A stretch of 64,000 bases of DNA from Salinarchaeum sp. Harcht-Bsk1 (GTDB lineage Archaea > Halobacteriota > Halobacteria > Halobacteriales > Salinarchaeaceae), in the NCBI RefSeq assembly GCF_000403645.1, contig NC_021313.1, positions 1,941,014 to 2,005,013 of the forward strand. The letters are read 5' to 3'. Numbering within the stretch: the first letter of the stretch is position 1; every line of letters begins with the position of its first letter. Shown piece by piece: positions 1 through 64,000 of the stretch. The notes under the pieces are model-generated. The model did not search any database and had not been told where the DNA came from. It worked only from the letters and a program-made list of their open reading frames with translations. A program made the translations under genes and the position numbers.

Positions 1-730
1 AGATCTCTCGGTGTACTACGGCGACGAGCAGGCGCTCATGCCCACGACGATGGAGATTCCCGAGCGCCGCGTCACCGCGATCATCGGCCCGTCGGGCTGT
101 GGGAAGTCCACCTTCCTGCGCTCGATCAACCGAATGAACGACCTCATCGACGGCTGTACCGTCGAGGGCGAACTCAACTTCCGGGGCAAGAACGTCTACG
201 ACGAGGACGTCGATCCCGTCGCTCTCCGGCGCACCATCGGCATGGTGTTCCAGAAGCCCAACCCGTTCCCGAAGTCGATCAGGGACAACGTCGCCTACGG
301 CCTCCGCGTTCAGGACAAGGACGACGACGTCGACGAGAAGGTCGAGCAGGCGCTCAAACGCGCCGCACTCTGGGACGAGGTCAAGGACCAGCTGGACTCC
401 TCCGGGCTCGACCTCTCCGGGGGCCAGCAACAGCGCCTCTGTATCGCCCGGGCGATCGCACCCGACCCCGAGGTCATCCTCATGGACGAGCCCGCTTCCG
501 CGCTCGACCCCGTCGCAACCTCGAAGGTCGAGGATCTCATCACCGAACTCGCGGAGGACTACACGGTCATCGTCGTCACTCACAACATGCAGCAGGCGGC
601 GCGGATCTCCGACAAGACCGCCGTGTTCCTCACCGGAGGCGAACTCGTCGAGTTCGACGACACCCAGCAGATCTTCGAGAACCCGGAGGACCAGCGCGTC
701 GAGGACTACATCACGGGCAAGTTCGGGTGA
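1..730 (+). CDS. pstB: Phosphate ABC transporter ATP-binding protein PstB (5' truncated)
   Basis: ATPase subunit of the Pst high-affinity phosphate importer, working on the inner face of the membrane. The reading frame is already open at the window edge (codons Asp-Leu-Ser before the first GTG at 11), so the true start lies upstream. Visible motifs are the Walker [10 protein letters not shown], the Q-loop ([14 protein letters not shown]), the ABC signature LSGGQQQRL, Walker [13 protein letters not shown] and the switch His (VVTHNM). The ASALDP form and PNPFP stretch are typical of PstB. The PhoU-type gene follows by about 80 nt, the usual pst order. Probably only the first few dozen residues are missing. 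Confidence 0.95.
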
Positions 731-774
731 CCGTGGCCGCTCGACGGCGTCGCTGACACACGCACCGAGGGCAA

Positions 775-783
775 GCTATACCC
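775..783 (+). promoter_or_regulatory. TATA-like box upstream of phoU
   Basis: GCTATACCC lies about 30 nt before the phoU ATG in the pstB-phoU gap. It suggests phoU can be transcribed separately from pst. Confidence 0.4.
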
Positions 784-811
784 GCAATCACGGTAGACGA
801 CACACTAACAC

Positions 812-1492
812 ATGGCACGGAAGGATTACCAGCAGAAACTCGACGATCTCCGGGACGACGTACTGTACATGAGCGAGCTCGTCCTCGAACGGCTACGCGA
901 CGGCCTCGACGCACTCGACCGCAAGGACGAGGATCTCGCTCGGGACGTCATCGAGGGCGACCACGAGATCAACCAGCTCTACCTCGACCTCGAACAGGAC
1001 TGCATCGACCTGCTGGCCCTCCAGCAGCCCGTCGCCGGCGATCTCCGCTTCATCGCCTCGTCGTTCAAGATCATCACCGATCTCGAACGGATCGGCGACC
1101 TCGCGACCAACCTCGCTGGCTACGCCGAGGACGCCGAACAGGATCGCTATCCAGACGTCGACATCCAGTCCATCGGGGATCAGGTCATCCAGATGATCGA
1201 GGACACGATGACCGCCTTTGCCCAGGAAGACGTCGAGGCCTGTCGCGAGATCTCCGCCCGCGACGACGACATCGACGCGCTCTGTGAGCGCGCTAGCCAG
1301 ACCGTCGTCCGCGACCTCATCGAGCGCGAGGTCGGCCCCGACGCTCCCCAGTCGGAGATCGAGGGCATCATGCAGGACGTCTCCCGGCTCCTCCTGACGA
1401 TCCGCGACCTCGAACGCGTGGGCGACCACGCCGTCAACATCGCCGCACGGACGCTCTACATGGTCGAGAGCGACGACGAGCTCATCTACTAG
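812..1492 (+). CDS. phoU: PhoU-family phosphate uptake regulator
   Basis: 226 residues, the usual PhoU length, made of two repeated three-helix PhoU domains (about 1-110 and 115-220). Each repeat has the acidic metal-binding signature: DLERIGDLATN near residue 90 and DLERVGDHAVN near residue 205. PhoU proteins restrain Pst transport and phosphate signalling. The position directly after pstB supports that role. The ATG at 812 is the first start in frame and follows a TATA-like box. A run of six T follows the stop codon. Confidence 0.93.
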   Translation: MARKDYQQKLDDLRDDVLYMSELVLERLRDGLDALDRKDEDLARDVIEGDHEINQLYLDLEQDCIDLLALQQPVAGDLRFIASSFKIITDLERIGDLATNLAGYAEDAEQDRYPDVDIQSIGDQVIQMIEDTMTAFAQEDVEACREISARDDDIDALCERASQTVVRDLIEREVGPDAPQSEIEGIMQDVSRLLLTIRDLERVGDHAVNIAARTLYMVESDDELIY

Positions 1493-1496
1493 CACC

Positions 1497-1502
1497 TTTT
1501 TT
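1497..1502 (+). terminator. T-run terminator after phoU
   Basis: Six consecutive T start 5 nt after the phoU stop codon, which fits archaeal oligo-T termination. Confidence 0.5.
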
Positions 1503-1571
1503 CTCGTCGGGTGTCCTCGCGCCTCCGGCGCTGCGGGCACCACTCCTCGAAAAAATCTGCACCAAAAACGC

Positions 1572-1592
1572 CGCGGGAGCGGAGCTCCCGCG
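1572..1592. repeat. Perfect hairpin in phoU downstream region
   Basis: A 9-bp perfect inverted repeat (CGCGGGAGC, loop GGA, GCTCCCGCG). A second imperfect inverted repeat follows at about 1597-1620. It lies in non-coding G+C-rich sequence between phoU and the next gene. Function unknown; it could be a transcript 3' structure. Confidence 0.5.
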
Positions 1593-1710
1593 AGCCCTCG
1601 TTCGCTTCGCTCACGAGGAAGGCGCGGACTCGTCGCTTCGCTCCTCGCCCGCGTGAACCGCTCGATCCCTGTTGTCGCTCGCGGATGCTGGAGGCGGGTA
1701 TCCTTCGGAG

Positions 1711-1923
1711 CTACTCCTGCCGTTCGTGCCCCGACCGCGCCTCCTCGCTCCCAATCCCGGGTTCAGTGACGGGGTCGATTCCCTCGGCTTCGAGCCGGCG
1801 ATTCTCCTGCTCGACGCGCATGCTCAGGAGTCGCTGAATCTCCCGGAGACGGAAGCCGACCGTTCGCAGTTCGTCGATCTCGGTCACGGTTCGATCGGAA
1901 CGGCGTGGCTGTTGATCGGCCAT
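1711..1923 (-). CDS. Small hypothetical protein, predicted helical
   Basis: 70 residues starting MADQQPRRSD. The middle (about 15-50) is a run of charged and leucine-rich residues (FRLREIQRLLSMRVEQENRR) that would form an amphipathic helix or coiled coil. No family recognised. The acidic composition and sensible codon use suggest a real haloarchaeal gene, but no strong TATA box is seen at the right distance. It lies between phoU and nrdJ, and could still be a chance frame. Confidence 0.45.
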   Translation of the reverse strand: MADQQPRRSDRTVTEIDELRTVGFRLREIQRLLSMRVEQENRRLEAEGIDPVTEPGIGSEEARSGHERQE

Positions 1924-2039
1924 AACCGTGATACATCGTCTCAGGGCAAGAGCGTTCGCGAGAGCACGCAGTAACCGATCGGACGTCGTGTGGATAGCAG
2001 GAGAAGGGGTCGATCTCTGACCGCGGTTACCTCACCGAT

Positions 2040-5000
2040 TCAGCACTCCGACCAGCCACACGACTCGCACGTCTTGCAGCCCTCGGAGTAGTACAGCGAC
2101 AGCGCGCCACAGTCGGGACACTCGGGGCTCTCACCAGCGTCGATGAGCGCCTGCTGGTCGCCGCCGGCGTCGGCCTGTGCCGATCCGCCAGCGTCTGCAC
2201 TCGCTGCACCGCCGGACGCCGCCACGCCGCCACCGTCGGTCTCGGGCGCTGGCGCCTCTGCCTCGCCGTCGGCTTCCTCGCCCGGCTCGAGCTCCGTGAG
2301 GTTCGTCTGGTCGGGGTAGGCCTTGTTGATCTCGTCGTCGAGGTACCGGCGCATCGCGGTGCCGATGGCGTCCGGGATCGACTGGATCTGCTCGCCCTTG
2401 TCCCAGGCGACCTTCGGGGAGCGGATGCCCTGGAGTTCGTCGGCGATCTCTTCGGGGTCGACGCCCGAGCGGAGCGCAGTCGAGATGGTCTTCGCCAGCG
2501 CCTCGGTGAAGGAGGCGGTGAAGCCCCCGCTGTTGCCGATGTTGGCGAACAGCTCGAACGGTCGCCCGTCCTCGTCCTCGTTGATGTTGACGTAGAGCTT
2601 CCCGTAGCCCGTGTCGATGCGCTGGGTGACGCCGTGGAGGACGTCGGGCCGCGGGCGCTTCTCGGCGTACTGCTCGGCGAGATCGGGTGCGACGTCGAGG
2701 ACCTCTGCGACGTCGGACTCGACGGCCTCGCGGACGGCGGGCTCCTCGAGGAACCCTTCGAGGCCGCCGAAGATCTCCTCGATCTGGGCGAGGACCTCCT
2801 CGGCGTCCATGTCCGCGAACTCGGCGTTCTGGGCGCGCGTGGTCAGGACCTGCTTGGAGCGGGTGCCGTCGCGGTAGTAGGTGACGCCCTTGCCGCCGTG
2901 GTCGTAGATGTACTCGAAGACCTCCTTGGCGTCGTCGACGGTGGAGTCACTCGGCGCGTTGACGGTCTTCGAGATGGCGGAGTCGACACCAGCCTGGCAG
3001 GCGACCTGGATCTCGGCGTGCTGTTTGGCGGAGAGGTCGCCCGTGGTGACGAACAGCTCGCCGATCGCGTCGGGGACCGTCGTGAGCCCGTCGACGCCGG
3101 CGAACTCGTTTTCGGCCATCTGCTCCTGGGCCTCCTCCTTGACGGCCTCGACGTCGATGCCGTTCTCCTCCAGGACGCGCAGGAAGTAGTCGTCGAACTC
3201 GACGAGCATCTCGTCGCCCTGGACGTCGTCGGAGACGTTCTTGTAGTAGGCGACGTTGTAGATCGGCTCACAGCCGCCGGTGGTGTTGCCGACCATCGAG
3301 GTCGTGCCCGTCGGCGCGATGGTCGTGGTGTTGTGGTTGCGGATCGGGAAGCCGTCTTCCCAGTCGTCGGCCTCGAGGCCGGTCTGGTGCTCGAACCACT
3401 CCCGATAGCGGGTGGGGTCGGCGTACTTCGAGTCCTCCCAGTCGGCGAAGGGACCGCGCTGGACGGCCAGCTCGTGGCTGGCCTCCTTCGAGCCGTGGTT
3501 GATGTGGGTCATCAGCTGCCGGGCGACCTCGTTGGAGGCGCCGGAGCCGTACGCCATGCCGAGCTGGATGTACAGCTGCGCGAGGCCCATGATGCCGAGG
3601 CCGATCTTGCGCATCGCGCGGACCTTCTCCTCGATCTTCTTCACCGGGAAGTCCGACATCGTGACGACGTTCTCGAGGAATCGGGTGCCGAGCGCGATGC
3701 GGCGGTCGAACTCCTCCCAGTCGATGGCCTCCTCCAGGAACGCCTCGATGGCCTCGGCCTCGGAGTCGAAGCGGTCGGCGTGACGTTCGGACCAGACGCG
3801 CCAGTCGGGGGCGTCCTCGGCCGCGATCGTCGAGAGGTTGATGTGCCCGAGATTGCAGGCCTCGTACTCCTCGAGGGGCTGCTCGCCACAGGGGTTCGTC
3901 GCGAGAATGCGGTGGTCGGGGTGGGCCTCGACGTCGAAGGAGTGCTCCTCGTTGACGCGCTCGAGATAGATGACGCCCGGTTCGCCGTTCTCGTGGGCGC
4001 CCTCGACGATGTCCGTCCAGAGCTCCTCGGCGGGAATCGAGAGCTCCTCGCCGACCTCGACGTACTCGCCGAGGCCGAACATCTCGTAGAGCTCTTTCGT
4101 CTGCTCGGTCGCGATGTGGGCCTCACCGGTGCGGGGGTTGGTGAAGGTGAACTCCTCGTCGTTCTGGAGGGCGTCCATGAAGTCGTTCGTGACGCCCACG
4201 GAGATGTTGAAATTCGAGAGGTGGCCCTCGACGGCGTTACGGAGGTGCTCGGGGACGCGGCCCTCGTCGTCGATGAGTTCGCGGGCCTCTTCCAGCGCGT
4301 CCGCGAAGGAGTTGTGCGTGAAGTCGTCGGGGTCGTTCAGGCGGAGGGTGTTGGCCAGCGAGACGTCCTTGTTCTTGGCGTGGATGAACTGGATGACGTC
4401 CGGGTGGGAGACGCGCATGACGCCCATCTGCGCGCCGCGGCGGGCGCCGCCCTGGGCGATCGTCTCGCACATCTGGTCGTAGGTCCGCATGAAGGTGATC
4501 GGCCCCGACGCGATGCCGCCGGTCGAGCCGACCGGATCGCCGTAGGGGCGCAGCTTCCAGAAGGCGTAGCCCATGCCGCCGCCGGACTGGAAGACCTGGG
4601 CGGCCTCCTTGGCGGTCTCGTGGATGTCGTCGATGTCGTCCTCGGGAGAGTCGACGAAACACGCGGAGAGCTGCTGGAGCTCGTCGCCGGCGTTCATCAG
4701 CGTCGGCGAGTTCGGCATGAAGGAGAGGGACTCCATCGCGTCCTGGAAGGCGTCCGCAGTGGACTCGACGTGGTCGCGGATGTCCGCGGGTAGCTCGGGG
4801 ACGAGCGTCTCGTAGGCGAACTTGTTGACGTTGTACTCCGAGAGCGTCGTCTCGGCGTCGCTGTCTGCGGTGACGCCCTTGCCGAAGACCTCCTCGGCGA
4901 GTTCGTCACGGCGCGGGTGATCGGGCTTGAGCTGGTCGGGCGTGACGGTGATCTCGACGTCGCGCTTGCGAGCCTCGAAGACGGCCTCCGCGAGCGCGAC

Positions 5001-5189
5001 GTTCTTCGCGACGCGGTCGAAGAGGTCCTCCTGGGACTCGATCAGCTCCCCGTCCGCGTCCTTGCGGAGGTAGCGGGCGGGCAGGATGTTGTGGTACGCG
5101 TTGCCGGTCAGGCGGTCCTCGAGGGTGTCGCCCTCGACGCGCTTGATCGGCAGCGTGACCTCGTCCGCGGAGTGGTCGGGCTGACTCAT
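2040..5189 (-). CDS. nrdJ: Adenosylcobalamin-dependent ribonucleoside-diphosphate reductase (class II)
   Basis: Reduces ribonucleotides to deoxyribonucleotides using adenosylcobalamin, in the cytoplasm. About 1049 residues from the chosen ATG (MSQPDHSADEVTLPIKR). The N-terminal region is followed by the ten-stranded barrel. The active-site loop NPCGEQPLEEYEACNLG holds the catalytic Cys and Glu. The upstream Cys is in LQQLSACFV and the phosphate loop is APTGTTSMVGNTTGG. An Ala/Gly/Asp-rich linker leads to a C-terminal Cys cluster (CPDCG...CKTCESCGWSEC) used for thiol delivery. The frame stays open to 5291, but the 34 extra residues look non-conserved and a TATA-like box overlaps that start, so 5189 is preferred. 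No cobalamin riboswitch was seen. Confidence 0.95.
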   Translation of the reverse strand: MSQPDHSADEVTLPIKRVEGDTLEDRLTGNAYHNILPARYLRKDADGELIESQEDLFDRVAKNVALAEAVFEARKRDVEITVTPDQLKPDHPRRDELAEEVFGKGVTADSDAETTLSEYNVNKFAYETLVPELPADIRDHVESTADAFQDAMESLSFMPNSPTLMNAGDELQQLSACFVDSPEDDIDDIHETAKEAAQVFQSGGGMGYAFWKLRPYGDPVGSTGGIASGPITFMRTYDQMCETIAQGGARRGAQMGVMRVSHPDVIQFIHAKNKDVSLANTLRLNDPDDFTHNSFADALEEARELIDDEGRVPEHLRNAVEGHLSNFNISVGVTNDFMDALQNDEEFTFTNPRTGEAHIATEQTKELYEMFGLGEYVEVGEELSIPAEELWTDIVEGAHENGEPGVIYLERVNEEHSFDVEAHPDHRILATNPCGEQPLEEYEACNLGHINLSTIAAEDAPDWRVWSERHADRFDSEAEAIEAFLEEAIDWEEFDRRIALGTRFLENVVTMSDFPVKKIEEKVRAMRKIGLGIMGLAQLYIQLGMAYGSGASNEVARQLMTHINHGSKEASHELAVQRGPFADWEDSKYADPTRYREWFEHQTGLEADDWEDGFPIRNHNTTTIAPTGTTSMVGNTTGGCEPIYNVAYYKNVSDDVQGDEMLVEFDDYFLRVLEENGIDVEAVKEEAQEQMAENEFAGVDGLTTVPDAIGELFVTTGDLSAKQHAEIQVACQAGVDSAISKTVNAPSDSTVDDAKEVFEYIYDHGGKGVTYYRDGTRSKQVLTTRAQNAEFADMDAEEVLAQIEEIFGGLEGFLEEPAVREAVESDVAEVLDVAPDLAEQYAEKRPRPDVLHGVTQRIDTGYGKLYVNINEDEDGRPFELFANIGNSGGFTASFTEALAKTISTALRSGVDPEEIADELQGIRSPKVAWDKGEQIQSIPDAIGTAMRRYLDDEINKAYPDQTNLTELEPGEEADGEAEAPAPETDGGGVAASGGAASADAGGSAQADAGGDQQALIDAGESPECPDCGALSLYYSEGCKTCESCGWSEC

Positions 5190-5293
5190 ACCGAGCCCCC
5201 CGCGCGAGCGATCCGGTGCCGTCGGCCGATTGTGGGCGGTGTTAGGGACATCATTCTGGGTGTCGTTGACGGAGACTTGCTTCAGGAGCATAC

Positions 5294-5301
5294 CACATAA
5301 A
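5294..5301 (-). promoter_or_regulatory. Possible TATA box of nrdJ
   Basis: On the minus strand TTTATGTG would place transcription start near 5272, giving a leader of about 80 nt before the ATG at 5189. Long leaders are unusual here, so this is tentative. Confidence 0.35.
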
Positions 5302-5696
5302 GATGTTTACTACAGAAGATCCGAAATCGCAGCACGTGCCGGGGATCTGGAGATACTGGTGGTTATGCGGTTCAGGCCCCCTGCCCGCTCCCGAAGGTGA
5401 CGCCGCTCTGATCGGTACTACGAGAGCCTCGCACATAAGGCTCTGGAAAGCAGAGTGAAAGTGGACGTGTCTGGCAGGCACCCGGCGTGGATCTCGAACG
5501 ATCGCGTGCAGGCTCCGGGGTCGATACCGCAGACTCGAAAACCCGTCGATCGGCGACGGCGTGCCAATCTGCCCCCTTCGCTTCGACTGGAGAACGCACC
5601 AGACGACCGGGGGTCGATCCGGGAACTGCCCGCTCGACGCCAGGCGGGCTTCGAATCCCCACAAGATAGATGCCACGTGCCTGCACAGACCAGGGC
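5302..5696. other. Intergenic stretch with no assigned gene
   Basis: About 400 bases between nrdJ and the small membrane protein gene. Open frames on both strands lack haloarchaeal composition. A T-loop-like string near 5650 (GGCTTCGAATCCCC) has no acceptor or D-arm partner. Nothing else supported. Confidence 0.4.
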
Positions 5697-5894
5697 ATGG
5701 AACCACTCACGCTCCTCCAGTCGATCCCGGAGCCCCTCGACACGCAGTTCGGTCGCCTGCTGATCGCGCTGCTGGTCGTCGCGGTCATCGTGGTCGTCGG
5801 CCGGGCGGTGCTGTCGCTCGCGTGGAAGCTGCTCTGGATCGCGATCGTCGTGGTCGGCGCGCTGTTCGGACTGAGTATTCTCGGCGTGGTCTGA
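5697..5894 (+). CDS. Small membrane protein
   Basis: 65 residues starting MEPLTLLQSIPEPLDTQ. Two adjacent hydrophobic segments (about 18-38 and 42-63, rich in Val, Ile, Leu) are separated by one Arg and one Lys, so it is probably a two-helix hairpin in the membrane. The ATG at 5697 is preferred over an upstream ATG at 5670 because it starts at the conserved-looking acidic leader. Stand-alone, convergent with trpG. Function unknown. Confidence 0.65.
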   Translation: MEPLTLLQSIPEPLDTQFGRLLIALLVVAVIVVVGRAVLSLAWKLLWIAIVVVGALFGLSILGVV

Positions 5895-5942
5895 GCGTCC
5901 GGGATCCGCTCGCGGCGAACGGGCCGAGGCGTCGCGAGCCAG

Positions 5943-6599
5943 CTACAGCCCGCCCAGAAAGTTCTCGATCACGTCGTGCCCGGCAGCGGTGAGCACGCTC
6001 TCGGGGTGAAACTGCACGGCCTCGATCGGGTGCTCCCGGTGTCGAATCCCCATCACCAGTTCCTCGCCGTCGTGATCCGCGGTCGCTGTAATCTCGAACT
6101 CGTCCTCCGGTACCGCCGTCGCGACGAGCGAGTGATAGCGGCCGCCGCGCATCCCCTGTTCGAGGCCGGCGAACACGCCCGATTCGTCGTGGTCGATCGG
6201 GAACGCCTTCCCGTGGATCGGCTCGGGCGCACGGCCGACGGTGCCGCCGTAGGCGTGAACCGCGGCCTCGAGGCCGAGACAGACGCCGAGCGTCGGCACC
6301 TCGGTGCTGATCTCGGTCAGGACGTCGATCGTCACGCCGACGTCCCGCTCGTTCTTCGGGTGGCCAGGCCCCGGCGAGATAACGATCGCGTCTGGGTCGA
6401 TCTCGCGGATCTCCGCCAGCGAGGCGGTGTTCTTGACGACCTCGGTGTCGGCGTGCTCGCTGACGTACTCGACGAGATTGTAGGTGAACGAGTCGAAGTT
6501 GTCGACGAACAGGACGAGCGGGCGGTCCTCGTCGGTGGTGGTCGCGTCGGCGTCGCCGCGTCGAGTCGCCGTTCGGTCACCTCGGTCGCTGGCGCTCAT
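5943..6599 (-). CDS. trpG: Anthranilate synthase component II (glutamine amidotransferase)
   Basis: Supplies ammonia from glutamine to TrpE for anthranilate synthesis. Class I glutamine amidotransferase: VDNFDSFTYNLVEYV near residue 32, oxyanion loop SPGPGHP, nucleophile Cys in LGVCLG, and the His/Glu pair in VQFHPES. The first ~26 residues before the domain are a charged, low-complexity extension. The start codon overlaps the trpE stop (ATGA), so the two are translationally coupled. Last gene of the trpDFEG operon. Confidence 0.95.
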   Translation of the reverse strand: MSASDRGDRTATRRGDADATTTDEDRPLVLFVDNFDSFTYNLVEYVSEHADTEVVKNTASLAEIREIDPDAIVISPGPGHPKNERDVGVTIDVLTEISTEVPTLGVCLGLEAAVHAYGGTVGRAPEPIHGKAFPIDHDESGVFAGLEQGMRGGRYHSLVATAVPEDEFEITATADHDGEELVMGIRHREHPIEAVQFHPESVLTAAGHDVIENFLGGL

Positions 6600-8548
6600 C
6601 GGCCCACCTCCTGCTCGGCGGTGTCGTCGGTTGCCGGCTGCTCCTCGTCGACCGACCCGCCGTCGCGAGCCGCGTCGTCTCCGCTGACCGCCGGTTCGCG
6701 CTGGTCACTGGCCGGCTCCTCGGCGCGGTGCGCCTCGTCGTCGGCTGCCGCGTCCGCAGATCGCCCCGCGCCTTCCGAGGACGTTCCGTCCTCGGTGGCG
6801 GGACCCTCCCCGTCGCCCCCGCCCTGCGCGGACCTCTCTGCGGTCGCGTCGGCTGGTGCAGCCCGCTCGCCCTCTCCCCGCGCCGCGCCGTCCTCGATGC
6901 GTTCGAGGGCGGCCAGCGTCCCGTCCATCTTCGACTCGGTCTCCTCGAACTCGGCGGTCGGGTCGCTGTCGGCGACGATGCCGGCGCCGGCCTGGACGGT
7001 GATCCGGTCGAGCGAGCCGTCGATCGCGGCGGCAGCGTCCGCGTCGACGGCGGCGGCGTCCGGCACGGCAGCCGGATCGACCCCCGACTCCACCGTGGCC
7101 GTTCGGATTACGATCGCGAAGACGGCGTCGCCGCTCCAGGAGTAGAAGCCGACGCCACCGCCGTAGGGGCCACGTGGCGAGCGTTCCAGTTCGTCGATGA
7201 TCTCCATCGCCCGGATCTTCGGCGCACCGGAGAGCGTGCCGGCGGGGAAGGTCGCTCTCGTGGCGTCGAACGCGTCGTGGTGCTCGGCGAGCGTCGCGGT
7301 CACCGTCGACTCGATGTGCTGGACGTGGCTGTACTTCAGCACGCCCATGAACTCGTCGACGCGCACGGAGCCCGGTTCCGCGACCCGCCGGACGTCGTTG
7401 CGTCCGAGGTCGACGAGCATCGTGTGTTCCGCGCGCTCCTTGTCGTCGGCGAGCATCTCGCCGGCGAGCCGCCGGTCCTCGACGGGCCCGGCCCCGCGCG
7501 GACAGGTCCCCGCGATCGGGTTCACCATGACCGACTCGTCCAGCACGGAGACGAGCGTCTCCGGGCTCGCGCCGACGATCGAGCAGTCGTCGTGGGCGAG
7601 GAGATACATGTACGGCGAGGGGTTGACCTCGCGCAGCGCGGCGTAGAACCCGATCGGATCGACGCTGCCGTACAGCTCCCGCTTCCGGGAGAGCACGCCC
7701 TGGTAGATGTCGCCGTCGAGGACGTGCTCTTTCGCCTGCCGCACCGCGTCCTCGTACTCCTCGCGCGGGCCGGCGGTCTCGCCGACGCGGTCGAAGCCGC
7801 CGGTTTCCGGCGGTTCGGCGTCGGCCAGCAGCGACTCGACGCGCTCGGCCTCCGCCGCCAGCGAGTCGTAGATCGCCCCGGCGTCGTCCTCGGGCCGGAC
7901 CACCGGAGTGAACACGAGTTCGATCGAGTCCTCGACGTCGTCGAAGGTCAGGACCCGGGTCGCGAGCACGAACTCGGCGTCGGGAAACCGCGACTCCGGC
8001 CGCTCGACGCCGACCTCGTCGAGCCAGAGGTCGTACACGGCGTCGTAGCCGAGGAAGCCGACGAGCCCGCCATCGAGGCGCTGGCGGTCGCTGTCGTCGA
8101 ACCCTTCCCGCCGAACGTCGGGCATCGTTGCGCGAAGTTCGTCGACCACGTCGCCCCCGTTGGTCTCGATCAGGTCGCCGTAGCGGTCGTCCCCGAGCAC
8201 GTCGACCTCGGCCCCGTCGTCGCCGACGGTCACCACGGCCTCGGGGTCGTACCCGACGAACGAGTAGCGCGCGTGGCGGTCCGTCGTCGCGTGGCTCGGC
8301 CGGAAGGCGCCGTCCGGATCGCTCGCGGCCGTCTTCCCGCCGCTCTCGAGCAGGAAGGCGTGGTCGGCGGCGTCGGCGTCGGTCGTCCGCCCGGTCAGCG
8401 CGGCGTAGGCCGAGAGCGGGGTGATCTCGCTCTCGATCTCCGTCGCCACGCGGATCACCGCCGGATCGCCGGTGTCGACATCGTCCTCTGCGCCCTGGAC
8501 GTCCCCGGCGTGGGCGACGAACGTCTCGCGGTCCATCGAGAGCGTCAT
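6596..8548 (-). CDS. trpE: Anthranilate synthase component I with long acidic C-terminal tail
   Basis: Converts chorismate and ammonia to anthranilate. 650 residues against about 500-550 in most family members. The chorismate-binding core spans roughly 240-550, with GTCPRG, ERAEHTMLVDLGRND, the FPAGTLSGAPKIRAME signature and PYGGGVGFYSW. Residues about 552-650 are a low-complexity Ala/Glu/Asp/Gly tail with no domain, lying just before trpG. The upstream end overlaps trpF by an ATGA junction. The tail may tether or orient TrpG, or be neutral halophilic sequence. Confidence 0.95.
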   Translation of the reverse strand: MTLSMDRETFVAHAGDVQGAEDDVDTGDPAVIRVATEIESEITPLSAYAALTGRTTDADAADHAFLLESGGKTAASDPDGAFRPSHATTDRHARYSFVGYDPEAVVTVGDDGAEVDVLGDDRYGDLIETNGGDVVDELRATMPDVRREGFDDSDRQRLDGGLVGFLGYDAVYDLWLDEVGVERPESRFPDAEFVLATRVLTFDDVEDSIELVFTPVVRPEDDAGAIYDSLAAEAERVESLLADAEPPETGGFDRVGETAGPREEYEDAVRQAKEHVLDGDIYQGVLSRKRELYGSVDPIGFYAALREVNPSPYMYLLAHDDCSIVGASPETLVSVLDESVMVNPIAGTCPRGAGPVEDRRLAGEMLADDKERAEHTMLVDLGRNDVRRVAEPGSVRVDEFMGVLKYSHVQHIESTVTATLAEHHDAFDATRATFPAGTLSGAPKIRAMEIIDELERSPRGPYGGGVGFYSWSGDAVFAIVIRTATVESGVDPAAVPDAAAVDADAAAAIDGSLDRITVQAGAGIVADSDPTAEFEETESKMDGTLAALERIEDGAARGEGERAAPADATAERSAQGGGDGEGPATEDGTSSEGAGRSADAAADDEAHRAEEPASDQREPAVSGDDAARDGGSVDEEQPATDDTAEQEVGR

Positions 8549-9255
8549 CGCGACCCCTCCGCGGCCGGCACCGCTCCGTCCGCCGGCGCAGCGCGAGCAG
8601 TGCTGACGAACTCGCGGACCGCTTCGTGGTTCTTGCTTCCTCCCGACGATTCGACGCCCGACGCGACATCGACGCCGAACGGTCGCACCGTCTCGATTCC
8701 GTCCGCGACGTTCGCCGGATCGAGGCCGCCCGCGAGGATCACCGGCACGTCGAGGTCGGCGGTCGCCGTCCGCGTCGCGTCCCAGTCGTGGGTTTCGCCG
8801 GTGCCGCCACCGCCGTCCTCGGCCGGGGTGTCCACGAGAAGCGCGTCCGCGGCCGCGGCGTACTCGGCGAGCGACTCGTCGTCGGCGCCGATCGCTGCGA
8901 TCACGTCGACGTGAACCCGCTGGCGAAGGTCGGCGACTGCATCCGGTTCGAGCGTGCCGTGGACCTGGATCGCGTCCGGGTTCGTCCGCCCGATCAGTTC
9001 GACGGCGTCGCCGACCGTGGCGGGCATCGTCACGAGCACGCCGGTCGCCATCGGTGGCACCGCGGCGAGCAGGTCGGCAGCGTGGCGGACCGTCACCTCG
9101 CGGGGCGTCTCGATGTCGACGTCGGCGACGACGCCGACTGCGTCCGCGCCGGCGGCGACGCTCGCTGCCAGGTCGTCGCTGCTGGTGTGTCCGCAGATCT
9201 TCACGCGGGGGATCGAAGCGTGGCCGTCGGCGATCGTGGCGTCGGATCCTGCCAT
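8545..9255 (-). CDS. trpF: Phosphoribosylanthranilate isomerase
   Basis: Third step of tryptophan synthesis: Amadori rearrangement of N-(5-phosphoribosyl)anthranilate. 236 residues forming a TIM barrel. Visible are the catalytic Cys in RVKICG (about residue 20), the QVHG strand, the catalytic Asp region (LLVDTPAEDGGGGTG) and the phosphate-binding AGGLDPANV...GVDVASGVE. A short 16-residue extension precedes the usual VKICG start. Located 5 nt after trpD and overlapping trpE by 4 nt. Confidence 0.94.
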   Translation of the reverse strand: MAGSDATIADGHASIPRVKICGHTSSDDLAASVAAGADAVGVVADVDIETPREVTVRHAADLLAAVPPMATGVLVTMPATVGDAVELIGRTNPDAIQVHGTLEPDAVADLRQRVHVDVIAAIGADDESLAEYAAAADALLVDTPAEDGGGGTGETHDWDATRTATADLDVPVILAGGLDPANVADGIETVRPFGVDVASGVESSGGSKNHEAVREFVSTARAAPADGAVPAAEGSR

Positions 9256-9260
9256 CGGAC

Positions 9261-10256
9261 TCAGGCCTCGCGCAGCGCGTCGAGGCGCGCGGCGGCCTCG
9301 CCGGAGTCGATCGCGTTCGCGGCGACCTCGACGCCCTCTTCGATGGAGTTCGCCTCGCCGGCGACGTAGATCGCCGCGCCGGCGTTTGCGAGGATCACGT
9401 CGCGCTTGGGACCGGTGACCTCCCCGGTGAGGATGCCCTCGAGGTCTTTCGCGTTGACCTCGGGGCTGCCGCCCGCGATCTCGGAGACCGGCGCGCGGTC
9501 GAGGCCGATCTCCTCGGGTGCGATCTCGAACTCCGAGACGTCACCGCCGCTGACCTCGGCGGCGACGGTCTCGTCGTGGATCCCGATCTCGTCGAGCCCC
9601 GATCCGTGGACGACGAGCGCGCGATCGACGTCGAGGTTCGCGAGGGCGTTCGCCAGCGTCGGGACGAGGTCGGGGTCGTAGACGCCGACGATCTGTGCGT
9701 TCGCACCGGCGGGGTTCGTGAGCGGCCCGAGGACGTTGAAGATCGTCCGCATGCCGAGTTCCTTTCGCGGACCGATCACGGCCTTCATCGCCGGATGGAA
9801 CGCCGGCGCGTGCATGTAGCCGACGTCCTCGGCTTCGATCAGGTCCTCGACGGCGTCGGGATCGGACTCGAGCGTGACGCCGGCGGCTTCCAGCACGTCG
9901 GAGCTACCCGAAGAAGAGGAGACCGAGTAGTTGCCGTGCTTGGCGACGGGGACGCCCGCGCCGGAGACGACGAACGTGGTCGTCGTCGAGACGTTGATCG
10001 TGTCGTAGTCGTCGCCGCCGGTGCCGCAGGTGTCCACGAGTGGCTCGCGATCGGGGTCGATCGTCTTCGCCGCGGCGCGCATCCCCTCGGCGAAGCCGGC
10101 GATCTCCTGCTCGGTCTCGCCCTTGGCTCGCAGGGCTGTCAGGAGGGCCCCGATCTGGGCCTCGGTCGCGTCCTCGAAGACGGCCGTCGCCGCCTCGCGT
10201 GCCTCCGCCTGCGTTAGATCGTCGCCGTCGGCGGCGCGTTCGATGTATGCTTCCAT
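9261..10256 (-). CDS. trpD: Anthranilate phosphoribosyltransferase
   Basis: Second step of tryptophan synthesis: transfers phosphoribose from PRPP to anthranilate. 331 residues, the family norm. The N-terminal helical domain (1-70) is followed by the PRPP loop DTCGTGGDDYDTINVST, the KHGNYSVSSSSGSSDVLE segment and the metal-binding acidic pair (GSGLDEIGI region). First gene of trpDFEG, with a promoter just upstream. The ATG at 10256 is preceded by a short leader. Confidence 0.95.
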   Translation of the reverse strand: MEAYIERAADGDDLTQAEAREAATAVFEDATEAQIGALLTALRAKGETEQEIAGFAEGMRAAAKTIDPDREPLVDTCGTGGDDYDTINVSTTTTFVVSGAGVPVAKHGNYSVSSSSGSSDVLEAAGVTLESDPDAVEDLIEAEDVGYMHAPAFHPAMKAVIGPRKELGMRTIFNVLGPLTNPAGANAQIVGVYDPDLVPTLANALANLDVDRALVVHGSGLDEIGIHDETVAAEVSGGDVSEFEIAPEEIGLDRAPVSEIAGGSPEVNAKDLEGILTGEVTGPKRDVILANAGAAIYVAGEANSIEEGVEVAANAIDSGEAAARLDALREA

Positions 10257-10274
10257 GGAAGATCACTACTGTAT

Positions 10275-10320
10275 GGATTCGGCTTGTAATGTGCAAATCC
10301 GTACACTGGCTTAAGTGTGT
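10275..10320 (-). promoter_or_regulatory. trpDFEG promoter region
   Basis: A TATA-like CTTAAG at 10310-10315 on the minus strand would start transcription near 10285, giving a leader of about 30 nt. Between box and gene lies an A/T-rich patch (GGATTTGCACATTAC) that could be an operator. No leader peptide rich in Trp codons was seen, so attenuation is not supported. Confidence 0.45.
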
Positions 10321-10369
10321 CGGAGGGGCGTGAGCGGATGGCAGCGCCGCAACCGATGGCAGGTGGTGC

Positions 10370-10894
10370 GTGAATAGCACACGTTTACGTGGGATAGCGA
10401 GGCCAAGCGACGACGTGACAGACGGCGAATCGTGGGAGAGTGAACGGCTCGAAACGGTGTACGCTGAGACGAGAGCAGTCATCGAAGCACAGCAAGCCAC
10501 GCTGAGCGATATCGACGCTAAGGCGATGAAGACGGTCCGCTTCAACGCGATCCTCATCGGGATCTTGCTGACGGCGTTTCGGTTCGCTGGTGCCCGCGTG
10601 TTCGACGCAACGTTGCTTCACGTGGCGCTCGGATCGCTCCTGGTTCCCACGGTCGTCGGGATCGTGACGTACAACGAGTCGAGACTCTACGTCGGCGGCG
10701 ACGGGGAGTACTTGGAATGGATCGGACTCGATCGAACCGGTGGTCGTCGCTGGGACGAGGACGTGATCGTCACATATACCGGACTCATCTCCGAAAACGC
10801 TGAGACGATCGACTGGAACGCGTGGTTGCTCACTGTGACACAGGGAATGCTCGTCGTCGGCATCGTCGCTGCAGTCCTCGCCACAGGTTTATAA
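10370..10894 (+). CDS. Membrane protein resembling PycTM/SLATT-type effectors
   Basis: 174 residues from a GTG at 10370 (a second GTG 15 codons later is possible). The N-terminal helix (about 25-50: ERLETVYAETRAVIEAQQ, then DIDAKAMKTVRFNA) leads into hydrophobic segments at about 58-73, 80-100 and 150-173. The 'D-x-KA' motif just before the first membrane helix resembles the PycTM/SLATT class of membrane effectors in bacterial and archaeal defence. This is my pattern recognition, not a search result. No cyclase or nucleotide-signal gene is adjacent. Somewhat lower G+C than its neighbours. Confidence 0.6.
   Translation: MNSTRLRGIARPSDDVTDGESWESERLETVYAETRAVIEAQQATLSDIDAKAMKTVRFNAILIGILLTAFRFAGARVFDATLLHVALGSLLVPTVVGIVTYNESRLYVGGDGEYLEWIGLDRTGGRRWDEDVIVTYTGLISENAETIDWNAWLLTVTQGMLVVGIVAAVLATGL
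10888..10894 (+). promoter_or_regulatory. TATA box of the 42-residue gene
   Basis: TTTATAA, 27 nt before the ATG at 10918, overlaps the stop codon of the upstream membrane protein gene. Textbook spacing for a leaderless haloarchaeal transcript. Confidence 0.65.
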
Positions 10895-10917
10895 TCCGAA
10901 GGTGACAAGTTAGGTGC

Positions 10918-11046
10918 ATGAGTGACGAAGCCCGGGAGAAGGCCAAACGCCACGGTTTGAAGAGCGGGCCGGGCACCCAGCTCCTTTCGCGACTCCTCGG
11001 CCGACTCGACGACGAACCCGAAGAACCGCCGCAGTACGAGCAGTAG
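10918..11046 (+). CDS. 42-residue conserved-looking mini-protein
   Basis: Reads MSDEAREKAKRHGLKSG PG..., ending EEPPQYEQ, 42 residues. Composition is typical of haloarchaeal proteins (acidic C-terminus, basic helix near residues 5-15). A strong TATA box is positioned 27 nt upstream for leaderless initiation. No family recognised. It may form a unit with the membrane protein just upstream, but it has its own promoter. Confidence 0.6.
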   Translation: MSDEAREKAKRHGLKSGPGTQLLSRLLGRLDDEPEEPPQYEQ

Positions 11047-11090
11047 CGCTGCTACCGGGTCGGTTTTCCCTGCGATGCTGCGTTCGGGTA

Positions 11091-12443
11091 TCAGGCGTCC
11101 TCCAGCACCTCGACCGCCTCTCCGAGCAGCGACTCCGCCCGGTCGCGATCCCGCGCCTCCGCGTACGCCCGTACCAGCGGCTCCGTGCCGCTCTCGCGCA
11201 TCAGCACCCACGCGTCGCCGTAGTCGACGCGGTAGCCGTCGGTCGTGTCGAGGGTGCCGTCCTGGCCCTTCGCCCACGCCGTCGCGGCGGCGATCATCCG
11301 ATCGCGATCGGCCTCCTCCTCGTACTCGAGGTTCGCCTGCACGAAGTGGTAGTCGTCGTAGGGCGCGACGATCTCGCTGGCCGGCCGCTCGGCGACGAGT
11401 TCGAGGAATCGCGCCGCGCCGTAGGCGCCGTCGCGGGCGAGGCGGTAGGGCGGGAAGAAGACGCCGCCGTTGCCCTCGCCGGCGATCGGGACGGACTGGC
11501 CCGCGGCTTGGAGTTCCCGCACGCGACTCGAGAGGTACGTCGCGCCGATCGGCGTGAGGTCGAGGTCGGCGCCCGCGGCTTCGACGGCGTCGACGACGCG
11601 CTGGGAGACGTTCACCGCCGAGACCATCGCGTCGCCCTGGCCGAGTTCCGCCGACGCGAGCGCCGCGAGCGAGGCGTCGCCGTCGATGGGGTCGCCGCGC
11701 TCGTCGACGAACACCGCCCGGTCGGCGTCGCCGTCGTGAGCGATCCCGAGGTCGGCGTCCGCCGCGCGGACGAGCCGCGAGAGGTCGCCGAGTTCCGCCG
11801 GCACCGGCTCGGGTGCGCGCCCGGGAAATCGACCGTCGGGCTGGGCGTGGACGGTGTGCACGTCGCAGCCGAGTCGCCGGAAGATCGCCGGGCTCGTCTC
11901 GCAGCCGGCGCCGTTGCCCGGATCGATCGCGACGGTGAGATCCGCCGCCGCGATGCGCTCCGCGTCGACCGCCTCCACCACGGCGTCCACGTAGTTCGCC
12001 GCGGCGTCAGTCCGGCGTCGGCAGGCCCCGATCCCGTCCCACTCGGCCGTCTCGAAGGATTCCTCGATCAGCGTGCGCTCGACGGCCTCCAGCGTCTCGA
12101 CGGTCAGCCCGCCGCCGTCCGCGGCGACCAGCTTCAGCCCATTGAACTCCGGCGGGTTGTGCGAGGCCGTCACGAGGACGGCTGGAATCCCCTCGCGCTC
12201 GGCGTGGGCCTGCGCAGCGGGCGTGGGCACGACGCCCAGCCGCTCGACCTCGGTGCCGACGCTCGCCAGTCCCGCCGCGACCGCGTCCGCGAGCATCTGC
12301 CCGGAGAGCCGGGTGTCCCGAGCGATCGCGACCCGATCGGCAGCCCAGACCGTGCCCGCGGCCTGGGCGACCTGCGTGGCGAACGCCGGGGTCATCCCCT
12401 GGTTCACCACGCCGCGAACGCCGCTCGACCCGAAGACGTCCAT
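11091..12443 (-). CDS. glmM: Phosphohexomutase (phosphoglucosamine/phosphomannomutase family)
   Basis: Interconverts hexose 1- and 6-phosphates for nucleotide-sugar synthesis. About 450 residues from MDVFGSSGVRG. Motifs: phosphoserine loop TASHNPPEFNG, metal loop DGDADRAVFVDE, sugar-binding GEGNGGVFF, phosphate-binding RESGTEPLVR near the C-terminus. The frame is open to an ATG at 12470 (nine more residues), but MDVFGSSG is the usual beginning. Substrate (glucosamine, mannose or glucose) cannot be fixed from sequence, so the symbol is tentative. Confidence 0.88.
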   Translation of the reverse strand: MDVFGSSGVRGVVNQGMTPAFATQVAQAAGTVWAADRVAIARDTRLSGQMLADAVAAGLASVGTEVERLGVVPTPAAQAHAEREGIPAVLVTASHNPPEFNGLKLVAADGGGLTVETLEAVERTLIEESFETAEWDGIGACRRRTDAAANYVDAVVEAVDAERIAAADLTVAIDPGNGAGCETSPAIFRRLGCDVHTVHAQPDGRFPGRAPEPVPAELGDLSRLVRAADADLGIAHDGDADRAVFVDERGDPIDGDASLAALASAELGQGDAMVSAVNVSQRVVDAVEAAGADLDLTPIGATYLSSRVRELQAAGQSVPIAGEGNGGVFFPPYRLARDGAYGAARFLELVAERPASEIVAPYDDYHFVQANLEYEEEADRDRMIAAATAWAKGQDGTLDTTDGYRVDYGDAWVLMRESGTEPLVRAYAEARDRDRAESLLGEAVEVLEDA

Positions 12444-12562
12444 GTGGGGAGCGTTCGACTCTGGGGGCAAAGCGGTTGCGACGGCGGACGAGGGATCCGC
12501 ACACCAAGCGTGGGAACTTACGTAGCGAATCCAGCCGGTCCTTCCGAGAGGCGAAACGGCAA

Positions 12563-13420
12563 TCAGACTCGGTGATCTCCCGGCTCTTCCTCGTACGTAT
12601 CGCGGACGAAGAGCCGTTCAATTCCGACCATGACGAGTACTGCGACGAGGGCCGTTGCCAGCAGTGGCGGTAGCGGTTGCTGATAGGATCCGATCTGCCC
12701 ATCCTCCTCGAGCGAGGAAACGACACCGATCAGTGCCATGAAGTTGTGGAAAGCCAGTGCCCCGTAGAACGAGCGACCGACGAAGTAAATGAGGCCCGTT
12801 CCTACGCCAACGACCGTCAGGAGGACGACCATTTCGACTGTGTTGAACGGGGGGCTATGGGCGAAGTGGTACACGCCGAACAGAACACTGGAGACGACCA
12901 GCGCACTTCCGGTGGCGAGATACCGGTTCAGGCCCCGGTGGCGCAAGAGTGCTTCTAGGCTTCCCCCGACGACGACCCAGCAGATGACGATCTCGGCGAT
13001 GGAAACGGGGAGTACCTGCGCGAACACGTTCGCCACGACGACGGGATCGGTCGTAGGGGGCTGTTGCAGAGCGAAGAGAGCGAAACCGAGACCGCCGCCG
13101 ATCAGCACGGCGACGACTGTGCGGCCGATCGATCGAAATCCAAGCCGTGAGCGGGAGACGAAGCCAGACGCGGCGAATTCCCGAACGAGTAGCATCGCCA
13201 ACAGCGTCCCGACGAGCAGGTTCGCGACGCCCGTGTATACCACGCGGTCTAGCACGACATCTGGACGTTGCAGTGTGCGAATACGACCTTCGAGTAGCCA
13301 CGTGAGCGCTGTCCACGTGGCGTACGTGCCGACCGCTACGAGCGTCTTCCAGAGCGGTGAGAGACCTCGGATCACGGGAAAGCGTAATGTGTCTCTCGTT
13401 GACTGAATGATCGATCCCAT
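12563..13420 (-). CDS. CPBP-family intramembrane protease-like protein
   Basis: 285 residues with about eight hydrophobic segments. The C-terminal half has the CPBP layout: a glutamate-containing helix (GGSLEALLRHRG, about residue 152), FGVYHFAH (FxxxH, about 181) and FHNFMALIG (HxxxN-like, about 223). The first motif normally reads EExxxR; here the first Glu is Ser-Leu, so activity is uncertain. Family members include CAAX-type proteases and membrane maturation or immunity proteins. Stand-alone gene, lower G+C than average. Confidence 0.75.
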   Translation of the reverse strand: MGSIIQSTRDTLRFPVIRGLSPLWKTLVAVGTYATWTALTWLLEGRIRTLQRPDVVLDRVVYTGVANLLVGTLLAMLLVREFAASGFVSRSRLGFRSIGRTVVAVLIGGGLGFALFALQQPPTTDPVVVANVFAQVLPVSIAEIVICWVVVGGSLEALLRHRGLNRYLATGSALVVSSVLFGVYHFAHSPPFNTVEMVVLLTVVGVGTGLIYFVGRSFYGALAFHNFMALIGVVSSLEEDGQIGSYQQPLPPLLATALVAVLVMVGIERLFVRDTYEEEPGDHRV

Positions 13421-13821
13421 ACGGTACAGATGGTCCGCCGGAACGATAACGATTCACAGTGGTCTCCTCCGCTGGAACTGGGCCGTCGAGGTACGTGGTG
13501 GAGAGTATCCCGATTCATTGCTGCATCCAACTGATGTCCGCAGAACGACCATCGAAACCGATCACATCGTGAATCGTGTCGACGAAATCGAGCTACTGTC
13601 TGCGTGGAGACGCCTCGCTGTCGCTCGCCGGGCTAACGGGCACGATGGGACTGAGCGAATCCGCAGGATTCGCGAAGTTTGGAGCGGCTCCGCCGCTCCG
13701 GGATTCGAACCGGAGGAAGACGTTCCTGCTCGGCCCCCGGACTGCGCGGGCTGCGACTTCCAGGGTTCGAAACCCCACGTCGACGTGATTCGCTCGTCGC
13801 GTCCGCTCCTCGCAGAATCAC
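13421..13821. other. Non-coding stretch beside tRNA-Arg with tRNA-like fragments
   Basis: No credible protein gene. It holds a 15-bp copy of the tRNA-Arg 3' end at 13636-13650, a strong hairpin (GGAGCGG/CCGCTCC, about 13682-13700) and T-loop-like strings near 13702-13717 (minus) and 13762-13777 that do not fold into complete tRNAs. It looks like debris next to a tRNA integration site. Confidence 0.4.
13636..13650. repeat. Direct repeat of tRNA-Arg 3' end (att-like)
   Basis: The 15-mer ACGGGCACGATGGGA is identical to 13820-13834, which is the acceptor 3' end of the tRNA-Arg gene plus flank. The copies are 184 bp apart. Such duplications are left by integrases that target tRNA 3' ends. Confidence 0.5.
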
Positions 13822-13894
13822 GGGCACGATGGGATTCGAACCCACGACCGTCCGGTTAGAAGCCGGACGCTCTGTCCAACTGAGCTACGTGCCC
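13822..13894 (-). tRNA. tRNA-Arg (anticodon UCU)
   Basis: 73-nt cloverleaf read on the minus strand. Acceptor stem GGGCACG pairs with CGTGCCC, D-arm TAGCTCAGTTGGACAGAG, anticodon stem TCCGG/CCGGA with loop CTTCTAA (anticodon TCT), T-arm GGGTTCGAATCCC. CCA is not encoded and no intron is present. Confidence 0.95.
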
Positions 13895-13972
13895 TGTCCC
13901 CGCGTTGGCCGACCCGCTCAAAATGTGTTCCGCTCGAACGTGGCGATATTGAGTGCCGGTGGTTCGAAGAAC

Positions 13973-14119
13973 ACAGCACCGCAGACCGCCACGGAAGCCC
14001 CCTCCCGCTCGACTCGGGCGCCTCGCTGCGCTCCTTGGCGGGCGGCGGAGCCGCCCGCCTGCGGTGCTTGCGTCGTCGTCCTTCGTCAAGCGGTCGGCCC
14101 CCTTCCGGAGCCCCACCCG
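13973..14119 (-). repeat. Dispersed repeat, copy A
   Basis: About 147-bp non-coding element read on the minus strand. It shares with copies B and C the ordered blocks CGGGTGGG, GGAAGGGGGCCGACCGCT, GCAAGCACCG, AGGAGCGCAGCGAG, CGAGCGGGAGGGGGCTTCC and a GCGGT...GCTGT end. It faces copy B, so 13993-14011 and 14340-14358 form a perfect 19-bp inverted repeat. Confidence 0.7.
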
Positions 14120-14234
14120 TGGGCTCTGGTTCCGTCTCTGCGCGGTGGATCGTCCAACGGCTGTATCGCGTGGGACGGTCCCCTGCATCTGCAGGCGGAA
14201 CCACCGCCGTGTTTCGCGATCCCGAAATCAGCTA

Positions 14235-14393
14235 CGGGTGGGACTGGAAGGGGCCGACCGCTCGTCGCAGGTAAGGATGCAAGCACCGAAGTGAGCGAGC
14301 GATAGCTCGCGAACGAGGAGCACAGCGAGTTAGCTGCGACGAGCGGGAGGGGGCTTCCAAGCGGTTCGTCACGAGCGATCTAGCGGTCGCTGT
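14235..14393 (+). repeat. Dispersed repeat, copy B
   Basis: Same block order as copies A and C: CGGGTGGGACTGGAAGGGG, GCCGACCGCT, GCAAGCACCG, an expanded GAGCGAGCGATAGCTCGC palindrome, GAACGAGGAGCACAGCGAG, CGAGCGGGAGGGGGCTTCC and GCGGTCGCTGT. Lies between tRNA-Arg and citrate synthase. The 14120-14234 spacer between A and B shows no gene. Confidence 0.7.
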
Positions 14394-14435
14394 GGTATGA
14401 CCTGCAGAAACGCCCGAAGAATCAGCACCGAAATT

Positions 14436-15587
14436 CTACCGCTCGTCGATCGGGACCCACTCGGCTTCCTCCGGCCCGGTGTACCGTCCACGCGGCCGGA
14501 TCAGCCGATTGTCCTCCTGATACTCCAAGACGTGCCCGACCCACCCGCCGACCCGACTCATCGCGAAGATGGGCGTGTACATGTCGACGGGGATGCCGAG
14601 CTGGTAGTAGACGGTCCCGGAGTAGAAGTCGACGTTGGGCGCGATGCCCTTCTCGACGAGGCCCTGCTCCTCGGTGAGGTACTCCTCGATCGTCGTGGTG
14701 TAGTCGTACCACTTCTCGTCGCCGTTGGCCTCCGAGAGCTCCTTGCAGCGGGCCTGCAGGATCTTCGCGCGGGGGTCCTTGACGTTGTAGACGCGGTGGC
14801 CGAAGCCGGGGATGCGCCGGCCCTCGTCGGTGGCGTTCTTGACCCAGTCCAGGGGATCCCGATCGCTCTCGTCGACCTCGATGAGCATCTCCATGACGTC
14901 CTGGTTGGCGCCGCCGTGGAGCGGGCCGGAGAGCGCGCCGATACCGGCGGTGACCGAGGAGTAGACGTCGGCCATCGTCGAGGCGACGACCATCGACGTG
15001 AACGTCGAGGCGTTGAGGCCGTGGTCGGCGTGGAGGATGAGCGCCTGGTCGATCGTCTCGGCGGCGATGTCGTCGGGCTCCTCGCCGGTGAGCATGTAGA
15101 GGAAGTTCTCGGCGAGGTCGAGGTCGGGGTGGGGATCGACGGGCGCCTCGTCCATCCGGTAGCGCTCGAAAGCCGCGAGGATCGTCGGGATCTTGGCGGT
15201 GATGCGGCGGCCCTTGCGGAGCGTGGCGTCGAGATCCTCCGGGTCGGCATCGGGTTCGGGCTCGTCGGCGGAGAGGGCCGAGACCGCGGTCCGGAGCGCG
15301 GCCATGGGCTCCTCGCCGCTGGCCGCGAGCCGCCGAACGGTTTCGAGGACGTCGGCGGAGAGTTCCCGCTCCTCGGCGATGGAGTCGGCGAACGCCTCGA
15401 GCTCCTCGGCGGTCGGCAGTTCGTCGTGCCAGAGCAGGTAGAGCACTTCTTCGTAGGTGGCCTCCCGGGCGAGCGTCTCGATGTCGTAGCCGCGATAGAT
15501 CAGGCGGCCGGCGTCACCGTCGATCGAGCTGAGCCCGGACTCGGCGACGAGCACCCCTTCGAGTCCCTTCTGCACGTCCTCTAGCAT
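14436..15587 (-). CDS. gltA: Citrate synthase
   Basis: Condenses acetyl-CoA and oxaloacetate to citrate at the entry to the TCA cycle. 383 residues, the normal length for archaeal/short bacterial citrate synthases. Visible active-site strings: LHGGANQDVMEML (His), PGFGHRVYNVKDPRA (His) and the C-terminal RPRGRYTG. A TATA-like CCTTTTCAG lies about 27 nt before the ATG, so it is probably leaderless and monocistronic. 2-methylcitrate synthase is a less likely alternative. Confidence 0.93.
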   Translation of the reverse strand: MLEDVQKGLEGVLVAESGLSSIDGDAGRLIYRGYDIETLAREATYEEVLYLLWHDELPTAEELEAFADSIAEERELSADVLETVRRLAASGEEPMAALRTAVSALSADEPEPDADPEDLDATLRKGRRITAKIPTILAAFERYRMDEAPVDPHPDLDLAENFLYMLTGEEPDDIAAETIDQALILHADHGLNASTFTSMVVASTMADVYSSVTAGIGALSGPLHGGANQDVMEMLIEVDESDRDPLDWVKNATDEGRRIPGFGHRVYNVKDPRAKILQARCKELSEANGDEKWYDYTTTIEEYLTEEQGLVEKGIAPNVDFYSGTVYYQLGIPVDMYTPIFAMSRVGGWVGHVLEYQEDNRLIRPRGRYTGPEEAEWVPIDER

Positions 15588-15684
15588 GGCCGGAAGCTAC
15601 CCGACGGTTCCTGAAAAGGGTTGCCAATCCGGGTATGAAGTGCACGTTCGTCGCCGGCGATCCGGCCGAGATTCGCACGAATGG

Positions 15685-16782
15685 TCACTCGTCCGCGAGT
15701 CCGTCTCCGGGTTCACCCGGCGAGGCGGCAGCTTCCCGTTGCCTCGCCGAGGTCCAGAGACCCAGGCCAGCGATCGCCCAGCCGAGCCCCACCGGCACGA
15801 CCGTTACCGCGAGCCCGAGCGCCGCGGGGGCGTCGAACTGCGCCAGCCAGTCCCACCCGCCGAGCGAGACGAGCCACGCGGTGCCGACGGCGCCGATGAG
15901 TCCACCCACCTGCAACGATCGGATCCGCCACCGAGGCAGGCGCCCCGACAGCTCCGCCGTCGCCGCGAAGGGAATCACCGCCACCGCCGCCAGTAGTGCC
16001 CCGATCAGGAAGGGCGTCGCAACGTCCTCGCTCCCGGCGACCCGCACCGGCGCGGCGTCACCGGTCGCGTTCGCGGCGGCGATCAGGAGTCCAATCAGTG
16101 CGATCCAGTACGCCGCGCGTTCGATTCGCCGGATCCGCTCGCTCACGGTCGCTACGGCCTGTTTGACGGCGGAGTGGAGTCCGATGGTCCCGACGAGCAG
16201 GGCGAGGGCCGCGAGGCTCGTCACGTTTCGCCAGAGCGTCGCGTCGATCGACCCGGCGTCCGCACCTGCGGCGAGGAGCGGCGTGCTGGCCCAGCCGAGG
16301 CCGCCGAGCATCGCCGCCATCCCGCCCCGGCGCAGCCACGCCGGTCGATCGAGCACCGGTTCGAGGAACGTCTTGATGCTCAGCGCCGCGGTCACCAGCC
16401 CGGCCGTCGTCGCGGCGAGCACGAACGCGAGCCCGAGGTAGAACCCTTCTGCCCCCTGGATCGATCTGTCGAACGCGGGGAGCCGAGGGAGATAGAGGAA
16501 GGCGGCGAGCCCGATTCCGACGGCGAGTCCCACGCGGAGGTGTCGGGTGACGTGGAGGGCGGCGAGCAGGGAGTCGTGGGGTTCTGCTGCGTCGGGCTGA
16601 CCCCGGTCGGCCCGCACCCCATCGTCGGCCCGCCCCTCGCCGTCGGCTTGGTCCCCGCCGTCGGCCGGGCCCTCGTGCTCGACCTGTCCCCCGCTGTCGG
16701 CCGATTCGCCACGCTCGGCCTCGTCCCGACGCTCACTCGGCTGGGCGTCCGTGGCGTCGGTCTCGCTGCCGTTTCCGCTCAC
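15685..16782 (-). CDS. Multi-pass membrane protein with acidic N-terminus
   Basis: About 365 residues from a GTG at 16782 (VSGNGSETDATDAQPS). The first ~75 residues are charged and repetitive (QADGEGRADDGVRADRGQPD), followed by eight predicted membrane helices (about 85-105, 118-140, 155-175, 185-208, 222-240, 255-275, 285-306, 320-345). No catalytic motif or family recognised. The reading frame is open far upstream over hjc, but there it has the composition of a shadow frame. Function unknown. Confidence 0.7.
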   Translation of the reverse strand: MSGNGSETDATDAQPSERRDEAERGESADSGGQVEHEGPADGGDQADGEGRADDGVRADRGQPDAAEPHDSLLAALHVTRHLRVGLAVGIGLAAFLYLPRLPAFDRSIQGAEGFYLGLAFVLAATTAGLVTAALSIKTFLEPVLDRPAWLRRGGMAAMLGGLGWASTPLLAAGADAGSIDATLWRNVTSLAALALLVGTIGLHSAVKQAVATVSERIRRIERAAYWIALIGLLIAAANATGDAAPVRVAGSEDVATPFLIGALLAAVAVIPFAATAELSGRLPRWRIRSLQVGGLIGAVGTAWLVSLGGWDWLAQFDAPAALGLAVTVVPVGLGWAIAGLGLWTSARQREAAASPGEPGDGLADE

Positions 16783-16889
16783 TACCAGGGGGTTCTGCCG
16801 GCACACCCAAAGCGGCGTCGGATCGCGTCGCCCGAGGCGGCACCGTGCTCCGCCCTGCACGCCGGCTTTCCGGGGGGCTCCCCAGCCGA

Positions 16890-17387
16890 TCAGCCGTCGA
16901 TCATCTCTGCCCCTTCCTCGGGTTCGAGGGTGCCGTCGGCGACGGCGTTGCAGATGTCGAGCGTCGCGACGGAGGGCTCGTCGTCGGTCGTGGGCCCGCT
17001 CGCGGCGAGTTCTTCGAGGGTCTCGCCGGATTCGATGGCGAACTCCTTCTTGACGCGGCGGTTCGCGCTCGCGGTCGAGTGCAGTTCGTCGGGGTGGAAA
17101 AAGTACCAGTCCTCGCGGTCGAATCGCGCGGCGACCCGGGGGCGCGCGCCGAAGTTCTGCGCGAAGTAGATCAGCGCCTCGACCTCCTCTGCGGTGAGGT
17201 AGATCGGATCGCCCGCGCTCGATTTCGCCTCGATCGCGTAGAACGCCTCGCCGTCGCCGGCGAGCACGTCCGGCAGCTCCCGCTCCGTCGCGGAGCCGGA
17301 GGCCGGCGCTCGCATGACGGCGAACCCCGTGGCGTCGAGCTCGTTGACGAGCTCGCGCTCCCGGCGGTCGCCTTTCGCGTTGGACAT
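16890..17387 (-). CDS. hjc: Archaeal Holliday junction resolvase Hjc
   Basis: Cuts four-way DNA junctions in recombination repair. 165 residues. The PD-(D/E)xK nuclease core is visible: [22 protein letters not shown] (basic helix with Glu near residue 12), the Asp in ELPDVLAG, and the Glu-x-Lys in FYAIEAKSS. The C-terminal ~60 residues are acidic. A TATA-like GTTTATTGC stands about 27 nt upstream. Near radB and aIF1A. Confidence 0.9.
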
Positions 17388-17501
17388 ACCGGCAGGTCGC
17401 CGTCGGACGGCAATAAACTCGTGGGCAGCGGGGTGAAAGTGGTCGCGGGAACCGACCGGTCGGCCCTGAGCGGTGCAGCAACGAGCGGGGTCGGCTCCGA
17501 G

Positions 17502-17795
17502 CTATCCGATGTAGCCTTCCTCGCGCAGGGTCTCCGCCTGGGACTTCTCGTAGCGCCAGGAGATGTCCCCTTTCTCGTCCTGCCAGTCCCACGGTTCCAC
17601 CAGCACGACGTCGTCCTCCCGGATCCAGATCCGCTTTTGCATCTTGCCGGGGATCCGCGCCGTCCGTTCGACGCCGTCCGCACACCGCACCCGGACGCGG
17701 TTCGCTCCAAGCATCTCGAGGACCTCCGCGAACACCTCGTCGTCGTCGGGCATCCGGATGTCCTCGACGCTGGCGGGGCCGTCCTCGTCGCTCAT
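17502..17795 (-). CDS. eif1a: Translation initiation factor aIF1A
   Basis: S1-type OB-fold protein that binds the ribosomal A site during initiation. 97 residues, normal length. Key strings: [37 protein letters not shown] and [20 protein letters not shown], all characteristic of eIF1A. A TATA box (GTTAAATC) lies about 27 nt before the ATG, fitting leaderless transcription. Confidence 0.96.
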
Positions 17796-17972
17796 GGCTA
17801 CCGCTTCGCAGGGCGGCGATTTAACTCTTCATTCTACGACCGGCACGCGAGCGACGGATTTCCGGGGTGTCGGCCCCAGCAGTCGCCCCATCGAAGCCGA
17901 GGCTCGGACGGAATCTCGGACCGGCGGAACCGATCACCGCACTTTTGCGGGGTCCCCCCGTACCACGCGCCA

Positions 17973-18737
17973 GTGAGCGACCCGATCCCGACCGGCTGCG
18001 AGCCCCTCGACGAGCTGCTGGGCGGTGGCTTCGAGCGAGGCACGGTCACCCAGCTCTACGGCCCGCCAGCGGCCGGGAAGACGAACGTCGTGCTCTCGGC
18101 GGCTGCCGCGGTCGCGGCCGACGGTGGCACGACGGTCATCGTCGACACCGAGGGCGTCTCCATCGATCGCTTCGAGCAGGTCGTGGGCGCTCGAGCGCGT
18201 CCGGAGACCGCTCCCGACGGACCGGCGGTCGACGACGCGGTTGCAGCCGCCGATGCAGGAGCCGGCGAGGACCTACAGACGCTCGCCGAGCGGATCGTCG
18301 TCCAGGACGCGCTGGACTTCGCCGAACAGCGCGAGGCCGTCAAGGACGCCGAGGCGTTCGCCGAACAGGCCGATCTCATCGCACTCGACAGCGCGACGGG
18401 GTTCTATCGGCTCCAGCGCGACAAGGACCAGGAGGGCGGCGAGGCGCTACGCGCCGTCGCCGACCAGATCACCCACCTTCTCTCGCTGGCGCGCCGAGAG
18501 GACCTCGCGGTCGTCATCACCAACCAGGTCTACACCGACCCCGAGGAGGACCGAATCCACGCCCTCGGCGGCCACACCCTGGATCACTGGACCGGGACGA
18601 TTCTCCGCATCGACCGATTCCGCGGCGGCAACCGCCGGGCGACCCTCGAAAAACACCGCGCCAAACCCGCCGGCGAGACCGCGCAGTTCCGCATCACCGA
18701 CGAGGGACTGGCCGGCACCGAGCAGGACCGGCTCTGA
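17973..18737 (+). CDS. radB: DNA repair and recombination protein RadB
   Basis: RecA-superfamily ATPase, archaeal Rad51 paralogue that assists RadA. 254 residues from a GTG ([20 protein letters not shown]). It lacks the N-terminal HhH domain of RadA. Walker A is GPPAAGKTN near residue 33; Walker B is [10 protein letters not shown] near residue 130; loop L2 region [18 protein letters not shown]-terminal [13 protein letters not shown]-like ACTTTTGC sits about 27 nt before the start. Upstream and in line with tgtA but separated by 100 nt. Confidence 0.93.
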
Positions 18738-18837
18738 GAGCGGGCCATCGCTCCGTCTGCAATCGCCGCTGCCCGTTCCGTCGTCGCAGCGCAGCCCAGA
18801 CGGAACCCTTAGGCGCGGGCCTTCCCGATGCACTCTC

Positions 18838-20364
18838 GTGCAAGCGTCCACGCCCGTGCGGGAGTGCTTCGAGTTGCAGGCAGTCGACGGTGCGGGACGC
18901 ATCGGGGAGCTGACGATCCCGCGTGCGGACGTCACCGTCGAGACGCCCGCGCTCCTGCCCGTCATCAATCCCAACATCGACACGGTCGCGCCGGCCGACC
19001 TGGAGTCCGAGTTCGGCGCGGAGATCCTCATCACGAACGCCTACATCATCCACGGCAACGAGGGGCTCCGCGAGCAGGCCCTCCAGGAGGGCCTCCACGA
19101 ACTGCTCGATTTCTCCGGCGCGATTATGACCGACTCGGGTGCCTTCCAGCTCTCCGAGTACGGCGAGATCGACGTCACGACCGAGGAGATCCTCCAGTTC
19201 CAGCGCGAGATCGGGTCGGACGTCGGGACGCCCGTCGACCTCCCGACGCCGCCCGACGTCGCTCGCGAGGAGGCCGAACGGCAACTCGAGACCACGCTCG
19301 ACCGGCTCCAGATCGCCGACGACGCAGCCACCGGCGAGATGCTCGTGACGGCGCCGGTCCAGGGCTCGACCTATCCCGACCTCCGCGAGCGCGCCGCTCG
19401 CAAGGCCTACGCCACCGGCCTCGACGTGTTTCCCGTCGGCGCGGTCGTCCCGCTGCTCGGCGACTACCGCTTCGCGGACGTCGTCGACGTCGTCGCCGCG
19501 GCGAAGCGCGGGCTCGGCGAGGACGCCCCGGTCCACCTCTTCGGCGCCGGCCACCCGATGATGTTCGCGCTCGCGGCAGCGGCCGGCTGCGATCTCTTCG
19601 ACTCCGCGGCCTACGCCCTCTACGCTCGCGACGACCGCTACATGACCGTTCGCGGCACCGAGTACCTCGACGACCTCGAGTACCTCCCCTGTGACTGCGC
19701 GGTCTGCACCGAGTACGACGCCGACGGGCTCCGCGACCTTCCCGGCGGCGAGCGCGAACGGAGGCTCGCGGAGCACAACCTCTCCGTGAGCTTCGCGGAG
19801 ATCCGGCGGGTTCGCCAGGCCATCCGCCGGGGCAACCTCCTCGAACTCGTCGAGACCCGCGCTCGCAGCCACCCTGCACTCCTCGCGGGCTACCGCGCGC
19901 TCCTCGAGCACGCCGAGTGGCTCGCGGCGTCCGACCCGATCGTCAAGGACACGTTCTTCTACACCTCCACGGAGAGCGCCGACCGGCCGGAGGTTCAGCG
20001 CTACCACGACCGCTTGGAACGGCTGGACCTGGCTGGCGTCGATACGCTCCTCGTCACGGAGGCCGACCCTGGCGGCGGCTACGACGAATCCTGGGACCTC
20101 CGCCCGCCCTTCGGCCCCGTGCCGCCCGCGCTCTCCCGGGTGTACCCGCTCACCGCCGAAACGCCGGAGCGCCCCGACCGCCGGGCCCGTGAGCGGGCCG
20201 TCGACGCGATCGCTCGGCTCCACGCCTGCACGAGCGACGTCGAGATCACCGTGGGCCACCGGGGCTGGCCCGACGACGTGATCGCCGACCTGCCGCCGTC
20301 GGTCGAGGCGGTCGACGTGACTGCCGGAGACCAGGGGACTGGCCGCTCGGAACGCCAGGATTGA
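18838..20364 (+). CDS. tgtA: 7-cyano-7-deazaguanine tRNA-ribosyltransferase (archaeal TGT)
   Basis: Swaps guanine 15 of tRNA for preQ0, the first tRNA step of archaeosine synthesis. About 508 residues from a GTG. TIM-barrel catalytic domain with the nucleophile/base-binding [13 protein letters not shown] near residue 100 and the zinc ligands in CDCAVCTEY (about 284-289, with a His downstream). Archaeal TGT C-terminal extension follows, but it appears short: the usual PUA domain is not obvious here. A TATA-like CCCTTAGG is about 27 nt upstream. The second step enzyme ArcS is encoded at 26 kb. Confidence 0.93.
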
Positions 20365-20405
20365 GCACTCGCACACCAGCTACCGACTGCGTTCGACACC
20401 GCCCG

Positions 20406-20765
20406 TCAGAACAGGTCCGCGTCGTCGCCGTCCTCGTCGTCGACCTCGCCACGGGCCGCGACGGTCGTCGAATCGCTGGTCGTGTTCTCGAGACGCTGCT
20501 CGATCAGGGCCTCGAAGTCGTCGGTCTCGTCGTACTGCGTGCGGAGGTCGACCGCGGCGCGGCCCTCCTCCGTGATCTCGTAGAGCCCCGATTGCTTGGC
20601 GGGCCCCACTTTCCGGGCGAGCCCGTAGTCGGCCAGCACGGGCAAGCGGTTGTTGACGTTCTTGCGGCTCTTTCCAGTCACCTTCGCGAGGTTCGTCGCG
20701 ACGTTTCGGCCGTAGGTGTGCAGAGCTTCGAGAATCAGGAAATCGGTTGGCTGGCGGAGTCGCAT
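20406..20765 (-). CDS. PhiH1-repressor-like winged-helix regulator
   Basis: 119 residues. Residues 5-80 form a winged helix (MRLRQPTDFLILEALHTYGR, NVATNLAKVTGKSRKNVNNR as recognition helix, then the wing SGLYEITEEG). The tail is acidic (DDEDGDDADLF). Such proteins are common in haloarchaea and resemble the phage PhiH1 repressor. Divergent from the CHAT gene with a shared A/T-rich 160-bp gap, so it is a candidate controller of that locus. A TATA (AATTATAAGG) lies at 20797-20806. Confidence 0.82.
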   Translation of the reverse strand: MRLRQPTDFLILEALHTYGRNVATNLAKVTGKSRKNVNNRLPVLADYGLARKVGPAKQSGLYEITEEGRAAVDLRTQYDETDDFEALIEQRLENTTSDSTTVAARGEVDDEDGDDADLF

Positions 20766-20796
20766 TTGCGGACTGTGACCGGCTATGGTTGATCTC

Positions 20797-20911
20797 CTTA
20801 TAATTCTTGGGGGATCACGATAATTGTATCCTGGAGAGGAGCCATTTTCTCACAACACCCCGCCAATCGCCGCCACGCCAGCACACTTTAGTCGCTGGCT
20901 ACGTAGTTATT
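20797..20911. promoter_or_regulatory. Divergent promoter region between regulator and CHAT gene
   Basis: Minus-strand TATA-like AATTATAAGG at 20797-20806 serves the winged-helix gene. Plus-strand candidates CTTTAGT (about 20887) and AGTTATT (20905-20911) serve the CHAT gene, whose ATG is at 20926. The gap is clearly A/T-richer than its flanks. Confidence 0.5.
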
Positions 20912-20925
20912 CTTCACTACCAGCC

Positions 20926-23061
20926 ATGGCTGACTCCCATTCTCCCGGGACGCTCATCACGCAGTCCTTCGGGGTCGACCATGGCCTGGACGTCGTCGAT
21001 CCGATCGAGCGGCTGCGACGGACGATCCGGACCGACGGCCCGGTCTCGCCGACGGACGTCTCGCCAGATCGGTTCCCGATGCCGGTCGAGTCCGCTGTCG
21101 AGATCGAGACATCGAGGGTCGTGCTTCCAGTAGAATCGCAACTTTGCATCCGCGATGTCGAAGGCCGGATGTTGGAAGAGGTCCAACTCGAAACAAAACG
21201 GTCACTTCCCGAGAGCACTTACTTCATTGAACCTGGTGGGATTATTAAAATATATCTCAAAGTAACCAGTCCGCTTGAGATCCGTCAAGACGGGTCCGCA
21301 ACTGAGGTTCAGTTCGACGGTGAGATCGCAGTCTCCATTGGGAGTTGTTCCACGCACGATAGGCCTGCTACCACGATCACGGTAACGGAAGAACCATCGG
21401 ACCTATTGCCAGCCATAACCGCATTTGGCTCTGCACTGAAGACAAAGTCTCCTGAGAGGGCCTTCCCGACCCATCGCGGACATCCACCGAAACTGAAACT
21501 CGGTGACAGTTTGGATGTGCCCAGCGGTTTGGAACCGCCGTCAGATCGGATCGAGGTACAGGTTCCTCCACGATTTGCCGACATTTTCGCTGTTGCCCCA
21601 CTGGCGTACTATCTGGGTGCTCCAGTCAAGGACGGTCCTCCGAGAATCGTCGGGGACTCCTGGACTCATTCGCTCGAATCCCATGGTAGCTTAGAGCATG
21701 GCGTCGAACGAACGCTCAAGAAACTGTTCTTGCTTGACTGCGTTACTCGCACGGAAGGGATCTATCAGATCGATTTGTTTGAACGCAAACAGCTCGAAGA
21801 ACATCTCGATCTCGACTTTCCTTCGCTCTACGGTGAGCGGCACGACCGGCGGGTCGAAGCCTACCTGAGCGTCCCGTTCGATTCAATCGAGGATGTCGTG
21901 CCGGACTGGAAACATGCTGCACACGTGGCCCCCCGTCCAAAGAGTGCGGAAGCACTACCCTATCTCGTTGATGACCTCGCTCTGGTACGCACTGCAGAAG
22001 CGGAACCAGTCTCATCCGATGCGATTCAAACCGGGGCAACGCAGGGCCTCGTGCGTGGAGTCGATGCGAAGGTATTCGAGCAACGGCCTGAATGTCTCCA
22101 GAACCTCTCGGCCCCAGGTATCGTCCGGGGAGATGTTACTGCCGAAGCCGACTATGTCCATCCAACAGATCCCGCCCAAACGATTGAAGAAACCTGGGTC
22201 GGTGATGGGACACCAATCGGTGCATCGAAAGCCATCCCAGAAGCATTCGAAAATCGGACTGGCAGATCCTTGTCAACCGGGTCGATCGATATTTCGGTCG
22301 TCTGCAATGCTGAAGAGATGGCTGAAGAGGGGGACCTCGTGGACGATGCCTACGGGTCTCGTGCCGAAGCCGAACTTCCCTTCGATATTACGATTCGCTC
22401 AGACACGACTTCCGAAGAACTGACCGATATTTTGGCAGAGGAACGGGATTTTCTCCACTACATCGGGCATATCGACGACGATGGATTTCGTTGCACAGAT
22501 GGCCGTCTTGACGCGAGTCAGATCGAAGACGTAGGAGTTGACGCATTTTTCCTGAACGCTTGCCAGTCCTACGAGCAGGGAACCGCTCTCGTCGAAGCTG
22601 GAGCAATTGGAGGAATTGTCACGGTTAGGAACGTGGCCAATCTCGGAGCAGTGAAAATCGGTCGAGCGGTAGCACAGTTGCTGAATTCTGGCTTTCCGCT
22701 CCGTCCAGCGCTGGACATTGCTCGCGACGAGAGTATCATCGGATGCCACTACATCGTCGTCGGTGACGGCGGGCTCTCAATCGTGCAGCCGATGAGTGGC
22801 ACTCCGTATCTCGGAGACATCGAGCAAACGGGGGAGAAATACAAACTATCGTTGGACCTGTTTGGCGCGTCTCCTGGAATGGGTGGGGTGTTCTCTCCTC
22901 ACCTCGCTGGCGTCTCTGAGTACTACCTGGCATCAGGCTCGATTACTGAATTGGTCGTCACTGGGGATGAACTGGATTCTTTCTTACACAACGAGAACTT
23001 CCCAGTCCGTAGGAACAGCTGGCTCGAGTGGAGTAACGAACTTTCTGCTGAGCATCTTTAG
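20926..23061 (+). CDS. Haloarchaeal CHAT-domain (caspase-like) protein
   Basis: 711 residues from MADSHSPGTLITQSFGVDHG. The C-terminal third is a CHAT cysteine-protease domain: catalytic His515 in HYIGH and catalytic Cys546 in FFLNACQSYEQG, followed by the family's GAIGGIVTV and GDGGLSIVQ strands. The N-terminal ~480 residues contain blocks I associate with a widespread uncharacterised haloarchaeal family (ALKTKSPERAFPTHRGHPP, APLAYYLGA, LDCVTRTEG, LPYLVDDLALVR); no membrane helix. From about 21120 on, the G+C is well below the window average, suggesting transfer. Its stop overlaps, tail to tail, the stop of a 46-residue membrane peptide gene. Substrate and trigger unknown. Confidence 0.85.
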   Translation: MADSHSPGTLITQSFGVDHGLDVVDPIERLRRTIRTDGPVSPTDVSPDRFPMPVESAVEIETSRVVLPVESQLCIRDVEGRMLEEVQLETKRSLPESTYFIEPGGIIKIYLKVTSPLEIRQDGSATEVQFDGEIAVSIGSCSTHDRPATTITVTEEPSDLLPAITAFGSALKTKSPERAFPTHRGHPPKLKLGDSLDVPSGLEPPSDRIEVQVPPRFADIFAVAPLAYYLGAPVKDGPPRIVGDSWTHSLESHGSLEHGVERTLKKLFLLDCVTRTEGIYQIDLFERKQLEEHLDLDFPSLYGERHDRRVEAYLSVPFDSIEDVVPDWKHAAHVAPRPKSAEALPYLVDDLALVRTAEAEPVSSDAIQTGATQGLVRGVDAKVFEQRPECLQNLSAPGIVRGDVTAEADYVHPTDPAQTIEETWVGDGTPIGASKAIPEAFENRTGRSLSTGSIDISVVCNAEEMAEEGDLVDDAYGSRAEAELPFDITIRSDTTSEELTDILAEERDFLHYIGHIDDDGFRCTDGRLDASQIEDVGVDAFFLNACQSYEQGTALVEAGAIGGIVTVRNVANLGAVKIGRAVAQLLNSGFPLRPALDIARDESIIGCHYIVVGDGGLSIVQPMSGTPYLGDIEQTGEKYKLSLDLFGASPGMGGVFSPHLAGVSEYYLASGSITELVVTGDELDSFLHNENFPVRRNSWLEWSNELSAEHL

Positions 23062-23198
23062 ACGATCGTAGTTCCATTCGCACCGTCTGCCGCGACACTC
23101 CCGACTTGCGAGAGCGCCAGCAGCAGCGTGAACAGCACGCCGATCTTTCGGGGGTTGTTCGCCAGGTACTGCATCATTCGACCATTGCTATCGGACAT
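23058..23198 (-). CDS. 46-residue single-helix membrane peptide paired with the CHAT gene
   Basis: Begins MSDSNGRMMQYLANNPRK and continues with one hydrophobic stretch (about 19-36, IGVLFTLLLALSQVGSV), then AADGANGTTIV. A basic N-side, a membrane helix and an Ala-x-Ala-like end look like either a small membrane protein or a signal peptide releasing a short tail. I recall similar short haloarchaeal proteins (NPR-x-IGVLFTLLL...) beside CHAT genes. A strong TATA lies about 30 nt upstream. The gene is convergent with the CHAT gene and overlaps it by 4 nt. Confidence 0.8.
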   Translation of the reverse strand: MSDSNGRMMQYLANNPRKIGVLFTLLLALSQVGSVAADGANGTTIV

Positions 23199-23223
23199 GG
23201 CAATTGGATACAGTGCCGGTGCC

Positions 23224-23232
23224 AAATTAAAA
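23224..23232 (-). promoter_or_regulatory. TATA box of the 46-residue peptide gene
   Basis: TTTTAATTT on the minus strand, centred 30 nt before the ATG at 23198, in an A/T-rich patch. Confidence 0.65.
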
Positions 23233-23463
23233 TTATCTAATACTTTCCGACGAAAGACAGGTGGATGCCATGCAAATACGCGTACATAATGGGTGCTTAC
23301 AGGGCTCTACCCGCTCTAAACCGCGGTTTTGCGATCGAACGCCGATCGAAGCTCGGTGGTCACCGACTACGGTAGCCAAATGCCATCTCTCGTGCGCGCT
23401 CACGAACGAGGCAGGACCTTCGGCTGCCCGAACACCCAAGCGAGTTCGGGGGCGTTCTCCGTC

Positions 23464-25629
23464 ATGGACCACCAGACCGACCGCGTCCAGGAGCTGGTCG
23501 ACCAGCTCACGCGCGAGGAGAAGCTCTCGCTCGTGCACGGCCACGTCGACCCGACGCGTAGCGCAACGGGCTATCTCCCCGGCGTCGAGCGCCTCGACGT
23601 CCCGGAGTTCCGACTCGTCGACGGCCCGCTCGGCGTCCGGGTTCCGGGCGAGTCGTCGACGGCGTTCCCCGCGCCGCTTGCCGTCGCTGCGACGTTCGAT
23701 CCGGACCTCGCTCGCCAGAAGGGTGCTGCCATCGGTCGCGAGACCCGTGCGCTGGGGCAGGACTCGTTGCTCGCCCCCGGCCTGAACCTGATCCGGATGC
23801 CCCACTGCGGCCGAAACTTCGAGTACTACAGCGAGGACCCGGTCGTGACCAGCGCGTTCGCCGCCGCGTCGGTCGAGGGCGTCCAGTCCCAGGACGTGAT
23901 CGCGACGCCGAAGCACTACGTCGCGAACAACCAGGAGACCGACCGCGCCGTCGTCAGCGCCGACGTCTCCGAGCGCGCGCTTCGTGAACTCTACCTGCCG
24001 GGCTTCGAAGCGGCCGTCGAGTCCGGCGCGGGTTCGGTGATGACCTCCTACAACCGCGTGAACGGCACGCACATGTCCGAGAACGAGCGGCTCGTCACGG
24101 ACGTCCTCAAGGAGGAGTTCGGCTTCGACGGTTACACCGTCTCGGACTGGTACGGGACGGAGAGCACGGTGGCCGCCGCCAACGCGGGGCTCGACCTCGA
24201 GATGCCAGGGATCCCGATGGAGGCGATGATGGGGCCCGCGATGGAAGACGACGGGGCCGATGCGGAGGACGAGGCCGCCGAGGGCGACGAAGCCAGCCCG
24301 GACGCCGGTGACGCACCCGAGGAGATCGACCTCGGCGAGTTCGAGGACGGCATGCCCGACCCCGAGAACCACGGCCAGTTTGCCGAGCCGCTCGGCGAGG
24401 CAATCGACGCTGGCGAGGTGCCCGAGTCGCGCCTCGACGACATGGTCGCTCGAGTCCTCGGGCAGATGGCTGCCTGTGGCGCGCTCGACGGCGAGCAGAC
24501 CGACGGCGCGATCGACACTGACGAGCACCGCGAGCTCGCAAGCGAGATCGCCAGCCGCGGACAGGTCCTGCTGGAGAACGACGGCGTCCTGCCGTTCGCG
24601 GACGACGTCGACGTCGCGCTCGTGGGGCCGAACCTCGACGAACCGACGCTGGGTGGCGGTGGCTCCTCGGAGACGACGCCGATCGAGGCAACGACGACCG
24701 TCGAGGGCGTGGAGGCCCGGGCGTCCGAGGGCGGTGGCGACGTCACCGTCGCCCGCGGCGTGGCGCCCATCGAGGACCTCTCCTTCTTCGACCTCGGCGA
24801 GGACGACGAGGAGGCCGAGTTCGACGGCTCGATCGACGACGCGGTCGCCGCAGCCGAGGACGCGGACGTCGCACTCGTCGTCGTCCGCGACCAGGCAACC
24901 GAGGCGCTCGACCGTCCGGACCTCCGGCTGCCCGGCGACCAGGACGACCTCGTGGAGGCCGTGGCTGCCGCCAACGAGAACACGGTCGTCGCCGTCCGCT
25001 CTAGCGGCCCGGTCGAACTGCCGTGGCGCGAGGACGTCGCCGCGATCCTCACCTCCTGGTACCCCGGCCAGGCCGACGGCGAGTCGCTCGCCACCGTCTG
25101 CTGGGGCGACGTCGACGCGTCGGGTCGACTCCCGGTCACGTTCGCACCCGAGTCGGAGTACCCCGCCCGAGCGCCCGAGCAGTACCCCGGCGTCGACGGT
25201 CACGCCAGCTACGACGAGGGCGTCTTCGTCGGCTACCGGCACTTCGACGCCGGTCGCGGCACCGCGACGTATCCGTTCGGGCACGGCCACTCCTACGCGG
25301 CCTTCGAGTACCGCGACGCGACGGCCGTCGACGAGTCGACCGTGGAGGTGACGGTCGCGAACGTCGCCGAGCGCGACGGCCGCGAAGTGGTGCAGGCGTA
25401 CGTCCGACCGCCGGAGGCCGACGTCGAGCGGCCCGAACGCGAACTCGGCGGGTTCACAGCCGTGGACGTGCCGGCAGGCGAGGAGCGGACCGTCACGATC
25501 GACCTCGACGACCTGGCGTTCGCCCACTACGACGAAGTCGGCGGCTGGGCGACGCCCGCGGGCGAGTACGCCGTCGAGATCGGGCGCTCTGCCCAGGATC
25601 TCCGGCTGTCGACCACGGTCGAGCGGTAG
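23464..25629 (+). CDS. Glycoside hydrolase family 3 beta-glycosidase
   Basis: 721 residues. Hydrolyses beta-linked sugars, probably beta-glucosides. The (beta/alpha)8 domain (1-260) has DGPLGVRVPG, the substrate-binding KHYVANNQETDR and the nucleophile Asp228 in VSDWYG. A Glu/Asp-rich insert sits at about 260-300. The second alpha/beta domain follows (about 330-560), then a C-terminal fibronectin-III-like domain (YPFGHGHSYAAFEY onward). No signal peptide, so probably cytoplasmic. Start chosen at MDHQTDRVQELV, because the 45 residues upstream in frame do not look coding. Exact sugar specificity cannot be read. Confidence 0.9.
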   Translation: MDHQTDRVQELVDQLTREEKLSLVHGHVDPTRSATGYLPGVERLDVPEFRLVDGPLGVRVPGESSTAFPAPLAVAATFDPDLARQKGAAIGRETRALGQDSLLAPGLNLIRMPHCGRNFEYYSEDPVVTSAFAAASVEGVQSQDVIATPKHYVANNQETDRAVVSADVSERALRELYLPGFEAAVESGAGSVMTSYNRVNGTHMSENERLVTDVLKEEFGFDGYTVSDWYGTESTVAAANAGLDLEMPGIPMEAMMGPAMEDDGADAEDEAAEGDEASPDAGDAPEEIDLGEFEDGMPDPENHGQFAEPLGEAIDAGEVPESRLDDMVARVLGQMAACGALDGEQTDGAIDTDEHRELASEIASRGQVLLENDGVLPFADDVDVALVGPNLDEPTLGGGGSSETTPIEATTTVEGVEARASEGGGDVTVARGVAPIEDLSFFDLGEDDEEAEFDGSIDDAVAAAEDADVALVVVRDQATEALDRPDLRLPGDQDDLVEAVAAANENTVVAVRSSGPVELPWREDVAAILTSWYPGQADGESLATVCWGDVDASGRLPVTFAPESEYPARAPEQYPGVDGHASYDEGVFVGYRHFDAGRGTATYPFGHGHSYAAFEYRDATAVDESTVEVTVANVAERDGREVVQAYVRPPEADVERPERELGGFTAVDVPAGEERTVTIDLDDLAFAHYDEVGGWATPAGEYAVEIGRSAQDLRLSTTVER

Positions 25630-25715
25630 GCGGAGCGGCGCGCCCGCCACCTCGTTTCACGAGGCGTGTGAACATTTATCACAAACGGGCGCGTAGTATA
25701 CTGTTGGACCAGCCC

Positions 25716-25904
25716 ATGAGCATCAAGGACACCGTCCAGAGCCTGCTCGGCGGATCGAACGACCTCGAGGACGAGGTCGAGGCGGCCCCAGAGGAGTCGC
25801 CGTCACACGTCTGCCAGAGCTGCGGGGAGGAGTACTTCTCCGACCCCGAGATGGAGATCGACACGTGCCGGAGCTGTGGCGGGATCAAGGTCGAGCGAGT
25901 ATAG
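25716..25904 (+). CDS. Small zinc-ribbon protein
   Basis: 62 residues: MSIKDTVQSLLGG, an acidic linker, then CQSCGEEYFSDPEMEIDTC RSCGG, i.e. two CxxC pairs 15 residues apart forming a zinc ribbon. Haloarchaeal genomes carry many such mini-proteins, a few with roles in regulation or biofilm formation, most unstudied. TATA-like candidates precede it (ATTTATCA near 25673 and AGTATACT near 25695). Confidence 0.82.
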   Translation: MSIKDTVQSLLGGSNDLEDEVEAAPEESPSHVCQSCGEEYFSDPEMEIDTCRSCGGIKVERV

Positions 25905-26043
25905 GGCAACGGAGCGAACACGGAGCGGCAGCGGCGCGGATTTTTTCGGGGTCGGCGGGCGCCAGCGACTGTGCCGACGCTGCCGGCGCTCCGGCGTCAC
26001 CCAGACCGACACGCCTATTCGCCGAGCGGTGCCCAGATCGGGT

Positions 26044-27861
26044 ATGACGGAGTACTTCGAGATCCACGAGCGGGACGGGGCGGCCCGGCTCGGCGAGCTT
26101 CGCCTGGCCGACCCCCTGCGGACACCGGCGCTCGTGGACGACGTGCTCGAAGACGCGGGCAGCCTGTGGAGCGCGGATCGCGCGCTCCCGACCGGTGAGG
26201 AGGCCAACGGGCCCGCGGGCACGGACGACGCGCTCACGATCCTGCCCCACCGGGGGCTCCCCGCGGGCACGGACCCCGAGGTCCAGTCCTCGTTCGCCCC
26301 CGAGTACCCCCAGGTGGACTTCCCCAGCGCCGCGGTGGTCCACCAGGATACTGCCGCTGATCTCGGGCAGGACGCCTACGTGCTCTCGAGTGCGCAGGGC
26401 GTCGTCGGCCACGCCGCCGCGTTCGCAGAAGCGCTCGTCGAGACCCGGGAGGCGATCCAACCCGATTCGGCGCTCTACCTCCCCGGGGTCGCCACGCCGG
26501 GCAACGTCGCGACGCTCGTCTACGCCGGCGTCGATCTCCTCGACACCGACCGGGCGGTGATCCGCGGTACGCAGGGCCGGTATCTCACGACCGACGGCGA
26601 GACGTGGCTCGAGGATTTCGACGACGCAGACGAACTGCCCTGCCCCTGCCCCGCCTGCCAGCAGCCCGCGGGCACGTTCGACCGCGAGGACTGCGTCGAG
26701 CACAACGTCGCCGCGTTGCGCGCCGAGGTCGCCCGCGTCCGCGCGAAGATCCGGAACGGCTCGCTCCGGGACTACGTCGAGGGCCAGGCTCGCCACGAGC
26801 AGTGGCACACCGCCACCTTCCGGCGGCTCGACCAGCAGTGGGCCTACCTCGAGGAACGGACGCCCCTCGTGCGGCGGGGCGAGATCACCGCGGCCTCCGA
26901 GGACACGCTCCGCCGGGTCGAGATCCAGCGCTACGCGGATCGAGTCACGTCGCGCTATCGCCCCAGATTCGACGACTACCCGCTCGTGCTAGTCCCCTGC
27001 TCGGCCTCGAAGCCCTACAGCGACTCCCAGAGCCACCGCCAGTTCCACGACGCGATCGACTACCGGGGGCACGTCGTCTCGATCACGAGTCCGATCGGCG
27101 TGGTCCCCGCCGAACTCGAACTCACCTACCCCGCCCAGCACTACGACTCGGTCGTGACCGGCGAGTGGTCGGCGACGGAGGTCGAGTTCGTCGCGACCGT
27201 CCTCGCAGCCTACCTCGAGCGCGCGGACTACCCCCGGATCGTCGCACACGTGCCGGAGGACTACCGACCGATCATGGAGCGGGCGATCGCTGAGCTTGGC
27301 GATGGCGCGGACTCGCTCTCCGTCGAGTACACCGTCGCCGACCACCCGACGACGGAGGAATCGCTGGGGAATCTCGACGCTGCCCTCGACGGCGAACTCC
27401 GCTACAGCAAGGGGCAGCGCTACCGCTCGATCGTCCGCGGGATTGCGGACTACATGCTCGGCGACGGCGCTGGCGACGACGTGTTCGACGACGTGGTCGT
27501 CCACGGTCGCTATCCGAAACTCCAGGTCGACCGTGCGGACGCCAGCGAGCGCTCCGACGAGGGCCAACTCGCCGCCGTCGTCCCGCAGTACGGCACCCTC
27601 GCATTCACGCTGGAGGGTGCTCGCGCGTGGACCAACTCCGGGGCACCGGTGAAGCGCGTCGAAATCGACGAGTTCGTCCCGCACGGCAGCGCGCTCGCGC
27701 CGGGGGTCGTCGACGCTGACGACGAGATCCGTCCCGGCGACGAGGTGATCGTCGAGGGGCCACTGGCGTTCGGCGTCGGGCGCGCTGCGATGTCCGGCCC
27801 GGAGATGGCAGCGAGTACGCGCGGGGTGGCGGTCGACGTGCGACACGTCGAGGAGCGCTGA
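26044..27861 (+). CDS. arcS: Archaeosine synthase ArcS (TgtA2)
   Basis: Acts after TgtA, converting preQ0 at position 15 of tRNA to archaeosine (in many archaea by adding lysine as the first step). 605 residues. The N-terminal TGT-like half lacks the TGT catalytic Asp pattern but keeps the zinc cluster CPCPACQQP; the family-specific PCSASKPYSDSQSHRQFHDAI lies near residue 320; the C-terminal PUA domain (about 525-605) has VDADDEIRPGDEVIVEG. The ATG is chosen at MTEYFEIHERDG. Faces the next gene with an 18-nt gap. Confidence 0.93.
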   Translation: MTEYFEIHERDGAARLGELRLADPLRTPALVDDVLEDAGSLWSADRALPTGEEANGPAGTDDALTILPHRGLPAGTDPEVQSSFAPEYPQVDFPSAAVVHQDTAADLGQDAYVLSSAQGVVGHAAAFAEALVETREAIQPDSALYLPGVATPGNVATLVYAGVDLLDTDRAVIRGTQGRYLTTDGETWLEDFDDADELPCPCPACQQPAGTFDREDCVEHNVAALRAEVARVRAKIRNGSLRDYVEGQARHEQWHTATFRRLDQQWAYLEERTPLVRRGEITAASEDTLRRVEIQRYADRVTSRYRPRFDDYPLVLVPCSASKPYSDSQSHRQFHDAIDYRGHVVSITSPIGVVPAELELTYPAQHYDSVVTGEWSATEVEFVATVLAAYLERADYPRIVAHVPEDYRPIMERAIAELGDGADSLSVEYTVADHPTTEESLGNLDAALDGELRYSKGQRYRSIVRGIADYMLGDGAGDDVFDDVVVHGRYPKLQVDRADASERSDEGQLAAVVPQYGTLAFTLEGARAWTNSGAPVKRVEIDEFVPHGSALAPGVVDADDEIRPGDEVIVEGPLAFGVGRAAMSGPEMAASTRGVAVDVRHVEER

Positions 27862-27879
27862 GTCTGCGCCCGTCGGTCT

Positions 27880-28359
27880 TCAGCCCTCTTCGTCACGAGT
27901 CGCGTCGCTTCGAGGCTCTGCGTCCTGACGCTCCTCACTTCGCGACGCTTCAGTTCGCGACGCTTCACTTCGCGCCTCTTCGCTCGGAGGCTCGTCTCCA
28001 CGGGCCGCCTCGTCTCGGGTCCCTTGCCCCCGAATCGCTTCGTCTCGGCTATCTTCTGCGCGAGTTTCTTCCGAGCGGACCGCTACACTTCCGGGTTCTT
28101 CCTCCTCGGTCGCTCCCTCCCGGGTCGATCCCTCTCCAGGGGCTTCCTCGCTACGACCGCCCGGGAATCGATCCCACCCCGAGAGGTGGCCGAGGCAGTA
28201 GAAGAACGCGACCCAGCCGATGAACAACCCGGTGACGACCATGGCGAAGTCCGCGAACGTCGTGCCGACGACCAGGTCGTAGCCGATCCCGAACGTGAGC
28301 AGCGTGAGCGACGCGCCGAGCAACAGCAGGCACCGTGGAGCGCTCTCTGGAGGGTCCAT
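27880..28359 (-). CDS. Two-helix membrane protein with repetitive charged tail
   Basis: 159 residues from MDPPESAPRC. Two membrane helices (about 10-30 and 36-58) end in YCLGHLSGWDRFPGG. Residues ~65-159 are low-complexity Arg/Glu/Ser/Ala (SEEARSEASRTEASRSEERQ), encoded by short tandem DNA repeats near 27935-27985. The tail probably faces the cytoplasm. Function unknown. Confidence 0.7.
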   Translation of the reverse strand: MDPPESAPRCLLLLGASLTLLTFGIGYDLVVGTTFADFAMVVTGLFIGWVAFFYCLGHLSGWDRFPGGRSEEAPGEGSTREGATEEEEPGSVAVRSEETRAEDSRDEAIRGQGTRDEAARGDEPPSEEARSEASRTEASRSEERQDAEPRSDATRDEEG

Positions 28360-28441
28360 GCCCCCTTCTACCACGGCCTCACCCAAGAAACTCCGCCGTG
28401 ACACCGCCGAATGCAAGTGCGCTGGCCTCCGAACCACCCGC

Positions 28442-29098
28442 ATGTCCGAGACTGCAGTCTGGTTCGACCTCGACGGCACTTTGCTCCAGCACGAGCGAAC
28501 GTTCGACGCGTTCGTGCGGGACGCCCTCGTCGCGAGCGGGGTGGTGAACCCGCCCGAGCAGGCCCACGACGTCTTCGCCGAGCGGATCTTCGGCGCGCTG
28601 GAACGCTGCGAGGACGATCCGATCGAGCGCGCTTTCGAGGCCGTCGACGCACAGCTCGGGATCGACGTCGACACCGCGGCGGCAGCCGACGCCTATCGCG
28701 AAATCGAAGTCGACGGGACGACGCTCGCCGACGGTGCACGCGAGACGATCGACGCGGCCGCCGAGCGCGCGGCGGCCGTCGGCGTCCTCTCCAACGGCGA
28801 GGGCGACCTCCAGCGCGCGAAACTCGACGCCCACGACCTCGCGGACGCCTTCGACGCTGTCGTCATCTCCAACGAGGTCGGCGCGCGCAAGCCCGACCCG
28901 GAAATCTTCGCCACGGCTGCCGATCGCCTCAGCGCGAACGGCGTCGACGCCGCCGAGCACGTGTTCGTCGCCGACGAGTACGAGACGGACATCGGCCCCG
29001 CCGAGCAGGCAGGGTGGTCCGCCATTCACGTTCGGAACGACGAGGGACCCTCCGGGAGCGTGAACCGGGTGGGATCGTTGGGAACCCTGTTGCTGTAG
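28442..29098 (+). CDS. HAD-superfamily hydrolase
   Basis: 218 residues. Motif I is WFDLDGTLL (Asp nucleophile and acid/base) at residue 8; motif II is GVLSNGE; motif III is the Lys in VGARKPDPEIF; motif IV is VADEYETDIGPAEQAG. The alpha-helical cap between motifs I and II places it with phosphoglycolate-phosphatase/haloacid-dehalogenase-like enzymes. Motif IV has VADEYETD instead of the usual VGD, a mild departure. Substrate unknown. Confidence 0.88.
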   Translation: MSETAVWFDLDGTLLQHERTFDAFVRDALVASGVVNPPEQAHDVFAERIFGALERCEDDPIERAFEAVDAQLGIDVDTAAAADAYREIEVDGTTLADGARETIDAAAERAAAVGVLSNGEGDLQRAKLDAHDLADAFDAVVISNEVGARKPDPEIFATAADRLSANGVDAAEHVFVADEYETDIGPAEQAGWSAIHVRNDEGPSGSVNRVGSLGTLLL

Positions 29099-29147
29099 CG
29101 ACGAATCCGCTGTCGAGCAATTACGGCTGCATCGGACGTTTCAACTG

Positions 29148-29468
29148 CTACTCGACGAGTCGCTGGAGGGTCACGCCGTCGAGTTCGAACAGCTTCTGTG
29201 CGACCGCGGTCTCTGCGGTCCTGTACCGCGTGCCGCTGCCGGCTTCGATGGGTTGGGCGACGCCGAACTCGACGAGTTCGTCGACGTGGTTGTAAACGCT
29301 CTTGCGTGAAATCCCGGCGTTCTCAGCGAGTTCCGAGATCGTGAACTCGCGGGAACGCTTCCCGGCGAACACGGAGAGGAGCTTCACGCGGGCGGAATCC
29401 CCGAGGAGTTCCACGATTGGGGTGCCGTCTGCGTAGGCTTCCTCGTCGGGTGCCTGGGTTGTGGCCAT
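29148..29468 (-). CDS. Winged-helix transcriptional regulator (ArsR-like)
   Basis: 106 residues from MATTQAPDEEAYADGTPIVE. The winged helix covers ~20-85: LLGDSARVKLLSVFAGKRS, recognition helix SELAENAGISRKSVYNHVDE, wing GSGTRYRTAE. It matches the haloarchaeal family with the GDSARVKLL box. Divergent from the next gene, with which it shares a 50-bp gap. Probable local regulator. Confidence 0.85.
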   Translation of the reverse strand: MATTQAPDEEAYADGTPIVELLGDSARVKLLSVFAGKRSREFTISELAENAGISRKSVYNHVDELVEFGVAQPIEAGSGTRYRTAETAVAQKLFELDGVTLQRLVE

Positions 29469-29520
29469 GGCCAACCGTCGAACTCCATGCAACAAAAGTG
29501 TGTGGTAGGATACCGTCAGT

Positions 29521-29847
29521 GTGAATTATTTTTCGCGAAGGTTCATCCGTGATACCGCGGCGAAGCGTCCCGTGGACGACCAGGCAATCAAGAACGAGAT
29601 CGTCTACGCGATGGTACGCAAGCGTATCACCGGCGGAAACAAGAAGCAAGTCACGACCATCGTGGGGATGCCCTTGCCCTCGCATCTCGAGGGTCGGGGC
29701 AAGGCGCTGATCGACGATCTCGTACAGGACGGCGTCGTCGAACGGTATGGTGGTGGTCACCGGGCGAACGTTCGGCTCTCGAGTCTCGACGCTGGCGTCG
29801 CGTATCTGCGAGCCAACGACGGCGAGGTTCCCTTCGGGTTCGAGTGA
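29521..29847 (+). CDS. Hypothetical protein, possible winged helix
   Basis: 108 residues from a GTG at 29521; a TATA-like TTATTTTT at 29526-29533 suggests that the GTG at 29572 (VDDQAIKNEIVYAMV) may be the real start. Content such as GKALIDDLVQDGVVERYGGGHRANVRLSS reads like the last helix and wing of a winged-helix domain. Basic mid-part, acidic end. No family recognised. Confidence 0.6.
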   Translation: MNYFSRRFIRDTAAKRPVDDQAIKNEIVYAMVRKRITGGNKKQVTTIVGMPLPSHLEGRGKALIDDLVQDGVVERYGGGHRANVRLSSLDAGVAYLRANDGEVPFGFE

Positions 29848-29987
29848 GACCAATCGAGACGGGGCGGACGTTCGCCCACTTTCCGTTGTCCTCGCCGCCG
29901 CTGACTACCGGATTCGCCACCCGGCGAACGCTGACTCGCGAGCGAGTAACCACCGTGTTTTTCCGGGGGTCCGTCCATAGCTCTCCC

Positions 29988-31772
29988 ATGCGCAACGCGA
30001 AGATCGTCTGTACGCTGGGGCCCGCCTCCGGCTCCCGCGAAACCATCCGGGAGCTGGCTCAGGCCGGGATGTCCGTCGCCCGGCTCAACGCCAGCCACGG
30101 GGACCGCGCGGACCGCCGCGCCATGATCGAGCGCGTCCGGTCGGTCGACCGGGAGCTCGATCGCCCCGTCGCGGTCATGCTCGACCTCCAGGGTCCGGAG
30201 ATCCGGACCGCGCCACTCGAGGAACCGATCGAGCTCGAGACTGGCTCGATGGTCCAGTTCGTAGAGGGGGAGACCGCGACCCCCGAGACCGTCGGCCTCT
30301 CGATCCCGATCGACGGCGTCGAGGCCGACGACCGGATGCTGCTCGACGACGGCCGCATCGAGGCAGTCGTCTCCGAGGTCGACGAGGACGGCGTCCTCGC
30401 CCGGATCGTCAGCGGCGGCGAACTCGGCGGCCGCAAGGGCGTCAACCTCCCCGGCGTCGACCTCGACCTCGACGTCGTCACCGCCAAGGACCGCGCCGAC
30501 CTGGAACTGGCCGCCGACCCCGGCGTCGACTTCGTCGCCGCGAGCTTCGTCCGCGACCGCGACGACGTCCTGGCCGTCAACGAAGCCGCCGAGGACGCAG
30601 GCGCCGACGTCCCGATCGTCGCCAAGATCGAGCGGGCCGGCGCCGTCGACAACCTCGGTGGGATCGTCGATGCCGCCTACGGCGTGATGGTCGCCCGCGG
30701 GGACCTCGGCGTCGAGTTGCCGATGGAGGACGTCCCGATCATCCAAAAGCGGATCATCCGGGAGGCGAGGAACGCGGGCGTCCCCGTCATCACCGCGACG
30801 GAGATGCTGGACTCGATGATTCACGAGCGCCGCCCGACCCGCGCGGAGGCCTCCGACGTCGCGAACGCCGTCCTCGACGGCACCGACGCGGTGATGCTCT
30901 CCGGCGAGACTGCCGTCGGCGAGCACCCTGTCCAGGTCGTCGAGGCGATGGACCGGATCGTCAGCCAGGCCGAGCGGAGCGGGGAGTACGCGGAGCTACG
31001 CGAGCAGCGCGTGCCCTCCGCCGGCGAGAGCCGGACCGGCGCGATCGCCCGCTCGGCGCGCTTCCTCGCCCGCGACCTCGGCGCCTCGGCGGTCGTCGCC
31101 GCCTCCGAGTCCGGCTACACCGCGCTCAAGACGGCGAAGTTCCGGCCACCGGTGCCGGTCGTCGCGGCGACGCCGAACGAGGCGGTTCGCCGCCAACTCG
31201 CTCTCTCCGCTGGCGTCATCCCGATGTCTCGCTCCTTCGTCGACGGTGGCGCGGACAAGGTCGTCGAGACGGCCGTCGGCGCAGCCCTCGACGCGTCGGT
31301 CGCCGAGAGTGGTGACACGGTCGTCGTGCTCTCCGGGATGATGACCGAACTGGAGGGCGCCCAGACGACGAACATGCTCAAGGTGCACGTCGCTGCCGAG
31401 ACGGTCGCGACGGGCCGATCCGTCGTCGACGGCCGGGTCTCCGGGCCGGTCGCCACCGCACCGGACGGCGACCTCGGCGCCGTGGCCGAGGGCTCCGTGC
31501 TCGTCCTCGACTCGGAGTTCGAAGCGGAGTTTTCGGGCGACCCCGCGCGCCTCGCCGGCATCGTCGACGCGCGAAAGGGGATGACGGGCTACCCGGCGAT
31601 GGTCGCTCGCGAACTCGAGATCCCCATGATCAGCGGCGCGCCGATGGCCGAGTCGGTGGCGCCAGGCGACGAGGTGACGCTCGACGCCGAGCGCGGCGTC
31701 GTGTACGCGGGTGCCATCGACCCAGGGGCCGACCGCGAGGGCCGGTCGCTGGACTCGGCCGAGCGCGTCTAA
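29988..31772 (+). CDS. pyk: Pyruvate kinase
   Basis: Final glycolytic step: phosphoenolpyruvate plus ADP to pyruvate plus ATP. 594 residues, longer than the ~475 of classical enzymes. MRNAKIVCTLGPASGS, RLNASHGD, the catalytic Lys in IVAKIERAGAV, MVARGDLGVELP and the ATEMLDSM/RPTRAEASDVANAV signature cover the core. The extra ~120 C-terminal residues (after about 470) hold a PEP-utiliser-like mobile domain (RKGMTGYPAMVARELEIPMISGA), as in some bacterial and haloarchaeal enzymes. TATA-like GTGTTTTTCC about 28 nt upstream; start chosen at 29988. Confidence 0.94.
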   Translation: MRNAKIVCTLGPASGSRETIRELAQAGMSVARLNASHGDRADRRAMIERVRSVDRELDRPVAVMLDLQGPEIRTAPLEEPIELETGSMVQFVEGETATPETVGLSIPIDGVEADDRMLLDDGRIEAVVSEVDEDGVLARIVSGGELGGRKGVNLPGVDLDLDVVTAKDRADLELAADPGVDFVAASFVRDRDDVLAVNEAAEDAGADVPIVAKIERAGAVDNLGGIVDAAYGVMVARGDLGVELPMEDVPIIQKRIIREARNAGVPVITATEMLDSMIHERRPTRAEASDVANAVLDGTDAVMLSGETAVGEHPVQVVEAMDRIVSQAERSGEYAELREQRVPSAGESRTGAIARSARFLARDLGASAVVAASESGYTALKTAKFRPPVPVVAATPNEAVRRQLALSAGVIPMSRSFVDGGADKVVETAVGAALDASVAESGDTVVVLSGMMTELEGAQTTNMLKVHVAAETVATGRSVVDGRVSGPVATAPDGDLGAVAEGSVLVLDSEFEAEFSGDPARLAGIVDARKGMTGYPAMVARELEIPMISGAPMAESVAPGDEVTLDAERGVVYAGAIDPGADREGRSLDSAERV

Positions 31773-31829
31773 CGCGGAAGATCGGCGCGGGACGGCGCCT
31801 TTTTGCATCGCGAGCGCCGACGGGGAGAC

Positions 31830-32210
31830 ATGACCGACGAGTCCGACCACAGCCGGTCCGATCGCAGCCGGTCTGACGACGACTCGGTGGACGAGTCGAC
31901 CGGCACGGCCGACGACGCCTGGTCGGACGGCTGGGAATCGGCCGCCGATCGCGCGGCCGAGGAGGATGCTCCGTCCGAGGGTGCCGGGGCGAATGCCGGC
32001 AGGACTGCGACCGGCTCCGAGGACGCCAGCGACGAGGAGGAGTACGAGCCGTCCATCGCCGGGGTCTTCGGCGCTCGCCCGGAGGACGCGCCCCCACGAC
32101 CGGAGATCGTCCCCGAGACCCCGTCTCTCGAGAACGCACTCTTCCTGCTGCTCGGCGTGCTCTTCGGCCTGTTCGTGATCTACCGTGCGGCCACCGTGTT
32201 CGCGGGCTGA
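31830..32210 (+). CDS. Acidic protein with one C-terminal membrane helix
   Basis: 126 residues. Residues 1-75 are an Asp/Ser/Glu-rich disordered stretch, followed by SIAGVFGARPEDAPPRPEIVPETPS, then LENALFLLLGVLFGLFVIYRA, a single membrane helix near the C-terminus. Looks like a tail-anchored protein facing the cytoplasm. Family seen in haloarchaea but function unknown. Between pyk and the NfeD-like gene. Confidence 0.75.
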   Translation: MTDESDHSRSDRSRSDDDSVDESTGTADDAWSDGWESAADRAAEEDAPSEGAGANAGRTATGSEDASDEEEYEPSIAGVFGARPEDAPPRPEIVPETPSLENALFLLLGVLFGLFVIYRAATVFAG

Positions 32211-32330
32211 TCCGCGAGCCATCCTCACCGCACGCCAACTGACGTTCACACGGGCGCCGTCGTCGCCGTGGCTCGATTTCGACCCGAAAAGCGGCGGAAG
32301 GATTAATCGGCCGGGGCGGGAAGGCTTTGT

Positions 32331-32879
32331 ATGGCAGTGTTCGGATTCGAGTTGCCGCTGCTCCTGGTGTTGATCGGGCTCGGCCTGATGATCGCCGAAG
32401 CGCTGGCACCGGGAGCGAACTTCATCGTGCTCGGGGTCGCCTTGCTGTTTGCCGGGATGCTCGGCCTCGTCGTCGCGCCGCTGGCGTCGCCGATCGCGCT
32501 GGCGGGGCTCACCCTGCTGTTCGGCGCCCTCGCGCTCTTCCTCTACCGGGAGTACGACATCTACGGCGGCACTGCCGAGCAGACGAGCGACTCCGACTCG
32601 CTCCGGGGCGCCACCGGCCGCGTCGTCGATCGCGTCACCGAGACCGACGGCCGGGTCAAACTCGACGGCGGCGGCTTCAATCCCTTCTACCAGGCGCGGA
32701 CCGTGGATCGCGAAATCGCGGAGGGCGAGGAGATCATCGTCGTCGATCCCGGCGGCGGTAACGTCGTGACCGTCACGGCGCTGGAGGGCCTCGAAGACGA
32801 CGAGATCGACCGCGAACTCGCCCGGGAGTCCGAGGGCGGCGAACCCGTCGGCGAACGCGAGTCCCAGACCGGCGCCTGA
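32331..32879 (+). CDS. NfeD-like membrane protein
   Basis: 182 residues. Three membrane helices in the first 75 residues (FELPLLLVLIGLGLMIAEALAPGANFIVLGVALLF...), then an OB-fold domain (about 95-160: RGATGRVVDRVTETDGRVKLDGG...EGEEIIVVDPGG). NfeD proteins pair with SPFH/stomatin proteins in membrane microdomains; an SPFH gene lies 0.8 kb downstream on the same strand, which supports the pairing. The tail is acidic. Confidence 0.85.
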   Translation: MAVFGFELPLLLVLIGLGLMIAEALAPGANFIVLGVALLFAGMLGLVVAPLASPIALAGLTLLFGALALFLYREYDIYGGTAEQTSDSDSLRGATGRVVDRVTETDGRVKLDGGGFNPFYQARTVDREIAEGEEIIVVDPGGGNVVTVTALEGLEDDEIDRELARESEGGEPVGERESQTGA

Positions 32880-33036
32880 TTCGATCCTCGGACGGTTCGG
32901 TCCCCGTTCGTTCGGACGACTCCTCGTCCGTTGGGTAATTCTCCCGCCCAGTCGGAGACTTTCACGGCCGATCGAAGACTTCGACAGCCGTTCGGCGATG
33001 TCGCCGTCCGATTGTACGCCCCCTGCCGAACGTGGC

Positions 33037-33420
33037 TCACCGCCAGTCCGCGTTACGCAGCCAGAGGAGATACCCGAGGAGGGCTAGCTTCGGAGCGGTC
33101 GCGAGCATCGTGCCGAGCACCACGAGCGGAACGATCGCAACTCCCTGGGTCAGCAGCGTCCCGCGGAGTCCCCAGCGCTGGCGGTGCCAGAGGCCGTACG
33201 CGAGATAGCACTCCGAAACGCCGATCCCGAGCAGAAGTGCGCCGGGGATCGGACTCGTACCGATCACACCCAGCCCGACCGCGGTATCGAGGACAGCACC
33301 GAGCAGGAGCACCACGCTAGCGGCTTTCACGGCGCGAAACGAGGGCTCAGCCCCGTCGATTGCCACGGAGCGGGAGGCCCTCCTCGCGTCTTCGGGCGGC
33401 GACGACGCGCCTGTCATCAT
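33037..33420 (-). CDS. Four-helix membrane protein
   Basis: 128 residues from MMTGASSPPEDARR. Four hydrophobic segments (about 33-52, 55-72, 83-102, 105-122). Ends LGYLLWLRNADWR. A TATA-like CAATTTTGTC lies about 25 nt before the start. Encoded on the opposite strand between the NfeD-like and SPFH genes. No family recognised; function unknown. Confidence 0.72.
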   Translation of the reverse strand: MMTGASSPPEDARRASRSVAIDGAEPSFRAVKAASVVLLLGAVLDTAVGLGVIGTSPIPGALLLGIGVSECYLAYGLWHRQRWGLRGTLLTQGVAIVPLVVLGTMLATAPKLALLGYLLWLRNADWR

Positions 33421-33678
33421 TCCATACGAACGCCAGACTGTTGACAAAATTGTTTCGATGACGAATGAAATGGCGGGACTGTACGACCCCGAATCGGTCG
33501 GCCGATCGGCTGGCAGCGATCGAGCAGCCAGAAGCACCATCTCGGTAGGTGGCGTCCGGCGAGTGGCGCCACGCAGTCTACACCGCCCGGCGTGGCGGCC
33601 GTCGACGGCGCAAGGAGCACGCGCCCGCCGATCGGGCGGCAGCAAGGATTTTTCACTCGGCTCGGCCAACAACGAACT

Positions 33679-34815
33679 ATGGTGGACGCAGTCCTGCTGC
33701 AAGAAGCCGTGCAGGGGGCGACGATCATCGGGGCCGTCCTGTTGATCCTCGCCGTCGTCACGGTCGCGAGCGCGATCGAGATCGTCAACGCCTACGAGAA
33801 GCGCGCGCTGACCGTCTTCGGGGAGTACCGGAAGCTCCTCGAGCCGGGGATCAACTTCGTGCCGCCGTTCGTCTCGAAGACCTACACCTTCGACATGCGA
33901 ACGCAGACCCTCGACGTCCCCCGCCAGGAGGCGATCACGCGGGACAACTCGCCGGTCACCGCCGACGCCGTCGTCTACATCAAGGTGATGAACGCCAAGA
34001 AGGCGTTCCTCGAGGTCGACGACTACAAGCGGGCCGTCTCCAACCTCGCCCAGACGACGCTGCGCGCCGTGCTCGGCGACATGGAACTCGACGACACGCT
34101 CAACAAGCGCCAGGAGATCAACGCGAAGATCCGCCGCGAACTCGACGAGCCCACCGACGAGTGGGGCATCCGCGTCGAGTCGGTCGAGGTCCGCGAGGTC
34201 AACCCCTCCAAGGACGTCCAGCAGGCGATGGAGGAACAGACCTCCGCGGAGCGCCGTCGCCGCGCCATGATCCTCGAAGCGCAGGGTGAACGTCGCAGTG
34301 CGATCGAGAAGGCCGAGGGTGACAAGCAGTCCAACATCATTCGCGCCCAGGGTGAGAAGCAGTCCCAGATCCTCGAGGCGCAGGGTGACGCGATCTCGAC
34401 GGTCCTGCGTGCCCGTTCCGCCGAGTCGATGGGCGAGCGCGCAGTCATCGAGAAGGGGATGGAGACCCTGGAGTCGATCGGCCAGGGCGAATCGACGACG
34501 TTCGTCCTGCCCCAGGAGCTGTCCTCGCTGATCGGCCGCTACGGCAAGCACCTCACCGGCTCCGACGTCAAGCAGGACGGCGAGATGCTCGACTCGCTGG
34601 AGTTCGACGCCGAGACCCGGGAACTCCTCGGCCTCGACGACATCGAGAAGATCATCTCCAACATCGACGAGGAGGCCGACATGCAAGGGGCGATCGAGGA
34701 GATCGAGGAGCAAGCAGAGGCCGTCAAGGAAGGCCAGACCGCCACCGACATCAAGGATCCCGACGAGGTCGTCGACGAGACCGCCGACGATTTCGAGTTC
34801 GAGGAGAAGTCCTGA
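33679..34815 (+). CDS. SPFH/Band 7 (stomatin-like) protein
   Basis: 378 residues. One N-terminal membrane helix (about 13-35), then the SPFH domain (AYEKRALTVFGEYRKLLEPGINFVPPF; DVPRQEAITRDNSPVTADAVVYIKV). A long Ala/Glu/Gln/Arg coiled coil follows (EEQTSAERRRRAMILEAQGER, about 195-265), then an acidic tail. These proteins form oligomeric scaffolds in membrane microdomains and often work with NfeD proteins, as encoded nearby. TATA-like GATTTTTCAC about 27 nt upstream. Confidence 0.93.
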   Translation: MVDAVLLQEAVQGATIIGAVLLILAVVTVASAIEIVNAYEKRALTVFGEYRKLLEPGINFVPPFVSKTYTFDMRTQTLDVPRQEAITRDNSPVTADAVVYIKVMNAKKAFLEVDDYKRAVSNLAQTTLRAVLGDMELDDTLNKRQEINAKIRRELDEPTDEWGIRVESVEVREVNPSKDVQQAMEEQTSAERRRRAMILEAQGERRSAIEKAEGDKQSNIIRAQGEKQSQILEAQGDAISTVLRARSAESMGERAVIEKGMETLESIGQGESTTFVLPQELSSLIGRYGKHLTGSDVKQDGEMLDSLEFDAETRELLGLDDIEKIISNIDEEADMQGAIEEIEEQAEAVKEGQTATDIKDPDEVVDETADDFEFEEKS

Positions 34816-34866
34816 TTCTCGGTCGCCTCACGGCGGTCGTCGACCCCGCAGGGGACGATTCGCTCG

Positions 34867-37050
34867 CTATTCGTCCGTGCCCCCCGCGAGCGGCAGCCGG
34901 AGTGAGACCACGCTTCCCTCGGTGTCCCTGTCGTCGTAGGCCAGTTGCCCGCCGACGTCGTCGACGATCCAGCGCGTCAGCAGGAGACCCATCCCGCTCC
35001 CGTGACGGAGCTGTGTCTGCTCGTCGCGCACCTCGGCGTCGACCATCGCCCACTCGTCGTCGGCGATCCCGTTCCCGTCGTCGACGATCTCGACGACGGC
35101 GTCCGCTCCTTCTCGCGTCGCCGTGACGGTCACTGCCGGGGCCTCGCTGGCGTTGTGTTCGACGCCGTTCTCGACGAGTTGCTCGACGGCCACCTCGACT
35201 CGCGGGTCGACGGGGAGCGGGCCCGACGCGTCGACCCGAACCTCGATCGTGGCTGCTGGGAACTGCGACCGCTGCCGCTTTGCGACCGACTCGATCGACG
35301 ATCGGAGTTCGGCCGGCTCCGAGCCGCGGTGGGGGTCGAGGATCGAGTCCATCATCACCTTCGCCTTCTCGCTGGTCGTGAGGAGGTTCGTCGCGGCGTC
35401 GGTGAGGCGATCGAGGTGGTCGAGCGTCGCCTCGTCGTCGATCTCTTCCGCGACGAGGTCCGCGTAGCCACGGACCGTATTGAGGTCGTTGCGGATATTG
35501 TGCCGGAGGAGCCGGTGTAGCACGTGGAGGAGCCGCTCCCGTTCCTTGATTTCCGAAATGTCTCGCCCCTCGGGGACGAGCAGCGTCACCTCGCCGTCGC
35601 GGTCGGTGATCGGTCGGATCGAGAAGTCGATCACGGCGACGCGGTCGTGACCGACCACCCGTAACTCGTCGCGAAAGATCTCTCCGTCAATCGCGCGTTG
35701 AAATCCCCGTTTCACCGCTTCTTCGTCGGCCTCGCCGGTGAACTCGAGAGCGTCCCACAGTGGGGTGCCGATGGCATCGTCCCGCGAGGCACCCGCGAAG
35801 GCCAGCCCGGCCTGATTGACCTCGACGATGTTGCCGTCGGTGTCGACCAGCCCGGTGAACTGGTAGGTGTTGTTGAACACCGCCTCGAACCGACGCTCCC
35901 GCTGCAGCCGATCGGACACGTCGCGACCGATGCCGACGAGTTCTGCGTGAGCGTCGGCGTCCGTCTCTCTGGGAGCACCCGTCAACTCGTAGGGTATCTC
36001 CTCCCCCGACTTCGTGCGGAGTGCGGCCCGGACCGTCGTGGCCTCACCTCGTTCGAGCACCCGCTGCACGTGTTCGCGGACGCGATCCCGGTCCGCTTCC
36101 GCGACGAAATCGAGTGGCGACATCCCCGCGATCTCTGCGTCGATGTAGCCGGTCACCTCCTCGAAGCGATCGTTCCACCGAGTGAACGATCCAGTTTCGT
36201 CGAACGCGTACAGGGGGTCCGGAATCGCCTCGAGGATGCTCTCCGTGAACGCCTGTTCGCTCCGCAGGGACTGTTCGCGCTCCAGTCGCTCGGTGACGTC
36301 CTGAATCGCGCCTCTGAGGCGAACGACCTCGCCGTCCTCGACCTGCGGGACGCCGCGGGTCTTGACCCAGCGCTGCTCGCCGTGCGTGGTGCGTATCCGT
36401 AGTTCGTGATCGAAGGGTTCGCCCTCGGCCAGTGCCCGATCGACCGCGTTCCGTATCACGGGGCGGTCCTCGGGGTGGTAGAACTCGATGGCCTCGTCCA
36501 CCGACGGCGACGCCTGGAGCGGCAGGCCGTGGATCCGCTTGGCCTGGTCGGTCCATCGGAGCGTTTCGCTCGTCGAATCGAGTTCCCAGCCGCCGACGTT
36601 CGCCAGCTGCTGGGTGTGCGCGAAGAGGTCGTTCTGGCGGTGCAGGCGCTCCTGGTAGGCCTTGCGCTGGGAGACGTCGACGATGATGCCCTCGAGCGCG
36701 GTCGTCCCGCCGTTCTCGACGACGGGAACGCCGCGTTCGAACACGTGTTTCGTCTCGCCCGTCCGCGTCTCGATTCGGTAGTTGGCCGTAAACTGGCGCC
36801 GCTCCTCGACTGCACGCTGCACGGTGCGCTCGAGGTCGTCGTGGTCCGCTGCGAGGACGAGACTCCCGTAGCTGACGTCGTTCGCTTCGAATTCGGCCGA
36901 GTCGTAGCCGGTAAGTGACTCGACTTGCCCGCGCAGGAACGTCATCTTCCACGGTGCCTCCGGCTCACAGCGGTAGGCGATCCCCGGCAGGTTGTCGACG
37001 AACCGGTCGAGCACCTCGCTCGCGTCCTCCGGCGCGCTGGGGTCGAACAC
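34867..37050 (-). CDS. Multi-PAS sensor histidine kinase
   Basis: 727 residues, no membrane helix, so a cytoplasmic sensor. Four PAS/PAC modules (about 12-130, 145-265, 270-385, 390-500), each ending in a DVSQR/DVTERLERE-type linker. The dimerisation box carries the phosphoacceptor His517 (LLRHNIRNDLNTVRGYADL). The ATPase domain has the N-box VEQLVENGVEHN, G1 DDGNGI and G2 GSGMGLLLTRWIV. The stimulus is unknown. No receiver-domain gene is adjacent, which is usual for haloarchaeal kinases. Confidence 0.93.
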   Translation of the reverse strand: MFDPSAPEDASEVLDRFVDNLPGIAYRCEPEAPWKMTFLRGQVESLTGYDSAEFEANDVSYGSLVLAADHDDLERTVQRAVEERRQFTANYRIETRTGETKHVFERGVPVVENGGTTALEGIIVDVSQRKAYQERLHRQNDLFAHTQQLANVGGWELDSTSETLRWTDQAKRIHGLPLQASPSVDEAIEFYHPEDRPVIRNAVDRALAEGEPFDHELRIRTTHGEQRWVKTRGVPQVEDGEVVRLRGAIQDVTERLEREQSLRSEQAFTESILEAIPDPLYAFDETGSFTRWNDRFEEVTGYIDAEIAGMSPLDFVAEADRDRVREHVQRVLERGEATTVRAALRTKSGEEIPYELTGAPRETDADAHAELVGIGRDVSDRLQRERRFEAVFNNTYQFTGLVDTDGNIVEVNQAGLAFAGASRDDAIGTPLWDALEFTGEADEEAVKRGFQRAIDGEIFRDELRVVGHDRVAVIDFSIRPITDRDGEVTLLVPEGRDISEIKERERLLHVLHRLLRHNIRNDLNTVRGYADLVAEEIDDEATLDHLDRLTDAATNLLTTSEKAKVMMDSILDPHRGSEPAELRSSIESVAKRQRSQFPAATIEVRVDASGPLPVDPRVEVAVEQLVENGVEHNASEAPAVTVTATREGADAVVEIVDDGNGIADDEWAMVDAEVRDEQTQLRHGSGMGLLLTRWIVDDVGGQLAYDDRDTEGSVVSLRLPLAGGTDE

Positions 37051-37189
37051 GTTCGGTATGCGTCACGCACCTTCTCTGCTCACGGTGTTAAGCGCAGCGG
37101 CCACAGCCCCACCCGTCCGGCTTCGGGCCGGCGGAAGCAAACTGGCCTGGAGTCGGTCGTACCTGGGAACCGCGCCTCCGCCGACGCAA

Positions 37190-37199
37190 CCCTTTTTAC
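37190..37199 (+). promoter_or_regulatory. TATA-like box upstream of double winged-helix gene
   Basis: CCTTTTTACC about 60 nt before the ATG at 37256; a leadered transcript would be implied. Confidence 0.3.
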
Positions 37200-37255
37200 C
37201 ACGCGCCTCGGGTCATAAGCAACGGACGTAACCGTCCGCTCACCCTACTCCACAC

Positions 37256-37867
37256 ATGACCGACCGGGGCGTCGACGAGGACAAGCGGGCCACGCTACGG
37301 CGGTTCGCAGCCCTCGGTGCGACGATCCCGGCGGGTCTCGCCGCCTCCGGGTCGGCCGCCGCCGAGGGGAGCGACGCTCGCGAGGCCCTCGTCGGCTACC
37401 TCTCGGCGACCCCCGGCGCGCACTTCTCGAAAGTCCGCGACGATCTCCGCCTGGGCACCGGCGAGACCCAGCACCACCTCCGCCAGCTGATCGACGACGG
37501 TGCGATCGTCCGCGAGGACGACGGCGACTACGCTCGGTACTACCCCGCAGCGACGTTCTCGGCCCCCGAGCGTACGGCGCTCGCCGCGCTCCGGAAGGAG
37601 ACGCCGCGAGCGATGGTCCTCGCCTTGCTCCGTGAACCGGGACAGTCCGGGGCGAGCCTCGCGGAGTCCGTCGGCGTCTCGCGACCGACGATCAGCAGAC
37701 AGGCCGCCAGTCTCGAGGCCGACGGACTCCTGGAACGCGACGACGGCTACCGGCTCCAGCAGCCCGAGACCGTCCTCGCGCTCGTCGTGCGCTACGCCGA
37801 CTCATTCGACGCCGACGCCGTCGCGCTCGCTGGCGAGGCCGACGGCCTGATCGCGTTCGACCCCTGA
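37256..37867 (+). CDS. Tandem winged-helix regulator with signal-like N-terminus
   Basis: 203 residues. Two winged helices: ~40-100 (LSATPGAHFSKVRDDLRLGTGETQHHLRQL) and ~115-175 (LLREPGQSGASLAESVGVSRPTISRQAASL). The N-terminal 37 residues read DEDKRATLRRFAALGATIPAG..., i.e. twin Arg, a hydrophobic Ala/Gly-rich run and an Ala-x-Ala end like a Tat signal or weak membrane anchor. That is odd for a DNA-binding protein and may mean a membrane-tethered regulator. Target unknown. Confidence 0.82.
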   Translation: MTDRGVDEDKRATLRRFAALGATIPAGLAASGSAAAEGSDAREALVGYLSATPGAHFSKVRDDLRLGTGETQHHLRQLIDDGAIVREDDGDYARYYPAATFSAPERTALAALRKETPRAMVLALLREPGQSGASLAESVGVSRPTISRQAASLEADGLLERDDGYRLQQPETVLALVVRYADSFDADAVALAGEADGLIAFDP

Positions 37868-38585
37868 AGCGGGCAGCAGCCGTCTTCCTACTCCACCGAA
37901 CACCCGCGGAGCGACGGCTCGGCGACTCGACTCGCCGTGGAGGTCTCGCCGTCGGTCGCCGATCGCACGCCGTATCGTCGCGACGGCAGCCGGCACTGGT
38001 CGCTCGGTGCGACAGTCGCTATAGCAGCAGGACTGGAACCCGGGGTCGTCGTCGGAGCCTCCGGCCTGCGACGCGAGGTGGCTGCGACGACGCGTGTCGA
38101 CCTCGTCAGAGCGCTCGCGAAGCGCGGCGATCTGGCGGCGGAGCGGGCGTTCGTCGGTGGAGTCGAGGGCTATGAGGTCCTCGCGGATCCCCGCGAGTCG
38201 CTCGCGGACACGGGACAGCGGGTGTCGCCGCGACGCCGCCGTCTCGGGTCGTAGTGGGCTCCCGCAGTGGGTCCGGTTCGGACGTGCTCCACTCGTTTCT
38301 ATACGCGCTAGCCCGTTGAATATATAATTGATATATCGTGTGGGGTCGGCTCCGTAGCTCTCCGCACGACTCACTTCTTGCGTTGTGGTCGAACGACCGG
38401 CCTCGAAATATAGCAGTCATCGCAGGGAGCACCGAGACGAAGTTCCGGAGCCATTCGAGATTCGAAACTACCGACCGGACGAAAACCCCCGGCAACGGCA
38501 CCGACTCGAACGCCGATCGCCGGGGAACGAAACCGCGACAGCGACGTGAAACTCCGACGGAAAGGGGTCGGCGCGGATGGGCCCC
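37868..38585. other. Unassigned 0.7-kb stretch
   Basis: No gene I can support. A minus-strand frame over about 38000-38215 has coding-like content (RVRERLAGIREDLIALDS, a heptad-type helix) but no start codon after the A/T-rich patch at 38316-38340 (two near-palindromic TATATA motifs that look like a promoter). Upstream coding-like content lies in a different frame, so a decayed gene is possible. Confidence 0.35.
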
Positions 38586-38828
38586 TTACACGGTCACTTT
38601 CCACGTTGTCGACGAGGAGTACCCCCATCGCTCGACGTCGACGTCGAGGTCGCCGTCCGCGATCGCTGTCATGTTCGTGCCGACCTCCTTCGCGCTCATC
38701 CCGAGCTCCTCAGCGATCAGCCGCGACTTGAAGTACGTCTTCATCGGCGCCTTCTCGCGGAGGTAGCCGAGGATCTGGTGTTGTTTGTCGGAGAGACTTG
38801 CAGTCGACGCCGCGGCAGTGGCGCTCAT
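38586..38828 (-). CDS. Small conserved haloarchaeal protein with HTH-like fold
   Basis: 80 residues from MSATAAASTASLSDKQHQIL. Content: KQHQILGYLREKAPMKTYFK, SRLIAEELGMSAKEVGTNM, VDVERWGYSSSTTWKVTV. It reads as a winged-helix-like domain. I recognise the family as a conserved haloarchaeal protein of unknown function. The frame continues upstream to 39152 but with non-haloarchaeal composition; 38828 is preferred. Confidence 0.82.
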   Translation of the reverse strand: MSATAAASTASLSDKQHQILGYLREKAPMKTYFKSRLIAEELGMSAKEVGTNMTAIADGDLDVDVERWGYSSSTTWKVTV

Positions 38829-39117
38829 ACTCCACTGGAGGGCTGTGTCCCCCTTCATGCGTTTGGTACGGTCGTGTAACGCCGCGCTTGCTTGCGATTT
38901 TCTGCAAGAAGTGGTTCGTCCTCGTTCCGTCGGTAGGCTCCGCGCGGTTCGATCGACCGTCGTTGGTACGGTCGGGTACGCTTCGATTGAGCGGTCGGGC
39001 GGTCCCGGAACGCGACCACTCCCTCGAACGTAGCGGCCACCGTTCACTCCGGCCTCTGGGGACGCGCGAGCTATACACCGCTGGCGAGGGGCGCAGCGCC
39101 TCGGGAGCTGTTTTTCA
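38829..39117. other. Intergenic stretch
   Basis: Between the 80-residue protein gene and the PAC2 gene. No supported gene on either strand. It should hold the promoter of the minus-strand gene, but no clear TATA box is seen. Confidence 0.35.
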
Positions 39118-39161
39118 TGAACGTTTTTGCAGCGCGCTGGAGCGCGCTGCAAAAAGGTTCA
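39118..39161 (-). terminator. Long stem-loop at the 3' end of the PAC2 gene
   Basis: Nearly perfect 21-bp stem (TGAAC, one G:G mismatch, TTTTTGCAGCGCGCT) with a 2-nt GG loop. The stop codon of the PAC2 gene lies in its outer arm. T-runs flank the core on either strand. Likely a transcript 3'-end structure. Confidence 0.6.
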
Positions 39162-39899
39162 TTGGTACATCCTGAGCGGCTTTGCCTCCGAACTCGCCTC
39201 CTGCTGGGCCTCCTGGAGCTTCTTCGCGAGTTCCTCGCGGCGCTCCTGGACGTCTTCGGCCTGCTCGACGAGGGCCTCGGTGTCGACCTCGACGTCCGTG
39301 AGCGGGGCGATGCCCTCCCGGATGAGGACGCGCGCCGCTTCGGGGTCGGGGAACTGGGGATTCGACTCGACGACCAGTCCGTAGCCCGGGACGTCGCGTT
39401 CGGAGGCGGCGGCTACCAGCGCGCCGGTGGGCCCGGAGATCGCACCGTGTTCGTCGGGCGTCCCGATCTCGAGGTCGTCGAGGCGGTCGCCCGCCCCGCC
39501 CGTCGCGACGCCGAACAGCCCGGGTGGCGTCGAGCGATCCTCGCTGGCGTAGCCGCTGCAGTAGATCGGCGTGACGTCATCGGTCTCGAGCCAGCCGGTG
39601 ACGCAGTCGGCGAAGGTGGGCGCTGCCTGCGGCGAGACGGGGACGTCGCTCTGGAGTGCGACGAGGTTCGACGCCTCGTCGGCGTAGAGCCTGACCGGCG
39701 GTCTGACGTCACGCTCGCCAGCGGCGTAGACGCCGAGTTTGGGGAGTCCCTCGCAGGTGATGCTCGCATAGCGGGTCATTCCCAGGGTCTCCACGAGGTG
39801 GTCGGTCGCGATCTTGCCGACGAGGCCGACGCCCGGCAGCCCCTCGACCAGCGTCGGCGCGTCGAGTTCCAGGTCGGCCTGAACCGTGATGCCTGCCAT
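39159..39899 (-). CDS. PAC2-family protein (proteasome assembly chaperone-like)
   Basis: 246 residues. Typical start TLVEGLPGVGLVGKIATDHLVETLG, then a phosphorylase-like alpha/beta fold (CSGYASEDRSTPPGLFGVATGGAG, EHGAISGPTGALVAAASERD). The C-terminal ~40 residues form a coiled coil (EQAEDVQERREELAKKLQE). Archaeal relatives are thought to act as proteasome assembly chaperones, but this is by homology only. A 44-nt hairpin overlaps its stop codon. Confidence 0.88.
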   Translation of the reverse strand: MAGITVQADLELDAPTLVEGLPGVGLVGKIATDHLVETLGMTRYASITCEGLPKLGVYAAGERDVRPPVRLYADEASNLVALQSDVPVSPQAAPTFADCVTGWLETDDVTPIYCSGYASEDRSTPPGLFGVATGGAGDRLDDLEIGTPDEHGAISGPTGALVAAASERDVPGYGLVVESNPQFPDPEAARVLIREGIAPLTDVEVDTEALVEQAEDVQERREELAKKLQEAQQEASSEAKPLRMYQ

Positions 39900-40075
39900 A
39901 GCGGCGTTTGGAGGGGAACCCGCTTAATGGTGCGCCACGGTGGGGCTCGCCCCGTCCGATCCCGACGCGTCCCCGCCTGGATCGCGACCGACCTCGCTCC
40001 CATCGCAACGCCGCCGCCCCTATCGGCCCCCGAACCGACACCCACAAGCCCGGCCCACTCCCGAGGTCGAACCGA

Positions 40076-40987
40076 ATGCACGAGGTCCTCGAGCGCTACG
40101 AACCGATCGTCGACGAGTTCGACGCCTTCGCGGCGGCGATCGAGCGACCGCTCGGGAAGACCGTCCGGGTGAACACCATCAAGGCTGACGTCGATCGGGT
40201 CCGGGAGGCGTTCGACGAGGCCGGCATCGACGCCGAACCGACCGACTGGAACCCGGAACTCCTCGCCGTGGACACGGACGGCCCTGGCGCGACCTGGCCC
40301 GCTTTCCACGGCTGGATCCACACGCAGGAGGCGGTCTCCACGCTGCCGCCGATCGCGCTCGATCCCGACCCGTCCGATACGGTCTGGGACGCTTGCGCGG
40401 CGCCGGGCAGCAAGACGACGCAGCTCGCGGCGACGATGGACGATCGCGGCCGGATCGTCGCGAACGACCGGAACATGGGTCGGCTGTCGGCGCTCCGGTT
40501 CAACGCCGAGCGCCTCGGCGTGACGAACGCCGTCGTCACGAACCGCGACGCCCGGAATTACTCGCTCGACCCGCTCGAGGTCGACGCCTTCGACGCGGCG
40601 CTCGTCGACGCGCCCTGCTCCGGCGAGGGCACGCTCCGGAAGAATCCCGCGGCGCTCGAGACCTGGAGCGAGGGCTTTCTCACCGACGTGTCGGGCGTCC
40701 AGACCGACATCTTGCGCCGTGCGATCCAGGCGACCAGGCCCGGCGGCCGGGTCGTCTACTCGACGTGCACTTACGCACCCGAGGAGAACGAGGCGGTCCT
40801 CGACGCGGTTCTGGAACAGGAGGCGTGTCGCATCGTCGAGCAGGAACTGCCCCTCGAATCCCGACCCGGCGTCACGGAGTGGCAGGGAGACTCGTTCGAT
40901 CCGAGCGTCGAGCGCGCCGCTCGCGTGTATCCGCACCTGAACGACACCGGCGGGTTCTTCCTCGCGACGCTGGAGGTGGGCCGATGA
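40076..40987 (+). CDS. NOP2/Sun-family RNA cytosine-C5 methyltransferase
   Basis: 303 residues. Methylates C5 of cytosine in rRNA or tRNA using S-adenosylmethionine. SAM-binding DACAAPGSKTTQLA near residue 103; catalytic Cys pair in VDAPCSGEGT (motif IV) and YSTCTYAPEENE (motif VI). Only a short N-terminal RNA-binding part precedes the Rossmann core. ATG chosen at MHEVLERYEP. Its stop codon overlaps the start of the following PUA-like gene, which probably supplies the missing RNA-binding module. Confidence 0.92.
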   Translation: MHEVLERYEPIVDEFDAFAAAIERPLGKTVRVNTIKADVDRVREAFDEAGIDAEPTDWNPELLAVDTDGPGATWPAFHGWIHTQEAVSTLPPIALDPDPSDTVWDACAAPGSKTTQLAATMDDRGRIVANDRNMGRLSALRFNAERLGVTNAVVTNRDARNYSLDPLEVDAFDAALVDAPCSGEGTLRKNPAALETWSEGFLTDVSGVQTDILRRAIQATRPGGRVVYSTCTYAPEENEAVLDAVLEQEACRIVEQELPLESRPGVTEWQGDSFDPSVERAARVYPHLNDTGGFFLATLEVGR

Positions 40988-41589
40988 GCGACGACGAGAC
41001 CTACCTCGGGCTCGGTGAGGGCGAGGCAGCTCCAGACGAGCACGACACCACATCCGACGCGAGCGACAGAACCGAAACCGACCTCGATGAGAACGTCAGC
41101 CACCGCTTCGATCGCCTCGCGCCGACGGACGCCGAACGAACCGTCGCCGGGCGGCCCTCCCGCGAGGCCGTTCTGCAGTGGTGGGACGACCGATTCGGGA
41201 TCCCGCCGGCGACCTTCGCCGAGCACACGCTCTGGGAGAAGGGCAACGGGAAGCTGTGGGTGCTGGCCGGCGACGCGGCAGATCCCAGCGACGTCGAGGC
41301 CGTCGGAATGACGTTCCTGCGGACGCGCCAGGAGCACTGGAAGCCCACGACCGACGCCGTCCAGCGGTTCGGCGACGCGGCCACGCAGAACGTCATCGAA
41401 CTGAAAAGAGAGGAGGCCCGGCGCTTCGCCGCCGGCGAGGACCAGTCGATCGATCGCTGGGACGGCGACTGGGGATACCTGATCGCCGCCCACGAACTTG
41501 CCGGCGACCGCGCGATCCTCGGCGTCGGGCTGTACGTCCACGGCGAACTGCGCTCGATGGTGCCCAAAGGCCGTCGGCGGGACCTGTGA
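40984..41589 (+). CDS. PUA-like RNA-binding partner of the NOP2/Sun methyltransferase
   Basis: 201 residues, ATGA overlap with the methyltransferase gene. After an acidic 45-residue leader, the body reads FGIPPATFAEHTLWEKGNGK, KPTTDAVQRFGDAATQNVIEL, and ends ILGVGLYVHGELRSMVPKGR. That layout resembles the PUA-like C-terminal domain attached to bacterial RsmF/NOP2-type methyltransferases. I infer a split two-subunit enzyme. The family is known in haloarchaea without an assigned function. Confidence 0.82.
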   Translation: MSDDETYLGLGEGEAAPDEHDTTSDASDRTETDLDENVSHRFDRLAPTDAERTVAGRPSREAVLQWWDDRFGIPPATFAEHTLWEKGNGKLWVLAGDAADPSDVEAVGMTFLRTRQEHWKPTTDAVQRFGDAATQNVIELKREEARRFAAGEDQSIDRWDGDWGYLIAAHELAGDRAILGVGLYVHGELRSMVPKGRRRDL

Positions 41590-41721
41590 GGGAAGGGCGA
41601 CGCGTCCCGGTGGTCGTTTCAGACGCTCGCGTTCCGATCCTGACCGATCGCGCTTCGATTTCGGTTGCTCCCACTCCGATTTCCTTCACTCGCGATCCAG
41701 GGCGCCCGCGCTCCGACAGGA

Positions 41722-42183
41722 TCAGTCCGCGAGGTCCTCGTCGGCGTGGCGAACGAGGTGGACGTCGTACTGTGGATCGTCGGAGACCGGTGAACCGACG
41801 CTCGCGACGGGGGTAACGACGGAGCCGGCGTTCGCGGTGCCGATGAAGAGTACCGACGCCTCGAGATCCCCGGCGACCTGGCGGATTCGCCGGACGACGT
41901 CCGTCGTCATCGACGCGCGATAGTCCGTCTCCTCGGTGGTCTCGACCCGGACCTCGGCGTCCGGTGCGATCTCGCGGGCGGCCGCACGCAGCCCCCGTTC
42001 GATCCGGTCGGCGTCGTAGGGTTCGCCCGGATCGATCCACCCCTTCTCGCGAGCGTAGTCCGTGCTGGGCGGAACGACGACCAGCGCGACGACGCGCTCG
42101 TCCATGACGCGGCCGAACTCGCCGGCCCGGCGGAGCGCGGTTCTGGACAGCGGCGAGTCGTCGAAGGGGACCAGATAGCTCAT
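41722..42183 (-). CDS. Universal stress protein (UspA family)
   Basis: 153 residues. Starts MSYLVPFDDSPLSRTALRRA with the usual nucleotide-binding Asp. The ATP-binding G-2x-G-9x-G-S/T pattern near the C-terminus is only partly kept (GTANAGSVVTPVASVGSPV). Cytoplasmic, function in stress response inferred from family only. TATA-like GACTAAACG about 27 nt upstream. Confidence 0.85.
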   Translation of the reverse strand: MSYLVPFDDSPLSRTALRRAGEFGRVMDERVVALVVVPPSTDYAREKGWIDPGEPYDADRIERGLRAAAREIAPDAEVRVETTEETDYRASMTTDVVRRIRQVAGDLEASVLFIGTANAGSVVTPVASVGSPVSDDPQYDVHLVRHADEDLAD

Positions 42184-42285
42184 ATCGGGACAGTGGCGGC
42201 TGGGCGTTTAGTCGTTGGGTCGGGAGAACGCTACGCGCCGCTCGCGGTGGTCGGCGTCGGGACGGGTCTATCGCCACTTCGCGCG

Positions 42286-43413
42286 TCAGTCGTCGCTGAA
42301 GGGCATCGCCGCCGGCGTTCCGGAGCGCTTCGACCGGCCAGCTGGATCGTCTTGGCCGATGGTGACGTCGGCATCGGGGTCCGAGCTCTCGGCTTCCCCC
42401 GCTGTGGCGTGTGCGGGCGTCGCGTGGCCGGCCGTCCCTTCCGAACCCGTGGCGTCGCTGGCCGCATCGTCCGAGACCGTGCTGTCACTGGCAGTACCGT
42501 CTTCAGGCGCACCGTCACTGGTCGTGACCTCCGTAGCTTTCGCGTCCTCGAGGTCGTGGTAGGCCTTCCGGAGCGTCACCGGCGAGACGCCGGCGGCGTC
42601 GGCCGCGTCGCACTGGGTCAGCCCGTGGCCGCAGTCTTGTGCAGCCGTGTAGAGACAGCCAGCCGCGAACCCGCTGGGGTCGCGACCGCCGGCGATCGCC
42701 GCCTCGCGACCGAGCGCGGCGAGTTCGAGTGCGCGCCGCTCGATGGCGTCCGGCAGGTCGAGCGCCGAGGCGAACCGGGGGACGTACTCCGCCGGGTCGA
42801 TCGGACCGGTCGGCAGGCCGAGTTCGCGGTTCAGCGCGTCGTAGGCGGCCCGGAGTTCGCTCTCGTCCGCGCGAGCGTCCGCGACGACCTCGTCGATCGT
42901 CCGCGAGATCGAACGGGTCCGGCAGACGGCGTAGACGGTCGCGGCGGCGAACCCCTCGAGCGAGCGCCCCTGAAGGAGTTCGGCGGACTGTGCGGAGTCG
43001 AAGAGTGCGCATGCCTGCTCGCAGACGTCCTGGGGTAACTCGAGGCGGTCGACGAGTCGCCTGATCTCCGTGTAGGAGTACACCTTGTTGCGGTCCTGCT
43101 TCGTCGCGATCTGTGCGCGGCTGTGTTCGCGGCGCATCCGCACGAGCCGTCGGCGCTTGCGGCCGGTGAGCCGGACCGAGCCGCTGCCATCGCCGTGGCC
43201 GATTTCGGTGCTCAGTCCGCGGTCGTGTCGGCTCCTCGTCAGCGGCGCGCCGGTGCGTTCGCGGTTCGTCTCCTCGCCCTGGAAGGAGCGCCACTCGGGG
43301 CCGCGGTCGAGGCGGTCGGCGTCGACGACCAGGCCGCAGTCGGTGCAGATCGTCTCGTCACCCTCCCGGGCGAGCGCGCCTGTGCATTCGGGGCATCCGT
43401 CGTCCGTCGTCAT
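42286..43413 (-). CDS. tfb: Transcription initiation factor IIB (TFB paralogue)
   Basis: Bridges TBP-bound promoters to RNA polymerase. 375 residues. N-terminal zinc ribbon (CPECTG...CTDCGLVVD), B-reader/linker (GPEWRSFQGEETNRERTGAP), two cyclin-fold repeats (about 105-195 and 200-290, including SLEGFAAATVYAVCR and DPSGFAAGCLYTAAQ). Residues ~298-375 are a Ser/Asp/Ala/Thr-rich tail ending MPFSDD, absent from most TFBs. A TATA box (ATTTAAATAA) stands ~30 nt upstream; a GTG one codon before the ATG at 43413 could also be used. Haloarchaea carry several TFBs. Confidence 0.95.
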   Translation of the reverse strand: MTTDDGCPECTGALAREGDETICTDCGLVVDADRLDRGPEWRSFQGEETNRERTGAPLTRSRHDRGLSTEIGHGDGSGSVRLTGRKRRRLVRMRREHSRAQIATKQDRNKVYSYTEIRRLVDRLELPQDVCEQACALFDSAQSAELLQGRSLEGFAAATVYAVCRTRSISRTIDEVVADARADESELRAAYDALNRELGLPTGPIDPAEYVPRFASALDLPDAIERRALELAALGREAAIAGGRDPSGFAAGCLYTAAQDCGHGLTQCDAADAAGVSPVTLRKAYHDLEDAKATEVTTSDGAPEDGTASDSTVSDDAASDATGSEGTAGHATPAHATAGEAESSDPDADVTIGQDDPAGRSKRSGTPAAMPFSDD

Positions 43414-43439
43414 CACGAGTGGAGCTACGCAGGGAAGGG

Positions 43440-43450
43440 TTATTTAAATC
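43440..43450 (-). promoter_or_regulatory. TATA box of the tfb gene
   Basis: ATTTAAATAA on the minus strand, ~30 nt before the start codon, the clearest TATA box in this part of the window. Confidence 0.65.
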
Positions 43451-43573
43451 GTGCTGTCAGCGCAACGAACCCGCAGGAAGCGGGGTGGCGAACGTACCGG
43501 TTACCGGTACGTTCTCGTGGGCGCAGGGAGGACTCGTCGGCCGCCGCCGACGAAGGACCGTAACTACGAACGA

Positions 43574-43583
43574 AAATTTTAAC
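43574..43583 (+). promoter_or_regulatory. TATA box of the 43609 gene
   Basis: AAATTTTAAC about 30 nt before the ATG at 43609. Confidence 0.55.
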
Positions 43584-43608
43584 AAGTGATAGTCGGAACT
43601 ATCTGCCG

Positions 43609-44121
43609 ATGGGGCTCTCGGATATCGCTGCGGACCTCGAGGTCACGGCCGAGCAGCGCGACCGGGGCGTCGCGACGGTCGACGAGACCGACGGCGACCT
43701 CGCGGAGCGCCTCGTGCCCGTGGCGGAGGACCTCCCCTGCTCGGCGGCGGCCGCGGCCGACCTCGTCGACGCCTACGCCGACGGCGCGAGCGTCGGCGGC
43801 GCGGGGAAGGCAGCCGGCCTCCCGCCGATCACCGCCGCGAAGGTCCTCCACCTCGTTGGCGTCGACGGCGTCTGCCCGCTCGCGCCGGTGGCCCGCGAGA
43901 TCGTCACCGACTGGATCGCTGGCGACCTCCCTCGGACCGAGGCCCGAGAACTCGCTGGCGCGTCCGAGACCGAGTTCCTGCTGACGACCTTCCTCGAGAC
44001 CCACGAGCCGATCCCGGCTGCCCGCGAGGCGGTCGAACCCGTGCTCGGCCCCGGCGACGCGCCGCTGTCGACCGACGACGCGCTCGCGGAGACGATGGCC
44101 GACGCCGGGGAGTTCCTCTGA
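43609..44121 (+). CDS. Conserved haloarchaeal protein, all-helical
   Basis: 170 residues starting MGLSDIAADLEVTAEQRDRG. Predicted all-helical; a short HTH-like element is suggested at about 60-85 (YADGASVGGAGKAAGLPPIT, AAKVLHLVG). Very acidic and Ala-rich. I recognise it as a conserved haloarchaeal protein without function. Divergent from tfb, each with its own TATA box. Confidence 0.8.
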   Translation: MGLSDIAADLEVTAEQRDRGVATVDETDGDLAERLVPVAEDLPCSAAAAADLVDAYADGASVGGAGKAAGLPPITAAKVLHLVGVDGVCPLAPVAREIVTDWIAGDLPRTEARELAGASETEFLLTTFLETHEPIPAAREAVEPVLGPGDAPLSTDDALAETMADAGEFL

Positions 44122-44245
44122 GCGATCCGTTCGCCGTCGACGAGTGGTCCTCGTTTATCGGTCGACCGGCCGTGCGGTCCGCTGATCAGTTCGTTCGTTG
44201 CCGACAAGCGCGTCGATCGCTGCAGCGCCCCTGCTTCGTCGACTC

Positions 44246-44992
44246 CTACCCGAACCGACCGGCGATGAGCCCCTCCTCTGGAAACTCGAGCGCCAGTTCG
44301 ACGTCGAATAGCGCCTCGGCAGCTTCAGCGACGGCCGGCGCGTAGGCGGGGTCCGGATCCGCCGCGCTCGGCACGGCAGCCTCCGGAACCTCGTGGGTCG
44401 GCAGCGCAGCGTCGGCGGCTTGCACCGGGTGCTCGCCGTCGGCACGGTTCGCGATCGCGAGTCCCGGCGCCGCGCCGACGTCCTCGAGGCGCTCGCGGAG
44501 CCGCTGGAGCGCGTCGACGCCCCGCTGGCTGGCCGGCGTCACGGCGGCTACCCGATCGGCGGTGGTGACTGCGCTGACCGCGGGGTTCGTCGCGACCGGC
44601 GGCGCGTCCACGAGGACGTAGTCGAACTGCGCCGCCGCGTCGTCGAGGACCGTCTCGAACGTCTGCGCTGCCCTCGGCGTCTTGGCACGGGCGAGGCGCT
44701 CGAAGGGTGCCCGCGAGGGAGCGACGGCAACGCGGCCCCCGGCGTCGCGAAGGGGGTCGAGATCGAGATCCACGCTCGCGTCGCCGAGGGACCCGTCTTC
44801 GACGAGTACGTTCGTCAGGTCCGCCTCGATCCGGCCCGGGACGTGTGCCGCGAGGCCCTGCGTCGCGAAGTCGACGTCGAGCACGCCGACCGCGTGGCCG
44901 GCCCGACCGAGCGTCGCCGCGAGTTCGAGGCTGGTCCGCGTCGCGCCGGCGCCGCCGGTGGCTTTGACCACGGCGGCAGTCGTTGGTTGCAT
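44246..44992 (-). CDS. ParA/MinD-like protein with aberrant P-loop
   Basis: 248 residues from MQPTTAAVVKATGGAGATRT. Fold features of the deviant-Walker family are present: LGRAGHAVGVLDVDFATQGL (switch/Walker A' Asp), FDYVLVDAPP (Walker B), and a later ANRAD. The P-loop reads GGAGATRTS instead of KGGxGKT, so the catalytic Lys is missing. Probably a non-canonical nucleotide binder. TATA-like CTTTTTTACC about 28 nt upstream supports this start. Role unknown; partner not evident. Confidence 0.82.
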   Translation of the reverse strand: MQPTTAAVVKATGGAGATRTSLELAATLGRAGHAVGVLDVDFATQGLAAHVPGRIEADLTNVLVEDGSLGDASVDLDLDPLRDAGGRVAVAPSRAPFERLARAKTPRAAQTFETVLDDAAAQFDYVLVDAPPVATNPAVSAVTTADRVAAVTPASQRGVDALQRLRERLEDVGAAPGLAIANRADGEHPVQAADAALPTHEVPEAAVPSAADPDPAYAPAVAEAAEALFDVELALEFPEEGLIAGRFG

Positions 44993-45077
44993 TACTGCGT
45001 TCGTCGATCCTATTCGGTAAAAAAGCTGCGCACCGGTTCGCGTGACCGGAAGTACCCGACGTCGGGATCGGTCCGTG

Positions 45078-45503
45078 CTACTGCGCGTCCCGAATCGCAT
45101 CGCCGACGGACGCGATCTCCTCGTCGTCGAGGTCCGGTCGGCTGCCGAACAGGGCGTGGATCGGGCCGTGGCCGTCGCTCTCGAAGCGCGGAACGACGTG
45201 GCAGTGCACGTGGGGCACCTCCTGGCCCGCGGCTTCGCCGTTGTTGAACGCGACCGTCGAGCCGTCGGCGTCCACCGCCGACTCGATCGCCGGCGCGAGG
45301 TCGCTCGCCACGCGCCCGATCGCCGCGCCCAGGTCGCCAGGCAGGTCGGAGACCGTCTCGTGGTGGGCCTTCGGGATCACGAGCGTGTGCCCGCGGGCCA
45401 GTGGATTCGCGTCGAGGAAGGCCAGCACGTCCTCGTCCTCGTAGACGATCTCGCCGGGAATCTCGCCGTCGACGATCGCACAGAAGATACAGTCGTCGCT
45501 CAT
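45078..45503 (-). CDS. HIT-family nucleotide hydrolase/transferase
   Basis: 141 residues. Starts MSDDCIFCAIVDGEIPGEIVYED (Cys pair for zinc), and the active-site histidine triad is VPHVHCHVVPRF near residue 97. Family members act on purine nucleoside phosphoramidates or dinucleoside polyphosphates. The tail contains an acidic region. Stand-alone; TATA-like CCTTCAAGG about 30 nt upstream. Confidence 0.92.
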   Translation of the reverse strand: MSDDCIFCAIVDGEIPGEIVYEDEDVLAFLDANPLARGHTLVIPKAHHETVSDLPGDLGAAIGRVASDLAPAIESAVDADGSTVAFNNGEAAGQEVPHVHCHVVPRFESDGHGPIHALFGSRPDLDDEEIASVGDAIRDAQ

Positions 45504-45592
45504 GCTCGAAGGGACGGCAGGCGACCCCTTGAAGGTTGGCGGGGCGGGGCGTAGCCGTCTCGAAACGACGGCACTCCGCAAGCGCGTCCAGG

Positions 45593-45784
45593 CTAGCGGT
45601 ACGCGAGCGTGACGAGGACGGCGACTGCTGCGAACCCCGCGCCGACCAGGAACAGCGGGCTTCCCAGCGCGGCGTCGAATTCGCCGTCTCCGAAGAACAC
45701 GGCGACGACGGCAGCCGCGACGCCGAGGCCGAAAATCGCTGCTGCGACTGGCGATTCGCGAGCCTCCGAGAGCGTGATGCGCAT
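45593..45784 (-). CDS. Small two-helix membrane protein
   Basis: 63 residues: MRITLSEARESPVAAAIFGLG... Two hydrophobic helices (about 12-30 and 42-61) joined by FGDGEFDAALGSP. Family seen in haloarchaea; function unknown. Same strand as the htpX gene directly upstream, with a 72-nt gap. Confidence 0.7.
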   Translation of the reverse strand: MRITLSEARESPVAAAIFGLGVAAAVVAVFFGDGEFDAALGSPLFLVGAGFAAVAVLVTLAYR

Positions 45785-45856
45785 AGCCGTTCCTCTGCGG
45801 GCGTGCCTGAAAAGGATCGGGCCAGCGTTGCAGACGCGGCGAATGCGTCGGCCGCG

Positions 45857-46675
45857 TCAGTAGGAGCGGAGCCGCGAGATGCGCTCCTCCGTCGGCGGGT
45901 GCGTCGAGAGGAGCCGCTCCGCGCCGCCGAAGATGCAGAGGGCGGCGACGGAGTCGTCGACCTCGTTGCCGCTCGCCTGGGCGCCGCGGGAGATCTTCTC
46001 GAGGGCCCTGGCGAGCGGGTCGCCGGTCCCGATGACCTGGGCGGCGTCGGCGTCGGCGATGTACTCCCGGTACCGCGAGATCGCCATCACGAAGACCATC
46101 ACGAACATCTGGGCGACGATGCCGGCGAGGTAGCCCAGGAAGTAGTTCGCGAGCGAGCGCTCGCCGGTGAAGAGCACGATCCAGTGGACGGCGATGCCGA
46201 CCATCATCGCGATCGACTGGCCGATCGTCATCGTCAGCACGTCGCGGTTCTCGATGTGGGCGAGCTCGTGGGCGAGGACGCCCTCGAGTTCGTCGTGGTC
46301 GAGGATCGACATGAGTTCCTCCGAGACGACCACGACCCCGGCGCCGCGGCGGCCCGTCGCGAAGGCGTTGGGCACGCCCATGCTGGCCACCATGAGCCGC
46401 GGCTTCTCGATGCCCATCTCCTCCGAGAACCGCTCGACGCTCCGGTGGACCTGGGCGTACTGGCCGTCCTCCGGCATGTCTTTGGCGCCGGTCGTCCAGA
46501 GCGCCATCTTCTTGCCGAGCACGTACTGGATGCCGACGAGGCCGAACGATCCGATCAGTACGATCGCGAGTGGGATGTTGAACGCCGCGTAGGCGACCGT
46601 CGCGATCGCCAGGTAGAACGCGAACAGGATGGTCCCCACGAGAGCCATCCTGACTTGGAGCCCCCTGTGATTCAT
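45857..46675 (-). CDS. htpX: Zinc metalloprotease HtpX
   Basis: Membrane-embedded M48 protease for membrane protein quality control. About 272 residues. Two N-terminal membrane helices (about 10-28 and 33-50), catalytic HELAHIENRD near residue 130, two more helices (about 148-168 and 182-202), the third zinc ligand Glu in SRYREYIADADAA, and the C-terminal STHPPTEERISRL. Start chosen at MNHRGLQVRM; an ATG 8 codons upstream is too close to the TATA-like CTTAAGGGT at about 46700. Confidence 0.93.
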   Translation of the reverse strand: MNHRGLQVRMALVGTILFAFYLAIATVAYAAFNIPLAIVLIGSFGLVGIQYVLGKKMALWTTGAKDMPEDGQYAQVHRSVERFSEEMGIEKPRLMVASMGVPNAFATGRRGAGVVVVSEELMSILDHDELEGVLAHELAHIENRDVLTMTIGQSIAMMVGIAVHWIVLFTGERSLANYFLGYLAGIVAQMFVMVFVMAISRYREYIADADAAQVIGTGDPLARALEKISRGAQASGNEVDDSVAALCIFGGAERLLSTHPPTEERISRLRSY

Positions 46676-46777
46676 CGATCGATAATAGCCAGCGAGCACC
46701 CTTAAGGACAGGGGTCAGGAACCGCCGTGGGATTTTTCGTGTCCGCTCGCCCACGCCGGCCGATCCCCCGAGGGCGC

Positions 46778-48781
46778 TCAGAACAGCTCCCGAAGCGACG
46801 GTCCGTCAGCGAGGCCCGAGGGGCCGACCGCGCGCCACCACAGTCCAAGCGCCACTGCACCGCCCACGAACGTGACGGCCGCGGCGGACGATCCGACGAT
46901 CGCCAGTGGGGCGGTCGAGACGAGGCCGATCGCGCCGATCGCGAAAGCCAGGAGGTGCGCGAGTCCCCGGTGAACTCGGCGGTGGATCTCGGCTTCGATC
47001 TCGTCGTCGGTGCTGTACTCCGATTCGACCGTCTCGCGGAGCGACTGCACGTCCGAGGTCGTCTCGTTGAGTCGTTCGCGGTGGTCCTCGCGAAGCGACT
47101 CCAGCGCCGACGTCGTCGCCGCGTCGGCAGCGAGGTCGTCGTGGCGATCGGTCAGCAGGTCGATCCGCTCGTCGAGGCTGGACTCCCGATCGTCGAGGTC
47201 GGATCGAAGGCCGTCGAGTTCCTCGGTGGTGGCCGCGTCGGCCTCCAGTTCCTCGACCGTCTCCTCCAGTTCGTCGAGTGCGGCCTCGGTGGCAGCCGTC
47301 TCCCGGAGCGTCTCGAGGTCGTCGGCCAGGTCGTCGAGTCGCTCGGCGGTCGCTGCGCGCGCTTCGAGCGACGCCAGATCGTCCGCGACGGACTCGATCT
47401 CCGAGCGGATCGCCTCGCGATCGGCTTCGGACGTCGCCTCGAGGTCGGCCAGTTCGTCGTCCGTGGCCTCGAGCGCGTCGGCGAGCGACTCGTGGTCCTC
47501 GCGAAGGGCAGCGACTGTCTCGGCGTCGGCCGCAGTTTCGCCGAGGGACTCGACGCGCGACCGGAGCTCCCGGAGTTCGGCGTCGCCGGCCTTCGCCCCG
47601 TCGAGGTCGGTGATAGCACGCTTGAGCGTCTGGACGTCGCTGGCGTCGGCTTTCAATCCGTAGAGCCCCTCCACGCTCTCCTCGAGGGCCTCGACGTCGT
47701 CGGCGATCCGCTCGGCGCGACGGCGCTGGCGTTCCCTGACGTGCTCGACGAAGGCGTTGGTGGAGTCCGACAGTCGCACCTCGAGCGCGTCGGCGAGTGC
47801 CGCGCGGTGGCTGTCGTCGACCGACTCGTCGTGGAGTTCCCCCACGAGCCGGTGGACGAGCGACTCCGTCGCGTCGTCGCTCGCGTCCTCGGCCGACGTA
47901 CCGGCAGGCGCATCTACTGGGTCTTCCTTCGCTTCCCCGTCGCTTGCACCCGCGTCGACGTCGGCGAAGACGTCGTCGGCGAGCGCGCCTCCCGAGCCCC
48001 CCTCGTCCGCCGACTGCTCGTCCATCGAACCCTCGTCGAGGGCGGTCTCGCCCGGTACCACGGCGTCGCTCCCGGATTCCGCCGTGCCCTCTGTCGATGG
48101 ACCTGTCGCCGACGAGGCCGAGTCCGATCCGGTCTCCTCGCCGCCACTACCGTCGTCGGTCGCCGTCTCGCCCGGCAGGCGGGCCGCAGCCTCGGGCTCG
48201 TCGTCGGCCATCGGGTCCGGTAGCTCGTCGAGGTCCAGCTCCAGCGACGCGTCGTCCTCGTTCTCGCTCGCTGCATCGACTGCCTGCCCGTCGCTGTCCG
48301 CCCCTGTTGCACTGCCGTCGCCGCCCGCATCGGCAGCGTCCTCGTCGCGTTCCTCCCCGGTTGCGTTCTCGTCGACCGGCTCTGGTGTAGCCGCGGGGTC
48401 TGGCGTCGCTTCGCCGTCCGTCGCGGCGGGTGCGGCCTCCACCACCGGCGGTTCCAGGTCGGCGCCGATATCCCCGTCAACGCCCCAGGCGGTGGACGCA
48501 ATCTCGCCGGGCTCGATCTCCCGTTCGAAGACGAGTCCGTCGGCGTCGCGCTCCCAGTCCTCGCCGCAGTTGCCGGGGAAGCCGAGGTCCTCGAAGGCCA
48601 TCGAGTCGGGAATCGGCTGGCGAACGCGGACGCGGACCGGCGCCGGGTGATCCGTCTCGATCGCGTACTCCAGCGCGTCGCGGTCCTCGTCGATCCGCCG
48701 CGGCCTGACGCGGACGGTGGCCGCCTCCGTCTCGTACACCGCACCATCGCCGGTGCGGTCCGATGCGTGAGCGCGTGTCAT
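46778..48781 (-). CDS. Large coiled-coil protein with C-terminal membrane anchor
   Basis: 667 residues. Residues 1-110 form a predicted beta domain (ATVRVRPRRIDEDRDALEYA, MAFEDLGFPGNCGEDWERDA). Residues ~115-330 are acidic low complexity (Asp, Glu, Ser, Ala, Gly). Residues ~330-590 are a long coiled coil of Leu/Glu/Asp/Ala heptads. Two helices near 600-650 (LLAFAIGAIGLVSTAPLAIV, then AVTFVGGAVALGLWW) anchor it. Haloarchaeal conserved family; function unknown. TATA-like GAAAATTTC about 30 nt upstream of the chosen ATG. Confidence 0.8.
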   Translation of the reverse strand: MTRAHASDRTGDGAVYETEAATVRVRPRRIDEDRDALEYAIETDHPAPVRVRVRQPIPDSMAFEDLGFPGNCGEDWERDADGLVFEREIEPGEIASTAWGVDGDIGADLEPPVVEAAPAATDGEATPDPAATPEPVDENATGEERDEDAADAGGDGSATGADSDGQAVDAASENEDDASLELDLDELPDPMADDEPEAAARLPGETATDDGSGGEETGSDSASSATGPSTEGTAESGSDAVVPGETALDEGSMDEQSADEGGSGGALADDVFADVDAGASDGEAKEDPVDAPAGTSAEDASDDATESLVHRLVGELHDESVDDSHRAALADALEVRLSDSTNAFVEHVRERQRRRAERIADDVEALEESVEGLYGLKADASDVQTLKRAITDLDGAKAGDAELRELRSRVESLGETAADAETVAALREDHESLADALEATDDELADLEATSEADREAIRSEIESVADDLASLEARAATAERLDDLADDLETLRETAATEAALDELEETVEELEADAATTEELDGLRSDLDDRESSLDERIDLLTDRHDDLAADAATTSALESLREDHRERLNETTSDVQSLRETVESEYSTDDEIEAEIHRRVHRGLAHLLAFAIGAIGLVSTAPLAIVGSSAAAVTFVGGAVALGLWWRAVGPSGLADGPSLRELF

Positions 48782-49176
48782 GGGATGGACAGACCGACCG
48801 GCGCCACAAGAAATTTTCGCACGATTTACCACGTATTATTTTCACAGCGAGACCGCGAATCGTTTCGGATACAAATGGGTACGTGGGTGGCTCGCATACG
48901 GAATCCACGGTGCAGGAGCCGAATAGCCGGTGGTTCCAATCGCTCGGCGGTTCGATGGCGCAAGCTTCAAGCCGTCGCCCCACGCCCACCTGGATATGCA
49001 CCCGCTCGCCTCCGTCGCCGGTTCCTTCTCCGCGAGCGGCGCAGTCCGTAAACGCCGCCCCTGACGCGCTCGCGGCGAGTCTGGCGGCCTCGTCCCGGGC
49101 GATTTCGACCGTTCGACAGCCCAGGCTCACGGCCAGACGCGTGGACTTACGTCCCTACGGACGCGACCTCACACCA
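48782..49176. other. Divergent intergenic region upstream of dapA
   Basis: 395 bases with promoters for the coiled-coil gene (minus, A/T patch near 48810) and for dapA (plus, ACTTACGTCC near 49146). Open frames here show no haloarchaeal coding character. No RNA gene seen. Confidence 0.4.
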
Positions 49177-50163
49177 ATGACAGCAGACACACCGAACGAC
49201 GGATCGAACGACCCGTCGACGGGCGAGCCGTTCCGCGGCGTCTACCCCGCGATGCTCACGCCCTTCGACGACACCGGCAGTATCGACTACGAACAGCTAC
49301 GGGCGGAGGCCCGCCGGCTCGAAGCCGCGGGCGTCGACGGGCTCGTTCCCGTCGGCTCGACCGGCGAGAGCGCGACGCTCTCCCACCAGGAGCACGTCGA
49401 CGTCGTCGAGGCGGTCGTCGACGCCGTCGACGAGGTTCCAGTCGTCGCCGGCACCGGTTCGAACAACACTCGCGAAGCGCTCGAACTCTCCCACGCCGCG
49501 AAGGACGTCGGCGCCGACGCACTCCTGCTCATCTCGCCGTACTACAACAAGCCCGAGCAGCGCGGGCTGGAGGCCCATTTCCGGGAGATCGCAGACACCG
49601 TCGACCTGCCCCAGATCGTCTACAACGTCCCGAGCCGCACGGGCCGCAACGTCGAGCCTGACACCGTCGTCGCGCTCGCCGACCACCCGAACGTCGCCGG
49701 CTACAAGGCCGCCAGCGGCGACCTCGGGCAGGTCACCGAGGTCGTCGAGCGGACGCGGGAGTACGACTTCTCCGTGCTCTCCGGCGACGACGCCCTGACC
49801 CTTCCGATGCTCTCCGTGGGCGCGACCGGTACGATCTCCGTCGCCGCGAACGTCGAGCCCGAGCGCACCGTCGCGATGGTCCACAGCGCGCTGGAGGGGG
49901 ACTACGCCGCTGCACGCACGCTCCACCACGAACTCGGCCCGCTCTTCCGCGAGCTCTTCGTCGAGACCAACCCGATCCCGGTGAAGGAGGCCGCCGCGAT
50001 GCGAGGCTACTGCGGCCCGACGATCCGGCCGCCGCTCTCGCGGCTCGCCGAGGAGCACCGCGAACCGCTGCAGGACCTGCTCGACGAACTGGAAGCGACC
50101 CGCGAGGAAGCGCTGGCGGGGGTCGCGGCGGCTCCAGCGATCTCGGCGGGGGAGCATGACTGA
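49177..50163 (+). CDS. dapA: 4-hydroxy-tetrahydrodipicolinate synthase
   Basis: First committed step of lysine synthesis: pyruvate plus aspartate semialdehyde. 328 residues including a 20-residue acidic leader. TIM barrel; VPVGSTGESATLSHQEH (substrate carboxylate loop), YNVPSRTGRN with the catalytic Tyr, and Schiff-base Lys177 in GYKAASGD. First gene of dapABD. Its 3' end overlaps dapB by 8 nt. Confidence 0.95.
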   Translation: MTADTPNDGSNDPSTGEPFRGVYPAMLTPFDDTGSIDYEQLRAEARRLEAAGVDGLVPVGSTGESATLSHQEHVDVVEAVVDAVDEVPVVAGTGSNNTREALELSHAAKDVGADALLLISPYYNKPEQRGLEAHFREIADTVDLPQIVYNVPSRTGRNVEPDTVVALADHPNVAGYKAASGDLGQVTEVVERTREYDFSVLSGDDALTLPMLSVGATGTISVAANVEPERTVAMVHSALEGDYAAARTLHHELGPLFRELFVETNPIPVKEAAAMRGYCGPTIRPPLSRLAEEHREPLQDLLDELEATREEALAGVAAAPAISAGEHD

Positions 50164-50971
50164 GCCGACCCGCGTCGCGATTCCCGGCGCAACCGGCCGG
50201 ATGGGCGAGGAACTCCTCGCCGAGGCGGCCGGACGCGACGACGTCGAGGTCGTCCTCGCGACGACCCGTTCGCCCGAGGCGGGCCCGATCGCGGGCGTCG
50301 AACTCGCCGGCGCCGACGGCCTCCCCGCGCTCCTCACCGAGCGCGACGTCGACGTGCTCGTCGACTTCACCGTCCCAGAGCCATGCATCGAGGCCGTCGA
50401 GGCGGCCGCCGACGCGGACGTCGACGTCGTCGTCGGCACCACGGGTTTCGACAGCACCGAGACCGCCGCGCTCCGGGAGGCCAGCGAGCGGACGGCGCTG
50501 CTCAAGGCCGCGAACTTCGCTCGCGGCGTCCAGGCGCTGCTCCAGGTCGTCGGCGAGGCCGCCAGCGCGATGGAGGGCTACGACGCCGAGTTGATCGAGA
50601 CCCACCACAACGGCAAGCGGGACGCACCGAGTGGCACCGCGAAAGCGATCCTGCACGAACTCGAGGGCGCTCGCGAGGCCGGCGACCGGGACGGTGGCGA
50701 TCGCGACGGTGCGACCGACGGCGATCGCGTCCACGGTCGGGAGGGCCACGCCCCGCGCCGGGACGGCGAAGTCGGCGTCCACGCCGTCCGCGCTGGCGAC
50801 ATCACGGGCATCCACGAGGTGCTACTCGCCGGCAACCACGAGGAGCTTCGATTGACCCACCGCGCGGAGGATCGCGGCGTCTTCGCCGCGGGCGCCCTCG
50901 ACGCCGCCGTCTGGCTCGACGGCCAGCCGCCGGGCTGGTACGACTTCGGGGACGTGCTCGGCGGGGACTGA
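50156..50971 (+). CDS. dapB: 4-hydroxy-tetrahydrodipicolinate reductase
   Basis: Second lysine step, NAD(P)H-dependent. 271 residues. NAD(P)-binding IPGATGRMGEEL near residue 8, FTVPEPCIEAVEAA, the catalytic HHNGKRDAPSGTA near residue 145 and the C-terminal RAEDRGVFAAGAL. An Asp/Gly-rich insertion (REAGDRDGGDRDGATDGD) lies between them, probably a halophilic loop. Coupled to dapA by overlap. Confidence 0.95.
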   Translation: MTEPTRVAIPGATGRMGEELLAEAAGRDDVEVVLATTRSPEAGPIAGVELAGADGLPALLTERDVDVLVDFTVPEPCIEAVEAAADADVDVVVGTTGFDSTETAALREASERTALLKAANFARGVQALLQVVGEAASAMEGYDAELIETHHNGKRDAPSGTAKAILHELEGAREAGDRDGGDRDGATDGDRVHGREGHAPRRDGEVGVHAVRAGDITGIHEVLLAGNHEELRLTHRAEDRGVFAAGALDAAVWLDGQPPGWYDFGDVLGGD

Positions 50972-50980
50972 TCGGGGAGG

Positions 50981-50987
50981 TTTTACT
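50981..50987 (+). promoter_or_regulatory. Internal TATA box before dapD
   Basis: TTTTACT lies 26 nt before the dapD ATG in the 38-nt dapB-dapD gap. This gives dapD a leaderless promoter of its own in addition to read-through. Confidence 0.55.
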
Positions 50988-51009
50988 CCGGGGCCGAGTC
51001 CGCTCGCGC

Positions 51010-51900
51010 ATGAGCCTGCAATCCGACGTCGAGGCCCTCTGGGCCCGCTACCAGGACGGCGCGGTCGACGCCGCCAGCGCGAGCGCGGACGACCTCGCCG
51101 TCCTCGAGGCGTTCCTCGAATCGCTCGAAGCCGGCGAGCTACGCGCCGCCGAACCGGTCGAACCTGCCGACCCCGACGCCGTGGGCGGCGACGGCGAGCC
51201 GGAAGTCGCCTCCGCCACCGCCGAGTGGGAGGCCGTCGAGTGGGTCAAGCAGGGCGTCCTCCTGAACTTCGGCCTCCGGGAAAACGTCGCCCACGAGTAC
51301 GGCGACGTCACCTACACCGACGTCCTGCCGCTCCGCCGCACCGACGACCTTGCCGAGCGCGGCTCCCGGAACACGCCCGACGGCACCGTGCTGCGTCGGG
51401 GCTGCTACCTCGGCTCCGACTGCATCATGATGAGCCCGAGTTTCGTCAACATCGGCGCCTACGTCGGCGACGGCACCCTCATCGACTCGTGTGACACGGT
51501 CGGCTCCGCTGCACAGATCGGTGCGAACGTCAAGCTTGGCGCGAACACGCTGATCGGTGGCGTCCTCGAACCCGTCGAGGACGCGCCGGTCGTGATCGAG
51601 GACGGCGTCTCGCTTGGCGCTGGGTGTCGCGTGACGTCGGGCTTCGTCGTCGGCCACGATTCCATCGTCGGCGAGAACACCCTGCTCACGCCGCGCATCC
51701 CCGTCTACGACCTCGTCGACGGGGAGGTCCACTACGGCAAACTCCCACCGGAACGCCGCGCCTTCCAGCGCTTCGTCGAGTCCTCCGTCAGCGACGAGGA
51801 GCTGATCCCCGGCAGCGCGTACAAGCCCGCCGTCGTCGCCACGCACGTCGAGGAGGAGACCCTCGAAGCCACGGAGCGGGAGGACGTCCTCCGGGAATGA
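51010..51900 (+). CDS. dapD: Tetrahydrodipicolinate N-succinyltransferase
   Basis: Third lysine step, using succinyl-CoA. 296 residues. Left-handed beta-helix built of hexapeptide repeats (about 120-215: VLRRGCYLGSDCIMMSPSFV, NIGAYVGDGTLIDSCDTVGS, AAQIGANVKLGANTLIGGVL). The N-terminal helical part contains EWVKQGVLLNFGLREN. The succinylase variant is inferred from DapD similarity; acetyl-type enzymes are shorter. No dapE follows directly. Confidence 0.94.
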   Translation: MSLQSDVEALWARYQDGAVDAASASADDLAVLEAFLESLEAGELRAAEPVEPADPDAVGGDGEPEVASATAEWEAVEWVKQGVLLNFGLRENVAHEYGDVTYTDVLPLRRTDDLAERGSRNTPDGTVLRRGCYLGSDCIMMSPSFVNIGAYVGDGTLIDSCDTVGSAAQIGANVKLGANTLIGGVLEPVEDAPVVIEDGVSLGAGCRVTSGFVVGHDSIVGENTLLTPRIPVYDLVDGEVHYGKLPPERRAFQRFVESSVSDEELIPGSAYKPAVVATHVEEETLEATEREDVLRE

Positions 51901-51922
51901 CGACCACTGCGACGACCACCGC

Positions 51923-52069
51923 CGGGTGGGAATTCGGAAGGGGCCGACCGGTCGCGGGATGTAACGACGCACGCACCGCAGTGGACGAGCGCGAGCGAGT
52001 GAACGAGGAGCGCAGCGAGTTAGATTCCGCGAGCGGGAGGGGGCTTCCGGAGGAGTTTGCGGTCGCTGT
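51923..52069 (+). repeat. Dispersed repeat, copy C
   Basis: About 147 bp, same block order as copies A and B 37 kb away: CCGGGTGGG, GGAAGGGGCCGACCG, GCACGCACCGCAGT, GAACGAGGAGCGCAGCGAG, GCGAGCGGGAGGGGGCTTCC and GCGGTCGCTGT. It fills most of the 235-bp dapD-lysA gap and separates them. Confidence 0.7.
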
Positions 52070-52135
52070 ACCGAATGAAAACCACTCACGCGACACCGAA
52101 ACCACTGAATCCGGGGAGCCACTCCCCACGTGCCA

Positions 52136-53389
52136 ATGACCGATTCCTCGCCCCCGATCCGCCGGCTGGCGGACTGGGACCACGACGAACTCGCTGGCCT
52201 CGCCGACGAGTACGGCACGCCGCTGTACGTCACGGATCTGGATCGGGTCGCCGCGAACTACGACCGGATCGACGACGCCTTCGAGGGAATCGAGTGCATG
52301 TACGCGGCGAAGGCCAACACCGGCCAGGCCGTCATGCGCCGGCTCCTCGAGGAAGGTGCGAATATCGAGTGCGCCGCCGCGGGCGAACTCCACCGCGCGG
52401 TCGAGGCCGGCGCGGAGCCGAACACCCTCCAGTACACCGCGACCAACCCGCCTGCGAAGGACCTCGACTGGGTCGTCGACTTCTGGGAGACCGACGCGCC
52501 GGAACTCACCGTCACGATCGGTGCGACCGACACGCTCGACCGCCTCGAAGCACGGGGCTACGACGGTCGAATCGCGATCCGCGTCAACCCCGGTATCGGC
52601 GCGGGTCACCACGAGAAGGTCGCGACCGGGAAGGACGCGAAGTTCGGGATTCCACACGGCGACGTCCCCGAGGCCGCGGCCGACGCAGCGGAGCGCTTCG
52701 ACCTCGTCGGCCTGCACGCCCACGTCGGCAGCGGGATGCTCACCGAGGAGGACCTCCACGCGCACCGTCGCGCGCTGGAGCGCGTCGCCGACGCGGCCAC
52801 AGTGGTCGAGTCCGAACAGGGTTCCGGCACCCTCGACTTCGTCGACGTCGGCGGCGGCTTCGGCGTGCCATACCGCGAGGACGAGGAGCCACTGGACCTC
52901 GACGCCGTCGCGGCGACGATCACGGAGACCTTCGCGGACGTCGACGCCCGGCTGAAGGTCGAGCCGGGTCGCTACGTCGTCGCGGACGCAAGCCTCGTCC
53001 TGACGGCGGTCAACACGATCAAGGAGGCGCCGGAAGCGACCGTCGTCGGCGTCGACGCCAGCCTCGCGACGATGATCCGCCCGGCGATGTTCGACTCCTA
53101 CCACCCGATCCGGAACGTGTCGGCACCCCAGCGTGCCGCAATTCCCGCTTCGGTTGGAGGGCCGCTCTGCACCAGCGCGGACGTGTTCTGCACGGGCCGA
53201 CCGATCGCCGAACCCCGCCGGGGCGACCTGCTCGCGATCGGCAACACCGGCGCGTACGGCATCGAACTCGCCAACCAGTTCCACTCCCAGCCCAAACCGG
53301 CCGAGGTCGGGCTAGAGGGTGGCGAGGCGTCCGTGCTCCGCGGGCGCGAGGACTACGACGACCTGCTGCATCACGAGCGGCTGCGGTAA
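52136..53389 (+). CDS. lysA: Diaminopimelate decarboxylase
   Basis: Last step of lysine synthesis; pyridoxal-phosphate enzyme, alanine-racemase fold III. 417 residues. PLP Lys59 in MYAAKANTGQ, HAHVGSG, the phosphate-binding DVGGGFGVP, VEPGRYVV, and the C-terminal catalytic stretch TSADVFCTGRPI with the Cys-x-x-x-D-like site, and NTGAYGIELANQF. ATG chosen at 52136; a GTG two codons earlier is possible. In other haloarchaea dapF and dapE usually follow; here a different small gene follows. Confidence 0.94.
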   Translation: MTDSSPPIRRLADWDHDELAGLADEYGTPLYVTDLDRVAANYDRIDDAFEGIECMYAAKANTGQAVMRRLLEEGANIECAAAGELHRAVEAGAEPNTLQYTATNPPAKDLDWVVDFWETDAPELTVTIGATDTLDRLEARGYDGRIAIRVNPGIGAGHHEKVATGKDAKFGIPHGDVPEAAADAAERFDLVGLHAHVGSGMLTEEDLHAHRRALERVADAATVVESEQGSGTLDFVDVGGGFGVPYREDEEPLDLDAVAATITETFADVDARLKVEPGRYVVADASLVLTAVNTIKEAPEATVVGVDASLATMIRPAMFDSYHPIRNVSAPQRAAIPASVGGPLCTSADVFCTGRPIAEPRRGDLLAIGNTGAYGIELANQFHSQPKPAEVGLEGGEASVLRGREDYDDLLHHERLR

Positions 53390-53465
53390 GGATCCCCGGC
53401 GAGCGGCACATTCCGTGACCGCTCCAGCACAACACGTTTCGCCGTCGCGTACCTGGCTCGAATCA

Positions 53466-53663
53466 ATGGACGAGGCGAGCTACGTCGTCGAGCGGCTATC
53501 CGGAGAGGAGCGCGGAATCCGGGTCACCTGTTCGGCTCACGACGAGTCCGAGGAGTTCCAGCCCGGCCAGAACCGGGTAGCGTTCTACTGCTCCGGGTGT
53601 GGCCTCGAAATTGAGGCCGCGATCCACGCCGACGACTGGCGCGACATGGGCGAGATGTGTTAG
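53466..53663 (+). CDS. Small Cys-rich protein, probable zinc finger
   Basis: 65 residues: MDEASYVVERLSGEERGIRV. Candidate metal ligands are Cys in VTCSAHDE and the pair in FYCSGCGLEIEA, with His downstream. Compact haloarchaeal mini-protein. Between lysA and the minD-like operon; function unknown. Confidence 0.7.
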   Translation: MDEASYVVERLSGEERGIRVTCSAHDESEEFQPGQNRVAFYCSGCGLEIEAAIHADDWRDMGEMC

Positions 53664-53687
53664 ACGTAGGAGTACCGAACGGACCGC

Positions 53688-53716
53688 TACAGCAGCCGCT
53701 TCCAGTCCCGCCCATC
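53688..53716 (-). repeat. Possible remnant of dispersed repeat
   Basis: On the minus strand GGGCGGGACTGGAAGCGG followed by a CTGTAGCGGTC-like string recalls the start and end blocks of copies A-C without the middle. Tentative. Confidence 0.25.
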
Positions 53717-53784
53717 TGTGGTTTGCCGAATCGCACGAAACCCCGGTGGATCGCGTCATCGCGCGTCGAGCGGAGGCCGCGTCC

Positions 53785-54438
53785 TCACTGGAGCGCGCCG
53801 GCGAGTTCGCTGAAACGTTCGGTGGGGACGCTCTCCGGCGCGACCGACGCGACGGCCCGTCCCTCGTTTCGCGCTCGGTCGACGGCCTCGTGCTCGGGGA
53901 CGACGGTGACGGGCGCGCCGAGCGTGCGCTGGACCCGATCGACCGGCGGGTCACGGGCGCGGTTGAGCACCACGCGCTCGATTCCGGCGTCGAGGACGCG
54001 GGCGAGCGCCCTGGTCCGGAGTGCGTCGGGAACGGCGACGCCGTCGGGCGTCGTCACGAGCAGACAGCGACCGGCCGCGCAGAGCGGGAGTCCCGCGTCC
54101 GCGGCCATGCCCGCGGGGCAGTCGACGACCACCGCGCCGTAGTGTGACTCCACGCGACGGAGGGCGTCCACGAGCGCCGTCGGATCGGCTGCCCGGGCGC
54201 CGGCGAGCGTTCGGCCGCAGGGGAGGACGTCGACGCTGGCGCCACCCCGCTCTCGGACCGCTTCGAGCGGATCCGCGCGGCCGGCGAGCACGTCGTGGAG
54301 GTCCGGACCGGGGCCGTACGGGAGGTCCGCCATCCCGAGGTCCGCGTCGACGACGACCCCGTCGAGTTCGGCGCCGACGTTCAGCGCGACGGTGGACTTG
54401 CCGACGCCTCCTTTGCCACCGACGACCGCGAGGATCAC
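53785..54438 (-). CDS. minD: MinD/ParA-type ATPase
   Basis: 217 residues. Canonical deviant Walker A GGKGGVGKSTVALNV, switch DADLGMADLPYGPG, and Walker B VVVDCPAG. Short compared with typical MinD and without the obvious C-terminal amphipathic targeting helix. Haloarchaeal MinD paralogues help place chemotaxis arrays, archaella and pili; which process this one serves is unknown. Overlaps the upstream gene by 4 nt. Confidence 0.88.
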   Translation of the reverse strand: MILAVVGGKGGVGKSTVALNVGAELDGVVVDADLGMADLPYGPGPDLHDVLAGRADPLEAVRERGGASVDVLPCGRTLAGARAADPTALVDALRRVESHYGAVVVDCPAGMAADAGLPLCAAGRCLLVTTPDGVAVPDALRTRALARVLDAGIERVVLNRARDPPVDRVQRTLGAPVTVVPEHEAVDRARNEGRAVASVAPESVPTERFSELAGALQ

Positions 54439-54884
54439 GGCCCTGCCTCCGGTCCGGTGCCCCCAGTCGCCCCGGCGGTGGCGCCGGGGGACGCGGTCGG
54501 ATCGACGGCGTCACGTGGCGGCGACGGATCGCCGAGCACGCGCAGGACGTCCTCGGCCGTCGGATCGTCGCCCGGCCCACTGCCGGCGTCTGGATCCGCG
54601 GGTTCGACGGACTCGATCTCCACTGGCGGCTCCACCGGCGGCTCGGGGCTCGCAAAGCCGATGCTCCCGACCTGGCCGGTCGGCACGACGACCTCCGCAG
54701 CGTCGCCGTCCCATGGCGCTGCCGGCACGCCCTGAACGCGGGGCGGCCACGTCGGGCCGTCGATTCGGGATCTGAGGCGGATTCGGTGGACGTCGACCCC
54801 CGGGGACTCGACGCGGTTGTCGAGACGCACGGCGACGAGCGTGACGCCGCCCGGCCGAGCCGTCGTACACTCGAGTTCGACCAT
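54435..54884 (-). CDS. Conserved haloarchaeal partner of the MinD-like ATPase
   Basis: 149 residues starting MVELECTTARPGGVTLVAVR. The first half is beta-rich (LDNRVESPGVDVHRIRLRSR, WDGDAAEVVVPTGQVGSIGF). The second half is a Pro/Glu/Asp/Gly-rich disordered stretch (EPPVEPPVEIESVEPADPD) ending in an Ala/Thr/Gly tail. Overlaps the MinD-like start codon by 4 nt. Translational coupling implies a joint function; no other evidence. Confidence 0.75.
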   Translation of the reverse strand: MVELECTTARPGGVTLVAVRLDNRVESPGVDVHRIRLRSRIDGPTWPPRVQGVPAAPWDGDAAEVVVPTGQVGSIGFASPEPPVEPPVEIESVEPADPDAGSGPGDDPTAEDVLRVLGDPSPPRDAVDPTASPGATAGATGGTGPEAGP

Positions 54885-55003
54885 GGGCTGCTTCGCCGCC
54901 GAATCGCACTTGAAGCTGTGTCCGTCGACCTCGCGGCTCCGTGGTGTGCGACTTCCAGCCTCAGGGCGCGCGATTCAAGAGCCTCCACGACGGAGACCGG
55001 TGT

Positions 55004-55735
55004 ATGGAACCCGCGGTGCTGCGCGACGACATGGTCGACAGCCTGGAACACGAGTCCAAGGGTGTCGTCCGCAGCGATCGAGTCGGTCTCGCGATGCGCG
55101 AGGTCCCCCGTCACGAGTTCGTCGACGACGAGCAGGGCGCGTACGCGGACGCGGCCCAGCGGAGCCACGGGACCAGAGTGCTCGCGCCGAGCACGGTCGC
55201 GCGGCTGATCGAAGCCCTCGCCCCCGAACCTGGCGACGAGGTCCTCGTCGTCGGCGCCGGCGTCGGCTACACGGCTGCGGTCCTCGCCGAAGTCGTCGGC
55301 GCGCGCCACGTCCACGCCATCGACATCACCCGCCAGCTGGTGTTCGAGGCCCGCAGCAACCTCGCCACGGCCGGCTACTCCGAGGTCCTCGTCGACTGCC
55401 GCGACGGGGCGGAAGGGCTGGCGGAGTACGCGCCGTTCGATCGCATCCTCGTCGAGGCGGCGGCCGTCGAGCCGCCGCGCGCGCTGGTTCGCCAGCTCGC
55501 AGACGACGGCCAGCTCGTCATGCCGCTCGGCGCCGGTCAGCAGTCGCTGACGATCGTCCACGCCGACGGCGAGCGAGAGCCACTCGGTGGCGTCGCGTTC
55601 GCCCCGCTGCTCGTCGAAGGCGAGCAGGCCGGCGCCGTCGAGCGGAACCGGACTGCGCGGGAGGAACGCGAGCGCGCGGATCGCCAGGCCCAGCGCCGCG
55701 CCGGCTGGGAGCACGACTGGATCGACTGGGACTGA
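55004..55735 (+). CDS. pcm: Protein-L-isoaspartate O-methyltransferase
   Basis: Repairs isoaspartyl residues in aged proteins using S-adenosylmethionine. 243 residues. SAM-binding motif I VLVVGAGVGYTAAVLAE near residue 84, AIDITRQL (post-I), and FDRILVEAAAVEPPRALVRQL (motif II region). The start at MEPAVLRDDMVDSL places a usual substrate helix first. The C-terminal ~30 residues are charged and rich in Arg/Glu. Divergent from the minD pair. Confidence 0.88.
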   Translation: MEPAVLRDDMVDSLEHESKGVVRSDRVGLAMREVPRHEFVDDEQGAYADAAQRSHGTRVLAPSTVARLIEALAPEPGDEVLVVGAGVGYTAAVLAEVVGARHVHAIDITRQLVFEARSNLATAGYSEVLVDCRDGAEGLAEYAPFDRILVEAAAVEPPRALVRQLADDGQLVMPLGAGQQSLTIVHADGEREPLGGVAFAPLLVEGEQAGAVERNRTAREERERADRQAQRRAGWEHDWIDWD

Positions 55736-55773
55736 TCGTTCCGCGCCCGCATTATCGGCATCCAGGGAACCAG

Positions 55774-56292
55774 CTACCCGTCGAGCACCAGGATCTCGGT
55801 GTTCGGTCGCTCGTCCTGGAAGTTCCCGTCGGTCGGCGGCTGGACGTCGATCGAGAGCGTCCCCTGGTCCTGATTGTCGGAGAGCGTCGGCTCGACGTCG
55901 TCGAACGTGACGTCGCCGCCGTTCCCCGATTCGGCGTGTCTCGCACCGCCTTCCAGCTGTGCGGACTCGCCCTGCAGGACGACCGTGGCACCGGAGACCG
56001 CGTCGCCGTCGTCGTCGACGACCGTGATCGTCACGTCGCGCTTGGCGTCGCTCGAGAGGTCGAACGTATCGGGTGCCGGCTCCGCGTCGAGTTCCGTCTT
56101 CCCGATCCCGTTCACGTCGTCGATCATCGTCATCATGACCGACAGCGCAGCCACGCCGACGAGCAACGCGATGACGAGCCTGATCGGGAGCCCCTCGATC
56201 GCGCGTTCGTCCTCGAGGATCGCGGTCGGCGAGCGAATCTCGATGCCGCTGTCTCGCGTCCGTGCGCCTGCATCGTCGTCTGGTGTCGACAT
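55774..56292 (-). CDS. Membrane-anchored protein with carboxypeptidase-regulatory-like domain
   Basis: 172 residues from MSTPDDDAGARTRDSGIEIR. An N-terminal cytoplasmic part (1-35) ends in IEGLPIRLVIALLVGVAALSV, a membrane helix (about 36-56). The outer part holds a beta-sandwich-like domain (VTITVVDDDGDAVSGATVVL, GDVTFDDVEPTLSDNQDQGT) like carboxypeptidase-regulatory folds. Such proteins resemble haloarchaeal pilin-accessory or surface proteins. Function unknown. Confidence 0.75.
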   Translation of the reverse strand: MSTPDDDAGARTRDSGIEIRSPTAILEDERAIEGLPIRLVIALLVGVAALSVMMTMIDDVNGIGKTELDAEPAPDTFDLSSDAKRDVTITVVDDDGDAVSGATVVLQGESAQLEGGARHAESGNGGDVTFDDVEPTLSDNQDQGTLSIDVQPPTDGNFQDERPNTEILVLDG

Positions 56293-56449
56293 GGGCACCG
56301 GTCGCCGCGGCTTCCTACCTAAAGGCGTGGAGCGAGCGGGTGCGCTGGATGCCGATCCCAGCGAACTCGCTCGCGTCGGATTTGCCTCGCCCGGAGTCGC
56401 TCGCGCCGGATCGAATCGGTTTTCCCGGGCGCCCGCATCGCCGCGGGTA

Positions 56450-57181
56450 ATGAGCCGCGAGACGCCCGCACCGACGATCGGTCAGGTCGCCCTGATCGCG
56501 CTGTTCGTCACGTCGCTCGTGACCGCACAGCTCACGGCGACCAAACTGCTGGCCTTCGATCTGCCGGTCTCCTTACCGATCGTCGGCGCTGCGATCGTGC
56601 TGCCCGGTGCCGCGCTCGCGTACGCGGTCACCTTCCTGGCGACGGACTGCTACACCGAACTGTACGGCCGTCGCCCGGCGCAGGTGCTCGTCAACGTCGG
56701 CTTTGGGATGAACTTCGTCCTGCTCGCGCTGGTCTGGTCGACGATCCTCGCGCCGTGGGCGGGCTACGGCGTTCCCGCCGAGCAGTTCGAGACCGTCCTC
56801 GGTGCGGGGACGAACATCGTGATCGCCAGCCTCGCCGCCTACGTCGTCAGCCAGAACTACGACGTCCTCGCCTTCCACTGGATCCGCGACCGGACCGACG
56901 GCGAGTACCTCTGGGCGCGCAACATCGGGTCGACGGCCTCCAGCCAGGCGATCGACACCGTGATCTTCGTCGTGCTCGCGTTCGGGATCCTGCCCCGACT
57001 CATCGACGTCGGGCAGGTCACGTCGTGGGACCTCGTCTTCGAACTCATCGTCGGTCAGTACCTCCTGAAGCTCCTGATCGCGTTGCTGGACACGCCGGTC
57101 GTCTATGGCGTCGTCGGCGCGATCCGTCGCCAAGAGGCGAGCGAGCAGGACGCCACGGACGCGCTGGCCTGGCGGTCCTGA
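56450..57181 (+). CDS. YhhQ/VUT-family transporter (queuosine/archaeosine precursor type)
   Basis: 243 residues, about six to seven membrane helices. Start MSRETPAPTIGQVALIALFV. Family strings: TATKLLAFDL, ATDCYTELYGRRPAQ, and the RNIGSTASSQAIDTVIFVVL helix. YhhQ proteins import queuosine precursors such as preQ0 or preQ1 in bacteria. In an archaeon with tgtA and arcS it would plausibly salvage preQ0, which is inference. Stand-alone. Confidence 0.88.
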   Translation: MSRETPAPTIGQVALIALFVTSLVTAQLTATKLLAFDLPVSLPIVGAAIVLPGAALAYAVTFLATDCYTELYGRRPAQVLVNVGFGMNFVLLALVWSTILAPWAGYGVPAEQFETVLGAGTNIVIASLAAYVVSQNYDVLAFHWIRDRTDGEYLWARNIGSTASSQAIDTVIFVVLAFGILPRLIDVGQVTSWDLVFELIVGQYLLKLLIALLDTPVVYGVVGAIRRQEASEQDATDALAWRS

Positions 57182-57211
57182 GTCGGGCTGGATCGCGGGG
57201 ACGCTCGCCGC

Positions 57212-57271
57212 TGTCGAACGGGCCGCTGCCGAACGGACTGCTCCCGAACGGGCCGTTGTCGAACAGAGGCT
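57212..57271. repeat. Four 15-bp tandem repeats
   Basis: Four degenerate units (TGTCGAACGGGCCGC and relatives), 57212-57226, 57227-57241, 57242-57256 and 57257-57271, just after the transporter gene. The 15-bp period equals five codons, which could be the remnant of a repetitive coding tail. No function evident. Confidence 0.6.
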
Positions 57272-57376
57272 CGTCACTTCCGAGTGGACGATCGTCGACA
57301 CAATTGCCCAGGAATCCGCACGAACGTTCCGCCGGTTTCCCAAGACTTGATTGAGTCCTCGGGCGAGTCTACGGAT

Positions 57377-59272
57377 ATGTCGAAGCAATCCGAATCGGAG
57401 AACGTCCTCGAATCCCTTGCGAGCCTTCCATCGTTCCACCACCCGACGGCGTCGCCAGACGGCGAGAGGGTGGCGGTCTACTACGACGACACCGGGCGCA
57501 ACGAGCTCCACCTGATCGACGTCGGCAGCGGCGAGCGGACCGTCGTGACCGACGGCGAGGTTCCCCGGAACGCCCGGTGGCCGATGGAGTGGGGCCCCGA
57601 CGGCGAGACGATCTACTACCACCAGGACGAGGGCGGGAACGAACAGAACGACGTCTGGCGGATCGATCGAGATGGCAAGAAGGCCGAGCCCGTCGTCGAA
57701 CTCGACAGTCAGGTCTCCCTGGAGGCCGTCGCCGACGACGGCACGGTCTACGTCGGCTCGACGGCCGGCGGCCAGATGAACCTCTACCGACAGCTGCCCG
57801 CCGCCCGGGACGACGGCGAGCGCGAGATCGAGCAGCTCACCGAGTACGAGCGCGCCGTCTGGGGCGGCGAAGTCTCACCCGACGGCGACCGGATCGCCTA
57901 CGCGACCAACGAGTCCGACGTGTACGACAACCTCGACGTCTACGTCGCGAACCCCGACGGCTCCGAGCCCCGGAACCTCGAGATCGGCGAGGTCGGCTCC
58001 GAGTCCGCTCCCACGGAGTGGGACGAGGCCGGCGAGCAGCTGCTCCTCTCCGACAACGTCGCGGACATGAGCCGCGCCGGCGTCTACGACTTCGACGCCG
58101 AGGAAGTCACCTGGTACGGGGACGCCGAGTACGAGGAGGTGCCTGTCGGTTTCACCGACGACGAGTCGGGGATCCTCGTCGTGCGGACCCGCCGCGCCGC
58201 GAAGGTCCCGGTCGTCTACGATCTGGAGTCTGGCGAGGGCCGCGAACTCGACGTGCCCGAGGGCGTGACCGTTCCGGCGGGCGGCGGCGCGGGCGCCTCT
58301 GCGGGTTCCCCACTGCTCTCCGAGGATCGACTATTGCTCACGCACACCACCCCTGCGCGCCGCCCCGAACTGCTCGCCTACGACCTCGACGCCGACGAGA
58401 CCGAGGTGCTCCTCGAAGCGGCGTACGGTCCGTTCGATCCCGAGGACTTCGCCGACGCGGAGTACTTCCGATTCGAGTCCGACGGGATCCCCGAGACCAG
58501 CCAGGCCGCCGTCGAGCACGACCCCTACGACGAACTCGAGATCGAGGCGCTGTTCTACGACTCCGGCGAGCGTCCCTCTCCGCTCATCGTCAACCCCCAC
58601 GGCGGCCCGCGCCACGCCGACTCCCGGAGCTTCGACCTCTACACGCAGTTCCTCGCCCAGCAGGGCTACAGCGTCCTCAAGATCAACTACCGCGGCTCGA
58701 CCGGCCGCGGGAAGGCGTTCGTCGAGGAACTTTACGAGGACTGGGGCGGCGCAGAGCAGGGCGACGTGGCGACGGCTGCCGAGGTCGCGCTCGATCGCTA
58801 CGACTTCCTCGACGACGACCGGGTCGTCGTCTTCGGCGGCTCCTACGGCGGCTACTCCGCCTACTGGCAACTCGTCCAGTACCCCGACCTCTACGACGCC
58901 GGCATCGCCTGGATCGGCCTCACCGACCTGAACGCGATGTTCGAGGAGACGATGCCCCACTTCCGCACCGAGTTGATGGAGAAGAACCTCGGCACGCCCG
59001 AGCAGAACCCCGACCTCTACCGCGAGCGCTCGCCCATCGAGTACGCCGACAACCTCGCCGCGCCGACCCTGATGGTCCACGGCGTGAACGACCGGCGGGT
59101 GCCAGTGTCGCAGGCGCGGCTGTTCCGTGACCGACTGGAGGAACTGGGCTACGAGGCGGACGAGGACTTCGAGTACGTCGAACTCGGCGAGGAGGGCCAC
59201 GCGTCCTCGGACATCGACCAGAAGATCCGGCTGTTCGAGACGCTCGCCGACTTTCTGGAACGGCGGTCGTAG
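57377..59272 (+). CDS. S9-family serine peptidase (prolyl oligopeptidase type)
   Basis: 631 residues, no signal peptide, so cytoplasmic. N-terminal beta-propeller (about 20-370, SPDGDRIAY-type blades). C-terminal alpha/beta hydrolase with NPHGGPRHADSRSF oxyanion region, nucleophile Ser489 in GGSYGGYSA, Asp572 in VNDRRVP and His608 in EEGHASS. Resembles acylaminoacyl peptidases. Substrate unknown. Independent unit with ATG at 57377. Confidence 0.92.
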   Translation: MSKQSESENVLESLASLPSFHHPTASPDGERVAVYYDDTGRNELHLIDVGSGERTVVTDGEVPRNARWPMEWGPDGETIYYHQDEGGNEQNDVWRIDRDGKKAEPVVELDSQVSLEAVADDGTVYVGSTAGGQMNLYRQLPAARDDGEREIEQLTEYERAVWGGEVSPDGDRIAYATNESDVYDNLDVYVANPDGSEPRNLEIGEVGSESAPTEWDEAGEQLLLSDNVADMSRAGVYDFDAEEVTWYGDAEYEEVPVGFTDDESGILVVRTRRAAKVPVVYDLESGEGRELDVPEGVTVPAGGGAGASAGSPLLSEDRLLLTHTTPARRPELLAYDLDADETEVLLEAAYGPFDPEDFADAEYFRFESDGIPETSQAAVEHDPYDELEIEALFYDSGERPSPLIVNPHGGPRHADSRSFDLYTQFLAQQGYSVLKINYRGSTGRGKAFVEELYEDWGGAEQGDVATAAEVALDRYDFLDDDRVVVFGGSYGGYSAYWQLVQYPDLYDAGIAWIGLTDLNAMFEETMPHFRTELMEKNLGTPEQNPDLYRERSPIEYADNLAAPTLMVHGVNDRRVPVSQARLFRDRLEELGYEADEDFEYVELGEEGHASSDIDQKIRLFETLADFLERRS

Positions 59273-59347
59273 GGTCGTGCTACCTGGGTGTGGCAACGGG
59301 GCAACCCCCGCTGGCCAAATGATATCAAACTGAACGCCGTTTGGGGT

Positions 59348-59356
59348 AAATTTATT
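59348..59356 (+). promoter_or_regulatory. TATA box of the 59379 gene
   Basis: AAATTTATT, 26 nt before the ATG at 59379, in an A/T-rich patch. Confidence 0.65.
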
Positions 59357-59378
59357 AGGAAGGCGGTAACCTACACGG

Positions 59379-59759
59379 ATGATGCTTCAAGCACTCGGTA
59401 CTACCATACTGCAGGAAGGCGCAATTGGTGGATTCCTGGTGGTATACCTCGCGTTCATCGCCATCGTCATCGGGGGAACGTGGAAAACGTTCACGAAGGC
59501 AGGTGAGCCAGGATGGGCGGCGATCATCCCCATCTACAACGTCTACGTCATGCTGAAAATCGGGGGGAACGAGTGGTGGTGGCTCCTGGTCATGTTGGTT
59601 CCGCTCGTCAACATCTACGCGGCTTACGTCATGTTCAAGGGCGTCGCAGAGGCCTTCGGGAACGGTCTTGGCTTCACGCTCGGGCTGTGGTTCCTGGGCT
59701 TCATCTTCTGGCCGTTGCTGGGCTTCGGCGACTACCAGTACCAGGGTACGCCTGCGTAA
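59379..59759 (+). CDS. Membrane protein of the DUF5684 type
   Basis: 126 residues. Four hydrophobic segments (about 15-33, 66-82, 84-100, 103-122). Family core WKTFTKAGEPGWAAIIPIYN, VYVMLKIGGNEWWWLL and a C-terminal ILGFG-like end (LLGFGDYQYQ). Occurs in archaea and bacteria; function unknown. Start at the first of two ATGs; leaderless promoter 26 nt upstream. Confidence 0.85.
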   Translation: MMLQALGTTILQEGAIGGFLVVYLAFIAIVIGGTWKTFTKAGEPGWAAIIPIYNVYVMLKIGGNEWWWLLVMLVPLVNIYAAYVMFKGVAEAFGNGLGFTLGLWFLGFIFWPLLGFGDYQYQGTPA

Positions 59760-59834
59760 TCGAGTAGCCGACAGCCCCACGCGGATTTCTGGACTGTTCA
59801 TCCAGGTGGCCCGGTTGCGGTCGGGGCTCGCCCG

Positions 59835-61667
<1,833 letters not shown>

Positions 61668-61843
61668 GGCTGCGGATTCAGGAGGCACTCACCTGATTCT
61701 ATCGGTTGGGTTGGCCAACGCGTCGCGGGATTTCCCGGTGAAGAGTGCCCGATCGTTGGTTCCGTCGGCGGTGCGGGGACAGCAACGGGCGATCGGACAT
61801 GGCGGTGGCTCGAGACGTGGCCAGGCGCCGGGGTGGAAGGGCG

Positions 61844-61931
61844 GCGTCACCTGTGTCGCTCCGCAGCGTCACCTGTGTCGCTCCACAGTGTCACTCGGCT
61901 AGATCCGCGGTGTTACTGTGGGGCTCCGCAG
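61844..61931. repeat. 22-bp tandem repeats upstream of accC-like gene
   Basis: Two nearly identical 22-bp units (GCGTCACCTGTGTCGCTCCR CA, 61844-61865 and 61866-61887), followed by two more diverged units (61888-61909, 61910-61931). They lie in the 269-bp gap between the convergent-side ends of the biotin carboxylase start and the DUF373 stop. Confidence 0.6.
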
Positions 61932-61936
61932 CCACC

Positions 61937-63139
61937 TCAACCCGTCTCGCTCTCGGCGTCGCCGTCGCGATCCGCCGTCCCGTCGCCGCCGTCCGGCGCA
62001 GCTTCGAGGTCCACGCCGGGGAAGTCGCCCCCGCCGAGGTACGCCGCGATCCGGACGCCGATCAGGCTCACGACGACGCCCGAGACCACGTAGAGCGCGA
62101 GGCGCTGGCCGGCCTCGAGGACGAACGGCTCGACGGTCAGGACGCCGAGTTCGAGCCGGGGGATCTCGAGTGGCCCCAGCGTCCCGGCCTCCTCGAGGAA
62201 GTACGCCGAGAACCCGCGGACGACCAGGGCGACGGCGAGCGCGACGAAGGGCAGATTGAGGTAGGACGTCCGGATCCCGTCGTCCCGGAGGACCTCGTCG
62301 AGCAGCCGGCCCGTGGAGGCGGTGAGCGCGGCCATCGCGAGCCACGGTACGGCGTCGTAGGCGAAGCGCATCACCGGCAAGAGAACGCCCTCGGTCTCGG
62401 GCTGGGCGGAGATGCCGAGCGCACCGGCGAACACGCCCACGAGGGTGAGCCCAGCAGCGACGACGTAGGTGACGACGGAGACCTGTCCGGAGTAGAGCGC
62501 GTTCTGGGCCTGCCGGGCCGCGCGCGCGAGGAGTTCGTCGACGCCGAGGCCCTTGTAGAGGAGGAAGAGGCCGATCACGGTCGCGATCGTCGCGGCCGCC
62601 ACCGCGGGGCCGGCGAACACCGCCAGCGCCGGGAAGACGAGCAGCGCGGTCCCCAGCGGGACCAGCGTCGTCTGGCGTAGCTCTTCGTCGGCGAGGAACT
62701 GCTTCATCAGGTAGTAGGTCGATTCGAGGTCCCTGGCCTGCCGAACGACCACGCGATCGACGGAGTCGACGGGGACGCGGCTCTCGACGATCGGGACGAG
62801 GCGTTCGTCCTCGGCGCTGTCGGTGACGACGATCGCCGAGTCGGGATCGTACTCCGCGACGAGGTCGTCGAGCTGGCCAGCGACGGTCCGGTCCGCAGTC
62901 ACCATCGAATCGGGCGTTCCCGAGACGACGGCGACCACGGCGTTCTCGCCGTCGTCCCGCAGTTCGCGGGTGATCCGCAGTGCCTCCAGGATCGAGTTCA
63001 CGCTCGCGTCCTCGGGGTCGGCGAGTCCGACGTCTGTCACCAGCGCCTGGACGGCCTCCCAGCCCGCGACGGGCGTCTGGATGCCGGTGGTGGCGCCGAC
63101 GTCGTCCGTGCGATCGAGACAGACCACGAGGGTGGTCAC
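61937..63139 (-). CDS. DUF373-family multi-pass membrane protein
   Basis: About 400 residues from GTG 63139 (MTTLVVCLDRTDDVGATTGI); a GTG four codons earlier is also possible, but the TATA-like TTTTAAT at 63166-63172 favours 63139. The cytoplasmic N-terminal ~165 residues are an alpha/beta domain (LDRTDD, VVAVVSGT). Eight or more membrane helices follow (from about 165). The acidic tail ends SETG. Archaeal family with no known function. Confidence 0.85.
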   Translation of the reverse strand: MTTLVVCLDRTDDVGATTGIQTPVAGWEAVQALVTDVGLADPEDASVNSILEALRITRELRDDGENAVVAVVSGTPDSMVTADRTVAGQLDDLVAEYDPDSAIVVTDSAEDERLVPIVESRVPVDSVDRVVVRQARDLESTYYLMKQFLADEELRQTTLVPLGTALLVFPALAVFAGPAVAAATIATVIGLFLLYKGLGVDELLARAARQAQNALYSGQVSVVTYVVAAGLTLVGVFAGALGISAQPETEGVLLPVMRFAYDAVPWLAMAALTASTGRLLDEVLRDDGIRTSYLNLPFVALAVALVVRGFSAYFLEEAGTLGPLEIPRLELGVLTVEPFVLEAGQRLALYVVSGVVVSLIGVRIAAYLGGGDFPGVDLEAAPDGGDGTADRDGDAESETG

Positions 63140-63165
63140 GGTCGGATACACGTCGCACGTGCGGG

Positions 63166-63172
63166 ATTAAAA
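63166..63172 (-). promoter_or_regulatory. TATA box of the DUF373 gene
   Basis: TTTTAAT on the minus strand about 27 nt before GTG 63139. Confidence 0.55.
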
Positions 63173-63284
63173 CTCTCGTGGTGCCAGGAACGACGGATCC
63201 GATTCCAAGGAGCCGGGAACCGTAGTACTGCGGTGGGGTGCCGACATTGCCCCCGGATCGTCGGCGGGTGTGACGCCGCCGGAG

Positions 63285-64000
63285 CTACGGTCGGGACGCC
63301 AGCGCGCGCTCGACGTTCGCCACTGCCTCTCGGAGGTCGGCCACCGCCTCCTCGGGATCGAGTTCGTACTCGACGATCAGCGGCACGTCCGGATCGGCGT
63401 GGGCGTCGAGCAGGTCGAGCACGGTCTCGAGTTCGAGTTCGCCGGCGCCCGGCACGTCCTCGATCGCGGCTTCGCTGGTGTCCTTCAGGTGCACGGTGAC
63501 GATCCGGTCCCCGAGCGACTCGATCACGTCCGCGGGATCCACGTCCTCGACGAGGAAGTGGCCGGTGTCCACGCAGGCGCCCAGTCGGTCGTGCGGGTTC
63601 CGCTCCAGCACGTCCTGGACCTCCGCGAGCGAGGAGAAGACCTGCGAGGTGTCGTCGTGGTGGACCGAGGAGTAGTTGTGAATCGCGACGTCGACGTCGT
63701 AGGCCTCCGCCTGCTCGAGGAGTTCGGCCGTCACGTCGTCGCGCATCGGCGGGTAGTTCACCGTGACGTAGTCGGCCTCGAGGCGATCGGCGAACGCGAC
63801 GTGGTCCTCGACGTCCTCGGGCTCCTCGACGTCGACGACGCCGTAGCCTCGAACGTCGACCATCGTCGCTTTCAGCGCCGCGACGCTCGCCGCCACGGTC
63901 GCGCCGTGGTCGTTCGGCGAGAGGTGGTCCCCCCAGAGCTCCAGTACGTCGACGTCGGCGTCGTCCAGTTCGTCGAGGACTGCCGAGAGCTTGCGGTCCC
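63285..64000 (-). CDS. Sugar phosphate isomerase/epimerase-like TIM barrel protein (5' truncated)
   Basis: The frame is open to the window edge, so the N-terminus is missing. The visible ~238 residues include VLELWGDHLSPNDHG, NYSSVHHDD, ACVDTGHFLVE, VTVHLKDTS and EYELDPEEAVADLREAVANV. These are the metal-binding Glu/Asp/His positions of the AP-endonuclease-2-like xylose isomerase superfamily. Substrate unknown. The apparent internal GTG at 63896 is not the true start. Confidence 0.88.
   Translation of the reverse strand, partial: DRKLSAVLDELDDADVDVLELWGDHLSPNDHGATVAASVAALKATMVDVRGYGVVDVEEPEDVEDHVAFADRLEADYVTVNYPPMRDDVTAELLEQAEAYDVDVAIHNYSSVHHDDTSQVFSSLAEVQDVLERNPHDRLGACVDTGHFLVEDVDPADVIESLGDRIVTVHLKDTSEAAIEDVPGAGELELETVLDLLDAHADPDVPLIVEYELDPEEAVADLREAVANVERALASRP

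Follow-up and report, generated by a model that had tools for sequence, protein, structure and literature searches.

A gene for a 711-residue protein with a predicted caspase-like fold and a gene for a 46-residue membrane peptide face each other tail to tail in the haloarchaeon Salinarchaeum sp. Harcht-Bsk1. Their conservation, co-occurrence, predicted fold and intact catalytic residues make it well supported that the two genes belong to one undescribed module, near-universal in haloarchaea, that joins a CHAT-type enzyme to a membrane peptide. The window (the whole 64,000-nucleotide stretch of DNA that was analysed) comes from a genome assembled as a single contig of 3,255,260 bases, whose nearest named relative is Salinarchaeum laminariae. 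A prior reading of the sequence only had proposed the pair as an undescribed system; the pairing was not found in the literature searched, but the peptide is already catalogued as a Pfam family. No paper naming DUF7503, DUF7504 or the CHAT domain together with haloarchaea was found in a search whose coverage lay mostly outside subscription journals and preprints.

The CHAT-fold protein and the facing membrane peptide

Both open reading frames, their coordinates and the His515/Cys546 dyad are as that reading had given them, and the 4-nt overlap of the two stop codons is seen at the junction of the genes. The TATA box claimed for the peptide gene corresponds to an AT-rich, TATA-like element, which we regard as a putative promoter. 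The features of the pair are as follows.

20926–23061, plus strand: CHAT-fold protein P0001, 711 residues, subfamily A of the haloarchaeal family (open reading frame, translation, AF2 and Foldseek)
20953–22035, plus strand: N-terminal region, residues 10–370, with a beta-sandwich-like part and a mixed alpha/beta part (confident model)
22153–22800, plus strand: CHAT (caspase-fold) region, about residues 410–625 (fold matches; invariant HYxGH and LNxCxS motifs)
22468–22470, plus strand: codon of predicted catalytic His515 (invariant across 65 homologues)
22561–22563, plus strand: codon of predicted catalytic Cys546 (invariant across 65 homologues)
23058–23061, no strand assigned: overlap of the two stop codons, TTAG, 4 nt (sequence)
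23058–23198, minus strand: membrane peptide P0002, 46 residues, Pfam DUF7503 (PF24335; E 6.5e-17)
23088–23144, minus strand: hydrophobic segment of the peptide, residues 19–37 (Kyte-Doolittle mean 1.98 over 19 residues)
23148–23153, minus strand: codons of peptide Pro16-Arg17, candidate cut site (Pro-Arg/Lys in 81/81 distinct peptides)
23226–23232, minus strand: ttttaat, TATA-like element and putative promoter for the peptide (sequence; shared with S. laminariae)

P0001 has no match in Pfam, NCBIfam, PADLOC or PHROG. The curated cut-off of the Pfam CHAT family (PF12770) is not reached by P0001 itself, and 17 of 58 homologues match that family weakly (best E 3.5e-4). The AF2 model of P0001, built on an alignment of 58 homologues, has a mean pLDDT of 85 and a pTM of 0.86. 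Compared with the PDB by Foldseek, it matches gingipain R (2.6e-7), separase (7e-7), the SAVED-CHAT filament (8e-7) and Craspase TPR-CHAT (1.4e-4), and the probability of a shared caspase-like fold between this predicted model and gingipain, separase and CHAT proteins is 1.00. Residues H511, G514, H515, N544, C546 and S548 are invariant among 65 distinct homologues, and the dyad that had been proposed as intact is kept in nearly all homologues. Given the fold, the invariant dyad and the weak Pfam CHAT matches of the homologues, P0001 is predicted to be a divergent member of the CHAT fold whose dyad is intact, similar to clan CD peptidases. Some homologues on plasmid records are labelled ‘CHAT domain-containing’ or ‘caspase family’, and most are labelled ‘hypothetical protein’.

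The conserved N-terminal region that had been claimed for the protein is evident in 19 invariant alignment columns and in the invariant motifs KTxSPERxxPxxRGHPP and RTEG. A search of the PDB with the model returned no match to this region with an E value below 1e-3; glycosidase beta domains, which bear a weak local likeness to it (E of at least 3e-3, TM about 0.2), were rejected as its fold. The region is possibly a sensor or regulator.

The peptide P0002 (MSDSNGRMMQYLANNPRKIGVLFTLLLALSQVGSVAADGANGTTIV) scores 61.3 bits against the DUF7503 profile, the curated cut-off of which is 27. The family is under purifying selection with a pN/pS of 0.24, and this value, together with Pfam family membership, rules out a spurious small open reading frame. 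The pN/pS is higher in the tail than in the N-terminal part and helix. All 81 distinct peptides carry the Pro followed by Arg or Lys, a basic residue that opens the hydrophobic segment; one Phe is likewise invariant and one Gln is present in 79 of the 81. Downstream of the hydrophobic core come an AxA-like motif of small residues and a variable tail, which ends in Gly-Pro in 70 of the 81 peptides and in the rest mostly in Thr/Ala-Ile/Val-x, as in the window. Such a sequence would fit either a single membrane helix with its N-terminus inside or an exported leader. The TATA-like element lies ~27 nt 5′ of the peptide ATG, and AT-rich elements recur 5′ of the peptide gene in most homologues.

Conservation of the pairing and its exceptions

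The adjacency of the two genes, for which other haloarchaea were the obvious check, is conserved from both sides. At 84 of 87 distinct subfamily A loci, a convergent DUF7503 gene lies within 500 bp of the CHAT gene, and in the reverse view a convergent CHAT gene is present at 30/30 best DUF7503 loci. As a control, an open reading frame with Pro-Arg/Lys and a helix occurs at 6 of 472 3′ ends of other long open reading frames, a difference that rules out chance adjacency. For 37 of the 81 distinct pairs, the gap between the two genes measures 0 or −4 nt. The exceptions among the 87 loci include L049, where the peptide gene is convergent and 2.7 kb off; at L027, one DUF7503 peptide is encoded on the same strand at a distance of ~1.4 kb.

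The same association holds at the level of genomes. According to the CHAT and DUF7503 search tables for 293 genomes sampled across the order, the CHAT family is present in 268 genomes and DUF7503 in 249; 19 genomes carry CHAT alone, 25 carry neither and none carries DUF7503 without CHAT (Fisher 1.3e-24, a value that overstates independence as the genomes are related). Peptide and CHAT distances are correlated (Mantel r 0.53), which common ancestry alone could explain. The pair holds together in varied genomic surroundings, on plasmids and where a genome has several copies of it, and the other flanking genes are less conserved than the pair itself.

Intact CHAT copies number up to about a dozen per genome. 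By hand count, peptides face a CHAT gene in 12 of 12 cases in genome G189 (one of them at 2.7 kb), 8 of 8 in G151, 6 of 8 in G113 (one adjoining a CHAT fragment), and 4 of 9 in G179. At one of the 12 loci of G189 (L205, G189:C1:1705200-1709000), stop codons interrupt the CHAT gene and the frame of the facing peptide is likewise disrupted, which would fit joint decay of the pair. Diverged peptides missed by Pfam lie convergent beside CHAT at L197, L198, L199 and L201, and they retain Pro-Arg/Lys, the hydrophobic stretch and mostly the Gly-Pro end. At three other subfamily A loci (L200, L202 and L203), no peptide was detected when diverged forms were sought too, and the dyad is retained.

Peptides also occur apart from the enzyme. 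A DUF7503-like peptide, MARKALQNAVAQHPKAVGALFTSAVALSQVQSTLAVWGCGSLGP, is present at L186, L190 and L194 of genome G179 (around 1414-1696 in each). It lies inside a dispersed repeat of about 170-290 bp, five near-identical copies of which occur in that genome with no adjoining CHAT gene. The repeat is possibly a small mobile element carrying the peptide.

Relatives, history and neighbouring genes

Subfamily B of the CHAT family keeps the dyad and has a conserved chromosomal location, next to a serine hydroxymethyltransferase-like gene; the third CHAT copy of the window's genome (C1:2919738-2921810) belongs to it. DUF7503 is found beside 0 of 17 subfamily B genes. At three of these 17 loci (L158, L161 and L162), a Pfam-negative peptide with an HPR-helix layout is convergent and 3′ of the CHAT gene, and two of the three peptides end in Gly-Pro. 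These look-alikes weaken the idea that the peptide is confined to one subfamily and suggest that the partnership may predate DUF7503 or extend beyond it. Since subfamily B retains the dyad mostly without a peptide, the CHAT enzyme may also have targets other than the peptide.

More distant CHAT relatives (L148–L151, in genomes G300, G309, G318 and G327) come from outside the order, from a single different family within the phylum, and no peptide was detected at these four loci. One of them, L150:3840-5906, has lost both the His and the Cys of the dyad and is a possible pseudoenzyme. On a quick tree, the peptide label needs four changes compared with 21 in shuffles, which a single gain plus three losses could explain; this history is provisional because diverged look-alikes exist. 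HVO_2248, a hypermotility gene considered as a possible relative, was set aside, as the paper describing it gives no link (PMC7824242).

The most frequent further neighbour is DUF7504 (PF24336), a putatively KaiC-like family that adjoins CHAT in 41 of 108 loci, about 40% and a lower bound given that many loci are short. It lies mostly directly upstream or divergent, as in L040:4132-4866, L055:3848-4855 and L009:3728-4519 (same strand upstream, or divergent), and in one case HalOD1 is encoded in the same frame. Galperin and colleagues described HalOD1-iKaiC proteins, in which iKaiC is a divergent, possibly inactivated KaiC-like domain (PMC5847659). A weak DUF835 match suggests that DUF7504 may be this iKaiC domain. 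The window's genome has seven DUF7504 matches, none of them beside a CHAT gene, so that an obligatory third component is unsupported in this species. Divergent from the CHAT gene in the window is a gene for a 119-residue winged-helix protein (20406-20765, minus strand). Only L031 and L045, both Salinarchaeum-type loci, have such a gene close to CHAT, and for this reason it probably lies outside the module.

Homologues are present on 25 plasmid records. Searches of phage records gave no match and searches of viral contigs no relative, and a viral module was rejected on this basis.

Possible workings of the pair and their significance

The best reading of these data, to which we give somewhat less than an even chance, is that a CHAT cysteine protease and a dedicated membrane peptide work as one functional module, the peptide being cut by the protease or switching it. 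The CHAT protein would act as a cytosolic cysteine protease, and the peptide would be membrane-embedded, its conserved N-terminal half (YLxxHPR/K-M) turned toward the cytosol, where the CHAT protein would bind this segment directly. Once its N-terminal region is triggered, the protease would cut the peptide or be switched through it. Residue E468, about 47 residues ahead of His515, is Glu in subfamilies A and B and stands at what is presumably the S1 acid site in clan CD enzymes, e.g. gingipain R and MALT1. By analogy, E468 and the basic residue at the membrane edge of the peptide suggest a cut after Pro-Arg/Lys, and such a cut would free a hydrophobic helix with a short tail, acting in or beyond the membrane.

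This cut-or-switch arrangement accords with the reciprocal pairing, with the finding that DUF7503 never occurs without a CHAT homologue in the sampled genomes, and with the mostly one-to-one pairing in multi-copy genomes. It is further supported by the diverged peptides at the copies missed by Pfam, the joint decay at L205, the invariant dyad and motifs in a fold like that of clan CD peptidases, and the invariant basic position at the start of the hydrophobic segment; the correlated peptide and CHAT distances agree with it, though ancestry could suffice. Against it, the conserved basic residue may just set membrane topology, L200, L202 and L203 keep the dyad without a detectable peptide, subfamily B does so for the most part, and one genome holds five near-identical solo copies of a peptide.

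The caspase-like fold and the His/Cys dyad are common to P0001, the SAVED-CHAT filament (8tl0), Craspase TPR-CHAT/Csx29 (7y84), separase and gingipain. Compared with these solved CHAT and clan CD structures, the haloarchaeal N-terminal region differs, being without a PDB match, and the partner is a 46-residue membrane peptide. No CRISPR, SAVED or TPR part was found in P0001. The type III-E CRISPR effector Craspase does not describe the pair: P0001 has no TPR or Cas domain, and the recurrent neighbours of CHAT are DUF7503 and DUF7504, not Cas7-11. In bacterial gasdermin modules, a protease gene (including CHAT) lies beside the gene for a membrane-acting protein, and the haloarchaeal pair follows the same pairing logic of a CHAT-type protease with a putatively membrane-acting partner. 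By contrast, the haloarchaeal pair is convergent and near-universal in the order, whereas gasdermin modules are patchy, and DUF7503 with its 46 residues is too small for a gasdermin fold, which excludes a gasdermin-protease module. Neither P0001 nor P0002 matches any described defence protein in PADLOC; with no such match and no CRISPR-type partner, a known defence or CRISPR system was rejected. The near-universal distribution, the ordinary chromosomal surroundings and the absence from the viral collections searched favour some general function in stress or signalling over a dedicated anti-phage, gasdermin-like role.

An unlikely but credible alternative takes the peptide for a Sec-exported pro-peptide, which signal peptidase would cut at the AxA-like motif to release a tail of 8-10 residues, with CHAT as an intracellular processor or responder and DUF7504/HalOD1 proteins as partners in signalling. 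The leader-like layout (a short hydrophobic core with a basic residue before it, and AxA positions occupied by small residues) is what such a signal would need, the tail varies among paralogues and is less constrained than the core while mostly keeping its Gly-Pro end, and DUF7504 is a frequent neighbour; however, the conservation of Phe, Gln and Gly in the core goes beyond the needs of export, and we know of no pheromone receptor among caspase-fold enzymes. RRNPP pairs offer a likeness, as in them a tiny leader-like peptide gene with a varying tail lies beside the gene of a large cytosolic protein. The haloarchaeal pair differs from them in that the partner has a CHAT fold and is no known RRNPP receptor, the peptide core is conserved and the genes are convergent. 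RRNPP-type pairs of pro-peptide and receptor are described in PMC10075063.

That the peptide merely tethers or restrains CHAT at the membrane, the real substrates lying elsewhere, we also consider unlikely. The strongest constraint on the N-terminal part and helix of the peptide would suit such an anchor or inhibitor, as would the retention of the CHAT enzyme without the peptide in subfamily B, but an essential brake predicts that peptide-less CHAT genes are rare or dead, and L200, L202 and L203 keep the dyad.

It is improbable that the two genes form a toxin-antitoxin-like or antisense pair, in which overlapping tail-to-tail transcripts would control each other and the peptide would be a small hydrophobic toxin. 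The nearly fixed orientation and the frequent gaps of 0 or −4 nt speak for it, and only 7 of 81 pairs have a T5 run in the interval from the CHAT stop to the start of the peptide (a count without a control set), so that CHAT transcripts may read through the peptide gene. Yet gaps as wide as 260 nt occur, one pair type has a gap of 2.7 kb, solo copies of the peptide are known, and the partner is a conserved enzyme rather than a small RNA. In the type I toxin-antitoxin TxpA/RatA, a small hydrophobic peptide has a convergent, overlapping partner; the convergent overlap is alike, but what the haloarchaeal peptide faces is a conserved protein some 700 residues long. Adjacency by inheritance alone, with no functional link, is very improbable: the genomes are related and the quick tree is compatible with a single gain followed by losses, but the pair persists across neighbourhoods, plasmids and multi-copy genomes where other flanks are less conserved.

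The protease-membrane effector or peptide-signal role that the sequence-only reading had suggested may apply to the pair, for which cell death, peptide signalling and membrane recruitment are candidate roles. A broader and more doubtful proposal is a haloarchaeal proteolytic signalling or cell-fate system, in which the caspase-fold protease would have the 46-residue membrane peptide as its dedicated substrate and a KaiC-like/HalOD1 protein would be a frequent third part.

CHAT proteases with partners and DUF7503 as a Pfam family were already known; what is new is the unusual partner and arrangement for a CHAT protease. Extracts of Haloferax volcanii contain strong caspase-like (Asp-specific) activity of unidentified source, and the authors of that work noted the lack of clear caspase homologues in archaeal genomes and the need to identify the proteins behind the activity (PMC3615174). 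Haloferax species carry the CHAT-peptide pair (L036–L050), and H. volcanii has DUF7503. The CHAT family could be one source of haloarchaeal caspase-like activity, although the cleavage preference predicted here may be for basic residues and not for Asp. In 268 of the 293 genomes there is a family that combines a caspase fold with a conserved dyad and is annotated mostly as ‘hypothetical protein’. Because the pair is small and deletable in a tractable model archaeon, the source of the caspase-like activity can be put to direct test, and a novel type of protease-peptide partnership may come to light.
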